DNA of 53,009 nucleotides from Eubacterium sp. (lineage in GTDB: Bacteria > Bacillota > Clostridia > Oscillospirales > Ruminococcaceae). The stretch spans positions 1-53,009 of the forward strand of contig JAISVH010000049.1 of assembly GCA_031271685.1 (NCBI GenBank), read 5' to 3'. Under the pieces are notes generated by a model. The model had not been told where the DNA came from. It did not search any database and saw only the letters and a program-made list of their open reading frames with translations. Positions 1 to 53,009 of the stretch are shown piece by piece. The translations under genes and the position numbers were made by a program. Each line of letters starts with the position of its first letter. Position 1 is the stretch's first letter.

Positions 1-1599
1 CCCCGAGCTTTCGCATGACTTAACGGCAGCCAAAACCTCAGGCCTTACCGGATCTATCATCGCTTCAAGTCCTATAAACGTAAGACCTGTTTCAATTTTT
101 TCAGGGCTGCAATCCGCAGGAACTTCTTCAAGCTCTTTATAGCTACATGCTAGCACACGCAGCGCCCTATCCGCGTATTCTTTGTTTTTTTCTGTTATTA
201 CCCGAAGAAGCTCCGGCATTAGCGGAACGACTTCTCCGTTAAAAAGCGCATGCGTGCATACGCGCAAAACCTCGTCAGGCGCGCCTTTTGTGTATTGCAC
301 GATACCGCTTTTAGATCGGTGCACGGTTGACATCATTTTGCGCATGCTATCGAAAGGCGCTTCCGCTACACGCGGCGACTCGGCGGCGAGATCATTCTTG
401 CTGAATCCTTCTTTAAGGGCAAAGGCGACCAAAGCGTTCTCGGTAGGATCTCCAACGATATCACCATCGGGCGACAGCTGAGAATCACAGCAAAGCGCCA
501 TTGCCTTTGCTAAAAGCTCTGTATCTCCATAGCTTTCGACCACCGTCATTTTATTTTGCGTAAGGGTTCCAGTCTTATCTGAACAGATCACCTGAGCGCA
601 GCCAAGGGTTTCCACCGCAGTCAGGCGGCGTATTATTGCGCTGCGTTTGGCCATATTTGTAACCCCAATGGACAACACAATGGTAACAACGGCGGCAAGT
701 CCTTCGGGTATGGCGGCGACAGCCAACGACACGGCCAACATAAAACTGTCCAAAATACCGTTAACGTTTAGCTCTCCCTCCATAAGAAGCTGGGTGGCAA
801 AGATTATTATACAAATACCTAAAACAAGAAGGCTCAAAACCTTGCTTAGCTGTGAAAGGCGTTTTTGCAGCGGAGTTTTGCCTTCCTGAGTGTTTTGGAT
901 TATCCCCGCGATTTTTCCCATTTCGGTTTCCATTCCGATGGCTGAGATTACTCCCTCTCCTCGCCCATAGGATACTCCGGACCCCATATAGGCCATATTT
1001 TTACGGTCTCCAAGCGGAACTCTGCCGGAATCATCTCCGGATAAAGCTTGCGTTTTCTTTTCAACCGGGACTGACTCGCCCGTAAGAGCCGCTTCTTCTA
1101 TTCTAAGGCTGGCGCAATGGATCAGCCGCATGTCAGCTGGCACAGCATCCCCTGCCTCTATCAAAACTATATCTCCAACAACCAATTCGCCGGCCGAAAT
1201 TTGTTTTACCACTCCTCCGCGGCGAACTTTTGCCGTGGCGGCGCTCATCTCCTGCAAGGCTTCGATTGCTTTTTCGGCCTTGCTTTCCTGAAACACTCCC
1301 AAAATGCTGTTAAGTATGACCACGGCGAGGATAATACCGGCTTCAGCATATTCGTTCAGGCTCCCACCTTCCATAACCGATATAAAAACTGAAACAGCCG
1401 CTGCGACCAAAAGCACTAATACCATAGGGTTCGCAAGCTGCTCGGCAAAACGTTTAGCAAGGCTTTTCTTTTTGGCCTTTGCAAGCTCGTTTCTTCCGTT
1501 TTCAGAAAGTCTCTTTTCAGCCTCTTCATTTGAAAGGCCATTTTCAGTGGTCTTTAATTCGCTCAGCACATCCTCGGCTTTTTTTAGATAGTGGTTCAT
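1..1599 (-). CDS. Calcium-type P-type ATPase, N-terminal 533 residues (runs off window)
   Basis: ATP-driven cation pump of the plasma membrane, type II (Ca2+-ATPase-like). Read on the minus strand from ATG at 1599 (AAGGAA ribosome site just upstream) to the window edge. Visible in order: the N-terminal cation-ATPase domain with NELAKAKKKSLAKRF before the first membrane helices, the actuator motif TGES (residues 173-176), the M4 motif PEGL, the phosphorylation motif DKTGTLTQ (Asp341) and the start of the nucleotide-binding domain with KGAPDEV. The hinge and the C-terminal membrane helices M5-M10 lie outside the window. The M4 sequence continues PEGLAAVV rather than the usual PEGLP. Ca2+ is the best substrate guess from family resemblance; Mn2+ or another cation is not excluded. 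Confidence 0.93.
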   Translation of the reverse strand, partial: MNHYLKKAEDVLSELKTTENGLSNEEAEKRLSENGRNELAKAKKKSLAKRFAEQLANPMVLVLLVAAAVSVFISVMEGGSLNEYAEAGIILAVVILNSILGVFQESKAEKAIEALQEMSAATAKVRRGGVVKQISAGELVVGDIVLIEAGDAVPADMRLIHCASLRIEEAALTGESVPVEKKTQALSGDDSGRVPLGDRKNMAYMGSGVSYGRGEGVISAIGMETEMGKIAGIIQNTQEGKTPLQKRLSQLSKVLSLLVLGICIIIFATQLLMEGELNVNGILDSFMLAVSLAVAAIPEGLAAVVTIVLSIGVTNMAKRSAIIRRLTAVETLGCAQVICSDKTGTLTQNKMTVVESYGDTELLAKAMALCCDSQLSPDGDIVGDPTENALVAFALKEGFSKNDLAAESPRVAEAPFDSMRKMMSTVHRSKSGIVQYTKGAPDEVLRVCTHALFNGEVVPLMPELLRVITEKNKEYADRALRVLACSYKELEEVPADCSPEKIETGLTFIGLEAMIDPVRPEVLAAVKSCESSG

Positions 1600-1646
1600 A
1601 TTTTTTGCATTCCTTTCGCTTAAATTTTTAAAAATCTGCGGCTAGC

Positions 1647-1675
1647 GTTTTTATGGGATTCATTCTCATAAAAAC
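1647..1675. repeat. Hairpin, family E-like
   Basis: GTTTTTATGGGA pairs with TCTCATAAAAAC across a 5-nt loop with one G-T wobble. It lies about 50 bp upstream of the P-type ATPase start. The core TTTTTATGG...TAAAAA recurs near 34975, 40675 and 43158. Confidence 0.6.
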
Positions 1676-1728
1676 TCAATCTACTATATTATTCCCACAA
1701 TAACAATAAATAAGACCCGTGCACGGCT

Positions 1729-1831
1729 TATAAATCAATCAACTTATGAAAGCAACGACAAAATACCGCAAAACTTGAGTATAAGCAATTTGCGAAAATT
1801 TTCAGGCTTGTTTTCAAGTTGATTAACTATA
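1729..1831. repeat. Family C repeat, copy 1 (MITE-like)
   Basis: About 103 bp. The left end TATAAATCAATCAACTT matches the inverted right end TATAGTTAATCAACTTG. The interior and ends resemble the copies near 26745 and 46233. No coding potential is visible. Confidence 0.6.
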
Positions 1832-1908
1832 AAATCGCACATGAGTCTTGTTATTTAATGCAAGCCAGACCGAACTAACGGTCAAGATGTTGACTTTGCC
1901 GCGCAATA

Positions 1909-1999
1909 GTAATGCTTATCTTTATTTCAAACATCTGCGGCGGAGCCGCTCCCGTTGCTTTAACATAGTTTTTAGATGTTTTCTATCGGAGATAAGCAT
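1909..1999. repeat. Family A head (copy 1) inside a larger hairpin
   Basis: ATGCTTATCT pairs with AGATAAGCAT near the right end, and AAACATCT pairs with AGATGTTT inside it. The family A head (AAACATCTGCGG...) sits in the left arm, so this copy has diverged into a nested stem-loop. Confidence 0.55.
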
Positions 2000-2214
2000 A
2001 AATCGATTTGAAATTTAAACAAAATAATTCACGCAAAGACACGCACATTAGAGCTTTTACATCGTTATTTTTAATGTTTTCCAAATCAATTGACCAATAT
2101 ATGCGCTAACTACTCCCCCATGGTCTGTTAACTTTTTATATTATAGCATATGCTTCAATCTTCGTCAAGTTAAAATCGCCGTATTTTGACATTTTGCCAA
2201 CTATGCGGTATATA

Positions 2215-2249
2215 TTCAAACATCTGCGGCTTCGCCGCAGATGTTTGAA
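2215..2249. repeat. Perfect 16-bp palindrome derived from family A head
   Basis: TTCAAACATCTGCGGC, loop TTC, then the exact reverse complement. The first arm is the family A head sequence. This looks like a head-to-head or rearranged copy. No U-tract follows on either strand, so an intrinsic terminator is not indicated. Confidence 0.85.
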
Positions 2250-2258
2250 CCCTCACAT

Positions 2259-2433
2259 TATAGCTGGTCAGTTTAAAAACGATAAATGCGTTTTTAAAAC
2301 GCGGCGTGCGCCGCTTGCCGCCGAAGGCGGCCTTACTTACTACATAGTCAACCGCGCGCCTTAAGGCTGCCAGCGAACTTTGCCCGCTGTTTAAAAACCC
2401 TTTACCTTTAGGTTTTTAAATTTGCTGACTATA
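2259..2433. repeat. Family B repeat, copy 1, full length (MITE-like)
   Basis: About 175 bp bounded by imperfect terminal inverted repeats: left TATAGCTGGTCAGTTTAAAAAC, right (inverted) TATAGTCAGCAAATTTAAAAAC. The interior is a series of small hairpins, for example GCCGCCGAAGGCGGC. The right end overlaps the addA stop codon. An opposite-orientation full copy lies at 35596-35767. Confidence 0.75.
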
Positions 2434-5400
2434 TCTGAACAGCGCCCTCCTCAAACGAATAAATCCAACACTCTCGCACGCTAAGACCAGTCATCTCGGT
2501 CAGAGCGCGCTTATATACCCCTAACTGACCGCCATATTCGGCTTTAAGCTTTTCATGGCCGGTATTTCGGTTGGTTTTGTAGTCTACAAGGATTATGTCT
2601 CCGTTTTCATAAAAAAACATATCGGCGATACCCTGAACAAACATACGTTCGTCATATTTTTCATCCAATTCTGAAAAGCCCAACTCTTTAAACGAAACTT
2701 CGGTGTAAATCGGAAACTCCTTCTCCACTTTAGCGGCGGCTGCCCTTCGTCCAAGCGGCGATTCAAAAAAATCAAGTATCTGTCTGAAATTTATCGCGTT
2801 CCATTCCTGTTCGTCAAAACGCGGCTTAAGCTTTTCTATCTGTGCCTGATAATCTTCTGCGGCAAAATTTATCAATTCCATTAACTTATGATAGGCATCG
2901 CCGCGCTTTTTCCCCGTAAGACGCCTTTCTTTTAAAAATGACGGCACGCGAGGAAAAACAGACGGCTCATCAGATTGGTCAAAGTTAAATAAATTATTCG
3001 CCTGAAAATAATTTATATCCGTCGCGGTGAGCTTTTTAGGTAATTTCGTCAACTCACGCCGACGGTATTCGCCGGTTTCAATTAAAATAACGGCGGGTCG
3101 CGACTCACTTCCCGAAGATTCGGGCGCGCTGTCGACGTTTATAAACTCTTCCGCTTTTGGAAAAACCACAGGCAATGAGTTTGATATCAATAAAGTTTGT
3201 ATAAAAGAATTTTTATTTGCGGGCTTTATCTCCCCGTTCTCTATTCTGTCGCTGCCCACCAATATCAACCGTTCACGCGCCCTAGTCATAGCGACATACA
3301 GCTTTCTCATTTCCTCGTCCAAAGCCATTGCTCTTATTCTCTCCGCAGCCGCAAAATGCGTCAGCGTTTCATATCTTATTTTTGATTTTGGTTCGATATA
3401 TCTCATTGCAATGCCGCATTTATTGTCAATTATCACATCGCCGAAGCTATCACGCAAATTAAATTTTTTTGAAATTCCCGGCAGATAACATATTTTGAAT
3501 TCCAATCCCTTCGAGGCGTGAATGGTCATAAGCTTTACCGCGCCTTGTCCGCCGCTTTTCGGCATATCTGCTTCAACAAGCTTTTTTTCGTTTTCTTTAA
3601 TAACTTTCATAAGTCTTAAAAATGCCTGAGAAGACCCTCCGGTCATGTCCGAAAGGCTGTTCGCGTAATAATTCAACAAATTTATATTCGCGGCCGCTTT
3701 TTTGGGAGAATCCGCGGATGCTATCAATAAATTTGCCGGATCGCTGCCCGCTATGTCCAAAAGCAAAGACGACAGCGGACGGTTCTCTGACATTGAGCGC
3801 CACCGGGCAAGATCTTTTAAAAAGCTTTCGGTTTTATTAGATTTTTCATAAGCTAAAAGGTTTGAATAAAGAGGTATCTCCTTATTCCTCGCGCGCATCT
3901 CACCTATTTCCCATGCGCTAAACCCAAACAAAGGCGACATTAAAACGCTTAGCAGCTCAAAATCCTTATATGGATCGAAAATCACATCTAAAAGCTTTAA
4001 AACCACATCGATCTCTTTTAACTTTATGTATTCGCCTCCTTTACCGCCTCGACTGACGGGAACTCCATATTCGCCGAAAACTCTAAGATAGGTTTTTTCC
4101 GCGCCGCTCAAAGCGCTAAAAATCACGGCGAAGTCATTGTAACCGTCTGCGCCTTTACTCACATACGATTTAATATGTTTAGCGATAAACCGAGCCTCAA
4201 ACTCATCGGAGCTAAAACGCAAATTCATGCGTTCTTCGAGGTCGAGCAGATACAATCGGGTTCTTGCCGCTTCACCAAAGCTTTCTTCTCTCCCACATAC
4301 AAGCTTTTGGCTTTCATCATAATCAACGCCGCCGTACTCTTTTGTCATGACCCCGGCGAAAACAGAATTTACCGAATTTATAACTTCTGCCGAAGATCGA
4401 AAATTTTTATTTAAATACAGCTTTTTATAATTTGAGTTTTCCATTACTTTGGTGAAAACCTCAGGATCTGCGTTTCTGAAACGATATATAGACTGTTTTA
4501 TATCTCCCACAAAAAAAATATTTCTCTCATCTTTTGATAAAAGTTTAAAAATTTCATACTGCACAAAATTCGAGTCCTGAAACTCGTCCACTATTATCTC
4601 GTCAAAACGCGAGCTAAGATTATTCTTTTCAATTTTAAGCAGTTTCAGCGCATAATGCTCAATGTCGTCAAAATCGATGGCGTTAGCGGCAGTTTTAAGT
4701 CTATCAAGCTCCCCTGTGAATAATTTGTATAATTTGATAAGCGGAGGGATAAGCGGTTCCTGAAGACTTTTTGCTTTATCAAAGCTCTGTATTAGCTTAG
4801 AAATATTTTTTTTAAACTTATCATCCAATTTTTCAACTAGCCTTTCGGCAAAAGCAATAATGAATCTTTTATCGGGATACGCGATTTTTTCGGCAATCCA
4901 TTTATCAGGATAAGGAGACTGCCTTGCGGCGGTATAAAGTCCGCTTAAAGCTTCACGGAGCGGGCGATCACTTATAATTCCGCTTATTTTATGTAAGGAA
5001 TTCAACTCCTCCTCATCAAGCGCGTCATACATTTCGTTGCAGGCGAAATCCAGCGCGCGGCGCATCAACTCTTCTCCTTCAATCTCATCCATCACTCGAA
5101 AACCCGTCGCAAGGCCCAGTCTGTCTTCAAATCCGCGTATCAGGCTTAAACAAAAGCTGCTGATAGTGGAAATCTGCGCTTCTTCCAGCCGGATAAGCTG
5201 TTCGTCCAACCAAACGCTTCTTTGCTTTTCCGCAAGATCTGAAATACTTGCCGTAAGCCTCGCGCGTATCTCTCCGGCCGCTTTTTTTGTAAAGGTCGTT
5301 ATAACAAGGCGGTCGGCGGGAATTTTATTTTCGGCATCCGATATTATCCTGCAGGCGCGCTCAACCAACACGGCGGTTTTTCCGCCGCCTGCCGCGGCAG

Positions 5401-5470
5401 AAACTATAGCGCCGGAGCCGCGATGATCTATCGCGGCAAGCTGTTCGGAAGTCCAGTTGTGATAAATCAT
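2429..5470 (-). CDS. addA: Helicase-nuclease AddAB, AddA subunit
   Basis: ATP-dependent 3'-5' helicase and nuclease that, with AddB, resects double-strand breaks for RecA loading. The UvrD-like motifs are clear: Walker A SAAAGGGKT (residues 24-32), DEFQD (Walker B), GDIKQSIYRFR, the motif V region TIHASKGLEF and VAMTRARERL (motif VI). The C-terminal nuclease has FVQGIAD and ILVDYKTNR. At 1013 residues it is shorter than many AddA proteins, which are nearer 1200, but all core motifs are present. The ATG start has GGAG 9 nt upstream. The TAG stop (2429-2431) lies inside the end of a family B repeat, so the natural C terminus may be altered by a few residues. Second gene after addB. Confidence 0.95.
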   Translation of the reverse strand: MIYHNWTSEQLAAIDHRGSGAIVSAAAGGGKTAVLVERACRIISDAENKIPADRLVITTFTKKAAGEIRARLTASISDLAEKQRSVWLDEQLIRLEEAQISTISSFCLSLIRGFEDRLGLATGFRVMDEIEGEELMRRALDFACNEMYDALDEEELNSLHKISGIISDRPLREALSGLYTAARQSPYPDKWIAEKIAYPDKRFIIAFAERLVEKLDDKFKKNISKLIQSFDKAKSLQEPLIPPLIKLYKLFTGELDRLKTAANAIDFDDIEHYALKLLKIEKNNLSSRFDEIIVDEFQDSNFVQYEIFKLLSKDERNIFFVGDIKQSIYRFRNADPEVFTKVMENSNYKKLYLNKNFRSSAEVINSVNSVFAGVMTKEYGGVDYDESQKLVCGREESFGEAARTRLYLLDLEERMNLRFSSDEFEARFIAKHIKSYVSKGADGYNDFAVIFSALSGAEKTYLRVFGEYGVPVSRGGKGGEYIKLKEIDVVLKLLDVIFDPYKDFELLSVLMSPLFGFSAWEIGEMRARNKEIPLYSNLLAYEKSNKTESFLKDLARWRSMSENRPLSSLLLDIAGSDPANLLIASADSPKKAAANINLLNYYANSLSDMTGGSSQAFLRLMKVIKENEKKLVEADMPKSGGQGAVKLMTIHASKGLEFKICYLPGISKKFNLRDSFGDVIIDNKCGIAMRYIEPKSKIRYETLTHFAAAERIRAMALDEEMRKLYVAMTRARERLILVGSDRIENGEIKPANKNSFIQTLLISNSLPVVFPKAEEFINVDSAPESSGSESRPAVILIETGEYRRRELTKLPKKLTATDINYFQANNLFNFDQSDEPSVFPRVPSFLKERRLTGKKRGDAYHKLMELINFAAEDYQAQIEKLKPRFDEQEWNAINFRQILDFFESPLGRRAAAAKVEKEFPIYTEVSFKELGFSELDEKYDERMFVQGIADMFFYENGDIILVDYKTNRNTGHEKLKAEYGGQLGVYKRALTEMTGLSVRECWIYSFEEGAVQI

Positions 5471-5502
5471 TTACCATTCTCCGATGTTTTAACTTTTTTA
5501 AT

Positions 5503-5550
5503 ATTCAAACATCTGCGGCGGAGCCGCTTCCAATGTTTTAACAAACGTCA
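5503..5550. repeat. Family A head between addB and addA
   Basis: TTCAAACATCTGCGGCGG through CAAACGTCA, the head half of family A, placed in the 87-bp gap between two genes expected to be co-transcribed. The AAACA...TGTTT arms around GCGGC/GCCGC fold into a stem-loop in the mRNA. Confidence 0.8.
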
Positions 5551-5557
5551 CTAGATT

Positions 5558-8500
5558 TCAGTCCGCAATAACTCTATCTGTCATCCCTTTTTCTATCTTT
5601 ACGTATTCATCACCATTGTCACACATATCCCGATAGTCACAATAGCCGCATGGCGAGACCTCGCGGTTTTTATCTTTTTGAGCAGGAATCGCCGGAACTC
5701 TTCCCGCAATCACACTGCTTTTCTTTTCTAGAAGCATATTTCCTATATAACTTTTAAGCCTTTCAAACTCTTTCGGCATAAGTTGCCTGGCGGTTATAAA
5801 TTTCGTTCTGCCGCTCCCGGTGAGCGACTTTAGCCTGTTAGTCAGCCTCTCTATTTCTTTTGTATCAGCCCCGTTATCCAACTGTATCCCATTCATGCGG
5901 CGGCTGTCATGCCAGTTTTTTAACACTTCTTTTTCATTCGGAACCAAGTCTTCAGAATACTCGGCAGTTTTGGATTCTCCTGTGCCGGTGTTTTTAGTAT
6001 ATGCGCCGGAGGGCGCTCCTTCTCCGGCGGCAAAAAGATACAATAAAATTTGCAGGTCCAATCCATAATAAACGTTGTCCCAATCAAAGCGGTTCTTTCC
6101 GCTTTTATAGTCCACTACCCTTAAAAGTTTCTTTCCGTCTGTTTCAAGCGCGTCTATTCTGTCTATCCGTCCTTTTATATTGATTCCATGCGTCGAGTAT
6201 GAAAATGGCTTTTCACCGCTGATTATCTTAAATGGTGAATCGGCAAACTCTTCACGAAGAGATATCAGCGTTTTTACAATATCTTCCTTTTGCAGATTAA
6301 AAAGATATTTTACTCTCTTTTTAATGTATTCTTTATGAGTGAGGTTTTTAATAAACTCTGCTGTCAAATCGCTTGTCTTTATTAATATTTCCTCATTTGA
6401 AAGGGCCATAAAAGTGCTAAAATCTTCTGTTATCCTCTCAATGCAGTTATGTGTCAGTTCTCCTTTTAAAAGAGCTGAAGGTTCGTCGGTGTTTTCCTCA
6501 CCGTCGGGAAAAATTGAAAGCCCATACCGACAAAAATAGCTAAACGGACAGCTTGCCAAGTATTTCAGCGAAGTGGGCGATTCATACTCCCTATTCATCA
6601 AGATCATGGCGGTTTTAACGGATATCTCATGCCTGCCGGTATATTTTCTCGAAAATTTTTCTAAAAAAACGGGATCATATTTTAAAAGCGCGGATTTAAG
6701 CCCCTCGTCTCTCGGATTCCTGGCCGCGGATTGTTTAAGGCTATTTAAATTCCGCACAAAAAACGATACCGGCAGATCTTCGGCACTGCAAGTTTTTTCA
6801 GGGGAGAAAATAACTGATGTCTCCAGCGGTTCCCACGAAAGGTCATTAAGCGGGGCCGTAATAAAAAGCTTTTCACTTGGTGTCGACATAGCCTTGTGCG
6901 CAATAAACCGCTGTCGATAGTACCGGCCTTTTCGGTCGTCGGACAGCTCGACACCCAATCCGACAAGTTCATCCAGCTCATCGGAAGTGAAAAACAGGGT
7001 TTGCTTTGCAGCAGCGGGAAAAACTCCGCTGTTCGCCCCTGTTATAAAAGCGATTTTAATATTTTCACTCCGGCTTCGCTCTACGTCAAGTATGCTGACC
7101 GCGTCAAGCGTTTGGGGAGGTTTGGCGATATCGGTTCGGGAAAATGCCTCCTTTAACATTTCCAAGTAGTCGCCAAGGTCTATTGGATATCCCGAAAGAG
7201 CCGAGTACATTGATTCAAGCGTGGTTATCATCAAATCCCACAGCTTCCGATATTCATCTGAAAGAGAGCGATCTATCTGAAATCCCTTTTTAAATTCAGC
7301 GTTACGGCGGTTTACTATCGCCAAAACGGTGCGACCCAGTTCCAGCTCGTTTATCAAAAAATCGGACAGCGCTTCGGTGATTTTGTCACCAGTGGTATTT
7401 TTAAGCTTTTTTGCAAAATCTGACAACTTGCCCGTAATTTCGCGGCGAAGCGGTTCCGCTGCCCGTCCTCCTCCAATTTCAGGAAAGCGTTTTTTCCAGT
7501 CGTTTCCCTGTATTTTATATAAACTACAAATTTTATCAAGTTCGTTAATATTTCGTCTGCCCAGACGGGTTGTCCTTTTTCCGCGCTCTAAAAAACTAAA
7601 GCTTTCATTTTTATTATATCCTTTTAAAACAAGCTTTCCTCGACGCGCCAAAACGGCGGCGTTTTCAAGCCCTGACGATACGCGGACAAACCCGCTTTTA
7701 ATATAGTTTATCACACTGTCGCCATTAAAATCAGCCGCCTCAAGGGCAAGCAGAATAAATTTTATAAAGGGTTTTTCCAAAATCGAAGATGGCACGTCGG
7801 CGAAATCCGGGATATCGTATTTTCGCATTGAAGTCTCTAAAACCGGCAAAGTCTCGCGGTTTTGAACAAATATCGCTATATCGTTGCAATTATATCCTCC
7901 CTCGTGTATAAGCGAATGTATCTTTGCCGCGACATAATCGCACTCGGTGTAAATATCGGGGGCCGTCATAAACTCGGCAGGCATTTTTGGGCCGCGCTCT
8001 TCGGCTCTCGGGACAGATATATAATTACAAGCACTTCCCTCATTTTTGCAGATAGCTTCAAGACGAGCGATAACGCTGTCCGTGACGAAATAATCTCGAT
8101 TTTTAGCCGGGATTCCGTCTGTATTAAGGGTAATACTTACTTCTTCGGCCGAAGCGATTATGGCGGCGATAAGCTTTCTTTGGCTGCCTGAAAAACTGTC
8201 AAACCCGTCAAAAAAAACGCGCCTGCCTAAAAAAAAACCTATGTTGCGGGATATTTTAGACGCGCGCAAAACATCGTCAAACTTATCAGAATATCCGCTG
8301 TTTATAAACTCGTCGTATTTAGTATAAACAAGCGATATATCGCTGAGTTTTTTTTGCAGGGAGCTTTCTTTTAAATGCGGCAAATCCGCAGGCTCAATCC
8401 CCTCGCGCTTAAAGATTTCTATCAGCGCCAACATTTGACGGGAGAAGTTTTTGACCTTAATGCTTTTATCATAGAATATAAATGAATTTTTAACTTCGTT

Positions 8501-8815
8501 TACCGCATTCATCATGGAGACTATTTTTATTATATCATCGCAATATGGCTTGCAGCTGCCATATTTTGACATGATATTTCCCGAAAGCTTAGTAAAAGAC
8601 GTTATCTCAATATCCTTGATATGCCTTCTGCCCAACTCGTAATAAAGGCGCCGCTCCGTTTCAAAGTGCGCCTGCTCAGGGACTATATACAGCGGCTTTA
8701 ATCCGCCGGCGCGCGATACTAAAGACACGGCCGAACCGGCCGCGCCCAAAATATAATTCGTTTTTCCGCCGCCATGCGGGGCATAGATGATGTTAAGCAT
8801 CCCTAAAAAATTCAC
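5558..8815 (-). CDS. addB: Helicase-nuclease AddAB, AddB subunit
   Basis: Partner of AddA, with an inactivated-helicase body and a C-terminal RecB-type nuclease carrying an iron-sulfur cluster. The N terminus has a P-loop-like APHGGGKTNYIL. The nuclease has GRIDRID and LLRVVDYKSG, and cluster cysteines are visible in ASCPFSYFCRYG and at the end in CGYCDYRDMC. 1085 residues, a normal length. The start is uncertain: GTG at 8815 has no good ribosome site, and the ATG at 8800 (MLNIIYAPHGGGK) gives a family-like N terminus but has AGGG directly against it. It follows leuS by about 95 bp and precedes addA, separated by a repeat. Confidence 0.93.
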   Translation of the reverse strand: MNFLGMLNIIYAPHGGGKTNYILGAAGSAVSLVSRAGGLKPLYIVPEQAHFETERRLYYELGRRHIKDIEITSFTKLSGNIMSKYGSCKPYCDDIIKIVSMMNAVNEVKNSFIFYDKSIKVKNFSRQMLALIEIFKREGIEPADLPHLKESSLQKKLSDISLVYTKYDEFINSGYSDKFDDVLRASKISRNIGFFLGRRVFFDGFDSFSGSQRKLIAAIIASAEEVSITLNTDGIPAKNRDYFVTDSVIARLEAICKNEGSACNYISVPRAEERGPKMPAEFMTAPDIYTECDYVAAKIHSLIHEGGYNCNDIAIFVQNRETLPVLETSMRKYDIPDFADVPSSILEKPFIKFILLALEAADFNGDSVINYIKSGFVRVSSGLENAAVLARRGKLVLKGYNKNESFSFLERGKRTTRLGRRNINELDKICSLYKIQGNDWKKRFPEIGGGRAAEPLRREITGKLSDFAKKLKNTTGDKITEALSDFLINELELGRTVLAIVNRRNAEFKKGFQIDRSLSDEYRKLWDLMITTLESMYSALSGYPIDLGDYLEMLKEAFSRTDIAKPPQTLDAVSILDVERSRSENIKIAFITGANSGVFPAAAKQTLFFTSDELDELVGLGVELSDDRKGRYYRQRFIAHKAMSTPSEKLFITAPLNDLSWEPLETSVIFSPEKTCSAEDLPVSFFVRNLNSLKQSAARNPRDEGLKSALLKYDPVFLEKFSRKYTGRHEISVKTAMILMNREYESPTSLKYLASCPFSYFCRYGLSIFPDGEENTDEPSALLKGELTHNCIERITEDFSTFMALSNEEILIKTSDLTAEFIKNLTHKEYIKKRVKYLFNLQKEDIVKTLISLREEFADSPFKIISGEKPFSYSTHGINIKGRIDRIDALETDGKKLLRVVDYKSGKNRFDWDNVYYGLDLQILLYLFAAGEGAPSGAYTKNTGTGESKTAEYSEDLVPNEKEVLKNWHDSRRMNGIQLDNGADTKEIERLTNRLKSLTGSGRTKFITARQLMPKEFERLKSYIGNMLLEKKSSVIAGRVPAIPAQKDKNREVSPCGYCDYRDMCDNGDEYVKIEKGMTDRVIAD

Positions 8816-8910
8816 TTTCGTCTATAAAATTATTGCTGTTTGCCGCTTCAATCAGTGATCTTTTATGCTCCGGATTCAGTTAAAGTCCAATTCCCCCATA
8901 TTCCGGCCCT

Positions 8911-11313
8911 TCACCTAACCACAATATTCACCAATTTCCCCGGCACGGCAATTTCTTTAACTATAATCTTGCCCTCAAGATAAGCCGAAAACTCGGGATG
9001 CTCCTTGACTGCCTCGATAATTTCATCTTTTGATGCCGCCGCAGGGACGTTAAGCCGTGCCTTGATTTTACCGTTCAGTTGTGCGACTATTTCTACTGTG
9101 TCGTCAATACAGTATTTTTCATCATAGCTTGCCCAACTTTGTTTGTTAAGCTCTCCGAACCCCAAAGATTCAAACATTTCCTCGGTAATATGCGGCGCGA
9201 ACGGGTTTAAAATGACAAGAAAATCAAACAGCTCTTTTTTATTGATTTTTCCAACGTCGTAAATATCATTGATAAGCGACATCATTGCCGCTATCGCCGT
9301 GTTAAATTTAAGTTGGGTTATGTCCTGCGTAACTTTTTTTATTGTCTTGTGGAAAGCGGTTCTCAGCCCGTCGGAATACTCGTCTCCTCCGACAAGGATA
9401 TCCGAAAGGCCCCACGTCCGCTCAAGGAATCGCTTGCATCCCTTTATGCTGTTGGTATTCCATGTGGCGGTTTTTTCAAAATCTCCGATGAACATTTCAT
9501 ACAGCCGCAACGAATCCGCGCCGTATTCATTTATAATATCGGTCGGATTAACGACATTTCCCAAAGACTTAGACATCTTTTGGCCGTCCTCGGCAAGTAT
9601 CATCCCGTGCGCCGTGCGCTTCATGTACGGCTCTTTAGTGTTTACCACTTTTATATCATACAAAAATTTGTGCCAAAAACGGGAATACAGCAAATGCAAA
9701 GTAGTATGCTCCATGCCGCCGTTATACCAATCGACCGGCATCCAATATTCCAAAGCTTCTTTTGAAATCAGCTCTTTATCGTTATGCGGATCGCAATATC
9801 GCAGATAATACCACGAGGACCCCGCCCACTGCGGCATAGTGTCGGTCTCGCGCTTGGCGTGACCGCCGCAGACCGGGCAGGTAGTGTTTATAAAGCTTTC
9901 AAGAGTGGACAGCGGAGATTCGCCGTTGTCGGTGGGCATATAGTTTTCCACTTCGGGCAGCCTAAGCGGCAGCTCGCTTTCGGGCAATGCAACCCACCCG
10001 CATTTTTCACAATAGACTACTGGTATCGGTTCGCCCCAATAACGTTGGCGTGAAAATACCCAGTCGCGAAGCTTAAAGTTTATCTTTCTCTCGCCGACTT
10101 TGTTTTCAGCCAGCCAATCCTTGATTTTCTCCTTCGCCTCCTCAACCGGAAGGTCGTTTAAAAAACCTGAATTCACCATAATCCCCGCGTCACAGTCGGT
10201 GAACGCCTCGATTTCTATATTGCCTCCCCTCACCACCTCAGTTATTGGTAAGCCAAATGTCTTGGCGAATTCATAGTCGCGGGTGTCATGACCGGGTACC
10301 GCCATTATTGCGCCGGTTCCATATGACATCAAAACATAATCAGAAATAAAAATCGGGATTTGCTGATTATTGACCGGATTTATGGCAGACACGCCGCTCA
10401 GCCGCACACCGGTCTTCTCTTTTGCCATCTCGCTTCGCTCGAAATCGCTTTTACGGGCAGCTTTATCCTGATATGCCCTGATTTTGTCTATGTTATTAAG
10501 TTTTTCACTCCATTTTTCAATAAAAGGATGTTCGGGAGCCATTACCATATAAGTCGCCCCGAAAAGTGTGTCGGGGCGCGTGGTATATACCCTTAGCTTA
10601 TCTCCTGCGGTAGTATTAAAATCAACCTCCGCGCCTTCGGACTTGCCTATCCAGTTTATTTGTGATGTTTTTATCCTTTCCAAATAATCAACGCCTTCCA
10701 GCCCTTCTATCAACCGATCGGCATAATCGGTGATTTTAAGCATCCACTGGCTTTTTACCTTACGGACTACTTCTCCGTGGCAACGCTCGCATGTCCCGGC
10801 AACAACCTCTTCGTTAGCAAGAACGACTTTGCATGAGGTGCACCAGTTTACCGCCATTTCTTTTTTATATGCAAGTCCCGCATTAAAAAGCTGTAAAAAT
10901 ATCCACTGCGTCCACTTAAAATAGTTAGGGTCGGTGGTATTCACCTCGCGCTGCCAGTCAAATGACAGGCCCAGTGATTTGCACTGCTCTCTAAAACGCC
11001 TTATATTATCAGCAGTGACTATCTCCGGATGTATCTTGTTTTTTATAGCATAGTTCTCCGTAGGCAAGCCGAATGCGTCCCACCCTATAGGAAACAGGAC
11101 GTTATACCCCTCCATCCGCTTTTTTCGCGACACGATGTCCATTGCGGTATAGGGTCGCGGATGCCCTGCGTGAAGCCCCTGAGCGGAAGGATACGGAAAT
11201 TCTACCAATGCGTAAAACTTCGGTTTACTGCTGTCAATCTTTGCTCCGAAGGTGTTGTCTTTTACCCAGTATTCCTGCCATTTCTTTTCTATCTCAGCAA
11301 AGTTGTATTTCAT
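8911..11313 (-). CDS. leuS: Leucyl-tRNA synthetase
   Basis: Class I aminoacyl-tRNA synthetase that charges tRNA-Leu in the cytoplasm. The HIGH motif appears as HAGHPR in [20 protein letters not shown]. The editing (CP1) domain shows [12 protein letters not shown] and the KMSKS loop is [11 protein letters not shown] zinc-ribbon-like CTSCKVV...CERCH is present. 800 residues is typical of the bacterial enzyme. The ATG start is preceded by GAGGAG. It lies downstream of pgsA and a small membrane protein in the long minus-strand run. No T-box leader is seen; the upstream gap is only about 30 bp. Confidence 0.98.
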
Positions 11314-11343
11314 ATGCTTTTGTTCTCCTCAAATATTTTATCC

Positions 11344-11547
11344 TTATTTCATTATATCTATAGCCGTCATTGCGGTCAGATACAGACCTAAAATAAAAAT
11401 GACCAAAAGTATGAACCTGTATATTTTTACCTCTTTTTCGGTGTTGTGGCGATTATGGGTTCTTTCCATCAGCCTTTCGAAAAATATAGATCCGCCCAAT
11501 CCGAACAATACCATAAGAACACCAAATATGAACCCGAAAATCGTCAT
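11344..11547 (-). CDS. Small two-helix membrane protein (67 aa), unknown function
   Basis: I do not recognise the family. The protein has two hydrophobic helices (about residues 2-20 and 42-64) joined by a charged loop, ERLMERTHNRHNTEKEVK. Evidence that it is real: its ATG overlaps the TAA stop of pgsA by one base (TAATG), typical of translational coupling, and it fills the space between pgsA and leuS. A role in the membrane near phospholipid synthesis would be a guess from position only. Confidence 0.65.
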   Translation of the reverse strand: MTIFGFIFGVLMVLFGLGGSIFFERLMERTHNRHNTEKEVKIYRFILLVIFILGLYLTAMTAIDIMK

Positions 11548-12116
11548 TATTTTTCCTCTTTAAAAATAGCTTTGTTTTTAACTATATACGATACGCCGCT
11601 GATAACAGTGAGCAGCGTCACGGCGCTCATAAGCACAAGCGAGATAATCTCAGCCAATTTTATTATTTCAAAACCAAAACCTATTATTATCTCAAAGCAC
11701 AATATCAATATGATCGCCGTCATAGTAGCGGCGGTTTTTAATTTCCCTAAAAAATCTGCGGCTATTACAATTTTGTCTTTGCCTCCCGCCGCAACAAGCC
11801 TAACGCCGGATATCATCAACTCGCGCGCGATTATAATTATAACCATCCAGCCCTTTGCCCAACCCAACTCTAAAAAACAAACCAATGCGCTGATAACAAG
11901 TATTTTATCCGCCAAAGGATCTAAAAATTTGCCAAATTCAGTTACTAATCCGCGCTTTCTGGCTATCTTGCCGTCGAAATAATCAGTAAGGCTTGCGGCG
12001 GCAAATACTATAAGGGCCCAAATCAAATTTCCGGGTATATATTCCGCTAGCATAAATACAACAAATAAAGGAACCATAAGCACTCTTAAAATTGTGAGTT
12101 TGTTTGCAGTATTCAT
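11547..12116 (-). CDS. pgsA: CDP-diacylglycerol--glycerol-3-phosphate 3-phosphatidyltransferase
   Basis: Integral membrane enzyme making phosphatidylglycerol phosphate from CDP-diacylglycerol. The CDP-alcohol phosphatidyltransferase motif D-G-x2-A-R-x8-G-x3-D-x3-D is intact as DGKIARKRGLVTEFGKFLDPLAD. 189 residues with several membrane helices, the usual size. It overlaps rimO upstream by 4 bp (ATGA) and the 67-residue gene downstream by 1 bp, so the three are very probably co-translated. Confidence 0.95.
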   Translation of the reverse strand: MNTANKLTILRVLMVPLFVVFMLAEYIPGNLIWALIVFAAASLTDYFDGKIARKRGLVTEFGKFLDPLADKILVISALVCFLELGWAKGWMVIIIIARELMISGVRLVAAGGKDKIVIAADFLGKLKTAATMTAIILILCFEIIIGFGFEIIKLAEIISLVLMSAVTLLTVISGVSYIVKNKAIFKEEK

Positions 12117-13498
12117 CCGCTTTCTCCTATTAAATTATTATCTGACACATCGATTATTTTAACATTTATAAAATCGGATATTTTCAAGCCATCCCCCGTG
12201 AAATAAATCATCCCGTCAATTTCAGGCGCCATCATATAGCTTCGCCCGAAATACATCTCCAGATATCGATCATATCCCTCGACCACCACTTCAAACTCTC
12301 TTCCTATAAGCGACTGCCAAAATTCGGCTGCCCTTATCTCTTGCTGTTCAACAATAATCTCCGCTCGGTGAAGCCGTTCTTTTTCATTCACCTGATACGG
12401 CATTTCAGCCGCCACGGTCCCCTCCTCCTCAGAGTAAGGAAAACAGCCTAAATGCTCGAATTTAACATTGTTAACAAACTCGGCAAGTTCAATAAATTGC
12501 TCCTCGCTCTCGTCCGGAAATCCTGCCAACACCGTGCTTCTCAGCACCAAACCCTGAATGTTTCGCCGAAGCTTGCCTACCAAATTATAAAGTGTGAGAT
12601 TGCTGCCCGTTCGATTCATTCTTGATAAAATTTCTTCATTACAATGCTGTATAGGCATATCCAGATACTTTAAAATTTTAGGCTGTTCTTTAATGACTTC
12701 TATAAGCTCGTCGGTTATCCGCTCAGGATAACAGTAAAGCAAACGAATCCATTTTATCTCATTTACTTCGCAAAGTTTATTCAATAATTCATAAAGCTTT
12801 AGCTCCCCATACAGATCCAACCCATAGCGGGTTGTATCCTGCGCTACGATTATAAGCTCTTTTACCCCTTTTTGAGCCAACCCCTCAGCTTCTTTAATTA
12901 TATTTTCCATACGGCGAGAGCGAAATCTCCCCCTAATAATAGGAATAGCGCAATAAGAGCAGCAATTATCACAGCCGTCGGCTATCCTAAGATACGCATA
13001 ATGAGACAGAGTGCTTAGCTGTCGCTCACCCTCCATGTTGTGCTTATCCGCATTCGCTTGTAAAATCGCCCTGCGGTCAAGTATAACCGTATTGACCGCT
13101 TCAACTATATCGTCGTTGCGCCCGATTGACAAAACCCCATCCACTTCGGGGAATTCCTTTTCCATTTCATCGAAATAGCGCTGCGCCAGGCAACCGGTCA
13201 CGATAATTTTTTTGTTTATGCCGTCTTTTTTCCGATTTATCGCTTCAAAAATTTCCTCGATCGCTTCTTCTTTCGCACTCTGAATAAAACCACAGGTGTT
13301 GATAATAACAACGTCCGCTTTGCCCGGTTCGTTAACCAACCTATACCCAGCCAACGAAATCTTATGCAGCATCAGCTCGGCGTCGCACTGATTTTTTGGG
13401 CACCCTAAACTTACCATCCCTACTTTGACAACGCCACCCGTCTCTGTTCTCAAAAACTGTCCGCTTTCTATATCATCGGACTTTATACTATCCTTCAT
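12113..13498 (-). CDS. rimO: Ribosomal protein S12 methylthiotransferase RimO
   Basis: Radical-SAM enzyme that methylthiolates the conserved Asp of ribosomal protein S12. The N-terminal UPF0004 domain has VSLGCPKNQCD, INTCGF and TGCLAQRY (cluster cysteines). The radical-SAM motif is CDNCCSYCAIP (C-x3-C-x2-C), and the C-terminal TRAM domain is present. It carries about 25 extra residues before the usual MVSLGCPKN start; the ATG used overlaps the recX stop (ATGA), which supports it. MiaB is the alternative relative, but the VSLGCPKN motif favours RimO. Confidence 0.94.
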   Translation of the reverse strand: MKDSIKSDDIESGQFLRTETGGVVKVGMVSLGCPKNQCDAELMLHKISLAGYRLVNEPGKADVVIINTCGFIQSAKEEAIEEIFEAINRKKDGINKKIIVTGCLAQRYFDEMEKEFPEVDGVLSIGRNDDIVEAVNTVILDRRAILQANADKHNMEGERQLSTLSHYAYLRIADGCDNCCSYCAIPIIRGRFRSRRMENIIKEAEGLAQKGVKELIIVAQDTTRYGLDLYGELKLYELLNKLCEVNEIKWIRLLYCYPERITDELIEVIKEQPKILKYLDMPIQHCNEEILSRMNRTGSNLTLYNLVGKLRRNIQGLVLRSTVLAGFPDESEEQFIELAEFVNNVKFEHLGCFPYSEEEGTVAAEMPYQVNEKERLHRAEIIVEQQEIRAAEFWQSLIGREFEVVVEGYDRYLEMYFGRSYMMAPEIDGMIYFTGDGLKISDFINVKIIDVSDNNLIGESG

Positions 13499-13956
13499 TC
13501 TTCAAAATCCTTTATGACCTCTAAAATAAGACCGTAATAATGGCCCCGCCGCACAAGAGCGTTCACCGCTCTGCGCCGCTCTCCCTCATCCAACGCGAAT
13601 TTCTTATATTTTTTATTTATCAAATCTTTAATAGCGATCAAATAGTCGTCCTTATTATAATTAGAAAGAGCGTTTTTACATGTTTCGTAGGCTATGCCAT
13701 GTTTTTTTAACTCAAACAATATAAGCTTTTCGCCATATTTCTTGTCGCGGAGTAAATGTGAACAAACGTTTTTGGCGTATTTATGGTCGTCGATAAAATC
13801 ATATTCTTTCATCTTCGATATAACTTCTTCGCAAATTTCCTCGTTGTAATTTTTAAGCAGTTTTAACTTTAAGTCATATTCGGAATAAGCTTTTAACCCC
13901 AATAGATACATGGCTTGCTTGCGCGCTTTTGACAGTTCATCATCTTTTAACGGCAT
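13495..13956 (-). CDS. recX: RecX family regulator of RecA
   Basis: Modulates RecA filament assembly. The 153-residue protein is built of three-helix repeats with the pattern KARKQAMYLLGLKAYSEYDL, then FIDDHKYAK and KYGEKLILFELKKHGI, characteristic of RecX. It lies 41 bp after recA, the classical recA-recX order, and overlaps rimO by 4 bp. The sequence is fairly divergent, but the position makes the assignment firm. Confidence 0.9.
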   Translation of the reverse strand: MPLKDDELSKARKQAMYLLGLKAYSEYDLKLKLLKNYNEEICEEVISKMKEYDFIDDHKYAKNVCSHLLRDKKYGEKLILFELKKHGIAYETCKNALSNYNKDDYLIAIKDLINKKYKKFALDEGERRRAVNALVRRGHYYGLILEVIKDFEE

Positions 13957-13997
13957 TTGTTATAACAAACCTCCCGTACTATAACAGCGCTCGATTT

Positions 13998-15209
13998 TTA
14001 TAATTCATCAGGGGAAAATTCTTCAAAATTTTCCTCTGTTTCAACTATCACACTTTTCTTTATTTTTGTTCCCTGTTTTGTCTTTTCCTGAACAGTTTTT
14101 TCGGCGTTGTTCGGCGCGGTTTCAGCTTCTCCGCTGCCGGGAGTCTCTTCTATCCCGGCGAATCCTGTTTCTTTCGCTTTTTCACGTGTTTTTTGCTCAA
14201 TTTCGCCTCTTATCTCACTGTTTTGCTCTAAAAAACTCTTGGCGTTTTCCCGGCCCTGCCCTAAACGCTCTTCTCCATAATAAAACCACGCGCCACTTTT
14301 TCGAGTGACCCCTAGCTCACATGAAACGTCAAGTATCTCCCCGACTTTTTGGATGCCTTTTCCGTAAATCATGTCAAATTCAGCGGTTTTAAAAGGAGGC
14401 GCGACTTTGTTTTTAACTATCTTGCAGCGAGTGCGCACACCGACCTGCTCGCCGTTTTCGATTATGCGGTCATTGGTTCGACGCACCTCAATCCTGACTG
14501 AAGAATAAAATTTCAAGGCGCGGCCGCCGGGTGTGGTTTCAGCCGGGCCGAACGGGCTGAATCCCCCTATTTTTTCGCGCACCTGATTTATAAAAATCGC
14601 GACACAATTCGACTTTGAGATAACGCTAGTTAATTTTCTCATTGCCGCCGACATGAGACGCGCCTGAACGCCGACATGCGCATCGCCCATATCGCCATCT
14701 ATTTCTGCCTTTGTAACCATCGCCGCCACACTGTCTAGCACAATAATATCTATAGCGCCCGAACGCACTAGCGTTTCTATTATTTCAAGGGCCTGCTCAC
14801 CGGTATCGGGCTGAGAAACTATAAGATCGTCAATATTTACCCCCAAAGCTTTTGCGTAAACCGGATCAAGCGCATGCTCAACATCTATAAAAGCGGCAGT
14901 CCCTCCTTCTTTCTGCGCCGCGGCAATAGCGTGGAGCGTAACGGTAGTTTTCCCCCCGCTTTCAGGTCCGAATATCTCAATTATCCTTCCGCGGGGCAAT
15001 CCTCCTATTCCCAAGGCGAGGTCAAGTGTGAGTGACCCGCTTGAAATAGTCTCGATATTAAGCCACTTGCGGTTTTCCCCGCCCATGTACATGACGGCCC
15101 CCGCGCCGAACTGCTGTTCTATAATTGCCATTGCGGCTTTAAGAGCTTTTTGCTTTTCCTCTTTGCTATCAGTCCTGATTACTTCAATTTTTTTGTCCTT
15201 CTTAGCCAT
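13998..15209 (-). CDS. recA: Recombinase RecA
   Basis: DNA strand exchange and LexA co-protease. Walker A is GPESGGKTT (residues 81-89), where most RecA proteins have GPESSGKT. Also visible are the Walker B region [10 protein letters not shown], the DNA-binding L1/L2 stretches ([38 protein letters not shown]) and the C-terminal RecA domain. At 403 residues it has a longer than usual acidic, low-complexity tail after about residue 345. GAGGAG precedes the ATG and sits beside the prmC stop, suggesting coupling. Confidence 0.98.
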
Positions 15210-15221
15210 TTTTCCGCTCCT

Positions 15222-16304
15222 CTATTTCTTCTTAAAATTTTTAAAAAATGAAAATAGACCTTTCTTTTTCTCCGGTTTTTTAGCGGATTTGCCATTAATC
15301 GTTGTTTTCTGCACCGGCGGATTATGTGTTTTTTCTCGCCTCTCGGCTTCTAAAAGCAATAATTCTTTCTCTTGTAGCAAGCTCCTTAATTCCGCCTCAT
15401 AGTCTTTAGTACAGCTGTATTTAGTGTAAACCACCCGGTCAATTCCCGAATAATCCTTCATACTATCCGGTTCCATTCCCGCTTCACTCATAAAACCCGA
15501 TACCATTCCCGCTTGACCGTCACCTACTTCCACCGCGAACAGACCTCCGGGCTTTAACTTGGACCGCCACATTTTAAATATCTTTCGATAAAAGTCCAAC
15601 CCATCCTCGCCTCCGTAAAGCGCTAGCGTTGGCTCACGTGTGACTTCTTTTTGCAAGCTTTGCATATCCTTTTTTGAAAGATACGGAGGATTCGCAAAAA
15701 TACAATCTAACATGGGCATTTTCGAGACCAGACCCTCGTCAAATATATCGCCTTTATAAACTCTCACTTTATCAGGGACATTGTTGAGTTTTATATTTTT
15801 ATTAGCATAATCTATCGCTCTTTCGGATAACTCAAGGGCCACCGCACGGCAGCCGGCGATTTTTGCCATAGCTATCGCAACACAGCCGGTTCCGGCGCAG
15901 AGGTCGATAACCAACGGTTCTTTTATATCCGTGCTTTTTATGTAATCAATGCCGAGCTCTACTAAAAACTCCGTTTCAGGGCGCGGGATCAGCACCCCCT
16001 CGCCCACATTCATTCTAAGCCCATAAAACTCCCATTCTCCCAAAAGATATTGGAGCGGCTCTCCATAAACCCGGCGTTCCAATAATTCGTTATATCTTTT
16101 TGTATTTTTAACGCTTACCAACCGCGCAGTCTGCTCAAGCTGCTCGCCGTCAGAAGCAAAAAGCGGATCGGTCTTTCCGAATACGTGCTCAAATAGCCAA
16201 CCCGATTCCTGGCGCGCGTTTTCAATCCCGCGTCGCTCAAGGTATTCGGCTCCCATATCAATGATACTTCTTTTTATATCCATACTCTGCTTCTGGCTCA
16301 CCAA
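15222..16304 (-). CDS. prmC: Release factor glutamine methyltransferase with extra C-terminal tail
   Basis: Methylates the GGQ glutamine of peptide release factors RF1 and RF2. Motifs: IPRPETEFLVE, the SAM-binding DLCAGTGCVAIA and catalytic NPPY (residues 205-208). The family normally ends near residue 297 (RVVYTKY). Here about 64 residues follow: a charged coiled-coil-like stretch EAELRSLLQEKELLLLEAE, then a very basic end, KKGLFSFFKNFKKK. The start is uncertain: TTG at 16304 has GGAG 7 nt upstream, GTG at 16301 overlaps the preceding stop as GTGA, and ATG at 16283 gives a family-like start. Confidence 0.94.
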   Translation of the reverse strand: MVSQKQSMDIKRSIIDMGAEYLERRGIENARQESGWLFEHVFGKTDPLFASDGEQLEQTARLVSVKNTKRYNELLERRVYGEPLQYLLGEWEFYGLRMNVGEGVLIPRPETEFLVELGIDYIKSTDIKEPLVIDLCAGTGCVAIAMAKIAGCRAVALELSERAIDYANKNIKLNNVPDKVRVYKGDIFDEGLVSKMPMLDCIFANPPYLSKKDMQSLQKEVTREPTLALYGGEDGLDFYRKIFKMWRSKLKPGGLFAVEVGDGQAGMVSGFMSEAGMEPDSMKDYSGIDRVVYTKYSCTKDYEAELRSLLQEKELLLLEAERREKTHNPPVQKTTINGKSAKKPEKKKGLFSFFKNFKKK

Positions 16305-17293
16305 CGGTCTTCTCCATCTTTTTCGGGCAATACCGGTTTTATCGCCGCTATCGCTATTTCTATTTGACTGTCGTCCGGTTCTTTTGTTGTGAGGCGCTGT
16401 ATAGCCAATCCCGGTGCGGAAACAACCCGCGTAAAAACATTGTCGTGTCTGCCGGCTATCCGTATTATCTCATATGAAATCCCAACGGTCACCGGAAGCA
16501 GCAAAATTTTAAAAACCACTCGAATCAAATCAGCTAAACCCCTGGCAATATTAAAGGCATCGACAAACATGCCGCTGTTGATCGGAAAAGCCGAATAAAC
16601 CAAGATGCTTATGGCAAGGGTCAAAAAAATAAAACTTGTGCCGCAGCGACGGTGAAAACGAATATGTTTTCTAACATTTTCAACGACCAGTTCTTCATTC
16701 GCCTCATAGGCCGCTATCGTTTTGTGCTCTGCCCCATGATATTCATACATACGCTTTATATCCGCTATCTTTGAGGTGCCCCAAAGGTATGCGATAAAAA
16801 TTGTAATTTTAATTACCCCCTCAAACAGCGACTGAAACCGTTGAATGTTCAATCCGCCGAACAGCAGGTTTAATCCCGTAAACATCCACGTAGGAACAAA
16901 CATAAATAAAAGCAGAGCCACGGCAACGCCAGTTATCATCCCGGCTGTCATCAACACCCCAAACAGCTTGTCCCCTAGCTTTTCGTTCAGCCAACTTTCG
17001 AATTTTGACATTTCCTCCGCTTGTTCGTCATCTTCCATCATTCCAGAAAGCTCAACCGAGCGGGTCATATATTTATATCCGTCAATCATCTGCATTATAA
17101 AGTTAAAATTACCGCGGATAAACGGAATTTTTTGATACCATCGGTCCTTTTTGGTATCCCACCTTTCAATCGAGATTTCACCGTCCTTTTTCCTGACCGC
17201 CATCGCCGCTTTACCGACGCCGCGCATCATTATCCCCTCAAACAGCGCCTGCCCTCCTATCAAGGTTCGGCGCGCAATATTTTCTTTTTTCAA
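16298..17293 (-). CDS. DUF1385 family membrane protein (YqhQ-like)
   Basis: Member of the DUF1385 family, whose biochemical role is not established. The N terminus RTLIGGQALFEGIMMRG is the hallmark sequence. Two hydrophobic segments follow (about 110-150 and 160-180), then YHGAEHKTIAAYE and RCGTSFIF, where the conserved His and Cys suggest metal binding. 331 residues, a typical length. It overlaps both neighbours by a few bases. In Bacillota this family is often found near prmC and the release factor gene, as here. Confidence 0.88.
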   Translation of the reverse strand: MKKENIARRTLIGGQALFEGIMMRGVGKAAMAVRKKDGEISIERWDTKKDRWYQKIPFIRGNFNFIMQMIDGYKYMTRSVELSGMMEDDEQAEEMSKFESWLNEKLGDKLFGVLMTAGMITGVAVALLLFMFVPTWMFTGLNLLFGGLNIQRFQSLFEGVIKITIFIAYLWGTSKIADIKRMYEYHGAEHKTIAAYEANEELVVENVRKHIRFHRRCGTSFIFLTLAISILVYSAFPINSGMFVDAFNIARGLADLIRVVFKILLLPVTVGISYEIIRIAGRHDNVFTRVVSAPGLAIQRLTTKEPDDSQIEIAIAAIKPVLPEKDGEDRW

Positions 17294-18120
17294 ACTTTTT
17301 CCCTTCCTTTACGCAATAAATGGAGAAGAACCGCAAACACCACGCCGCCATCCATTATAAACCCTAAATTCGGCAAAACGATCTGCATATGATCCAAATT
17401 CCGACGCACACTTTCGGCGTGCATCGCCAAATAAACCGCTTTCCCTAAAGCTTCGCCCACAATTAGCGTCAATGCGAAAAAACCGATAAAGCAAACTTTA
17501 AACCGAGAATATTTCGTTTCGCTGCGGATAAACATCCTTCCTAAAGCAAAATAAAAAAGTCCAAGCGACAAATCTATCAGCAGACGGATAAGCTCGTCGG
17601 AAATATTTATTATTACAAGATTATGCATAAAAATATTAATCGCCCTTAAAACATACATGACCGCAGGCATTATTATAAAAAAACCCGATTTAAAAGTTAT
17701 TCTCTTTTTTGAAAACAATTCAAGCCCGGCCAAAACTAAACCTAGCGCGCCTATAAAAAGATAAATCAGCTTAAATATGTCAAACCCTTCCGAAAATACT
17801 GATATCATCTCATAAATATATGATATTCCGCAAATCAGTATAACGATCCCCGTTTCAGCGCATAACGAATCGCTCGCCTGCCCCATTCTTTTCTTAAAAA
17901 CATCCGCCTTGACCGCCTTTGCAATAAAAGTTATAATAAAAAAATAGATAAGAATAAAAGCAATCAAAACATATAAAGATTTTCCCAACAGCCCCGAGTC
18001 ACTAAAATAAAAACCCGTATTATAGTCGATCGCATAAGTGCACTGAAAATAACGTATTGCCGCGAAGCAAAAAGACAGAAATATAAATGAGATAAAAAAC
18101 AACTTCAAGCCTATTTTCAT
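17290..18120 (-). CDS. Polytopic membrane protein, unknown function
   Basis: I do not recognise this 276-residue protein. It has about seven or eight hydrophobic segments (roughly 5-24, 48-70, 90-110, 116-136, 146-166, 182-200, 210-235 and 250-268) and no catalytic motif that I can name. It overlaps the DUF1385 gene by 4 bp and is the first gene after a good sigma-A promoter, so it leads the long minus-strand operon. The gene order suggests a cell-envelope role, but that is inference only. Confidence 0.75.
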   Translation of the reverse strand: MKIGLKLFFISFIFLSFCFAAIRYFQCTYAIDYNTGFYFSDSGLLGKSLYVLIAFILIYFFIITFIAKAVKADVFKKRMGQASDSLCAETGIVILICGISYIYEMISVFSEGFDIFKLIYLFIGALGLVLAGLELFSKKRITFKSGFFIIMPAVMYVLRAINIFMHNLVIINISDELIRLLIDLSLGLFYFALGRMFIRSETKYSRFKVCFIGFFALTLIVGEALGKAVYLAMHAESVRRNLDHMQIVLPNLGFIMDGGVVFAVLLHLLRKGREKV

Positions 18121-18189
18121 TGTTTATAACCTTTCGGTGAGTATTTTATAAGGGTCGTCTGCATAGATTATATAAAACTGCACTACACA

Positions 18190-18218
18190 ATTATAACATA
18201 AGTTTTCTGCAATTGCAA
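18190..18218 (-). promoter_or_regulatory. Sigma-A promoter for the minus-strand run ending at addA
   Basis: TTGCAA (18218-18213), a 17-bp spacer and TATAAT (18195-18190) on the minus strand. A transcript would start about 60 nt before the membrane protein gene at 18120. Confidence 0.7.
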
Positions 18219-18241
18219 GAAATTATTAACGGAGCTGTAAT

Positions 18242-19198
18242 ATGGTAAAAAATACGATAATAATTACCGTCGTTTTAGCGGCGCTTTTATTTTTCATTCC
18301 TTTCGTTTGGGGCAAAACTAACATAGGTCCCGGCCTTCAAACATACAATAGCTTTACTCTTAAAATGACCGAAACCGGAGACCTGATCACGCTTACCCCC
18401 GAAGAATATCTGATAGGCTGCCTTTATGCTCAAATTCCGCCTAATTACCACCCTGAAGCACTTAAGGCACAGGCTGTGGCCGCCCACACCTATGCTCTTC
18501 GGTTTATCCGCGACAACACCCTTAACCCCGACCTATCAACTGACGGCGCCCAACTGTCAGATGACGCTCGAACCTTTCAGCCTTATTACAATGAACAAAA
18601 AGCGCGCGAATATTACAAAGAGGATTATGATTTATACTATAAAGCAATAAATGAAGCCGCTATATTCGGGGCAAAACATGCTGTTCTTTTCGCCGGAGAG
18701 CCGATCTGCGCCGTTTATCACAACATATCAAGCGGAGTCACCAATACACCCGAAAGTGTTTGGGGGTTAAGTTTCCCTTATCTTAAAAGCGTGAACAGCA
18801 GTTGGGACAAATCTCATACGGGTTATCTCTGCCAAAACGAGATCACGCTTGACGACATAAAAATAATGTTTTTAAAGCAAAACCGCGAAACAAAAATTCC
18901 TGAAAGCGCCGACAAATGGTTTGCGGAACCCATAGTAAATGACGGGGGATATGTCGGACGAATAAACATTGATGCTGACGTATTTTCAGGCGGTGATATT
19001 TGGAGAATATTAAATTTGCGCTCACCCGCATTTACAGTTACCCGTTCAGGCGACATTTTTTCGTTCGAAACAAAAGGCTACGGCCATGGGGTGGGTCTTT
19101 CTCAATACGGTGCCGATTATATGGCAAACAAAGGATATACCGCACATCAAATACTAAGCTATTATTATTCCGGGATAGAAATTAAAAAAATCAAATAA
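18242..19198 (+). CDS. spoIID: Stage II sporulation protein D
   Basis: Lytic transglycosylase of the engulfment machinery, anchored in the mother-cell membrane. It has an N-terminal membrane anchor (residues 5-23), then the SpoIID domain with the catalytic glutamate in HPEALKAQAVAAHTYAL and the C-terminal signature GYGHGVGLSQYGA. 318 residues matches the family. It is divergently transcribed from the long operon. A sigma-E promoter would be expected, but I could not place one with confidence in the 120-bp gap. Confidence 0.94.
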   Translation: MVKNTIIITVVLAALLFFIPFVWGKTNIGPGLQTYNSFTLKMTETGDLITLTPEEYLIGCLYAQIPPNYHPEALKAQAVAAHTYALRFIRDNTLNPDLSTDGAQLSDDARTFQPYYNEQKAREYYKEDYDLYYKAINEAAIFGAKHAVLFAGEPICAVYHNISSGVTNTPESVWGLSFPYLKSVNSSWDKSHTGYLCQNEITLDDIKIMFLKQNRETKIPESADKWFAEPIVNDGGYVGRINIDADVFSGGDIWRILNLRSPAFTVTRSGDIFSFETKGYGHGVGLSQYGADYMANKGYTAHQILSYYYSGIEIKKIK

Positions 19199-19255
19199 AA
19201 AACAGTCCCGCATAAACCCGGCGTTTAAAGCAAATCTGGGTTTGACGGAACTGTT
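19196..19255 (-). terminator. Likely terminator for the lipoprotein/pheTS transcript
   Basis: A long imperfect hairpin: AACAGT, CCG and AAACCC pair with GGGTTT, CGG and ACTGTT (19201-19255). Read on the minus strand it is followed by TTTTTATTTGATTTTTT. It may also serve the converging spoIID transcript. Confidence 0.65.
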
Positions 19256-19282
19256 CCCGGCACTTAGCCAGAATAGAATTTT

Positions 19283-19406
19283 AAAACATCTGCGGTGGAG
19301 TTTCTTCGAGTGCTTTAACAAGCGTAAGCGGGGGATAATCACCCTCCGCTGACTTAGTCAGCATGAATCCGCCGCCTAAGAGGCGGGGGACATGAACGCG
19401 GTTATA
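19283..19406. repeat. Family A repeat, full length
   Basis: Head AAAACATCTGCGG through the tail CCGCC-TAAGA-GGCGG hairpin and GAACGCGGTTATA, about 124 bp. The tail end overlaps the stop codon of the lipoprotein gene at 19402-19404. Confidence 0.85.
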
Positions 19407-20625
19407 ACAGATTTTTCGGTTCGTATCTTCTAATAGCGGCGTCATTAAAAACAACCGGGATGTTTTCAGATTCCGCCTTCATTTTCTCTTCCATCTCGCT
19501 GTCTTTTAAGCTGTGTAATATCTCGCTCCTTCTCGCGTCAGCCCAATCAACGCGCTGCGAGATGTCCAACCTTTGAATTACAAAAATATCCGTATCAGTT
19601 TCCACCACGGCCGCACCGCCGTCAGAAAGCTCAAATAAACGGGCGGTCACCTCTTCCCCATAGTCCACGCTTTCTCTGGTAAATAAAATTTCATAATCAT
19701 TGCCGTCTCCGCTGTCGATCGTTATCTCCTCTCCTGACGACAAGGCTTCCCCTGCGGATTCCGTTGCGCCGTCTTCGGCTGATATATCACCACCAATCAG
19801 TCCTTCCGTTTCCGAAATCGGAGTCTCGTCATAATAATTCTCGGGGTTTAGCCTTCTGTCTTCCTGCTCTAAAAAGCTGTTATATTCTTCCTGTATCTGA
19901 TTAAACGCTTTTCCGCTCTCAAGATCGCTCACATATCCTAACGCTCGGGTATTCAACGCCGACAGTTCGTCATCGGTCATGTCTTCGCTATTCACATCGG
20001 TTTTTGGCATCTGAAGTATTCTTGCTCGGGCAAAATCTGTTTCAAACTCACGCGCGATATCGTCCTCAGATACTGCCTCTGTCCCGCCCTCTCCATAAAT
20101 TGCTTCAAACACTTGTTCTCTCTTAAGCAGATTAATCTGCATACCTTCATACGATTTTTCGCCTATCCCTCGCTTTTCAAAATACTCGCCCCAAGACTTT
20201 TCCGTTAATCCAAACTGCTGTAGATCAGCGCTCTCGGCATCCCAGTAACTCCTGATATCAGATTTTGCGGCGCTCTCCGTATCAGGGTCCAAAACAAGGC
20301 CCATTTCATCAAACTTTTTTTCATATGCCACCGATATTTTTATCTGGTCGATCGCTTTTTGATTTACATAGTCACGAAACGGTATGTTCTCTAAATTATA
20401 TTCATAATAATCAAAAATTTCCGCTTCTGTGTTTACGTCCGGGTATTCTTCCTTAAATTTTTCGGTTGCGTTGTTTATTTGATCCATCTGAGCTAAAATA
20501 AACTCTCCGGCCGGAACTTCTCTCCCCCCTACCGTCGCCACGACCGAAGTGTTCGCGCATCCCGCAAAGCCGATTGCCAGCGCCGCTGACAGTATAATGG
20601 CAATAGTTTGTGTTTTTCTTAACAT
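19402..20625 (-). CDS. SurA/PrsA-like lipoprotein (parvulin-type foldase fold)
   Basis: Exported lipoprotein, probably a chaperone for secreted proteins. The signal peptide ends in a lipobox (IGFAGC, Cys22). A SurA_N-like helical region follows (about 30-190), then a degenerate parvulin-like segment, ARARILQMPK to NQIQEEYNS. The acidic Ser/Glu-rich stretch around residues 265-300 is probably a linker or insertion. PrsA is the nearest familiar protein, but the peptidyl-prolyl isomerase core is too diverged to claim activity. AAGGAAGG precedes the ATG. The TAA stop lies inside the end of a family A repeat. It follows pheT by 21 bp. Confidence 0.75.
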   Translation of the reverse strand: MLRKTQTIAIILSAALAIGFAGCANTSVVATVGGREVPAGEFILAQMDQINNATEKFKEEYPDVNTEAEIFDYYEYNLENIPFRDYVNQKAIDQIKISVAYEKKFDEMGLVLDPDTESAAKSDIRSYWDAESADLQQFGLTEKSWGEYFEKRGIGEKSYEGMQINLLKREQVFEAIYGEGGTEAVSEDDIAREFETDFARARILQMPKTDVNSEDMTDDELSALNTRALGYVSDLESGKAFNQIQEEYNSFLEQEDRRLNPENYYDETPISETEGLIGGDISAEDGATESAGEALSSGEEITIDSGDGNDYEILFTRESVDYGEEVTARLFELSDGGAAVVETDTDIFVIQRLDISQRVDWADARRSEILHSLKDSEMEEKMKAESENIPVVFNDAAIRRYEPKNLL

Positions 20626-20646
20626 ATTTTTATACCTTCCTTTGTC

Positions 20647-23043
20647 TTATTTCCTTAATTCTATATTTTTTTCACTTAAAGCTTTAAGAATTAATGATAT
20701 ATTTTTGTCGATCTGCTCATCGGTCAGTGTTGCGTCAGGTTTCCTGAACACAAGCTTGTACATAAGGCTCTTCTTGCCATCAGGTATCTGCGCTCCCTTG
20801 TATAAATCAAAAAATTTGATTTCTTCTAAGGATTTACCGTTTTTGCGAATGATAGCCTCAACCTCTCCAGACGGCGCAGCGTCGTCGCATATCAAGCTTA
20901 AGTCTCTTGTTATGGACGGATATTTCGGAAGTGGTTTAAATTTTGGGATAGTTCCCTCATATTTTTCTAAAACATCAAGATGCACTTCCGCAAGGTATAC
21001 CCTCGCGCCTATTTTATAAGAGTCCGCAACATCCGGATGAACTTCTCCAATGACTCCTACGGTCTTGCCGTCAAGCTCTATTGCGGCGCATCTTCCCGGA
21101 TGATAGGTGTTGTTTTCTTGCATAGGAATATAATCGACATTTTTTATCCCAAGATTTTCAAGCAGAGACTCCGCTATGCCCTTAATGGTGAAAAAATCTT
21201 CTCTTTCCCCATATATCCCAACACAAAGCATTGGCTTTTCATAAGGCAGTTCTCCATCCGGCTTATCCGATGGAAGATAGACCCTGCCTATCTCATAAAA
21301 TCGACCCCCTGAAACCCGATTGTTATAGTTTCTCGCCAATATTTCAAGCATCGACGGCGGCATGCAGGTTCGCATAACGCTAGTGGTCTCACCTAGCGGA
21401 TTGCGGATTGTCACGCTGTCGCTCAAGTCTTTGGATATCCCCGCCTTTTCATAGGATTTAGGCGAAATAAAGCTGAATGTTAAACATCCTAAACACCCTT
21501 CGCCGATAACTGTTTGTTCTATCTTCCGGATAAATTTCTCCGCCGATGTTGTCCAACCGCCGCCGCTAAACTTAGGAACGGTAGATTTTATCCGGTTATA
21601 TCCATAAATCCTTGCCACCTCCTCGGCAAGGTCGCACTGCCTTTCGATATCAACTCTCTCATATGGGGGGATAATATACCCGTCATCATAATCAAATCCC
21701 AATTTTTTAAATATATTGACCTGTTCTGATTCGTGAATTTCAGAGCCAAGTATTTCGTTTATCTTCGCCGCGTTATGCTTCACCCTCTTTACAGAATGAT
21801 TCGAATTATCAATATCTATTATCGAATTTATAACCTCGCCGCAACCCAGTGTTTCAACTAGCTGTAGCGCGCGGTACAGTGCCGGCGCAGTCCCCTTGGG
21901 GTGCAGTCCTTTTTCAAAGCGCGCGCTAGACTCCGTCCTTCTTCCGATTTTTTTCGCGCTTCTGCGGGTAGTTGACCCGTCAAAACAGGCCGACTCGAAT
22001 ACTACGGTTTTGGTATCATCCATTATTCCGCTGTGCTCTCCGCCCATAACCCCGGCTACCGCCAAAGCCCCGTTGATATCCGATATAACCTGCATTTCAT
22101 CCGACAAAATCTGTTCACTGCCATCTAAAAGAGTTATCTTTTCACCGTTGACAGCGTTTCTAACTATTATTTTATTGCCGTTTACATATTTTTTATCAAA
22201 GGCGTGCATCGGCTGTCCGTATTCCAACATTACAAAATTGGTTATATCAACAAAATTATTGATAGGTCTAACGCCTGAAGCGCGCAGCCGCTCTTGGATC
22301 CAGCGCGGCGACGGGCCTATTTTAACGTTTTTGACCACTGCCGCCATATAACGAGGGCAAAGACTGACATTTTTAACTTCGACCGACAATTCGGGGTCAG
22401 CTTCAACACCTGAAAACGTTGGTTTAAACAACGTGAGAGGCCTGTCAAAAACCGCATGCGCTTCTTTAGCCAAACCCAGTATTGAAAGGCAGTCAGGGCG
22501 GTTATTGGTTATCTCAAACTCTACGACGACATCCCTCAGCCCTAAAAACTCCAAAGCATCTTGTCCTATTTTTATATCTTCAAAATTAGGATCGTTGTTC
22601 AAAATCAATATTCCATCTTCAGCGGCATACGGCAGATAATCATGAGGAACGCCAAATTCCTGATATCCCAGCATCATGCCGTTGCTTTCCGCTCCGCGGA
22701 GCTTGCCCTTTTTTATCTTCATAACAGAACCGTCTTGATAATTAAAAACCACGCCGCCGTCTAGCACTGCCGGAACATACGCCCCCTCAAAAACGTTTTG
22801 CGCGGCGGTAACAATCTGTATCGGCGATTCTTTTCCTACATCTAGCTTTACTACCCACAATTTTTCCGAGCCGGCATGTTTCTCAACAGAGAGGGCTTTA
22901 CCGACAACTATATTAGAAAGCGGCTCAGACAATTCTCTCCATTTTTCAACCTTTGAGCCGCTCATAGTCATTCCGTCGGCGAATTCTTTGACCGGAACAC
23001 CGACATTTATATAATCAGAAAGCCATTTTAATGATAAGTCCAA
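20647..23043 (-). CDS. pheT: Phenylalanyl-tRNA synthetase beta subunit
   Basis: Beta subunit of the alpha2-beta2 enzyme charging tRNA-Phe. Domains in order: an N-terminal core, the EMAP-like tRNA-binding domain (about 40-150), B3/B4 editing, B5, the synthetase-like core (GRRTESSARFEKGLHP in the B3/B4 region) and the C-terminal FDX-ACB anticodon-binding domain (PKYPSITRDLSLI to the end). 798 residues is typical. The start is TTG (MDLSLKW) with GAGGTG 7 nt upstream. It lies 12 bp after pheS. Confidence 0.97.
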   Translation of the reverse strand: MDLSLKWLSDYINVGVPVKEFADGMTMSGSKVEKWRELSEPLSNIVVGKALSVEKHAGSEKLWVVKLDVGKESPIQIVTAAQNVFEGAYVPAVLDGGVVFNYQDGSVMKIKKGKLRGAESNGMMLGYQEFGVPHDYLPYAAEDGILILNNDPNFEDIKIGQDALEFLGLRDVVVEFEITNNRPDCLSILGLAKEAHAVFDRPLTLFKPTFSGVEADPELSVEVKNVSLCPRYMAAVVKNVKIGPSPRWIQERLRASGVRPINNFVDITNFVMLEYGQPMHAFDKKYVNGNKIIVRNAVNGEKITLLDGSEQILSDEMQVISDINGALAVAGVMGGEHSGIMDDTKTVVFESACFDGSTTRRSAKKIGRRTESSARFEKGLHPKGTAPALYRALQLVETLGCGEVINSIIDIDNSNHSVKRVKHNAAKINEILGSEIHESEQVNIFKKLGFDYDDGYIIPPYERVDIERQCDLAEEVARIYGYNRIKSTVPKFSGGGWTTSAEKFIRKIEQTVIGEGCLGCLTFSFISPKSYEKAGISKDLSDSVTIRNPLGETTSVMRTCMPPSMLEILARNYNNRVSGGRFYEIGRVYLPSDKPDGELPYEKPMLCVGIYGEREDFFTIKGIAESLLENLGIKNVDYIPMQENNTYHPGRCAAIELDGKTVGVIGEVHPDVADSYKIGARVYLAEVHLDVLEKYEGTIPKFKPLPKYPSITRDLSLICDDAAPSGEVEAIIRKNGKSLEEIKFFDLYKGAQIPDGKKSLMYKLVFRKPDATLTDEQIDKNISLILKALSEKNIELRK

Positions 23044-23055
23044 ACTTTTTCACCT

Positions 23056-24162
23056 CTAAAATTGATTTAAAAACCGCGCGTCATTTTCATATAATAAACG
23101 CATATCATCTATTTCATATCTCATCATAGTGATGCGCTCAAGACCCACTCCAAAAGCAAATCCAGAATACACTTTCGGATCGATGCCGCAGTTTGCAAGC
23201 ACCTGCGGGTGAACTATACCGCAGCCGAGCATTTCTATCCAACCCTCACCCTTGCAAAAAGCACAACCGTCCCCTCCGCATTTAAAGCACGAGAGATCGA
23301 CCTCCGCCGACGGCTCGGTATATGGAAAATGATGTGGACGGAACCTAAGCCTAACTTCTTCTCCATAAAGTCTTTTTATAAAGGTTTCAAGCGTGCCCTT
23401 AAGGTCGCCAAAAGTTATATTTTTATCCACCACCAACGCCTCGCATTGATGAAAAACCGGCGAGTGGGTAGCGTCCACCTCATCAAAACGGTATACCGCA
23501 CCCGGGCTTATAACGGCAATAGGCGGCTTTTTTTTAAGCATTGTGCGTATCTGAACCGAGCTTGTCTGGGTGCGAAGAACGGTTTCGTCATTTATATAAA
23601 AAGTATCTCCCTCATCACGCGCGGGATGCCCTTCAGCGGTGTTTAACATATCAAACACATATTCAGTCTTTTCTATTTCGGGGCCGTCCACCACCGTATA
23701 GCCCATACCACGAAAAATCTCCTTTAAATCAGACAGCACCGTTTCCATAGGATGAAGCTTGCCCCGGCTGATACGCTTACCGGGAAGGGTAATGTCTAGT
23801 GTTTCTCTCTTAACCGAACGTTCAGAAACAATTGCCTTTAAAGCGGCAATCTTTTCCTGAATAGCGGTTTCAATGACCGCCCTCGCCTCGTTTACCATCG
23901 ACCCGAACATGGGGCGATCCTTAGCGTCTAACTTGCCCGTTTGCTTTAACATGCCAACTAACATGCTCTTCTTGCCGAGAAAGCGAACTTTAATATTGTC
24001 CAGCTCCTTTAAATCAAGGCTGGCCTCAATATAACCTATCGCTTCGTTGCGCATACCTATTATTTTTTCGAATTGCCCTTTAAGGTCATTTTTAACGCAA
24101 TCCATATCCCCGGATTCAATTTTTGCTTTTATCTGCTCTAAAACGCCTTCTTGTTCTTTCAT
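23056..24162 (-). CDS. pheS: Phenylalanyl-tRNA synthetase alpha subunit
   Basis: Catalytic alpha subunit. Class II motifs are visible: the motif 2 region LRTQTSSVQIRTM...VYRFDEVDATHSPVFHQ and motif 3, GFAFGVGLERITMMRYEIDD. The substrate-pocket segment TEYVFDMLNTAEGHPARDEGDTFYI is intact. The N-terminal coiled coil binds tRNA. I chose ATG at 24162: AAGGAG lies 5 nt upstream, whereas an in-frame GTG at 24168 overlaps that ribosome site. An insertion with CFKCGGDGCAFCKGEGW suggests a zinc knuckle. No T-box leader is visible. Confidence 0.97.
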   Translation of the reverse strand: MKEQEGVLEQIKAKIESGDMDCVKNDLKGQFEKIIGMRNEAIGYIEASLDLKELDNIKVRFLGKKSMLVGMLKQTGKLDAKDRPMFGSMVNEARAVIETAIQEKIAALKAIVSERSVKRETLDITLPGKRISRGKLHPMETVLSDLKEIFRGMGYTVVDGPEIEKTEYVFDMLNTAEGHPARDEGDTFYINDETVLRTQTSSVQIRTMLKKKPPIAVISPGAVYRFDEVDATHSPVFHQCEALVVDKNITFGDLKGTLETFIKRLYGEEVRLRFRPHHFPYTEPSAEVDLSCFKCGGDGCAFCKGEGWIEMLGCGIVHPQVLANCGIDPKVYSGFAFGVGLERITMMRYEIDDMRLLYENDARFLNQF

Positions 24163-24215
24163 AAGCACTCCTTGCTAAAAAATCCATCCGCCTATCTATC
24201 AGAGCCTTCATTTAA

Positions 24216-25046
24216 CTAATCTGCTCTCTGTTCTTTGGTAATAGCGACTAGCTTATCTTCAATCGATATTTTTATAAGTATATCCTTTACCAATTTATCC
24301 AGTTCTCCGCCTTCGGAATAATCGGCGTAAGATATAAAGTTTACCCTGCCGTGTGATATAAATTCCTTAACTTTTGCTTTATCAGTATAAACGGCTATGG
24401 AATACCCTCCGTTCGATTTAACGACTTTCATGCACGGAACGTCTGTCAGTCCGTCGCCAATATAAATCATATTTCTAAATGGTATAGTGCGGTCGTCATC
24501 CGGCACATATTCATTGACCTTATCATCATCCGACAAATCAAGCGCACCTTTATTTATACGAAACACAAATTGTGTTTTTGTAGTATAGTTGACAACGTTT
24601 TTTGGCCAAATCGCGACTTTATTCGCATCATACAAGAATTCGCACGCAAACACTTCGCGAAGCTTACTATAAATTGCAGAACCTTTGATTATCTCCCGCA
24701 AACCGGAAGAAATCACATAATGCTCCGCTTTTATTCCCATTCCTAAACAATAATCATTAATACGGTCAAACCAAGTGTCCACACCGGGAAAATATTCTAA
24801 ACTTTTACCATGTCCCACAAATGCGTCTTTTGTTATTTCTTTATTCTTATATTTTGCCTCATTAAGCATGCAGTGCATATATGCCAAAGCGCTATCCATC
24901 TTTTTATCTTTTGCCAAATCGTTAGACTTTTTCCAAAATTCTTCTGAGCTCATCTCAATGTCCGGTATAAAAGTAAACTCTTGCTGGTCTTTTGTGGTCA
25001 GAGTTTTGTCAAAATCATACATTATAGCAACGGTTGTTATGCTCAT
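24216..25046 (-). CDS. HAD superfamily phosphatase
   Basis: Haloacid-dehalogenase-fold hydrolase, probably a small-molecule or phosphoprotein phosphatase. Motif I is DFDKTLT (Asp11 nucleophile, Asp13 general acid), motif II lies in VISSGLRE and motif IV is GDGLTDVPC. The insert between motif I and motif II is helical, resembling the phosphoserine-phosphatase-like branch. 276 residues. Substrate unknown. A GGAGAGGA ribosome site precedes it. It is 24 bp downstream of a 61-residue gene and 53 bp upstream of pheS, so it may share their transcript. Confidence 0.85.
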   Translation of the reverse strand: MSITTVAIMYDFDKTLTTKDQQEFTFIPDIEMSSEEFWKKSNDLAKDKKMDSALAYMHCMLNEAKYKNKEITKDAFVGHGKSLEYFPGVDTWFDRINDYCLGMGIKAEHYVISSGLREIIKGSAIYSKLREVFACEFLYDANKVAIWPKNVVNYTTKTQFVFRINKGALDLSDDDKVNEYVPDDDRTIPFRNMIYIGDGLTDVPCMKVVKSNGGYSIAVYTDKAKVKEFISHGRVNFISYADYSEGGELDKLVKDILIKISIEDKLVAITKEQRAD

Positions 25047-25070
25047 TTGATATTTGTCCTCTCCGGTTAG

Positions 25071-25256
25071 CTATTCTGAAAGCAAAACCTTGCCACCCGT
25101 GCGTTGTTCACAAATTCTGGCGTATCTGACCGCATCTTCTTTTGAACTCATTTTTATAAAAATTTCTTTTTTAGTTGAACCATTGTTGCCGTTGCCTTTT
25201 ACCGTGACTCCCCAATTATCTTCAACGGCTTTCACAAAAATATTATTTTCTTTCAT
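25071..25256 (-). CDS. Small basic protein (61 aa), possibly DUF2188-like
   Basis: The protein reads VEDNWGVTVKGNG, then a Gly/Asn linker, then SSKEDAVRYARICEQRTGGKVLLSE. This beta-hairpin plus helix plus strand arrangement resembles DUF2188 proteins, whose role is unknown; I am not certain of the family. It is likely real: GGGAGG lies at the correct distance from the ATG, and the gene fits neatly between tRNA-Arg and the HAD gene on the same strand. Confidence 0.65.
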   Translation of the reverse strand: MKENNIFVKAVEDNWGVTVKGNGNNGSTKKEIFIKMSSKEDAVRYARICEQRTGGKVLLSE

Positions 25257-25282
25257 GATATTCCTCCCGATGCGGCTTTGTC

Positions 25283-25357
25283 TGGCACCCCCAACAGGAA
25301 TCGAACCTGTAACTAACCCTTAGGAGGGGTTTATTATATCCATTTAACTATGGGGGC
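25283..25357 (-). tRNA. tRNA-Arg (anticodon CCU)
   Basis: Cloverleaf read on the minus strand: acceptor GCCCCCA/TGGGGGT (first pair G-U), D arm GTTA/TAAT, anticodon stem AACCC/GGGTT with loop CTCCTAA (anticodon CCT), T arm ACAGG/CCTGT with loop TTCGATT, discriminator G and an encoded CCA. Decodes AGG. Confidence 0.96.
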
Positions 25358-25378
25358 GAATATTGACAATAATATAAC

Positions 25379-25407
25379 ATTATACTATATATTTTAAAAA
25401 ATTTCAA
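25379..25407 (-). promoter_or_regulatory. Sigma-A promoter for tRNA-Arg
   Basis: Minus strand: TTGAAA (25407-25402), a 17-bp spacer and TATAAT (25384-25379), about 22 bp before the tRNA 5' end. It may also drive the 61-residue gene, the HAD gene and pheST. Confidence 0.85.
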
Positions 25408-25435
25408 GAGGGAAAGAGAATTTTTCTTGTTTCTC

Positions 25436-25464
25436 TTGACTTTTTATTATTTATGGTTTATATT
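25436..25464 (+). promoter_or_regulatory. Sigma-A promoter for the FAD oxidoreductase
   Basis: TTGACT (25436-25441), a 17-bp spacer and TATATT (25459-25464). This rules out any start codon upstream of it and supports GTG at 25490. It is divergent from the tRNA-Arg promoter, 28 bp away. Confidence 0.85.
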
Positions 25465-25489
25465 GAAAGCAAAAAGGAGACTTTTTACA

Positions 25490-26722
25490 GTGATTCCCAT
25501 AAATACCGACATAGCCGTTTTAGGCGGCGGCCCGGCGGGTCTTGCTGCCGCGATACATGCCAGAAGAACCGCAAAATGCCGCATAACCGTGCTTGAACGC
25601 AACCCGCGTATAGGAAAAAAGCTTATAAACACCGGAAACGGCCGCTGCAACATATCACATTTTCCTGTGGATTTTAACGCTTTTCATGGCGAAAGAAATC
25701 TGGCGGAACAGGTTTTTTCAAAATCAGCCGCTCCCGAAGATTTTTTTTGGTCTCTCGGGTTAAAGCTGAGGGCAGACCGCTGCGGAAATGTCTATCCGTA
25801 TTCAAATACGGCGGCCTCTGTGCTTGACGCGCTGCGAATTGAAATTTCAAATCTTAAAATAAATGTTTTAACAGATTGCCATGTCATAAAAATCGAGCCG
25901 CTGCCGGAAGGCTTTCGGCTTATCCCCGAAAATCCTGAATTGCCCATAATAAATGCGCGCAGGCTTATCCTCGCGCCGGGAGGTATGGCAGCACCTGCCA
26001 CAGGCAGTGACGGCACAGTTTTCGACTTTATTAAAAAACTCAAAATAAACATTTTAAACCCCTTGGCGTCTCTTTGTCCAATAAAAACAGAGCCAAAACT
26101 TACCCGCGCAGTGAAAGGCTTAAGATTAAACGCGTCCTGCTCGGCTATTTTAAGCGGAAGAACGCTGCGCACCGAAACAGGAGAGGTTCAATTCGGCGAG
26201 GACAAGCTTTCCGGCATCTGCATTTTTAACCTTTCGCGCCTTGCCGCAATTCATGGCAAAGAATTAATGATCTCTCTTGATCTTACCCCCGAGATTAATT
26301 TAGACGACTTATTAAAATTTATTATTCACAGCGCAAAAATCCGTGCGAAGTCTCCGATCGAAGACCTTCTGACCGGTCTTTTGCCTAAACGATGCGCCGT
26401 TACGCTCACAAAACTTATTACCGACAAGCCTATGGACTTCAAGGTGACAGACCTTAATTCCGGCGAATTAAACGCCCTTGCGCTTATTATTAAAGATTGG
26501 CGTTTCCCCGTTATCAGCTGCGACAGGTGGAGCAGCGCCCAAACCACGGCGGGGGGGGTTCCCTCTTCTGAATTATCCGAAAACCTATCATCTAAAAGAA
26601 ACCCCCACCTTTATTTTGCCGGCGAGGTAATAAACGTCGATGGCGACTGTGGCGGATATAACCTTATGTGGTGTTGGCGAAGCGGAGAACTTGCCGGAAC
26701 AAGCGCCGCAAAATCTATTTAG
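25490..26722 (+). CDS. FAD/NAD(P)-dependent oxidoreductase, HI0933/BaiN-like family
   Basis: Flavoprotein of the HI0933-like family; members act as reductases or oxidases with varied or unknown substrates. The N-terminal Rossmann motif is GGGPAGLAAA with the Glu of the second strand in VLERN. The family signature GKKLINTGNGRCNISH follows at once, then APGGMAAPATGSDG. The C-terminal FAD-binding stretch is YFAGEVINVDGDCGGYNLMWCWRSG. 410 residues from the GTG start, which has AAAGGAG upstream; longer versions begin inside the promoter. It appears monocistronic. Confidence 0.9.
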   Translation: MIPINTDIAVLGGGPAGLAAAIHARRTAKCRITVLERNPRIGKKLINTGNGRCNISHFPVDFNAFHGERNLAEQVFSKSAAPEDFFWSLGLKLRADRCGNVYPYSNTAASVLDALRIEISNLKINVLTDCHVIKIEPLPEGFRLIPENPELPIINARRLILAPGGMAAPATGSDGTVFDFIKKLKINILNPLASLCPIKTEPKLTRAVKGLRLNASCSAILSGRTLRTETGEVQFGEDKLSGICIFNLSRLAAIHGKELMISLDLTPEINLDDLLKFIIHSAKIRAKSPIEDLLTGLLPKRCAVTLTKLITDKPMDFKVTDLNSGELNALALIIKDWRFPVISCDRWSSAQTTAGGVPSSELSENLSSKRNPHLYFAGEVINVDGDCGGYNLMWCWRSGELAGTSAAKSI

Positions 26723-26744
26723 CTATCGCTATTTTACAGTGTGG

Positions 26745-26844
26745 TTAATTAGCTTAGAAAACACTTAAAATAATGATGCAAAAGCTTAAATATAAGCGGT
26801 TTTGCAAAAATTATTTTTGTTTGTTTTCAAGTTAATTTGCTATA
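26745..26844. repeat. Family C repeat, copy 2 (MITE-like)
   Basis: Left TTAATTAGCTTAGAAAACA matches the inverted right end AAATTAACTTGAAAACA with small gaps; the right end closes with GCTATA. About 100 bp, just after the oxidoreductase gene. Confidence 0.55.
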
Positions 26845-26899
26845 AATCTGCTTGTGCAGATTATAATCGTTTAACTTTAATTTTATCAAATTTAAGATT

Positions 26900-26942
26900 A
26901 TAACTCGCCGCCTAATAGTCTGCGGACATAAACGCGGTTATA
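26900..26942. repeat. Family A tail only
   Basis: ATAACTCGCCGCCTAATAG...GGACATAAACGCGGTTATA without the head half. Confidence 0.7.
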
Positions 26943-26985
26943 ATTTTCTTTATGGCCTGTCCAAAAAATCAAAAAGGCAAAAAAC

Positions 26986-27164
26986 AACGTCATTTGATTT
27001 TTTTGACAATAAGCATCCGCATTACATTGCTGATTTTCTCTTTATTCATGCGGATTTTTAAATTGTGATAAAACTGTGAAAACGTCATATATATTTTAAA
27101 AAACAACGTCATAATATTTTTAAAAAATATACCGCATAATTTTTTAAAAATATCATGATGTCAT
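26986..27164. promoter_or_regulatory. Repeated AACGTCAT words, candidate operator sites
   Basis: AACGTCAT at 26986-26993, 27081-27088 and 27105-27112 (the last two 24 bp apart), and GATGTCAT at 27157-27164, 13 bp upstream of the -35 box. They could bind a regulator of the ABC importer. This is inference from repetition only. Confidence 0.4.
27015..27060 (+). terminator. Possible terminator
   Basis: ATCCGCAT and ATGCGGAT form an 8-bp stem around a long AT-rich loop and are followed by TTTTT. The long loop makes this only a moderate candidate. Confidence 0.4.
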
Positions 27165-27176
27165 TTTTTTAACAGT

Positions 27177-27205
27177 TTGACAAATATTAATATATTTGTT
27201 ATACT
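27177..27205 (+). promoter_or_regulatory. Near-consensus sigma-A promoter for the ABC importer
   Basis: TTGACA (27177-27182), a 17-bp spacer and TATACT (27200-27205). The start codon at 27237 is 32 bp downstream, with AGAGG before it. Confidence 0.92.
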
Positions 27206-27236
27206 ATTATTAATATTAAGAGTTTTAGAGGTTGTA

Positions 27237-29711
27237 ATGATTTTAAAATATAAGTCAATTATTGTTTTTTCATTAATTTTAGGGATAATAGTTTCACAGT
27301 TTCTCGTTTTATCCGCTCCAACCTACGGCGAAAGCCTCCCCTCAAACTCCAATCCTGTTCCCAAGACAGCCAAACCGATTACAATCACCACCGACGATTA
27401 TGACATTTCATCAACCGGAGACACTCGCTTCTTCCCTTCGGAATATGAAGGACGAAAAGTTATCCTATGGGAAAATCAAAGCGGCGATGTTACATTTCGG
27501 TTCAATGTCCCCGAGAGCGGAAGCTATACGCTTTCACTCGACTATTTCCCGCTTATTTCAGAGTTCTCATCCGATAATATGTTTTTTGAATTACTAATAG
27601 ACGGCGAGCGTCCGTTCAAAGAAGCGGAATCGATAATTATTCCGAGGCTTTGGAAAAATGAAACCGGCATATTAAAAGATTGGCAGGATAATGATATCCT
27701 TCCGCTCCAAATCGGAATTTCCGAATGGAGCACCGCCGTTCTTAAAGACAAACTAAACCGCCCTTATTATTTCCGACTCGAAAAAGGCTCCCATACCATA
27801 ACTCTGCGCGGAGACGCGATATCGGCAGCAATAAGCGGACTTTCGCTTGAAACAGAACATCTCCCCTCAGCCTATACGGCACCCGACGAGACAAAGATTT
27901 ACGCTACGCCCCCTATAGTTATCGAGAACGAATTTAATGATAAAACCATTCTTATAGAGGGAGAAACGCCTTTTTCTAAAAACTCTCAGCTACTTTACGG
28001 CACATCTGACAATCTTTCGTTTCATATAAATCCCTCCCACCCAATAAAGCACAGAATCAATACAATAGGTAAAGGCAATTGGACCAAAAACGGCCAAGCG
28101 CTTACTTACGATTTTGCGGTATCCAAAAGCGGTTACTACCGCTTCACATTAAAAGTTAAACAGGACAACAGATACGGACTGACATCTTACCGTTCCGTTT
28201 ATATTGACGGCTCCGTGCCCTACTTTGAATTCAAGAGCCAAGCTTTCCCTTATAATGACAATTGGTATAAAAAAACTCTAAGCGGCTATGGCGGCGAAGA
28301 AATTTGGCTTTTTTTAGACGAAGGACACCATAAACTGACTCTTGAGGCGACCCCCGGCAATCGAGAAGAAATGATAACCCGTGCCGAATATTTGCTTGAA
28401 GAACTTAAAAACGGGTCTGATTTAATTCCTTCAGAGATTGCCTCGGATATCGAAAACATCAAAGCGCTCACCGATGCCTTGTCGCCTTACGGGTCTAACA
28501 ACTCCGCTCCGCAGATGCTTATTAACGCGTTGAACAGAGAATATCCAACAAATAACGACCTTAGCCTTTTCCCCGCTTTTGAGCGCTGTAGAACAGAGAT
28601 TAAGGGTTTTGAAGATTGGTTGCACGATATGCGCGAAAACCCTTTAGAATTAGACTTCATTGAGATTTCTACTATACATTACGCGCCAAAACCGATAAGC
28701 AATAACAAATTTTTACAGTTAAGCTTTAGCTTAGGAACTTTTATCAGCCCTTTTTTCAAGTATGAAAAAAACCGGCAAACTCCCGAATCCGACTTGTTAA
28801 AAATTGCCGTGCAAGGCGATAACAAAAGCGTTGGGCTGATAAGCCGGTTGGCGGAAAATAAAGGTTTGTCAGACACTGAATTCCCGGGCATAACGGCAAA
28901 AGCCGCCGAAGGAACTCTGCACGAGTTGATCATGTCGGGCAACGAGCCGGATTTGTTCCTTTTTGCCCCCAGCAGCGAAATACTTGAAGCCGCCAACTTA
29001 GGTTTTATCTGCGATTTGACCCAATTTTCAACCTATCACGCACTTATAAACGAGCGTTTTTCCGAGAGTTCTATGCAGGCATATAAAATAGGAGAAAAAA
29101 TTTACGGCCTTCCGCTTACCGATTCTGTTCATGTTATGTTTTACCGATCAGATATTTTCAGCGAACTTGAATTAACCCCGCCCAAAACATGGGCGGATTA
29201 TTCGATAGTTTCTGAAACGCTGCGTCAAAACGGGATGGAAACGCATAAAAACGAAGATTTAAACCTTATGAACTGCCGCGCAAAAGATTTTATAAGCGGA
29301 CGAGCCCCATTGATCATAGCCGATTATACGAAATTCCGCTCGTCGCTCTGCGAACTAAACGGAGTAATAGATAAAAACTATGCTGCGGCGCAAATACCCG
29401 GCGACATGTCATCAAGCGGCGAAGTTATCCGCAAAACTTCGGGTTATACCACCTTAGGAGGGGTTATTTCCGAACGCGCAAAAAGCCAGGCTTCCGCTTT
29501 CAAATTCCTCGAATGGTTTACAGATGACCGTGCGCAAACCGATTATTGCGTGTCTCTCGAAAGAATGGCGGGCCCTATGAGACGCGTTGTGACCGCCAAT
29601 CAAAATTCAGCCAAACTTTTGCCTTTTAAGGGTGAAGAACTTAGGATTTTCCTTTCAGCAAAGCAAAACGCGTTATTGTCAGATTATTTATCGGGAGGAA
29701 ATTTTGAATAA
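27237..29711 (+). CDS. Extracellular solute-binding protein with N-terminal carbohydrate-binding-like domains
   Basis: Substrate-capture protein of a sugar-type ABC importer. It has a signal peptide (about residues 1-30, MILKYKSIIVFSLILGII to APTYGES), then two jelly-roll-like modules (about 45-215 and 250-400, each with SGxYxLxLxxxP- or SGYYRFTLKV-type strands) and a helical linker. The C-terminal binding-protein lobe begins about residue 510 (LLKIAVQGDNKSVG). The lobe has PDLFLFAPSSEILEAANLGFI, YGLPLTDSVHVMFYRSDIF and PKTWADY but then passes quickly to ADYTKFRSSL, so about 100 residues usual for the family seem missing. Start ATG 27237 chosen because the promoter occupies the upstream frame. 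824 residues. Confidence 0.82.
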   Translation: MILKYKSIIVFSLILGIIVSQFLVLSAPTYGESLPSNSNPVPKTAKPITITTDDYDISSTGDTRFFPSEYEGRKVILWENQSGDVTFRFNVPESGSYTLSLDYFPLISEFSSDNMFFELLIDGERPFKEAESIIIPRLWKNETGILKDWQDNDILPLQIGISEWSTAVLKDKLNRPYYFRLEKGSHTITLRGDAISAAISGLSLETEHLPSAYTAPDETKIYATPPIVIENEFNDKTILIEGETPFSKNSQLLYGTSDNLSFHINPSHPIKHRINTIGKGNWTKNGQALTYDFAVSKSGYYRFTLKVKQDNRYGLTSYRSVYIDGSVPYFEFKSQAFPYNDNWYKKTLSGYGGEEIWLFLDEGHHKLTLEATPGNREEMITRAEYLLEELKNGSDLIPSEIASDIENIKALTDALSPYGSNNSAPQMLINALNREYPTNNDLSLFPAFERCRTEIKGFEDWLHDMRENPLELDFIEISTIHYAPKPISNNKFLQLSFSLGTFISPFFKYEKNRQTPESDLLKIAVQGDNKSVGLISRLAENKGLSDTEFPGITAKAAEGTLHELIMSGNEPDLFLFAPSSEILEAANLGFICDLTQFSTYHALINERFSESSMQAYKIGEKIYGLPLTDSVHVMFYRSDIFSELELTPPKTWADYSIVSETLRQNGMETHKNEDLNLMNCRAKDFISGRAPLIIADYTKFRSSLCELNGVIDKNYAAAQIPGDMSSSGEVIRKTSGYTTLGGVISERAKSQASAFKFLEWFTDDRAQTDYCVSLERMAGPMRRVVTANQNSAKLLPFKGEELRIFLSAKQNALLSDYLSGGNFE

Positions 29712-30573
29712 AGCCACTAAAGAAAAACTAAGGCTAATTGCCTTGATTCTGCCTTTTATTATACTGTTCACAATTTTTACGACATTGCCAATATTCAGCG
29801 CATTTCCGCTAAGTTTCGGAAAAATTAACTTGCTCGGAGAAATTTCATGGTCTGGGTTTGATCTTTGGGAAAGCCTTTCAGAAGATCCGGCGTTTTGGTC
29901 TTGCCTTAAAAACACATTGTTTTTCTCTCTTTTGATAGCGCCCGTCTTGTTTTCGATAAGCACCGTCACGGCATTCTTGGCTTCCCGCAGAAATAAAATA
30001 TGGATATTTATTATATTTTGCCTGCCATTTTTCACGGCGGCTCCGGTTTCGTTTGATTATCTTTTTTCAAATGGAGCAACCGGCTTTTTTAATTCACTTT
30101 CAATAAGCGGCGGACATTCCCCTAAAACTTTTTCGGATGAATTTTCAACGCTTTTATTATCCGAGCTTTGGCTTTCATTCGGGCTTTCGTTTATTATGCT
30201 TTATTTTGGCTTTAAAAAATTACCTAAAAATTACCGAGACGCCATAGCCATAGAGGAGTCCCCTGCTTTATTTTTTGAATTATACAACTCACTTTATTTA
30301 ATGCCGAAAAAGCTTTTAATTACCGGAGCAATCGCCATATCAAACGGCGTTATAGCCGGCGGCAATTACCCTTTTTCAAACCATCCGCTAACATTGGCGG
30401 CATACGCGAAAAAGCTTATCCGATCACATCGGTCAGACAGCGCTTCCTGCGTTATATTGCTTCTTTATCTTCTTATTGCCTTTATTTGCGTTATAGCTTG
30501 GCTAATGATCCGTTATCTTCCGGGCCTTATAAGAATATTAAAAGCGCGCCTTTTTAAAAGGGAGGCAAAGTAA
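29704..30573 (+). CDS. ABC sugar permease, MalF-like
   Basis: Inner-membrane permease of the importer. About six hydrophobic segments are visible, beginning LIALILPFIILFTIF. The cytoplasmic EAA loop appears at YRDAIAIEESPALFFELYNSL but is degenerate compared with the usual EAA...G...F..I.LP. I chose TTG at 29704 (LNKATKEKLR) because GGGAGGAA ends 3 bp upstream and the codon overlaps the preceding stop; longer forms start within the binding-protein gene. 289 residues. It is followed by the second permease after 3 bp. Confidence 0.8.
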   Translation: MNKATKEKLRLIALILPFIILFTIFTTLPIFSAFPLSFGKINLLGEISWSGFDLWESLSEDPAFWSCLKNTLFFSLLIAPVLFSISTVTAFLASRRNKIWIFIIFCLPFFTAAPVSFDYLFSNGATGFFNSLSISGGHSPKTFSDEFSTLLLSELWLSFGLSFIMLYFGFKKLPKNYRDAIAIEESPALFFELYNSLYLMPKKLLITGAIAISNGVIAGGNYPFSNHPLTLAAYAKKLIRSHRSDSASCVILLLYLLIAFICVIAWLMIRYLPGLIRILKARLFKREAK

Positions 30574-30576
30574 AAA

Positions 30577-31431
30577 ATGAAAACAGAAGAATTTCTGACT
30601 ATTATCAAACCTTTGGGCAAAAAGACTGCTTTATTTTTAAACAGAACGCTTCCTTGGACTGCCTTGACTGTTTTTCTAGCTTTCATTGTATCGCCGATAA
30701 TAATCGCGGCGCTAAACACATTAAAATCGCCGCCCGAGTTTTTCGCTTTTCCGGCTTACCTTTTTCCTCAAAAACCAAGCTTTTCAAATCTTATCGGAGA
30801 AAACTCTTTCACTTTGATCAGAGCCGCTTTCAACTCTTTAATAATAGCTCTCATAACCGCCGTTATAGATTCCGCGGTTTGTGCCGGAGCGTCCTACGTG
30901 TTGGTGCGCCACAAATCAAAACTGATAAATGTCTTAAACTTGATTATCCGCATTTCCCTTGTTTTTACTATTACGGGATTCGCGGCTTTAAAATCGGATT
31001 TAACGGCATGGCTAGGGCTTTATAACACCTACGCGGGAATGATACTCCCCTTTACCGCATCATCGTTTAGCGTAATAATAATAAGCCAATATATGAAAAA
31101 AGTCCCCGAATCTTTATATGACACAGCAACAATAGAAGGAATGGATCATTTTAAAGTATTCTGGCATATTTTTTTACCTATGTCAAAACCCGCCGTTTTC
31201 ACAGCGGGAGCTTTTTCATTTGTTTCTGCCTTTAAACGCGCATCTGCGCATTTTTATTTCAGCGAAAGCCTTGCTACTTTAGCTGATTTAATTGAAGCTT
31301 CTGCCGGCGTCAATTTTAATTTCGGCTTGTGCGCGGCCGCAAGTCTTATGCTCATTATCCCCTCGGCATTGATTTTTATATTTGGCGGAAAGAAAATAGA
31401 AGAGGGGATCGAACCATCAGCCGCTGAATAG
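30577..31431 (+). CDS. ABC sugar permease, MalG-like
   Basis: Second permease, 284 residues with about six membrane helices. The EAA loop is well kept: YDTATIEGMDHFKVFWHIFLPMSKPA. GGGAGG precedes the ATG. No ATPase gene accompanies the operon, as is common for this class, where a shared MsmK-type ATPase encoded elsewhere is used. The TAG stop (31429-31431) coincides with the edge of an inverted family A repeat. Confidence 0.88.
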   Translation: MKTEEFLTIIKPLGKKTALFLNRTLPWTALTVFLAFIVSPIIIAALNTLKSPPEFFAFPAYLFPQKPSFSNLIGENSFTLIRAAFNSLIIALITAVIDSAVCAGASYVLVRHKSKLINVLNLIIRISLVFTITGFAALKSDLTAWLGLYNTYAGMILPFTASSFSVIIISQYMKKVPESLYDTATIEGMDHFKVFWHIFLPMSKPAVFTAGAFSFVSAFKRASAHFYFSESLATLADLIEASAGVNFNFGLCAAASLMLIIPSALIFIFGGKKIEEGIEPSAAE

Positions 31432-31513
31432 CCGCGTTCATGTCGCCCTCCGCAGACGTTTGTTATTACCCCTGCAACAAACACTGGAAGCGGCTGCGCC
31501 GCAGATGTTTGAA
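31428..31513. repeat. Family A repeat, inverted, shortened
   Basis: Reads AATAGCCGCGTTCATGTCG... to ...CGGCTGCGCCGCAGATGTTTGAA. It starts at the permease stop codon and fills most of the 98-bp gap between converging genes. Confidence 0.8.
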
Positions 31514-31529
31514 AAAACGAACAAAACTT

Positions 31530-33653
31530 TCAAGCTTGAACAGAATTGCTATATTTTTTAGATTCCTCTTTTTCAATTTTAAACACTTTAAGCTTAGGAG
31601 TTGTTTTTATAGTATTATCTTTGTATTTTATTTTAAAACGTGTTGACAGAATTTTCCCGTTTTTTAATTCTATCCCTCTATTGTTGGTATACAGCGTATC
31701 TTTAACATAATATTTTTCTTTTTCTATCATGCTCCCAACACCGGAAATATAAACCTTTTCTTTGTCCTCGCTTTGTTCGTCTGTCGACAAATTTATGCAA
31801 GTATCAGAAAGCTCTATCATTTTATTTATCTCGGCTTCCGATTCTTTAACGTTTGAGCTTGAAGCGGAAACAATCAGGTTTATTCTAAATTTTCTTGATA
31901 TCTGTTCAAATGCCGAAAGAAACAGCTTTCCAGAAATTTCACTTTCACAAAGAAAAGGGTAGCTCACACCAATGACCTTTAAGCCAAGAAACGCAATATT
32001 TTTTATTCTGCGCAGCCTTATAAAATTATATAAAACGTCTAAAAACTCTTCGGGCATCAACGCGCCGCTTGTAAAAGTTAATTCTATAAGATCTTTTCCG
32101 TTTATATTCCAACATTTTGAAATGCACTTATACGATGAAATATTTATAAGGTTAGCTTCTTCTCCATTAACATCCCTTTCCTTAATAGGTATCTCAAACG
32201 TAATTTCTTTATTTTCCACTATTGACTTGCCACCGCGCATAATATCGCAAACCTCTTTGCAAAGCCTTACTCCATCAATATCAAAGGATTCTCTGTCGCT
32301 AAGCCGAATGATTAGCGCATTTTCCCCCTCCTCTTCGTTAACGCTGCCTTTAAACATGCGAAACAAAAGCGCATTAACCGCTAAATCTGATTTATAAAGT
32401 CCGGTTTTGCCCGTTATCGACAAAATTTGTGAGTGACTTTTGGGGAGTTCTCTAAAAAATTCAGGCAAAATCCTGTCAATAGCTTCTATGCCAAAAATAT
32501 TTCTCGGTCTATTTCTTTCTTCCTCGCTGTCCTGCAATTTTATTTCTTCAGTGCCACTCTTCAGCTCTTTTATAGCAGACATAAGATAGTGAACCGAAAG
32601 AAAAACCTCGATATATTTTTTTAAAAAGCTTTCTTCTTTCTTTGTGCTTCTTATTTTATACGGATGCCTTCCCGGAGTCTGAAGTACATGTCTTGATTTT
32701 TCAATTTCTATATATGTTTCATGATGGCTTCCGAAATGTGAGGTTGAAAGCGAAACAACAACATCGGCTCTAAATTTAACATTTTTTATGTAGTCAGTCC
32801 CCGTTTCATCTACCGCAGTGCAATCTTCAAGTGAAAAAACGCTTAAAAAATGATATCTTGAAAAAAGGTCGAATATGCGAAAAAGCTGTGTACGAGAAAG
32901 AGGTTTTTCATCGAACAGATTCAGCCCGTCAAAAGCAACAATCACAACCTTTGTGTCTTTTTTACCGCGCGTTTCATTATACTTGCTCGCCGCCATAAGC
33001 GCCATTTCAAGCTCTTTATATCTTATCTCAAATTGGCTTTTTTCATTTTCATCCGATTGAAAACCCAAAGGAGAAAGCAAGGGAAATACAATTTGAGGTA
33101 TTACTTTTCCGTTCTCCTTGTTCAGCATTTTTTCAAATTCTACGGCCGGATTTTTATTGCTATCCTGTTTCGGAAGATATCCTTTCATTCTGTTTATTCT
33201 CGGGTCATTTTCATCTTTAACAAAACTATTTATCGCCCTTTGGCGCGGCTGTTCAAGAGCGTAATACAGCGCTATCCCGCCATTAATTTGTTTGTGTCCG
33301 CTATAATTGATGCATTTTGCCGCAATTTGAAAAACCAAAGTTGACTTTCCGGTTCCGGGGGCGCCCGAAATAACAATATTCCCTGTCCCGTTTTCCTGCT
33401 CCGTAGGAATAATCAACCCTCCGGTGAATACTTTATTGATATCGTCACGGCTTTTTGAATTGGCAAATATGCATTCTCCCTGCTGCTCAAGCTTGCTTTT
33501 GCTTTTCCATTGGTCAAACAAGTAATTGTTATCTTTTTCGTCTTCTTTAGGAATAAACGACCTGTTAAATAAAATATCTAAATTATCCTCAAAAACAACG
33601 CTTCTTTTAGAATAACAAATCAAATTTTTTCTGTTATGCTTTAAATTACTCAT
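31530..33653 (-). CDS. KaiC-like two-domain RecA-fold ATPase
   Basis: Two tandem RecA/KaiC-type domains in 707 residues. Domain 1 is intact: Walker A GAPGTGKST (97-105), YYALEQPRQR in the place of the KaiC glutamates, Walker B VVIVAFD (Asp242) and the KaiC-like end ADVVVSL...YIEIEKSRHV...PGRHPYKI (about 296-334). Domain 2 is degenerate: its P-loop reads GKTGLYKS (415-422) with Tyr420 where Gly is expected, and the strand IKNIAFLGLKVI lacks the Walker B Asp. It lies 11 bp after the HD gene, whose TAG stop overlaps its AGGAG ribosome site, so the two are coupled. Function unknown; signalling, regulation or phage defence are all possible. It is AT-rich by eye. Confidence 0.75.
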   Translation of the reverse strand: MSNLKHNRKNLICYSKRSVVFEDNLDILFNRSFIPKEDEKDNNYLFDQWKSKSKLEQQGECIFANSKSRDDINKVFTGGLIIPTEQENGTGNIVISGAPGTGKSTLVFQIAAKCINYSGHKQINGGIALYYALEQPRQRAINSFVKDENDPRINRMKGYLPKQDSNKNPAVEFEKMLNKENGKVIPQIVFPLLSPLGFQSDENEKSQFEIRYKELEMALMAASKYNETRGKKDTKVVIVAFDGLNLFDEKPLSRTQLFRIFDLFSRYHFLSVFSLEDCTAVDETGTDYIKNVKFRADVVVSLSTSHFGSHHETYIEIEKSRHVLQTPGRHPYKIRSTKKEESFLKKYIEVFLSVHYLMSAIKELKSGTEEIKLQDSEEERNRPRNIFGIEAIDRILPEFFRELPKSHSQILSITGKTGLYKSDLAVNALLFRMFKGSVNEEEGENALIIRLSDRESFDIDGVRLCKEVCDIMRGGKSIVENKEITFEIPIKERDVNGEEANLINISSYKCISKCWNINGKDLIELTFTSGALMPEEFLDVLYNFIRLRRIKNIAFLGLKVIGVSYPFLCESEISGKLFLSAFEQISRKFRINLIVSASSSNVKESEAEINKMIELSDTCINLSTDEQSEDKEKVYISGVGSMIEKEKYYVKDTLYTNNRGIELKNGKILSTRFKIKYKDNTIKTTPKLKVFKIEKEESKKYSNSVQA

Positions 33654-33664
33654 ATGTAATTCTC

Positions 33665-34945
33665 CTAATCGTTAATGTCAGATATTGACCAAAATTTGTC
33701 GTCCCAATAAATTTCATAGCGCTTGATTATATTATCCCTATCCTTAACGTTACCTTTATTTAAAATAAGTTTAAAACGATTATAAACCCTGCTTGGCGTA
33801 TCTTCAAAAAGAATTTGAAGTCGCTTAACCGCTGTTTTGACCCGAGAAAGGTTTTCTCTTGGCTCTTTAAGCAAGTTCAGCAACTGCTCATAGCTGTGTT
33901 TTTCTTTCATTATTACAGCCTGCTGCAATTTAAGCATACTTTTTAAAACCTTATATAAAAAATCCGCGTCCAAGACGGGCTCAAAGTGTTCGCTAATCTG
34001 ATGCTTATTGTTTGCAAGTTCAACGCGATAAAGATGACCGTCACATTCAATAAGCCATTCTTTAATCGGTATGCCTGCCTGTATAAGTGAATTTCTTATT
34101 ACGCCCAAATCTTTGTTGTTTCTGCAAACGCCCTTAATGATTTTTAGATAATGTTCTTGATTATCAGGGTTATTTATATCAATTTTTACTGCGGCATTTT
34201 TTTTATTTTTATCAATTATATTGTCTATTGTTTTTTTAAAATCTTCTTTGTTGTCAGCGTCAATAGCTGAATAAATCATGTTTTTTTCAATATCAGTTAT
34301 ATGATCGCTTATTTTTATGCGAATATCTCTTTTTATTTTTGAGGGATCGGGCTTGGAAATATATTTAGGCTCGACCCTGTTTTTTGCCCCGTCGAGGTGA
34401 TCTCCAAGAAAGAGCAGAGACGCGAGCATCTTTACTCTTATGTTCCCATAATGCTCAATATAGTCCACGCTTCGAATGGATCTTCTCTCGTTATTTTCCG
34501 GGCAGCCCTCACATTCTTCTTTTGCGCATATGCCCCCGCTTTTGCAATCGTGATAAAAAGCCACAACGGCAATCATTCTAGCAAACGCTTCAGAAGCAAT
34601 CCTTATCTGAGCCCAACTTTCAAGTATCAGCTCCTTTGACTGTTTCGCGTGATCTTTGGTTTTGTCGTCTATCCTGCCGATATCATGCAGAAAAATCGCG
34701 CATAGAAGTATATATAGCTCCGCTGCGCTTAAATCAAGTTTATGATATGCAATGTTTTTCGGCTCAAAAAGAATATCTCCAACTTTTTTCTCAACATTAA
34801 GCACATGCGGCAACGAATTATAAGATCCTCCGCTTGGCGCTATTGCCGGCAGCCACTCAAGTTGAGCGATTTTTAAACTTTCCTCAAACTTGTTAAAAAG
34901 ATACCCATCGAGTTCACAAAGTCTTTCACGCATTAAATAATCCAT
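33665..34945 (-). CDS. HD-domain metal-dependent phosphohydrolase-like protein
   Basis: 426 residues. The HD superfamily pattern is visible: His47 in LPHVLNVEK, His87-Asp88 in FLHDIGR, His132-Asp133 in AFYHDCK and Asp182 in FLGDHLD. A cysteine cluster follows His132 (Cys134, 140, 145, 148), perhaps a zinc or cluster site. The remaining 230 residues are helical and highly charged, with no motif I can name. It resembles HD domains found in bacterial conflict-type proteins (HD-CE group), but I cannot confirm this by eye. First gene of a two-gene unit with the KaiC-like ATPase; nucleotide or cyclic nucleotide cleavage is a reasonable guess. Confidence 0.75.
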   Translation of the reverse strand: MDYLMRERLCELDGYLFNKFEESLKIAQLEWLPAIAPSGGSYNSLPHVLNVEKKVGDILFEPKNIAYHKLDLSAAELYILLCAIFLHDIGRIDDKTKDHAKQSKELILESWAQIRIASEAFARMIAVVAFYHDCKSGGICAKEECEGCPENNERRSIRSVDYIEHYGNIRVKMLASLLFLGDHLDGAKNRVEPKYISKPDPSKIKRDIRIKISDHITDIEKNMIYSAIDADNKEDFKKTIDNIIDKNKKNAAVKIDINNPDNQEHYLKIIKGVCRNNKDLGVIRNSLIQAGIPIKEWLIECDGHLYRVELANNKHQISEHFEPVLDADFLYKVLKSMLKLQQAVIMKEKHSYEQLLNLLKEPRENLSRVKTAVKRLQILFEDTPSRVYNRFKLILNKGNVKDRDNIIKRYEIYWDDKFWSISDIND

Positions 34946-34964
34946 AGGTGTCGCCTCTTTTTTA

Positions 34965-35070
34965 TAGCAAATTTCGTTTTATGGAAATAAATCCCTTAAA
35001 AACTCTCGCCGCTGATGGCGGCGCACCGCGATTTGCACGATGTTCAACCATATGAGTGTTTTATATAGTA
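34965..35070. repeat. Family E-like repeat
   Basis: TATAGCAAATTTCGTTTTATGGAA... through CACCGCGATTTGCACG. It shares its order of short words with 40663-40775: CAAATT-CG-TTTTATGGA, ATCC, AAAAAC-CTCGC, CACCGCG-TTTGCAC, TGTTTTATAT. It lies upstream of the HD gene and contains the small hairpin CGCCGCTGATGGCGGCG. Confidence 0.5.
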
Positions 35071-35079
35071 AATTAAATA

Positions 35080-35138
35080 TAACAAACGTAAACATGGCCC
35101 CCGCCGCCTAAAAGGCGGGGAACATGAACGCGGTTATA
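35080..35138. repeat. Family A tail
   Basis: AACAAACGTAAACATGG, then the CCGCC-TAAAA-GGCGG hairpin and GAACGCGGTTATA; the head half is absent. Confidence 0.75.
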
Positions 35139-35182
35139 GCATTTTGATAAAACGTTTTTCAAAATGCTATAAAAACATAAGC
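35139..35182. repeat. Family G hairpin, copy 1
   Basis: GCATTTTGA and TCAAAATGC arms around TAAAACGTTTT. A related stretch of about 40 nt occurs at 44129-44172. It directly abuts a family A tail. Confidence 0.55.
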
Positions 35183-35212
35183 CCCTAGCCAATGATTTTT
35201 CATCAGCTAGGG
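35171..35212 (-). terminator. Terminator after tRNA-Leu
   Basis: Minus strand: CCCTAGC and GCTAGGG arms with an inner ATGA/TCAT pairing, followed by GCTTATGTTTTT. It sits 17 bp beyond the tRNA-Leu 3' end. Confidence 0.8.
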
Positions 35213-35228
35213 ACAAGTTGTCTGATTT

Positions 35229-35315
35229 TGGTGCCGGAAGCGGGGGTCGAACCCGCACGGTATCGCTACCACTGGATTTTGAGTCCAGCACGTCTGCCAA
35301 TTCCATCATTCCGGC
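35229..35315 (-). tRNA. tRNA-Leu (anticodon CAA)
   Basis: 87 nt including the encoded CCA. Acceptor GCCGGAA/TTCCGGC, anticodon stem CTGGA/TCCAG with loop CTCAAAA (anticodon CAA), a long variable arm GGTA/TACC typical of class II tRNAs, and a T arm with GTTCGACC. Decodes UUG. Confidence 0.97.
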
Positions 35316-35377
35316 ACGATAAAACTTTGCCGTATTATAATTTTTAAAGATTATCGACTTTTGTCCCTTGAAAATTA

Positions 35378-35406
35378 ATTATAGCACACGCAAATATCAA
35401 AGTCAA
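35378..35406 (-). promoter_or_regulatory. Sigma-A promoter for tRNA-Leu
   Basis: Minus strand: TTGACT (35406-35401), a 17-bp spacer and TATAAT (35383-35378), about 63 bp before the tRNA 5' end. Confidence 0.85.
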
Positions 35407-35446
35407 GGTGTTTTGAAAACATTTATATTTTTTTGCATAAAACTAC

Positions 35447-35475
35447 TTGACATTTTGTAGTTTTTGCCTTAAAAT
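35447..35475 (+). promoter_or_regulatory. Sigma-A promoter reading toward rny
   Basis: TTGACA (35447-35452), a 17-bp spacer and TAAAAT (35470-35475). If it drives rny, the leader is about 600 nt and carries three repeats. A closer rny promoter was not clear to me. Confidence 0.75.
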
Positions 35476-35490
35476 GATTGTATGTGTACT

Positions 35491-35595
35491 TTTCAAACAT
35501 CTGCGGCGCAGCCGCTTCCGGTGTTTTAACAAGCGTCATCGGAAAACCGAAAATCACTCACCGCCTAAGAGGCGATAGACATGAACGCGGTTATA
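35491..35595. repeat. Family A repeat, full length
   Basis: TTTCAAACATCTGCGGCG...GTGTTTTAACAAGCGTC...CCGCCTAAGAGGCG...GAACGCGGTTATA, about 105 bp, ending exactly where a family B repeat begins (shared TATA). Confidence 0.88.
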
Positions 35596-35767
35596 TATAG
35601 TCAGTCAATTTAAAAACCCCAAAGGGTTTTTAAACATCAGGCAAAGCCCGCTAGCGCACCTTAAGGTGCGCGGCTGACCATGTAGCAAGATAAGGCCGCC
35701 TTCGGCGGCACACGGCGCACGCCGCGTCTTAAAAACGCATTTAGCGTTTTTAAGCTGACCTAATATA
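35596..35767. repeat. Family B repeat, copy 2, inverted, full length
   Basis: TATAGTCAGTCAATTTAAAAAC... to ...GCGTTTTTAAGCTGACCTAATATA, about 172 bp, opposite in orientation to copy 1. Internal hairpins include GCGCACCTTAAGGTGCGC and GCCGCCTTCGGCGGC. Confidence 0.82.
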
Positions 35768-35789
35768 TGTTTTTATTCACCAACCTTGG

Positions 35790-35960
35790 TTAAATAAACT
35801 TCTTGCGCAATTAAAATGCGACGGATCGGCGAGCAAGATTTTCACAGGACAAGGCAATTTTCGTGTGAATGCCCGTTAATATTTAAGAAAAATCAATGCG
35901 GAATGACGTATGTTTTGCCTTCAGAACGGCGCGGATTAATTTCGCAAGAAGTTTAATATA
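35790..35960. repeat. Family D repeat, copy 1 (MITE-like)
   Basis: About 171 bp with 19-bp terminal inverted repeats, TAAACTTCTTGCGCAATTA at the left and TAAACTTCTTGCGAAATTA when the right end is inverted (one mismatch). The core GACAAGGCAATTTTCG...ATGACGTA recurs near 51483. Confidence 0.82.
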
Positions 35961-36087
35961 GGAATCTAATGAATTCACCTACCTTTATAATAATTTATAG
36001 AAATTTTATATATTATTTTGACCGTCATAAGATTTGTTAGCTTTCTAAAATCAAGAGAAAAAACAAAAAGGAGGAAAGGCAAATCCT

Positions 36088-37698
36088 ATGCCGGAAACAA
36101 AAGACTTATTATACTTAGCTTCGCTGTGCCTTATAAGTTTCGCAGTCGGCTCACTGCTACTTGGTTTCATAATGTATAAAATAGGCCAAAAACACCGCAA
36201 AAAATTTGCGGAAGGGCATATAGAGTCCGCCGAAAAAGAAGCGCTGCGCATAGTAAACGAAGCTAACGATAAAGCGGAAACGCTTAAGAAAACCGCAAGA
36301 GTTGAAGCAAAAGACGAGGCTTACAAATTAAAAGGTGATGCCGAAAAAGAAATTACACGCCAAAAACAAGAAACCGAGCGCGAACTTAAAGAGCGGCGGG
36401 CTGAGATAACCCGCTCCGAAAGGCGTTTACAGCAAAAAGAAGAAAGCCTTGAAAAGAAAAACGATAAAATTGAAAAAATGGAGGAAAATCTTCAGGCAAA
36501 AATAAAAAGCGCCGACGAAAAGCTCCACGAAGCCGACCAAATAAAAAAAAGTCAAATGGACATACTCGAGCGTATTTCAGGCTTCACATCCGAAGACGCA
36601 AAAAAGCATCTGCTTTCAATTTTGGATAACGAGCTTACTCATGAAAAATCCCTGCGAATTTCACAATATGAGATCCAACTTAAAGATGAGTGTGACGTTA
36701 AAGCAAGAGAATATATTTCGCTTGCCATCACCCGATTGGCCTCCGAAGCGGTGGGAGAAATGACCGTATCCGTCGTCCCTCTCCCAAACGACGAAATGAA
36801 AGGTAGAATAATAGGCCGAGAAGGCAGAAATATACGAACGCTTGAACAGCTCACCGGCGTTGACCTGATAATCGACGATACGCCTGAAGCGATCACCCTT
36901 TCTAGCCATGACCGCGTCCGCCGTGAAATTGCCCGCATTTCGCTTGAAAAGTTGATCCAAGACGGGCGTATTCATCCCACACGAATTGAGGAAATGGTAG
37001 AAAAAGCTAAGCGAGACGTTGAAACAAAAATCAAGCAGGAAGGCGAACGCGCCATCCTCGAAACCAACGTGAACGGTCTTAACCACGAGTTGACAAGATT
37101 GTTAGGCAGACTTTACTACCGTACCTCATACAGCCAAAACGTATTATCACACTCCATCGAGGTGGCTCATCTGTCAGGAATTATCGCTTCCGAACTCGGA
37201 GTCGATGCCACCCTCGCGCGCAGAGCGGGTCTGCTCCACGACATAGGCAAAGCGCTGTCCCATGAAATTGAAGGTTCACACGTGCAAATCGGGCTTGAAG
37301 TATGTAAAAAATATAAAGAAAACCCAGAAGTGCTTCACGCTATAGAAGCCCACCACGGAGACGTTGAGATAAAAACAGTCATCGCGGCGATTGTTCAGGC
37401 TGCCGACGCGATAAGCGCCGCTCGGCCGGGCGCTCGAAGCGAAAACTATGAAAACTACATCAAACGTCTGCAAAAGCTTGAAGAAATCTGCACCTCATAC
37501 AGCGGCGTAGAAAAATCCTTTGCCATCCAGGCAGGACGCGAAGTGCGAATAATGATTCAACCTGAAGTTGTAAATGATGAGGGAATGATAGTCCTATCCC
37601 GCGAAATTGCCAAACGTATCGAGCAGGAAATGGAATATCCCGGACAAATAAAGGTCCACCTTATCCGCGAAAGCCGAACAGTGGCATTAGCGAAATAA
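36088..37698 (+). CDS. rny: Ribonuclease Y
   Basis: Membrane-anchored endoribonuclease initiating mRNA decay. N-terminal membrane helix (about residues 8-29), then a long charged coiled coil (about 40-170), a KH domain with [20 protein letters not shown], and an HD domain with HSIEVAHL and [12 protein letters not shown]. 536 residues, and the C terminus [11 protein letters not shown] is typical. GGAGG lies upstream of the ATG. Monocistronic, closed by a strong terminator. The possible long repeat-laden leader is unusual. Confidence 0.98.
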
Positions 37699-37709
37699 AC
37701 GCAATAATT

Positions 37710-37738
37710 CCGCCGGTCCTTTTTTGACCGGCGGTTTT
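37710..37738 (+). terminator. Intrinsic terminator of rny
   Basis: CCGCCGGTC pairs perfectly with GACCGGCGG (9-bp stem, 7-nt loop) followed by TTTT. A family A repeat begins in the T run. Confidence 0.93.
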
Positions 37739-37832
37739 CAAACATCTGCGGCGGAGTTGTTCCCGGTGTTTTAACAAGCGTAAGCGAGAGATAATCTCCC
37801 CGCCGCCGACGCATAGTGATTAACTATAGCAC
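37737..37832. repeat. Family A repeat, diverged tail
   Basis: TTCAAACATCTGCGGCGGAG...GGTGTTTTAACAAGCGTAAGCGAG...CCCCGCCGCCGACG. The tail lacks the GGTTATA end and runs into TAACTATA. Confidence 0.75.
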
Positions 37833-37879
37833 ATTAAGTAGTCTTTCAGTATATTAATTAGCATAAGGAGCATAAAGCA

Positions 37880-38200
37880 ATGACAAAACAAATAAAACAA
37901 TATATCGCCGAAATCGAGTTGGTTTTATCCGCAGAAAACTCTAAAACCGAATGGGCTCAAATTCGTAAAGAAATGCTTATAAGAATCCGCTTTTATCAGC
38001 ATGAGAGACTTATCCATCTTATTATAACTATGTCCTTCGCGATTATGTTGGTCATTTTTTTCGCGGCGGCCTTTATCTCAAAGTATTTCCTTCCGCTCGC
38101 CGGATTGTTTCTCATACTCGAAATCCCATATATCCGACATTACTATTTTCTTGAAAACAGTGTTCAAAAATTATATGATCTTTATAGCAAGTTCGCTTGA
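37880..38200 (+). CDS. Small membrane protein (106 aa), unknown function
   Basis: I do not recognise the family. A charged, helical N terminus (residues 1-42) is followed by two membrane helices (about 45-66 and 70-88) and a short aromatic C-terminal tail. AAGGAG lies 11 bp upstream of the ATG, supporting a real gene. It stands alone between two family A repeats. Confidence 0.65.
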   Translation: MTKQIKQYIAEIELVLSAENSKTEWAQIRKEMLIRIRFYQHERLIHLIITMSFAIMLVIFFAAAFISKYFLPLAGLFLILEIPYIRHYYFLENSVQKLYDLYSKFA

Positions 38201-38238
38201 TATTTTAAAGCGTTTCCCAAAATAAGTTTCTTGCACAA

Positions 38239-38337
38239 TTCAAACATCTGCGTCACAGCCGCTTCCAGTGTTTTAACAAGCGTCAACGAGGGATGGCCCC
38301 CTCCGCCTAATATGCTAGGGCCATGAATTCGGTTATA
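38239..38337. repeat. Family A repeat, full length
   Basis: TTCAAACATCTGCGTCAC...GTGTTTTAACAAGCGTCAACGAGGG...CCGCCTAATATGC...CATGAATTCGGTTATA, about 99 bp. Its end abuts the chromate transporter ribosome site. A fragment of a family D end (AAGTTTCTTGCACAATT) precedes it. Confidence 0.8.
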
Positions 38338-38351
38338 CAGAGGATTTAAAT

Positions 38352-38903
38352 TTGAAAATACTTTTAAAGCTATTCTTTTCCTTCGCTAAAATCAGTGTTT
38401 TTACTTTTGGCGGAGGATATTCCATGCTTCCCTTGCTCATCCGCGAACTTGTTCATAACCGCGGTTGGGCGACAGAAGATGAAATAATCGACTTTTTTGC
38501 AATAGGTCAATGCGTACCCGGAGTTATCTCCGTAAATGTTGCGTCGTTCGTGGGGATAAAAGTTGCCGGCTCCGCGGGATCATCGGTTGCCGCATTGGGC
38601 ATGGTCTTTCCGCCTATAATAATAATTTTGGCCCTTTCTTCTCTTATAAGTAGCTTTACAGAATTCAAAACTATCCAAAGCGCGCTTTGGGGAATACGTG
38701 TCGCCGTATGCGCCATGCTTACTATAACTGCAGGGGGGCTGATAAAAAAAGCAGCGACCGACGCGCCGACCATTTTTATAGTGCTTTTTGCTTTCACCGC
38801 GTTGCTAATAAATATTTCTCCCGCTATAATAATCTTAGTTTCCGCCGCAATTGGTTACGCTGTTAAATTCGTAATTACGGCGAGCAAAGGCAATAAAAAA
38901 TGA
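38352..38903 (+). CDS. Chromate transporter, short-chain subunit 1
   Basis: CHR family membrane protein; short-chain members work in pairs. Signature FTFGGGYSMLPLL near the N terminus, then AIGQCVPGVISVNVASFVGIKVAG. 183 residues with about five or six helices. The TTG start at 38352 has AGAGGA 7 nt upstream. It overlaps its partner by 4 bp. Chromate or sulfate is the family substrate, and the physiological anion here is not shown. Confidence 0.9.
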   Translation: MKILLKLFFSFAKISVFTFGGGYSMLPLLIRELVHNRGWATEDEIIDFFAIGQCVPGVISVNVASFVGIKVAGSAGSSVAALGMVFPPIIIILALSSLISSFTEFKTIQSALWGIRVAVCAMLTITAGGLIKKAATDAPTIFIVLFAFTALLINISPAIIILVSAAIGYAVKFVITASKGNKK

Positions 38904-39463
38904 TTTATATAAAATTAATATACGAGTTTTTTAAAATAGGGGTGTTCTCCATCGGCGGGGGATTATCCACTATACCCTTCCTTTACAGGCTCTCCGAAAA
39001 ATACGACTGGTACACCTTGGCCGAGCTAGCCGACATGATAGCTGTGTCTGAGGCCACTCCCGGACCAATAGGCGTCAATATAGCAACATATGCCGGGTTT
39101 AAGGCGGGCGGTGTTTTGGGCGGGATATCAGCCACGCTTAGCCTTATTCTCCCTTCGGTGATAATTATCATCGTAGTATCTCATTTTTTAAACAAGTTCA
39201 AAGACAGTCGGCCGGTCAGCAATGTTTTATATGGCATCCGTCCGGCCAGTGCCGGGCTAGTCGCCGGTGCCGTTTACGCACTTTTGACCATGACCGTTTA
39301 TAGCAAGGCTAACGGATTTAGCCCTATTTCCATAGCGCTTTACGCTATATTCACAATATTTTGCTTTTACACCAGAAATAAAAAAATACATCCCATTGCT
39401 ATAATTGCAATCGGAGCGGCGGTAGGGATAATATCAGAAAACATTTTTGGCTCAGCTTATTGA
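38900..39463 (+). CDS. Chromate transporter, short-chain subunit 2
   Basis: Second half of the CHR pair, 187 residues. Motifs FSIGGGLSTIPFL and SEATPGPIGVNIATYAGFKAGG match the family and parallel those of subunit 1, as expected for paired inverted-topology domains. ATG overlaps the end of the first gene. Confidence 0.9.
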   Translation: MIYIKLIYEFFKIGVFSIGGGLSTIPFLYRLSEKYDWYTLAELADMIAVSEATPGPIGVNIATYAGFKAGGVLGGISATLSLILPSVIIIIVVSHFLNKFKDSRPVSNVLYGIRPASAGLVAGAVYALLTMTVYSKANGFSPISIALYAIFTIFCFYTRNKKIHPIAIIAIGAAVGIISENIFGSAY

Positions 39464-39474
39464 TCACAAGATTT

Positions 39475-39517
39475 TTAAGGCAACACCGCACGCCAGAGCT
39501 GTAAGGTGTTGCCTTAA
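39475..39517. terminator. Hairpin between converging genes
   Basis: TTAAGGCAACACC and GGTGTTGCCTTAA form a perfect 13-bp stem around 17 nt. No clear U run follows on either strand, but the position between converging genes fits a terminator. The word TTTAAGGCAAYACCGCAC recurs at about 51594. Confidence 0.55.
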
Positions 39518-40602
39518 GATATATTAATTTCTTTTTGTCTCTCGGCTATCAGAAGATCCACCATCCGTCCGTAACTCCGCACTCCGTCCTGTTGCCCGTT
39601 TGCCTTAAGGTATGTATCATTTATTTCGCTCGACAGCCTATTAATGCCTTTGCTTCTATATTTTTCCCAATATTTATCGGCAAGATAAAGCTCGGTTATC
39701 ACCGGGAGAGGAATATTTGAAAAGACCTCATAATATTCTTGCTCATCAGCAACCTCATGATAAGCGACAAGACTGTACTTCAGCGCATGAACATAACCGC
39801 TGTAAATAAATTCGGGATCCCCGCTCTCTTTACAGGCGAGATAAGCCAAAAAATTCGCTTCGTCTTCCCGCATAAACCCGCTTAAATGCGACAACTCGTG
39901 ACACACAACAAAAGGCTTTTCATAATCCGGCATATGATCGTTATAATTCGCCTCGATCGTAAATGGCGAAAAAATCCCGCACAACCCCGCGTTGGATAAA
40001 AATAACTCGGATGTTATAAGCGGCTTCGGCCTGGAATAATAAGTGCTAAGGCAGTTATACCTCAAAGCTAGTTTGCTCATAGAGTTAATCCCTGTCTGCG
40101 AAAGATTTCCTTCAAGGATCATTGCGCCGTGACTATCCGTTTTTATTTTCTGAGAGTACTCGCCGAGTTTCTCGTTTATGCTGTAGATCAATTCCAAAAG
40201 CTCATCTTTATTATAAGGTTTTATATTTATCCCCGCGTAATGCGAAAAAGGAGGACGGCTATAGTTTATCTCGCAGCCAAAAAGAAAAACCATTAAAACA
40301 GTGGAAATTGTTATTAAAAAAAACGTCGCCGCGTTAAGCGCGGCCTTTTTGCGTCCGCCTTTTTTAAACATCCTAATAATAAATAATACTAAAAATATTA
40401 AAAAAGATACGATAAGCAACACGGCAAGTATCTCAGACAATGAAAAAGGTAGTCTTCCCGCGCTCTTCCCCAACGCCCACACAAACGCCGGATAAATGTT
40501 GTCAGCGTACCATTCGGCTGCCCCAGGTATATTCTTTATTATTAGTCTGGCAAATATATTAATACAAATTGCCGCTATTAAATAGACGTGCCTTTTTTTC
40601 AT
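39514..40602 (-). CDS. DUF3810 family membrane metallopeptidase-like protein
   Basis: Three N-terminal hydrophobic segments (about 5-22, 55-78 and 90-110), then an extracytoplasmic domain with a zincin-like HELSH (residues 235-239) followed by GFMREDEANFLAY, where Glu248 could be the third ligand. This matches DUF3810. 362 residues. The substrate is unknown. The ribosome site is weak: AGGAAC lies about 15 bp before the ATG. Confidence 0.85.
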   Translation of the reverse strand: MKKRHVYLIAAICINIFARLIIKNIPGAAEWYADNIYPAFVWALGKSAGRLPFSLSEILAVLLIVSFLIFLVLFIIRMFKKGGRKKAALNAATFFLITISTVLMVFLFGCEINYSRPPFSHYAGINIKPYNKDELLELIYSINEKLGEYSQKIKTDSHGAMILEGNLSQTGINSMSKLALRYNCLSTYYSRPKPLITSELFLSNAGLCGIFSPFTIEANYNDHMPDYEKPFVVCHELSHLSGFMREDEANFLAYLACKESGDPEFIYSGYVHALKYSLVAYHEVADEQEYYEVFSNIPLPVITELYLADKYWEKYRSKGINRLSSEINDTYLKANGQQDGVRSYGRMVDLLIAERQKEINIS

Positions 40603-40643
40603 GGATTTTTTTAGGTTCCTTTCTTCCTCGACTTACATATAAT

Positions 40644-40884
40644 TTATTAGACTTTCTGCGTAATATATCAAATTGCGTTTTTATGGAGATAGATCCTACA
40701 AAAACGCTCGCTGCCCGACACCTAAATTATGTGCCTAAAGCACCGCGCTTTGCACAGTGTTTTATATCAAGTTTGGCTTCAAGCATCTGCGGCGAAGCCG
40801 CTTCTGGTGTTATAGTCAATAAAAAGTCAAACTGCTATAACGAGCTGCGAAGCGGAGTAATTTCGCAAAAAGTCTAACATATTA
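40644..40884. repeat. Family D-like repeat, copy 2, composite
   Basis: Left TTAGACTTTCTGCGTAAT (40647-40664) matches the inverted right end TTAGACTTTTTGCGAAAT. Inside are the hairpin GCGTTTTT/AAAAACGC (40675-40707, family E) and a family A head (40779-40815). Confidence 0.65.
40779..40815. repeat. Family A head nested in family D element
   Basis: TCAAGCATCTGCGGCGAAGCCGCTTCTGGTGTTATA; a diverged head copy that stops at a TATA. Confidence 0.65.
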
Positions 40885-40907
40885 TTACATTTACGGGAGC
40901 AAGAATA

Positions 40908-41381
40908 ATGACATACGACAGACAAAAAACAGTAGAATACGCCCGGCGTTGGGCATACGGGCGCAATCCCGACTATTATATCTTTGACGATATGGGCGGC
41001 GACTGCACCAACTTCGCTTCGCAAAGCATTTATGCCGGTGCCGGTGTAATGAATTTCGATCCGGATGACGGTTGGTATTACCTATCTCTTAATCAACGCA
41101 GCCCTTCTTGGGCTGGTGTAGAGTTTTTAATGAAATTCTTAACCGAAAACCGCGGCCCTGGCCCCTATGCCGTTGTGAGCCCATTAGAAGATGCCGAGCC
41201 GGGCGACATTATTTTTTTAAGCTTTAGCGGAAAACGCTTTGAGCATAGCACAATAGTGATTTCCAATAATAACGGTGATATCCGAATAGCCGCTCACACC
41301 TATGATAACTTTAACCGCCCGCTTTCTACCTATGAATATTCTGACTCACGGCTGCTGCATATAGAAGGAGTAAACCCATAA
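40908..41381 (+). CDS. Amidase-domain (Amidase_6) cysteine hydrolase-like protein
   Basis: Small protein made only of the putative amidase domain: YDRQKTVEYARRWA, FDDMGGDCTNFASQ with the likely nucleophile Cys33, RSPSWAGV and His113 in RFEHSTIVIS. The fold is NlpC/P60-like. 157 residues, no signal peptide, so it is either cytoplasmic or part of what is usually a longer exported protein. The ATG has GGGAGC 10 bp upstream. A terminator follows directly. Role unknown; cell wall amide cleavage is typical for relatives. Confidence 0.82.
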   Translation: MTYDRQKTVEYARRWAYGRNPDYYIFDDMGGDCTNFASQSIYAGAGVMNFDPDDGWYYLSLNQRSPSWAGVEFLMKFLTENRGPGPYAVVSPLEDAEPGDIIFLSFSGKRFEHSTIVISNNNGDIRIAAHTYDNFNRPLSTYEYSDSRLLHIEGVNP

Positions 41382-41390
41382 AATTCAAAA

Positions 41391-41427
41391 AACAGGGAAA
41401 CGCTTTTGCGTCTCCCCTATTGTTTTT
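41391..41427 (+). terminator. Intrinsic terminator of the amidase-like gene
   Basis: AACA, GGG and ACGC pair with GCGT, CCC and TGTT around a TTTT loop, followed by TTTTT. Confidence 0.8.
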
Positions 41428-41439
41428 AAAAAATTGTTC

Positions 41440-41527
41440 TATAGCTAGTCAGTTTAAAAACGCTAAATACGTTTTTAAGGCGCGGCATACGCCGCGTGCC
41501 GCCAAAGGCGGCCTTCCCTTGCTACAT
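41440..41527. repeat. Family B half element
   Basis: TATAGCTAGTCAGTTTAAAAAC through GCCGCCAAAGGCGGC and TTGCTACAT. Only the left half of the family is present. Confidence 0.75.
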
Positions 41528-41679
41528 AAAAGCAAAGCCGAAAAATTTTCGCAAAACCATTTTTACTCAACTTTTACGTCATTTTTTGATTGTTTTCTAA
41601 AGTTATTGCCTCCGCACCCAACAGCAAGCAAAAAGACATGTAATAATAGTCGAGTGTTTTGCGCGAGAATAGTAACCGC

Positions 41680-42195
41680 CTATAACAGCTTAACCCTTTC
41701 AATAAGGTATGCCGGATTGAATTCAAAAATAGATATTGATTCAACGACCGCCTTAAATTTACCCGCATCCGAAAGTGCATTCATCTCCGAAAGCAGAGGT
41801 ATTATTGCAAGCGCCGCCTTTATCAGTTCCGATTGATCCCCCGTCAAAATAGGCGTTTGAGGAAACCAATTCAATTCATCGCTGAGCGCGATCGAATCAT
41901 GAAGCCTCGATAAAGCGCTGTTAACGCTTGGAATTAAAAATAGCGTCTTATCTGCTATGCCGACATTCTTATATTCAACCTCAAATTTTGCGTTTTCTGT
42001 GGCAGCCTTATTGATCCGCGCCGTAACGCTTTCAGCGTCGTTTGCCGGAAAAGTCGTAATCTGTATGTGATTTGGAATAGATTTAGGTAGCGTGCCGGCA
42101 AATCCCCTTAAACGAAGATCGGCGACAAGGTTATCTATTTTTCTCCCTCCCTCTTTGCTTAGCTCGGCTAAAATATAAAACTTTTTTTTAGCCAC
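41680..42195 (-). CDS. LigT/2H-phosphoesterase-like protein with degenerate motifs
   Basis: Resembles 2'-5' RNA ligase-like (2H) proteins: KKKFYILAELSKEGGRKIDNL, then PNHIQITTF at the first motif and WFPQTPILTG at the second. The usual HxT pairs are not intact: the first site has His but H-I-Q-I spacing, and the second has Gln in place of His. Activity is therefore doubtful. 171 residues from GTG 42195, chosen because AGGAGGTGA precedes it and an upstream ATG falls in the -10 box. Confidence 0.6.
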   Translation of the reverse strand: MAKKKFYILAELSKEGGRKIDNLVADLRLRGFAGTLPKSIPNHIQITTFPANDAESVTARINKAATENAKFEVEYKNVGIADKTLFLIPSVNSALSRLHDSIALSDELNWFPQTPILTGDQSELIKAALAIIPLLSEMNALSDAGKFKAVVESISIFEFNPAYLIERVKLL

Positions 42196-42219
42196 GGCTG
42201 TCACCTCCTCTTTTGTTAT

Positions 42220-42248
42220 AGTATAACATAAAAACATCACAAAAGCAA
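42220..42248 (-). promoter_or_regulatory. Sigma-A promoter for the LigT-like gene
   Basis: Minus strand: TTGCTT (42248-42243), a 17-bp spacer and TATACT (42225-42220), close to the AGGAGG ribosome site. Confidence 0.75.
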
Positions 42249-42569
42249 CATTTTTTGTTAGATTTATTTAAAGCGTTTTGACGTAAGCGGAAATGTTCGG
42301 ATTTTTAAGTGGATTTTTTGCCGTAAAAAGCAATTTTGCCGCAAATATCCGCTTATATTTAATGCAAAATTAACGAAGTATGACAGAAAAGGCTTTGTCA
42401 ATGGTTCAGTTGCCTATTATCAAACATGTTCTGTTAGTAAGACCGTTTTAAATTAATTCGCTATAAATTGTAAGAGACATTTTTTATAATAAATTTTCAT
42501 GGTATATAATCCCGAAATTTACAAATACTACTGACATAAAATTTATTGCCATTCGGAGGAATATATGAT
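42249..42569. other. Gap upstream of spoVT with family D core
   Basis: About 320 bp. Between about 42325 and 42395 the sequence GCAATTTTGCCGCAAATATCC...AAATTAACGAAGTATGAC matches the family D core seen near 35860 and 51483. The rest is AT-rich leader DNA. I could not place the spoVT promoter with confidence. Confidence 0.5.
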
Positions 42570-43112
42570 ATGAAAGCAACCGGAATCGTCCGGAGGATTG
42601 ACGACCTGGGAAGAGTCGTGATCCCAAAGGAAATTAGAAGAACCATGAGAATACGCGAGGGCGACCCGCTCGAAATATACACCAATGTCGATGGCGAAGT
42701 TATCTTTAAAAAATACTCTCCTGTTGGTGAAATATCAGATTTTGCCGGTCAATATGCAGAGGTATTGTCAAAAATCGGCGGCTGCCCCGCGGTGATTTGC
42801 GACCGTGATCACGTTATAGCCGCATCCGGAATTCAAAAAAAAGAAATACTTGAACGCCGCGTAAGTAATTCGCTTGAAGACTTAATTGAACAAAGAAAAA
42901 CCCATGTTTATAAATCTTACGAAGATAAGCGACTGACTCCTATCGAAGGAGTCGACCGCTATGCTATAGCATGCACTCCGATAATATCGCAGGGCGACGT
43001 TGGCGGCGCGGTAATTATGCTGTCTTCAGACGGGCACGAATACGCGACTCCTGAGCAAACGGCGTTGGTCAACGCCGCGGCGATGTATTTCAGCAAGCAA
43101 ATGGAAGAATAG
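42570..43112 (+). CDS. spoVT: Stage V sporulation protein T
   Basis: Transcription regulator of forespore genes. N-terminal AbrB/SpoVT swapped-hairpin DNA-binding domain MKATGIVRRIDDLGRVVIPK EIRRTMRIREGDPLEIY; C-terminal GAF-like domain (about 60-178). 180 residues. The ATG at 42570 has GGAGGA 9 bp upstream; an earlier in-frame TTG lies before the ribosome site and is rejected. Confidence 0.96.
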   Translation: MKATGIVRRIDDLGRVVIPKEIRRTMRIREGDPLEIYTNVDGEVIFKKYSPVGEISDFAGQYAEVLSKIGGCPAVICDRDHVIAASGIQKKEILERRVSNSLEDLIEQRKTHVYKSYEDKRLTPIEGVDRYAIACTPIISQGDVGGAVIMLSSDGHEYATPEQTALVNAAAMYFSKQMEE

Positions 43113-43157
43113 TTATCGGCGCCATTTACAAATATGTAAGCAATATTATATCAAATC

Positions 43158-43193
43158 GCGCTTTTATGGACTATCCGTAAAGGCGCTGTTTTT
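43158..43193 (+). terminator. Hairpin after spoVT, possible terminator (family E-like)
   Basis: GCGC-TTT and AAA-GGCGC arms around ATGGACTATCCGT, followed by TGTTTTT. Its sequence also fits the family E core TTTTATGGA. Confidence 0.5.
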
Positions 43194-43204
43194 ATGCTTG
43201 TTTT

Positions 43205-44101
43205 TTAACTTACTTCGATTTTCCAACTCAACTCTTTTTCCCAACCTTCAGAAAAACCAAAATCCGACGGAGCTAAAACATCTGAATAATCAAAAAAATG
43301 TTTTTTTAATTTTTCAACAATAACGCCGTTCCAAACCGTGCGTCGCATGTGCAGCTGCTTCATAATAAAAACATAACTGAACAATGTGTTGTCAAACTCC
43401 ATTTCCGGCGTTGCCTTCGGTCGCAGCCAAAATCGGTTGTCATATAAGCGGTTATAATGGGCACAGTGGTTTCTAAGGTCTGAAAGACAATCCAACCACG
43501 AAATCAAATGTTTGGCGCTAATAGAAATATCAGAAAAGTTCTCTTCCACTATAGCCGCTTTGTCTTCAACTTTTAAGTCCCTAAAAAAATGAGTGAGCAT
43601 CCCAAAACTAAAAAGCTCAACAATCGCCCAAACGGGAAATTCCCCGCCGTATTTCCCTTTGTGATGCGCGACAATCCCGCTGTCGCCGTTAGACTCGACT
43701 ATCCGCTCAAGCTTAGAAATAAACTGCCGATGATTGTGTGTTCGGTCAAACGAATCTGGATTTTTATATCCCAACGCCCCATATTTCAGCGCGTGATAGT
43801 TTGAGCAAATTGCCCGGATAGTTATTTCAATCTCCTCTAACGCAACCAATAAAACATTTCTCAGTTCACGGTCAAAATCATATATCTTCAGGACCTTTTC
43901 AAAGCTTGTGCCTTTTTTATAATGTCCTTTTTCCACAAAAAAAGGAGCAAAATAATACGCCAACCTATAATAGTTTACAGCCCCCAAAACCTGTTTGGCA
44001 TGTTTTTCGTTTTCAATAACGCACCCGCGCTCACGTAGCTTTTTAATCTGATCATCAATAGTTGCCGGCTGTTTAACGTTTAATTTGTTATAATAGCTCA
44101 T
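43205..44101 (-). CDS. Abi_2/AbiF-type abortive infection protein (HEPN RNase)
   Basis: Matches the Abi_2 (AbiD/AbiF) family of phage abortive-infection proteins. Visible: KLRERGCVIENEKHAKQVLGAVNYYRLAYY near the N terminus, FEKVLKIYDFDRELRNVLLVALEEIEITIRA, and a HEPN catalytic RNHCAH (Arg210, His215) in LSDLRNHCAHYNRLY. 298 residues, full length. It presumably cleaves RNA on phage infection. Some AbiF relatives are held in check by an adjacent structured RNA; the hairpin-rich upstream gap could hold one, but this is not shown. It is not linked to obvious mobility genes. Confidence 0.88.
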   Translation of the reverse strand: MSYYNKLNVKQPATIDDQIKKLRERGCVIENEKHAKQVLGAVNYYRLAYYFAPFFVEKGHYKKGTSFEKVLKIYDFDRELRNVLLVALEEIEITIRAICSNYHALKYGALGYKNPDSFDRTHNHRQFISKLERIVESNGDSGIVAHHKGKYGGEFPVWAIVELFSFGMLTHFFRDLKVEDKAAIVEENFSDISISAKHLISWLDCLSDLRNHCAHYNRLYDNRFWLRPKATPEMEFDNTLFSYVFIMKQLHMRRTVWNGVIVEKLKKHFFDYSDVLAPSDFGFSEGWEKELSWKIEVS

Positions 44102-44128
44102 TTATTGTTTCCTGATGTTTTATTATGA

Positions 44129-44172
44129 CATTTTGATAAAACGTTTATGCTTTTCAAAATGCTGTAAACACT
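44129..44172. repeat. Family G hairpin, copy 2
   Basis: CATTTTGATAAAACGTTTATGCTTTTCAAAATGCTGTAAA, similar over about 40 nt to 35139-35182. It starts 27 bp upstream of the abi start codon. Confidence 0.6.
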
Positions 44173-44216
44173 GCGTCTTTGCCGCAGTGCATTGCTTTCA
44201 GCGGCGAGCGTAAATA

Positions 44217-44294
44217 TGCAACAAAGTAAGGCCGCCTTCGGCGGCACGCCGCGTCTTAAAAACGCATTTAGCGTTTTTAAACTGACTAGCTATA
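44217..44294. repeat. Family B half element, inverted
   Basis: GCAACAAAGTAAGGCCGCCTTCGGCGG... to ...GCGTTTTTAAACTGACTAGCTATA. The same half as at 41440, opposite orientation. Confidence 0.75.
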
Positions 44295-44301
44295 ATAATC
44301 C

Positions 44302-44348
44302 GCAAATAAACTATCCAAGCGGCAAAGCCGATCAGATAGTTTATTTGC
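44302..44348. repeat. 14-bp perfect inverted repeat
   Basis: GCAAATAAACTATC (44302-44315) and GATAGTTTATTTGC (44335-44348) around a 19-nt loop that itself has CGGCAAAGCCG. Confidence 0.8.
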
Positions 44349-44394
44349 TCAAATGCCCTGTTTCTCGTCGCCTACAACGACAACCGAAACAGAT

Positions 44395-44452
44395 GACAAT
44401 TATTAAACCGCCAAACTTTTTCCAAAAGTTTGTTTGCGGTTTAATAATTGTC
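44395..44452. repeat. 26-bp-stem hairpin downstream of tyrS
   Basis: GACAATTATTAAACCGC pairs perfectly with GCGGTTTAATAATTGTC (17 bp), and CAAACTTTT pairs with AAAAGTTTG inside (9 bp), with a 3-nt bulge and loop TCC. It could stabilise or end the tyrS transcript, but no U run follows. Confidence 0.85.
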
Positions 44453-44486
44453 GGGTGTTTAGTGCAGAAATAATAAACTATAATCT

Positions 44487-45701
44487 TTATACAACGACTT
44501 TATAAAACGACTTCTTTCCTTTCCTGACAATGACCTGTGTTTCTATTTTTACCATATGCTTTACGTTTTCAACTTTAATGTCGTCCACCGAAACACCTCC
44601 CTGCTCGACCGCAGTGCGAGCCTCGCGCCCTGATTTACACTGCCCCGTCTTTAACAAAATATCCAGTATTCCTATTTTTCCATCTAAAAGGTCTTCCGAA
44701 GACAGTTTAAGCGTAGGCATATTTTCGCTGTCTCCGTTTCCTCCAAACACGTTCCTTGCCGCGTTCATCGCTTTTTGCGCTTCCTCTTCCCCGTGGACCA
44801 TCTTGGTCAGCTCAAACGCCAAATTTTCCTTCGCCTTATTCAAAGCCGCTCCTTTTAGCGTTCTTTCCTTATCCTCAATTTCCTCAATCGGAATGAAAGT
44901 CAAAAGCTTCAGAAAGTTGATAACATCCGCGTCGTCAACATTTCGCCAATACTGATAAAAATCATAAACGCCGGTTTTTTCAGCATCGAGCCAAACGGCT
45001 CCTTTTTCGGTTTTGCCCATTTTTTTCCCCTCGGAATTAAGCAAAAGAGTGATGGTCATGGCATAGGCATCTTTCCCCAGCTTTCGCCTTATAAGCTCGG
45101 TACCGCCCAACATATTGCTCCACTGATCATCGCCACCGAACTGCATATTGCAGCCATATTTTTGATAGAGCATATAAAAATCATAGCTTTGCATTATCAT
45201 GTAGTTAAATTCAACAAAAGTTAGTCCCTTTTCCATTCGCTGTTTATAACACTCGGCCGCCAACATGCGGTTAACGCTGAAATGAGCACCTACCTCGCGC
45301 AGCAGCTCAATATAATTCAGGTTTAAAATCCAGTCGGCGTTATTTACAACAAGCGCCTTATCTTCAGAAAAATCAATAAATCTTCCTATTTGCTTAACAA
45401 AGCAATCGCAGTTATGCTGTGTAGTTTCCATGCTGAGCATTTGTCGCATATCGGTTTTTCCCGATGGGTCTCCTATTGCTCCCGTTGCGCCGCCGATAAG
45501 TACAATCGGTTTATTTCCCGCGAGCTGAAGCCTTTTCATTAGACAAAGAGCCATAAAATGTCCCACATGCAGGCTGTCGGCCGTGGGATCAAACCCGATA
45601 TAAAACACTGCTTTCCCGGTATTAATAAGCGCTTCTATTTCTTTTTCATTCGTGACCTGCGCTATAAGGCCTCGGCGCTTAAGTTCTTCGTATATGGTCA
45701 T
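44487..45701 (-). CDS. tyrS: Tyrosyl-tRNA synthetase
   Basis: Class I synthetase charging tRNA-Tyr. HIGH motif as HVGH in YIGFDPTADSLHVGHF; the KMSKS loop is KMGKTEKGAVWLD; the tyrosine pocket region FGGDDQWSNMLGG is intact; a C-terminal S4-like RNA-binding domain (about 345-400) is present. 404 residues, full length. AAGGGA precedes the ATG. A terminator separates it from yajC upstream. No T-box is visible in the 126-bp gap. Confidence 0.98.
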   Translation of the reverse strand: MTIYEELKRRGLIAQVTNEKEIEALINTGKAVFYIGFDPTADSLHVGHFMALCLMKRLQLAGNKPIVLIGGATGAIGDPSGKTDMRQMLSMETTQHNCDCFVKQIGRFIDFSEDKALVVNNADWILNLNYIELLREVGAHFSVNRMLAAECYKQRMEKGLTFVEFNYMIMQSYDFYMLYQKYGCNMQFGGDDQWSNMLGGTELIRRKLGKDAYAMTITLLLNSEGKKMGKTEKGAVWLDAEKTGVYDFYQYWRNVDDADVINFLKLLTFIPIEEIEDKERTLKGAALNKAKENLAFELTKMVHGEEEAQKAMNAARNVFGGNGDSENMPTLKLSSEDLLDGKIGILDILLKTGQCKSGREARTAVEQGGVSVDDIKVENVKHMVKIETQVIVRKGKKSFYKVVV

Positions 45702-45745
45702 TTTTTCCCTTTCATTCTACTATAGTTTAACGGGATTAGGGCAAA

Positions 45746-45777
45746 CGCTAAAAACTCGACGCGGTGTCTTCACCGCG
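45746..45777 (-). terminator. Intrinsic terminator of yajC
   Basis: Minus strand: CGCGGTG and CACCGCG form a 7-bp GC-rich stem with a 4-nt loop, followed by TCGAGTTTTTAG. Confidence 0.85.
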
Positions 45778-45827
45778 CCATGCGAAATAAGATTCTGGGA
45801 GCATATCATATTAACTTTAAATTATTA

Positions 45828-46196
45828 TCAGCTGTCATGCACTGTGCGGTTTTCAGATATCGAGCTTCTCAAAACGCGGATTTTCGTGCGATCCGAGCCC
45901 GTTTCGATAAGCACTGTATCCTCTTTAACGCTTATCACCCTGCCAATGATCCCGCCGGTGGTTACGACTTCATCAGCCACCTGAATATTCGACAACATTT
46001 CTTTCATTCTTTTCGCGCGCTTTTTTTCAGGCCTGATAAGCAGAAAATAAAAAACGACTATCATAAGACCAAACGGGATGACCATAGTGGTCATTATTCC
46101 CATAAGACCGCCGTCCGCAGGCATAGCTTCCGCACCCGCAGAAGTTACCCCCGCCGCTTCCGCCAAAACAAAAAAGCCTTTACTGAATATGTTCAT
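45828..46196 (-). CDS. yajC: Preprotein translocase accessory subunit YajC
   Basis: Small single-pass membrane protein of the Sec accessory complex. One membrane helix (about 34-54), then the signature FLLIRPEKKRAKRMKEMLSNIQVADEVVTTGGIIGRV. 122 residues, with a slightly extended alanine- and glycine-rich N terminus (AEAAGVTSAGAEA). GGGGA lies upstream of the ATG. It stands alone, closed by its own terminator. Confidence 0.93.
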   Translation of the reverse strand: MNIFSKGFFVLAEAAGVTSAGAEAMPADGGLMGIMTTMVIPFGLMIVVFYFLLIRPEKKRAKRMKEMLSNIQVADEVVTTGGIIGRVISVKEDTVLIETGSDRTKIRVLRSSISENRTVHDS

Positions 46197-46232
46197 TATT
46201 TTTCCCCATTCTTTGTTTTTTACATTTATAGT

Positions 46233-46383
46233 TATAATCGTTTAACCTTAAATTTCCTAAATTTAAAGTTAAACGAGAATTGCGATGTTTGCTAACAGTG
46301 CCCGCAGCGCGCACGCTGCGGAACCCTTTAAACTTAAAAATATCAAGAATAACTTTTTCTTGTTTTAAAGTTAATTTACTATA
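46233..46383. repeat. Family C-like repeat, copy 3
   Basis: Left TATAATCGTTTAACCTTAAA and inverted right TATAGTAAATTAACTTTAAA. About 151 bp, with an internal GCGCGCACGCTGCGG hairpin. TAATCGTTTAACTTTAA also recurs at about 26868 and 51408. Confidence 0.55.
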
Positions 46384-46501
46384 GGACACGATAAATCATG
46401 TCCTAATACAGTATATCATAAATACTAATATACGTCAATGCTATTTTATAATGTTCCATAACGAAGACTCATTTATCAAAAAACTATCCGGCAAATAGCA
46501 A

Positions 46502-46604
46502 ATAACCGCGTTCATGTCCCCCTCCTCTTAAGCTGCGGGTAATTTTCAATCCCCCTCCGACGCTTGTAAAACACTGGAAGCGACTCCGCTGCAGATGTTT
46601 GAAA
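46502..46604. repeat. Family A repeat, inverted, full length
   Basis: ATAACCGCGTTCATGTCC... to ...CGACTCCGCTGCAGATGTTTGAA, about 103 bp, just beyond the stop of the glycosidase-like gene. Confidence 0.8.
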
Positions 46605-46618
46605 ATTGACGCAAGCAA

Positions 46619-47815
46619 TTATTTTATAATTACACTTTGCCCCGGAAACGCCAAAGCGGCGGCATCTACCGCCAGAGCGGTTTCCGCGTCAGACAACCCC
46701 TCTTTGTCAATACAGGGGATCATTTCAAGTCCTCTAAGTTTTTTTTCGGCTAGCCCAAAAAGATAAACGACCTCTTCCTCCACATCTCCCGTTAAGCCCG
46801 CCCCCACCGTTTCCGCGAATTCCAGTTCGGCGCCAGCCTCCTGCTTTTTATAAACCGTAACTATTTTAACATTGCTAAGAGAGTCCCGTCCGCGAAGCAC
46901 TTCCGCCGTCCCTGCGAACTCGCCGTCATTCGACACGATATCCAACAACTGCATTTCAAGATATAACGGCTGTCCATCGGCGCAATCGTTCACCAGATCC
47001 ACCAACGCCGCATATCTGCCTCTCCCGGTTACCGAATCTGACAAAACTGACACATCATACGGTCTCATAACCGGAAAAGTGGTATTAGACAGTATAATCT
47101 CATCAAAGCCCGCCTCTCTTATCTCTTTTATTATCTCCGTTAAATACTCGGATGTCGCGGGTTTAGTTGGATCCGCCCACAATTTTCCCCCGTTTTCAAG
47201 GCGATCGTCCAGCCACTTAAAGCTTTTATCCGCAAACCAATAGCTCATATCATCAAAAAGTTTTGGCGCGCTTTTATCTGATAAAGTGCTTAGCCTCACT
47301 ATAGGTTGTATCTCATTTTCCATAAAAGTCAACATAATTTCCTGAAGGTCAAGATCGCCTTTAATCAGATCATTTTCTTCAAATCTGGGCGACTTGCTTT
47401 TATACCAAATATTCCCCACCGAATCTTTCAAATCTATAACCAACCGGGTATACCCCTCGGCCTTTGCGGAAATTAAATTTCCTGCCAACGCGGCCTTATT
47501 CTGAAGCGCCGAGGTCGGAGCATAAAAGGCCAGACCTTCTGTATCATAACCGGGTTCTTCCGGAACAGTCTCAATTGTCTCCGTGCTTTCTTCGGTCTGC
47601 TTATCCTGCTCCTCCGTCTCCCATATCACAGTGCCATCGTCTATCCGATCTAATGAAAAATAATCAAGTATAGGCTTTCCCGCCGCAAAGCCCAACATGC
47701 ATAGCCCTCCGGCAAGCACAATTACCCCCGCAATTTCAAGCGCTTTTCTTAAAATGCTTTTTTTCTTAAGATAAAGCGATTTTGACCGCTTTATTTTAAT
47801 CCCTTTTTTATTCAT
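46619..47815 (-). CDS. Membrane-anchored glycosidase-like (DUF4015-type) TIM-barrel protein
   Basis: One N-terminal membrane helix (about 28-48), an acidic linker rich in Glu and Thr (about 65-90), then a barrel-like domain: YTRLVIDLKDSVGNIWYKSKSP, IQPIVRLSTLSD and AGFDEIILSNTTFP. This pattern fits the putative glycoside hydrolase family DUF4015, though I am not certain. 398 residues, with the domain outside the cell. It lies 68 bp after the rnfA-like gene and may be co-transcribed with that trio. Confidence 0.6.
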   Translation of the reverse strand: MNKKGIKIKRSKSLYLKKKSILRKALEIAGVIVLAGGLCMLGFAAGKPILDYFSLDRIDDGTVIWETEEQDKQTEESTETIETVPEEPGYDTEGLAFYAPTSALQNKAALAGNLISAKAEGYTRLVIDLKDSVGNIWYKSKSPRFEENDLIKGDLDLQEIMLTFMENEIQPIVRLSTLSDKSAPKLFDDMSYWFADKSFKWLDDRLENGGKLWADPTKPATSEYLTEIIKEIREAGFDEIILSNTTFPVMRPYDVSVLSDSVTGRGRYAALVDLVNDCADGQPLYLEMQLLDIVSNDGEFAGTAEVLRGRDSLSNVKIVTVYKKQEAGAELEFAETVGAGLTGDVEEEVVYLFGLAEKKLRGLEMIPCIDKEGLSDAETALAVDAAALAFPGQSVIIK

Positions 47816-47883
47816 AATTGTTCTCTCTTTATTATATTGTCACCGCGCTCCGGGCTAGCTTGGCCGCCGTCAGCGCTAGATCC

Positions 47884-48480
47884 TTATAAAGTCGTTGAAT
47901 ATCCGATAAACGCGTAAAGCGACAGTGAAATTATTCCTATATAAACCAGCATTATTGGTATACCCCTAAATGCCTCCGGAACCAGCTCCGAATTTAGCCT
48001 GCCATGCGCTATATATAAAAGATAGCAAGCCAATAAAAAACCTATTCCCGTGCCCAAACCAAACCCTAAATAAGTCGTAAGGCTTGTCTCAAAATTGCTC
48101 TCAAGAAACAGCGCCCCAATAACTGACACATTGAAAACCGACAAATGCACATAGCCTTTGATTTTCTTAAAAAGCCTTGGCAAAACGGCCCAAATCAGTA
48201 TAAGGCTTATCACATATACAACGCTTATTATAAGTATATAAAAAAACGGCATTAGTATACGGTAATATTCAATATGTCCAAAATATTTATTAACAAAATA
48301 ATTTAGCGCAGATGAAACTGCCAAAACATAAGCGATAATAATCGAAAAACTTACAACGCTTTCTTTTTTTCGAGCCGCGTATAAAATTATATTCACGCCC
48401 AGCGCGCGCTCAAAAATCGAGTTTTGGAGAAATACCGCGATAAAAGACACTGCTAGCATCTCAGCAAAAACAGCAATCAT
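47884..48480 (-). CDS. RnfA-like membrane protein lacking the cluster cysteines
   Basis: Clear homologue of the RnfA/NqrE fold: 198 residues, six helices, and the family end RLNSELVPEAFRGIPIMLVYIGIISL. In true RnfA the two conserved segments read LGxCPFxGVSKK and TNCAVLG, whose cysteines bind the membrane iron-sulfur cluster. Here they read LGVNIILYAARKK (Asn30) and FNVSVIG (Val118), so both cysteines are gone. Redox function as in Rnf is therefore unlikely. It starts 1 bp after the rnfE-like stop. Confidence 0.82.
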   Translation of the reverse strand: MIAVFAEMLAVSFIAVFLQNSIFERALGVNIILYAARKKESVVSFSIIIAYVLAVSSALNYFVNKYFGHIEYYRILMPFFYILIISVVYVISLILIWAVLPRLFKKIKGYVHLSVFNVSVIGALFLESNFETSLTTYLGFGLGTGIGFLLACYLLYIAHGRLNSELVPEAFRGIPIMLVYIGIISLSLYAFIGYSTTL

Positions 48481-48481
48481 T

Positions 48482-49105
48482 TTATATTTTTCTCCTGTTC
48501 CTTATATTATTAAAAATGCACCGTGCCGCCGCCGCCAACACGCCAACCATAATAAGTCCGCCAAAAGTAGTTTCCAACGCCGGGACGCTAAACCCGGTGT
48601 TCAACCTAAGCCAACCTATCCGTCCGTTTACAATAATATCGCGAAAAGTGCCCACCCCCAAACAAACGATGTCAAACCCCAAAACATATCCGATAAGTTC
48701 GGGCATCATATCCTTAACCGGCATAAGATAAAACCTTGTTTCGCTCTTATTTAAAATAACCGGGTTAACCACCAGTATCGGAAGATAAATTCCTACGCTT
48801 GCGGCCATCGACGGCCCGGCAAGCTTGTCAATTGCCAATACCGCAGGAATATAAAACAATGCCGCTATTAAGGCATATAATATAATCCGTAGGGTATATA
48901 CTATTTTTCTCGAAATCAAACGGCAAACAAACACCGTAAAGAATGTAACGATAGAAAACACAAGCGTAATCGCCAACGCATTTTCAAAATTAACCGCACC
49001 GGCGGCCACCGGACTAATCAGCAATCCGCTCATTAAAACAACGTTTTGTCTCCACAAACCGTCTGATATCCGCCCCTTTAAAACTTGATTATTTATATCG
49101 GACAT
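48482..49105 (-). CDS. RnfE-like membrane protein lacking the cluster cysteines
   Basis: Homologue of RnfE/NqrD, 207 residues. The N terminus SDGLWRQNVVLMSGLLISPVAAG aligns with GLWxxNxxLVQxLGLCPxLAVT of RnfE, with Ser31 in place of Cys; later YLPILVVNPVILNKSE aligns with IPLIVTNCIVVGRAE, with Pro115 in place of Cys. Both cluster ligands are lost. The later FRDIIVNGRI matches the family. ATG 49105 was chosen because GGAGGG lies 4 bp upstream; a longer frame begins at 49162 without a good site. Confidence 0.82.
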   Translation of the reverse strand: MSDINNQVLKGRISDGLWRQNVVLMSGLLISPVAAGAVNFENALAITLVFSIVTFFTVFVCRLISRKIVYTLRIILYALIAALFYIPAVLAIDKLAGPSMAASVGIYLPILVVNPVILNKSETRFYLMPVKDMMPELIGYVLGFDIVCLGVGTFRDIIVNGRIGWLRLNTGFSVPALETTFGGLIMVGVLAAAARCIFNNIRNRRKI

Positions 49106-49176
49106 AAACCCTCCGTAAAACAATAGGCAACATATACTTGGCTGTTTGACAGTTGTCGGCAAAATACCATTTGCGC

Positions 49177-50679
49177 TTATAAGTTATCGTCATTTTCACC
49201 CGTAATTTCTGCGACCTCCTCAAAATCTACTACTTCCACCAATACCTGACTATGTGTGTCATGCAATTCCTTCTCCTGCGCCGTTCTTTCCGGCTTCACT
49301 TCCGTTTGCGTATCGCCAGCCGTTTCTTCAGCTTTAAAAGGTTCCGCAATTTTCCTTATTACCGAAATCACCGCCTCGACGATAAGCTTGGCCATCTTTT
49401 TAAACTCTAGCTTAAGCTCAATTTCACCTTCCGGCAAAGAAGCGCCGCCTAAAATTGAAATGTCTTCTGCTTTATTTGTCAAATCTCCGATTTTTTCCCT
49501 TGCTTTTTTCAAAAGATTTGGCTTTTTGCGATTTATTTTTGTTACCTTTCCGTCTATGGGCGGCATATCATAGTTTGTAGAAAGCACTTCAATCTCACGC
49601 GTATGCTCAAGCTCTTTTCCGTCTAAAGTTTTTGCCGTCTCACTAAAGTTCTCATAAGTGGAAATACTCCTTCTTAAAAAAGCAATTATCCTAAATACCA
49701 TCTCAATGCTTTTTTCGGCTACCGCATCAATTTTAAAAGATATGGCATTCGATGCAAGCAAAGCAAAAACAAAAGACCCTTCCACCTTTCCGTAACGGCG
49801 AAAAATAACAGTCATTATCCCTAATACCACCCCATAAAAAACTTTTCCCAACTGAGTTTTCGGAACAGTTTGAGGGTCGTTAGCAAGAAAAATCAATCCA
49901 AACAGCATATACCCACCAACAATTTCATATGCAAGAGTACTCCCGAAATTGTCATAAATCGGAAATATAGTGGCAATAATAAGAATTACAGCTAATCCTG
50001 TGGAAGTCATAATTGCTGAAATAGCGCGCCGCGCGGAAAGGCAAACTGCCGAAACGGCAATTACCGCAATATGAGTTGTTCCCATCGGCCCAGCAAAATT
50101 CCCTAGCATAATATCCGATAATGAAAGCTCCTGTACCCTTCCCAACTTTATTAAAATGCTTTCCAGTCCGGTGGTTAAAGGAACCGAAACCTCTCCAAAA
50201 GCTTGAAGCCACTCGCCCACCGCCGGATAATAAAGCATCTTTTCAGGGTAACAGATAATTAAAAAAGCTAGCGTTACCGCCGTCGGATTAAAAATGTAAT
50301 TGTCCTTTCCCCCAAAAATATGCTTTATCCCTATCGCCAGTCCCGCGCCCGCGGCAATCATGCCATAGGGTATATTGGCAGGCGTCATAAGCGCTATGCA
50401 CATTCCAGCCGCAATATTTGAAAAATCACGGAAAGTATATTCTTTTTTGCTCATCTTGCAGCATATAAAATCTACTAAAATACTGACAATAACAGACGTA
50501 AGCACTAAGTATAACGCCCTTGGCCCGTTGCGCCAAAAAGCCATACCCGTAAGTGCCGCGAAACACATTATCTGATCAGCGTAAATATGCCGCGCTTTAC
50601 GGGCGGAAATCAGCCCGGCCATCCCTTTAAGTTGTTGGTCGTCAAAACTATCGATTTTTTCTTCAAGTTGGCTGCTCAT
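49177..50679 (-). CDS. RnfD-like membrane protein with C-terminal extension
   Basis: Homologue of RnfD/NqrB. Residues 40-325 carry the helices and family motifs GGKDNYIFNPTAVTLAFL and FGLIFLANDPQT (usually LTDPVT), then GKVFYGVVLGIMTVIFRRYG. The flavin-bearing Thr normally sits in a D-x2-[ST]-x-A-T segment; here the region reads GEVSVPLTTGLES (163-175) and I see no such motif, although a Thr (169 or 170) may align. About 170 extra charged, probably cytoplasmic residues follow residue 330. 500 residues against about 320-350 for RnfD. First gene of the trio, and divergent from mecA with only 38 bp between start codons. Confidence 0.8.
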   Translation of the reverse strand: MSSQLEEKIDSFDDQQLKGMAGLISARKARHIYADQIMCFAALTGMAFWRNGPRALYLVLTSVIVSILVDFICCKMSKKEYTFRDFSNIAAGMCIALMTPANIPYGMIAAGAGLAIGIKHIFGGKDNYIFNPTAVTLAFLIICYPEKMLYYPAVGEWLQAFGEVSVPLTTGLESILIKLGRVQELSLSDIMLGNFAGPMGTTHIAVIAVSAVCLSARRAISAIMTSTGLAVILIIATIFPIYDNFGSTLAYEIVGGYMLFGLIFLANDPQTVPKTQLGKVFYGVVLGIMTVIFRRYGKVEGSFVFALLASNAISFKIDAVAEKSIEMVFRIIAFLRRSISTYENFSETAKTLDGKELEHTREIEVLSTNYDMPPIDGKVTKINRKKPNLLKKAREKIGDLTNKAEDISILGGASLPEGEIELKLEFKKMAKLIVEAVISVIRKIAEPFKAEETAGDTQTEVKPERTAQEKELHDTHSQVLVEVVDFEEVAEITGENDDNL

Positions 50680-50717
50680 TTATATAATCCTAACTTTGTT
50701 ATTATAGAGGTGAAAAT

Positions 50718-51359
50718 ATGCAGATTGATATTCTCTCACAAAACACGTTAAAGCTCACTCTAACCAAACTGGATATGTTCGATTTAGACATAAAATATGA
50801 GAGTCTATCGGGAAAAAATCCCGAAACCAAGCGCCTGTTATCGCATGTGCTAAAAAGCATTCAATTTGATAAGCGCGTTGGATTTGATTTTTCCGGCGAA
50901 CGCCTTTTTGTCGAGGCTTTTCCCCGTCCCGACGGAGGCTGCATGCTTTACATTTCCAGTTTAGAAAACGAAAGCTTTGCCCGAAGACAAAAAAAATACA
51001 ACACAGAAAGAGATTTAAAAAATGGTCAGAATATTAGTCGGTTAAGTTCTCACGAAAAAGAAAAAGATCCGTCTCATTTTCAAATCTGCGAAATAAATGA
51101 TATCAATAACTTAGGGCTAGTCTCAAAAAAACTGTGTTGGTTCAAAAAGAACAAAGGACTGAATTTTAAATCCGTACTGTATAATCGCAAGGAAATATAC
51201 CGCTTGACAATAAGCTGCGAAAACCCAAAGCTTGCCGCATTGATTCTCCGAGAATACGGCGAAATAATTTCAGGAGAGTATGAGCTAATGAACACCGCAG
51301 AACAGTTCATCATGGTCATCTCAGAGCAGGCGGCGGAAATACTTGCCGAATGCCTATAA
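50718..51359 (+). CDS. mecA: MecA-like adaptor protein
   Basis: Adaptor that delivers proteins to ClpC for degradation. The N-terminal domain MQIDILSQNTLKLTLTKLDM...DIKYESLSG and VGFDFSGERLFVEAFPRPDGGCMLYI matches MecA; a variable charged linker (about 90-125) and a C-terminal ClpC-binding-like alpha/beta domain (about 130-213) follow. 213 residues, usual length. GAGGTG precedes the ATG. The TAA stop (51357-51359) lies in the TATAAC end of an inverted family A tail. Confidence 0.78.
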   Translation: MQIDILSQNTLKLTLTKLDMFDLDIKYESLSGKNPETKRLLSHVLKSIQFDKRVGFDFSGERLFVEAFPRPDGGCMLYISSLENESFARRQKKYNTERDLKNGQNISRLSSHEKEKDPSHFQICEINDINNLGLVSKKLCWFKKNKGLNFKSVLYNRKEIYRLTISCENPKLAALILREYGEIISGEYELMNTAEQFIMVISEQAAEILAECL

Positions 51360-51397
51360 CTGCGTTCATGTCCTTTGCCTCTCAAGCGGCGGGTTCC
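51355..51397. repeat. Family A tail, inverted
   Basis: TATAACTGCGTTCATGTCC then CCTCTCAAGCGGCGGG. The head half is absent. The mecA stop codon lies in its first bases. Confidence 0.7.
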
Positions 51398-51682
51398 ATT
51401 TTACCATAATCGTTTAACTTTAAATTTACTATTATTCCCGAGCTAAACAGCAGTCAAATTTTTATGAATGATATTTTTCGTCAGACAAGGCAATTTCGAC
51501 GATAATATCCGTTGATATTTGAGGAGAAATTAACGCGGCATGACGTAAAATAGACAAGCAAAAATATCTCTATTTAGTGCAGAAGTAATAAATTTAAGGC
51601 AATACCGCACAGCATTGGCGCGCAAAGCATGCAGCCGGATTTTTCTTAAAACTGTTCGGCTTACGTCATTGCCAACTCTCGG
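51360..51682. other. 323-bp gap between mecA and rpe
   Basis: No gene is visible. It holds the family A tail, a TAATCGTTTAACTTTAA fragment (about 51408), a family D core (51483-51552: GACAAGGCAATTTCG to ATGACGTA) and a TTTAAGGCAATACCGCAC word (about 51594) shared with the hairpin near 39475. Confidence 0.65.
51483..51552. repeat. Family D core, copy 3
   Basis: GACAAGGCAATTTCG...ATATCCGTTGATATTTGAGG...AAATTAACGCGGCATGACGTA, closely matching 35856-35920. The terminal inverted repeats are not evident here. Confidence 0.65.
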
Positions 51683-52336
51683 CTATTTCTGCGGCAACAG
51701 CGAACTTACAGCGCTTTTCATATTCTCGTTTTTAAAAAGGTAGCTTCCGGCAACCAAAACATTTGCGCCGGCATCGCGAGAAATTTTTGCCGTATGCCCG
51801 TTTATTCCCCCATCGACTTCAATGTCAATATCGACTCCGAGACGGTTTGCTTCAGCGCGTATCGTTCTCACTTTTTCCAGCATTTCCAGCATAAAGCCCT
51901 GCCCTCCATACCCCGGCTCAACCGTCATAACAAGTATCATGTCCGCTTCTTTAAGATAAGGAAAAACACTTTCGGCTGAAGTGCCGGGCTTTATACTCAA
52001 ACCGGACTTTACGCCAAATTCTCTTATCAGCCGCAGAGTCTTAAAAGTGTCACAGTTACTTTCCTTGTGTATTGTTATGATATCTGAGCCGCCCTCTACA
52101 AAAAGAGGGATAAGTCCGGTCGGATCATATACCATAAGGTGCGTGTCAAAAACCAAATTTGTATGCTTACGCAGCGAATTCTGCATATAATCTCCGAAAG
52201 TAATGCTGCGAACAAAAACGCCGTCCATAACGTCCAGATGCAGCATATGCGCCCCCGCCTGCTCAACGCGGCGCACTTCTTTTCCAAGTTCAGACATGTC
52301 CGAATTCAGAACAGAAGCCGATATTTTATATTTCAT
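51683..52336 (-). CDS. rpe: Ribulose-phosphate 3-epimerase
   Basis: Interconverts ribulose-5-phosphate and xylulose-5-phosphate in the pentose phosphate pathway. TIM-barrel motifs: ISASVLNSD (usually PSILxAD), MLHLDVMDGVFV with His33, Asp35 and Asp38, DTHLMV with metal-binding His, MTVEPGYGGQGF and the second catalytic Asp in EVDGGI. 217 residues, full length. FVRSITFG replaces the common FVPNITFG, a mild divergence; relatives such as allulose epimerases remain possible. Confidence 0.92.
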   Translation of the reverse strand: MKYKISASVLNSDMSELGKEVRRVEQAGAHMLHLDVMDGVFVRSITFGDYMQNSLRKHTNLVFDTHLMVYDPTGLIPLFVEGGSDIITIHKESNCDTFKTLRLIREFGVKSGLSIKPGTSAESVFPYLKEADMILVMTVEPGYGGQGFMLEMLEKVRTIRAEANRLGVDIDIEVDGGINGHTAKISRDAGANVLVAGSYLFKNENMKSAVSSLLPQK

Positions 52337-52372
52337 AAGACCTTTTCCATATCACGAATAAAATTTGGTGTT

Positions 52373-52466
52373 TTCAAACATCTGCGGCGCAGCCGCTTCC
52401 AATATTTTAACAAGCGTCAGCATGAAACCCGCCGCCTAAGAGGCGAGGGACATAAACGCGGTTATA
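52373..52466. repeat. Family A repeat, full length
   Basis: TTCAAACATCTGCGGCGCAG...TTTTAACAAGCGTCAGC...CCGCCGCCTAAGAGGCG...CATAAACGCGGTTATA, about 94 bp, between rpe and pth. Confidence 0.85.
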
Positions 52467-52542
52467 TATTTTTATTTTAACATTTTATGCAAGTAATAGT
52501 CAAGCTATTTACATTATAATTTATGCAATTTCTTTAAAAATC

Positions 52543-52571
52543 TTGAAAAAGTTCTGTTTTTATTATATACT
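52543..52571 (+). promoter_or_regulatory. Sigma-A promoter for pth
   Basis: TTGAAA (52543-52548), a 17-bp spacer and TATACT (52566-52571), 30 bp before the pth start. Confidence 0.85.
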
Positions 52572-52601
52572 TATTAAGATAAAGATAGGAGTATATAATA
52601 A

Positions 52602-53009
52602 ATGTCTATATTTGATTTGTTTAAAACGCTTGACCATGCAAAAAAAGACGCCATAGCATTCCCCCCCGAATTTATAATATGCGGTTTGGGGAATCCCGGC
52701 TCTAATTATGAAAATACCCGGCATAATGCCGGGTTTATGGCGGTCGATACCCTTGCCGAAAGGCATAATACTAAGATAAAACGCCTTAAATTCAAATCTC
52801 TAACCGAAACAGCCGTTATACTCGGCGTAAAATGTTTTATCATGAAACCATCAACCTTTATGAACAAAAGTGGTGAGGCTTTGACCGAAGCCATGCGGTT
52901 TTATAAAATTCCCCCCCAAAAAACGCTTATCATCTTTGACGACATAAGCGGAGAAATTGGCAACATACGAATCCGCCGCTCGGGCAGCGACGGAGGGCAC
53001 AACGGTATG
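52602..53009 (+). CDS. pth: Peptidyl-tRNA hydrolase, N-terminal 136 residues (runs off window)
   Basis: Recycles peptidyl-tRNA released from stalled ribosomes. After an extra N-terminal segment of about 24 residues (MSIFDLFKTLDHAKKDAIAF) comes the family core: IICGLGNPGSNYENTRHNAGF with catalytic His41, KPSTFMNKSGEAL, and FDDISGEIGNIRIRRSGSDGGHNG. The C-terminal part is outside the window. AGGAG lies 12 bp before the ATG and a good promoter is just upstream. The N-terminal extension is unusual for Pth. Confidence 0.95.
   Translation, partial: MSIFDLFKTLDHAKKDAIAFPPEFIICGLGNPGSNYENTRHNAGFMAVDTLAERHNTKIKRLKFKSLTETAVILGVKCFIMKPSTFMNKSGEALTEAMRFYKIPPQKTLIIFDDISGEIGNIRIRRSGSDGGHNGM

Follow-up and report, generated by a model that had tools for sequence, protein, structure and literature searches.

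Three adjacent genes in the window, a 53,009-nucleotide stretch of Eubacterium sp. DNA, encode homologues of the Rnf membrane subunits D, E and A that very probably do not constitute an Rnf-type transmembrane electron pump and are conserved for another function. The ligands of the membrane [2Fe-2S] cluster, the covalent-FMN motif of the D subunit and the genes rnfB and rnfG are gone, which makes the transmembrane electron route of Rnf unusable. As a whole, the trio is best explained as an Rnf core without transmembrane electron transfer that was kept to work with an envelope enzyme, as its conformational or ion-linked partner, a reading to which we assign a probability of roughly 0.45.

The D-like gene (RnfD/NqrB family; 49177-50679, reverse strand) codes for 500 amino acids and matches PF03116 with E 2e-52 (Pfam). 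It is followed by the E-like gene (RnfE/NqrD family; 48482-49108, reverse strand; 208 amino acids from its ATG; PF02508, E 3.4e-19) and the A-like gene (RnfA/NqrE family; 47884-48480, reverse strand; 198 amino acids; PF02508, E 4.5e-19), the latter two being spaced by one base. A TTG at 49162 is a possible alternative start of the E-like gene. The homology to RnfD, RnfE and RnfA proposed in the initial annotation was borne out by the Pfam domains and by a profile comparison with the PDB entries 9eri and 7zc6, whose chains A, D and E were matched at E 1e-38 to 1e-66 (the A profile included one canonical row of the same genome, the E profile two and the D profile none). The fold predicted for the A-like protein (pLDDT 75.8) likewise resembled RnfA/NqrE chains with TM 0.65-0.77. 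All three proteins scored higher with the Rnf than with the Nqr subfamily models of NCBIfam, at values far under the cut-offs (71 vs 229 bits for rnfA, 46 vs 213 for rnfE and 116 vs 207 for rnfD).

Downstream of the trio lies the gene for a 398-amino-acid DUF4015 protein (46619-47815, reverse strand; PF13200), and a MecA-like gene (50718-51359, forward strand; PF05389) diverges from the D-like gene. These correspond to the glycosidase-like membrane protein and the mecA-like gene that had been recognized initially as neighbours. The gene at 51683-52336 (reverse strand), which we take from its sequence to be rpe (ribulose-phosphate 3-epimerase), serves as an upstream landmark outside the complex.

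A search for other such clusters yielded 80 family loci, which are the non-canonical best D-like matches; seven further family genomes (D-like E <= 2.7e-31) lie outside this count. Each of the 80 family genomes from which the top D-like locus was retrieved carries a stripped locus, and the gene read as rpe was located upstream in 78 of the 80 loci. The D-profile score alone was rejected as a means of calling the stripped type, given that the canonical f7 operons L211 and L220-L222 score at least as high as the stripped locus L173. Residues were compared in an alignment of 59 stripped and 91 canonical loci, the former counted after L086 and L089 had been dropped as duplicates of L038 and L046, respectively; L104, L109, L126, L136, L143, L180, L181 and L191 belong to neither group.

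Asn30 and Val118 of the A-like protein and Ser31 and Pro115 of the E-like protein had been placed at the four [2Fe-2S] positions, and the alignment agrees: they share columns with the cluster cysteines of the canonical RnfA and RnfE of the same genome (reference positions C25 and C113 of RnfA, C25 and C108 of RnfE). The window thus has N, V, S and P in place of the four cysteine ligands of the membrane cluster. Cysteine was absent from the RnfA C25 column in 57 of 57 stripped loci and from the RnfE C25 and C108 columns in 59 of 59, but present in 91 of 91 canonical loci at each position, a comparison in which the groups were defined partly by these very columns and two loci lack A (L043, cut by a contig end, and L068, with no A in the fetched stretch). 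The same result was obtained with the family set, which was chosen without regard to cysteines (0/78, 0/80 and 0/80, respectively) and whose rows were added to the fixed alignment, making its residue columns less exact. In the family loci examined, three of the positions thus always lack cysteine. The fourth, RnfA C113, is still a cysteine in 34 of 57 stripped and 46 of 78 family loci, and Val118 is not the rule.

Flavinylation of the D subunit is affected as well. An SGAT-type motif was sought at the aligned place in the window's D-like protein and found to be replaced by VSVPL, in line with the initial view that no recognizable flavinylation motif is present; a threonine at the RnfD T156 column of the covalent-FMN motif occurs in 8 of 59 stripped vs 87 of 91 canonical loci. 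Judged from the aligned sequences, the membrane [2Fe-2S] cluster has lost its four-cysteine binding site and D its covalent-FMN motif. For Acetobacterium woodii, an excerpted report describes that growth and activity ceased when the AE1 cysteines or the D ligands N123/D249 were removed (PMC11889175).

The absence of adjacent rnfB, rnfC and rnfG, also claimed at the outset, was confirmed in the neighbourhood of the window locus. There, no RnfG/NqrC-type match was obtained, none of the seven scanned neighbouring proteins carried an NqrF-type domain (Pfam), and PF03116 was the only Pfam domain found in the 500 amino acids of the D-like protein, with no NAD-binding domain. RnfB was missing from all 81 family loci examined for it, and RnfG occurred in one of 81, the exception (L249) being a fragment of canonical type from a genome that also carries a stripped locus. 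The view was initially restricted to the window's three genes and was widened to C-D-E-A once a neighbouring cluster proved to be RnfC-like. An RnfC-like gene lies adjacent to and upstream of D in 36 of 80 family loci, giving the order [C]-D-E-A-DUF4015; Anaerotruncus colihominis is one relative with C-D-E-A. The raw count of 38 was reduced by the canonical L249 and by L230, whose frame of 1148 aa lies some 6.6 kb away from D and is no adjacent RnfC; four of the 36 genes overlap D by 142-163 bases owing to the longest-start rule. The remaining 44 loci, including the window, have no C gene at D. When the same genome was searched with an RnfC-like relative as query, the one long match was the canonical RnfC on C16, along with five weak or short Fe-S matches. 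RnfC, too, has been lost in the window's lineage.

Disruption of the cluster site took place on at least three occasions, and intermediate forms are found. A single origin of all cluster-site loss was rejected (AU p 3.4e-54; 20 rows vs 26). The stripped rows form long branches, and placements differ among trees: the lineage of genus g124 joins the main stripped clade in two trees (support 100/98 and 97/100) and in a smaller tree (94/79), where holding it with canonical family members scored 4.57 log units better (p-AU 0.60). L226 stands outside the main stripped clade in one tree and joins it (100/99) in the smaller one, and L164 falls among the canonicals in the D-only tree (support 83).

The initial annotation had described the trio as having lost its redox cofactor sites. 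This holds for the cluster ligands and the covalent-FMN motif, but not for the riboflavin ligands of D, which are mostly kept, nor for the 36 of 80 loci with an RnfC-like Fe-S protein. At the level of residues, RnfD N123 and D249 are retained in the window as N131 and D268. The N123 column holds N in 55 of 59 stripped loci and the D249 column D or E in 57 of 59, while all 36 adjacent RnfC-like genes encode the eight Fe-S cysteines and none the FMN motif GxGG. Since both features are kept, cytoplasmic-side redox chemistry or sensing may persist, and they point to a residual redox role in part of the lineages. The trio could accordingly be part of a cytoplasmic redox sensor, in which the riboflavin of D, together with the pair of [4Fe-4S] clusters in the RnfC-like protein where this is present, would form a short relay that reports redox state and reshapes D-E-A, with no electrons traversing the membrane. 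We consider this unlikely: the C gene is missing at D in more than half of the family loci, the known donor and acceptor sites of Rnf (FMN in C, and RnfB) are gone, and across the 80 loci of the wider set, the N123 column holds N in 61 and H in 12, and the D249 column an acidic residue in 73. The riboflavin ligand residues may have a structural role.

Other parts of the core are unevenly conserved. The window's E-like protein keeps the equivalents of the gating residues R67 and E115; among stripped loci, RnfE R67 and L103 are each kept in 46 of 59 and E115 in 31 of 59. Along the Na+ path of RnfA, 57 stripped loci were compared: Glu is retained at E88 in 2 and Thr at T110 in 10, and T111 is replaced by Phe in 41. 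With these parts of the path gone, retention of Na+ transport is doubtful. No PHIR-like N-terminal motif was found in the window's D-like protein by a regular expression of our own, which catches only 54 of 91 canonical RnfD. The protein ends in a charged C-terminal tail of 182 amino acids that follows D318.

A lead to the ion- or envelope-related role suggested initially is given by DUF4015, which lies downstream of A in 66 of 80 family loci. No copy was found in the other 14, some of them truncated at contig ends, or in the five f24 loci retrieved, and DUF4015 is thus not obligatory at stripped loci. Some complete canonical rnf operons are also followed by DUF4015, so that its link to Rnf may be older than the stripping. 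The model of the window protein shows a basic N-terminus, one long helix (21-55) and a TIM-barrel glycosidase-like domain, which is probably membrane-anchored and faces outward; D180 and D203 are invariant positions. Its best structural match in the PDB was the GHL10 domain of Cwp19 (5OQ2; E 5.3e-10, TMq 0.51, 13% identity), followed by Cthe_0052 and PgaB. Cwp19 is described, in the part of the source available, as degrading peptidoglycan (PMC6016235). The search gave 640 PDB matches at E <= 0.001, many of them to TIM barrels, which resemble each other broadly, and the Cwp19 match therefore fixes no substrate; DUF4015 is a Pfam family different from that of Cwp19, and our literature search found no report of its activity. 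The MecA-like gene was rejected as a partner, since it lies on the opposite strand and neighbours only 43 of 80 family loci, and is probably outside the complex.

A functional partnership of D-E-A with DUF4015 in the envelope comes close to an even chance in our estimate. In the mechanism we propose, an ancestral Rnf operon gave rise to a membrane core that lost transmembrane electron transfer and was kept for another job. A, E and D would assemble as in Rnf, and the A/E dimer would go on alternating between an inward-facing and an outward-facing conformation. With the electron-driven step gone, an ion gradient could drive the A/E movement, or A/E could act as a gated passage or scaffold; ion-gradient-linked movement of D-E-A is the more tentative part and appears rather doubtful. 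The outer face, docking site of RnfG in Rnf, would now serve DUF4015, and D-E-A would place or control the envelope hydrolase broadly as FtsEX does with its hydrolases.

Alternatively, A/E might work by alternating access to carry an envelope building block or some other solute, as a secondary transporter or a flippase, and DUF4015 would then act on the glycan once exported. The partly kept gate residues, the kept A fold and the probably outward-facing glycosidase-like neighbour are compatible with such a role, but in the fold search with the A-like protein every hit ranked under the Rnf/Nqr chains, MATE transporters among them, had E > 1, and we regard it as improbable.

Still less probable is that the trio assists or regulates the canonical Rnf alongside it in the cell, through mixed complexes, assembly or inhibition. 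The separate complete rnf operon looked for in this genome was found (canonical rnfCDGEAB) and may explain why the trio could be released; of the 80 family genomes from which a stripped locus was retrieved, 74 have some RnfG match (E <= 0.001), although weak matches may be other FMN-binding proteins and only 11 of 119 genomes passed the RnfG model cut-off. Against this, each of four g124 genomes has a single D match, the stripped one, and G102 (94% complete) has one D match, no RnfG match and no RnfB match over the cut-off, albeit with a locus (L068) of C, D and E lacking A. Strain BL-6 is likewise reported, in an excerpted account, to have only four Rnf genes (PMC7764203). A decaying remnant of a duplicated rnf operon, as the progressive look of the losses (B, G, then C, plus motifs) might suggest, was rejected and is hardly credible in view of open frames and a conserved position in the fetched family genomes and of dN/dS values that lie, in unsaturated pairs of relatives, near 0.04-0.17 for all three subunits (0.32-0.44 for the extended E of one genus). 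The dN/dS values show purifying selection and uphold the original proposal of selection rather than decay.

Compared with the Rnf complexes of A. woodii (9ERI) and C. tetanomorphum (7ZC6), RnfCDGEAB, the stripped loci keep homologous D, E and A and the order C-D-E-A, but lack B, G, the [2Fe-2S] ligand set and the FMN motifs of D and C, and the window also lacks C. A precedent is offered by Na+-NQR, an rnf duplicate from which rnfB was lost and whose RnfC counterpart NqrA lost its cofactors, according to excerpts of PMC4014512, PMC11889175 and PMC12174285; Nqr differs in having retained covalent FMN and the membrane [2Fe-2S] cluster and in having acquired NqrF, none of which was found at the window locus. 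A two-subunit Nqr/Rnf-like flavinylation complex, as far as its partial text describes it (PMC11334425), shares an NqrB/RnfD-related subunit without the flavinylation threonine, but its RnfG/NqrC-like flavinylated subunit and NAD-binding domain are missing here, and A and E occur only here. The rnfDEA genes of Faecalibacterium duncaniae A2-165 (CG447_09840-830) have the same gene content as the window trio. They are presented in excerpts of PMC10781979 as one of two putative rnf operons within an energy-conserving NADH:ferredoxin oxidoreductase. From related genera we infer that they have lost the cysteines too, and these related sequences argue against an energy-conserving role. Our literature search of open-licence PMC papers (Rnf with DUF4015, partial Rnf, Faecalibacterium/Ruminococcaceae) found no description of a stripped Rnf complex.

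The stripped loci might even represent a new class of membrane machine in anaerobic Firmicutes, an Rnf-derived counterpart of FtsEX, stripped more than once, whose A/E core would couple an ion gradient or a cytoplasmic redox signal (RnfC Fe-S, riboflavin) to control of DUF4015 as an outward-facing, membrane-anchored hydrolase of the peptidoglycan type; we put this forward as a speculation that is unlikely to hold in full. Rnf genes serve to assign energy conservation in fermenting gut bacteria, and a widespread operon bearing the Rnf name cannot, by its sequence, work as Rnf. With the cluster site broken at least three times and intermediates at hand, the stripped loci are a natural experiment on the A/E/D core without electrons, and they link Rnf, canonical and stripped, to an envelope-hydrolase-like gene, DUF4015.

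On the minus strand of the window, gene calls and family searches placed homologues of RnfD (49177-50679), RnfE (48482-49108) and RnfA (47884-48480) in this order, followed by the glycosidase-like gene DUF4015 (46619-47815). The E- and A-like genes are separated by 1 base and both other gaps measure 68 bases, an operon-like layout. The three Rnf-like proteins scored well under the cut-offs of the NCBIfam rnfA, rnfE and rnfD models. Translations and alignment bore out exactly the residues that the initial annotation had placed at the positions of the membrane [2Fe-2S] cluster, Asn30 and Val118 in the A-like and Ser31 and Pro115 in the E-like protein. A separate complete canonical rnf set was sought in the same genome and is present, with C-D-G-E(5') at one contig end (C16) and E(3')-A-B at another (C115), apparently one operon split inside rnfE by the contig ends. 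Its four cluster cysteines are all in place, RnfC has its FMN motif intact and RnfD a TGATP motif, and the set served as internal control for the residue comparison. The D-like protein of the window ends in a charged C-terminal tail of 182 aa after D318 (49177-49725); the tail measures 336 aa in locus L084 and 146 aa in L085, the median for canonical RnfD being 15. Elsewhere the window encodes an Abi_2 family protein (43205-44101; PF07751, E 1.2e-46), possibly a phage-defence gene, and a large protein (31530-34945) in which two apparent KaiC-like motifs for ATP binding were noted by eye; the protein beside it has an apparent HD-type motif, noted in the same way.

Stripped loci, Rnf-derived but without the membrane cysteine set, were compared with canonical rnfCDGEAB-type loci using A. 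woodii numbering (PMC11889175), the RnfD mapping being checked separately. The main comparison covered 59 stripped (57 with A) and 91 canonical loci; the wider one covered 80 loci of the Ruminococcaceae (78 with A) in a coarser alignment. Cysteine occupied RnfA C25 in 0/57 stripped and 0/78 family loci, and RnfE C25 and C108 each in 0/59 and 0/80, compared with 91/91 canonical loci at all three positions. Conservation of the loss among relatives thus holds for three ligands, gone throughout the family loci, but not for RnfA C113, which is still Cys in 46/78 of these and in 34/57 stripped versus 91/91 canonical loci. By itself this cysteine cannot hold the membrane cluster. The covalent FMN site T156 of RnfD was Thr in 8/59 stripped versus 87/91 canonical loci (14/80 in the family), while N123 was kept in 55/59 versus 91/91 (family: N 61/80, H 12/80). 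RnfD D249 was Asp in 47/59 and Glu in 10/59 stripped loci, Asp in 90/91 canonical loci and acidic in 73/80 family loci. In RnfE, R67 was retained in 46/59 versus 86/91 (family 63/80), L103 in 46/59 versus 91/91, N107 in 42/59 versus 91/91 and E115 in 31/59 versus 90/91 (family 48/80). RnfA E88 remained Glu in 2/57 versus 90/91 and T110 was kept in 10/57 versus 90/91; T111 was replaced by Phe in 41/57 stripped loci. These residue counts indicate that in the stripped complexes the through-membrane electron route is severed, whereas the non-covalent riboflavin ligands are mostly and the cation path half retained. Judged by the defining cofactors, the predicted complex cannot be an Rnf.

Of 119 Ruminococcaceae genomes, 113 matched the D-like protein of the window, usually with two matches each. 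The best D-like locus from 79 family genomes, the window and a second match in genome G014 gave 81 fetched loci, of which 80, one per genome, were of the stripped type; the remaining one (L249, G014) was a canonical-type C-D-G fragment. A was missing from two of the 80, L043 and L068. Stripped C-D-E-A loci were also among those fetched from five other families within the order: f5 (L169), f7 (L164, L208-L210), f9 (L170), f15 (L173) and f24 (L168, L212-L215). Named isolates with a stripped locus include Anaerotruncus colihominis (L091), Negativibacillus massiliensis (L096) and Bittarella massiliensis (L097). As a statement on predicted proteins, the loss of the cofactor sites is solid and reaches far beyond the window.

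Unsaturated pairs gave dN/dS values of 0.06-0.16 for D, 0.04-0.17 for E and 0.04-0.13 for A, and of 0.03-0.16 for the neighbouring rpe. The exception was genus g124 (L164, L208-L210), whose E-like frame of ~500 aa has a long fast-evolving extension and a whole-frame dN/dS of 0.32-0.44; this genus has both stripped and canonical (L223) operons. In trees of concatenated D, E and A without the cysteine columns, the stripped loci of the family grouped together, the window falling in a D-E-A-only group (100/99 in one tree, 100/100 in another). L098, another D-E-A locus, fell outside this group in the 100/99 tree, so loss of C may have happened repeatedly. A single clade of all stripped rows was rejected (p 3.4e-54). 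At least three cluster-site changes were forced by starred branches and four occurred on the best tree; g124 and L226 may represent further independent losses. Cluster-site loss also occurred elsewhere, in L226, L191 and L181. L226 (G221) is intermediate in type between canonical and stripped operons: it has C-D-E-A-B and DUF4015, no G found at the locus, A=PS and E=AG at the cluster positions, and a C whose FMN motif is damaged. L191 (G432), from another part of the class, has C-D-G-E-A, no B found at the locus, largely lost cluster cysteines (A=SC, E=AG) and intact FMN motifs in C and D. In L181, a complete CDGEAB operon nested among CC/CC relatives at 100/100, two of four cluster cysteines are Gly; its genome, G136, has a second complete operon (L225), the altered cysteines being confined to one.

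An RnfC-like gene lies directly upstream of D in 36/80 family loci and none at D in 44/80. Eight examples had 4Fe-4S matches together with an SLBB or related match, and seven of them a weak Nuo51 match. The family proteins keep all eight Fe-S cysteines in 36/36 cases and the FMN-motif GxGG in 0/36. A PHIR-like N-terminal motif on D occurred in 0/27 stripped loci without C versus 33/43 with C, a correlation among mutually related loci that should not be read as so many independent events. The RnfC-like frames of L060 (786 aa), L061 (644 aa) and L091 (1015 aa) have long tails of low-complexity or coiled-looking sequence.

INDEPENDENCE from canonical Rnf was assessed by gene content. Of the 80 family genomes whose stripped locus was retrieved, 74 had an RnfG match at E <=0.001, although only 11/119 genomes passed the model cut-off. 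Six had no such match (G001, G022, G037, G043, G076, G102), and only G102 is >90% complete. G102 has one D match and no RnfB match above the cut-off, but also no A at its locus L068; the single D match in each of G124, G148, G166 and G209 is the stripped one. In these genomes at least, the stripped operon thus does not have to serve canonical Rnf.

Our literature searches found no account of the stripped complex. According to a figure legend, F. duncaniae has two putative rnf operons, rnfDEA and rnfCDGEAB, that encode an energy-conserving NADH:ferredoxin oxidoreductase (PMC10781979). Strain BL-6 is described with only four Rnf genes (PMC7764203), a count that would fit C-D-E-A. The Nqr/Rnf-like complex described in PMC11334425 is a different one, and Nqr has been traced to a duplicated rnf that lost rnfB (PMC4014512, PMC12174285).

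DUF4015 (PF13200) lies downstream of A in 66/80 family loci. It also follows complete canonical operons, e.g. L165, L172, L175, L177, L182, L187-L189, L202, L220-L224 and L227-L229, and the association with rnf thus probably predates stripping. Its model (pLDDT 74.9) has a basic start, a helix at 21-55 and an alpha/beta barrel. Cwp19 (E 5.3e-10), Cthe_0052 and PgaB led the PDB matches of the model, ahead of amylases, GH20 hexosaminidases and other structures; the total of 640 matches at E <=0.001 settles the fold but not the substrate. In a sequence search of the PDB, 4s1a was the one clear match (E 1.6e-8). A role in cytoplasmic redox sensing and one as a transporter are the strongest rival explanations for the stripped complex. 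It is plainly descended from Rnf, and a putative link to the cell envelope through DUF4015 is the best lead to its function.
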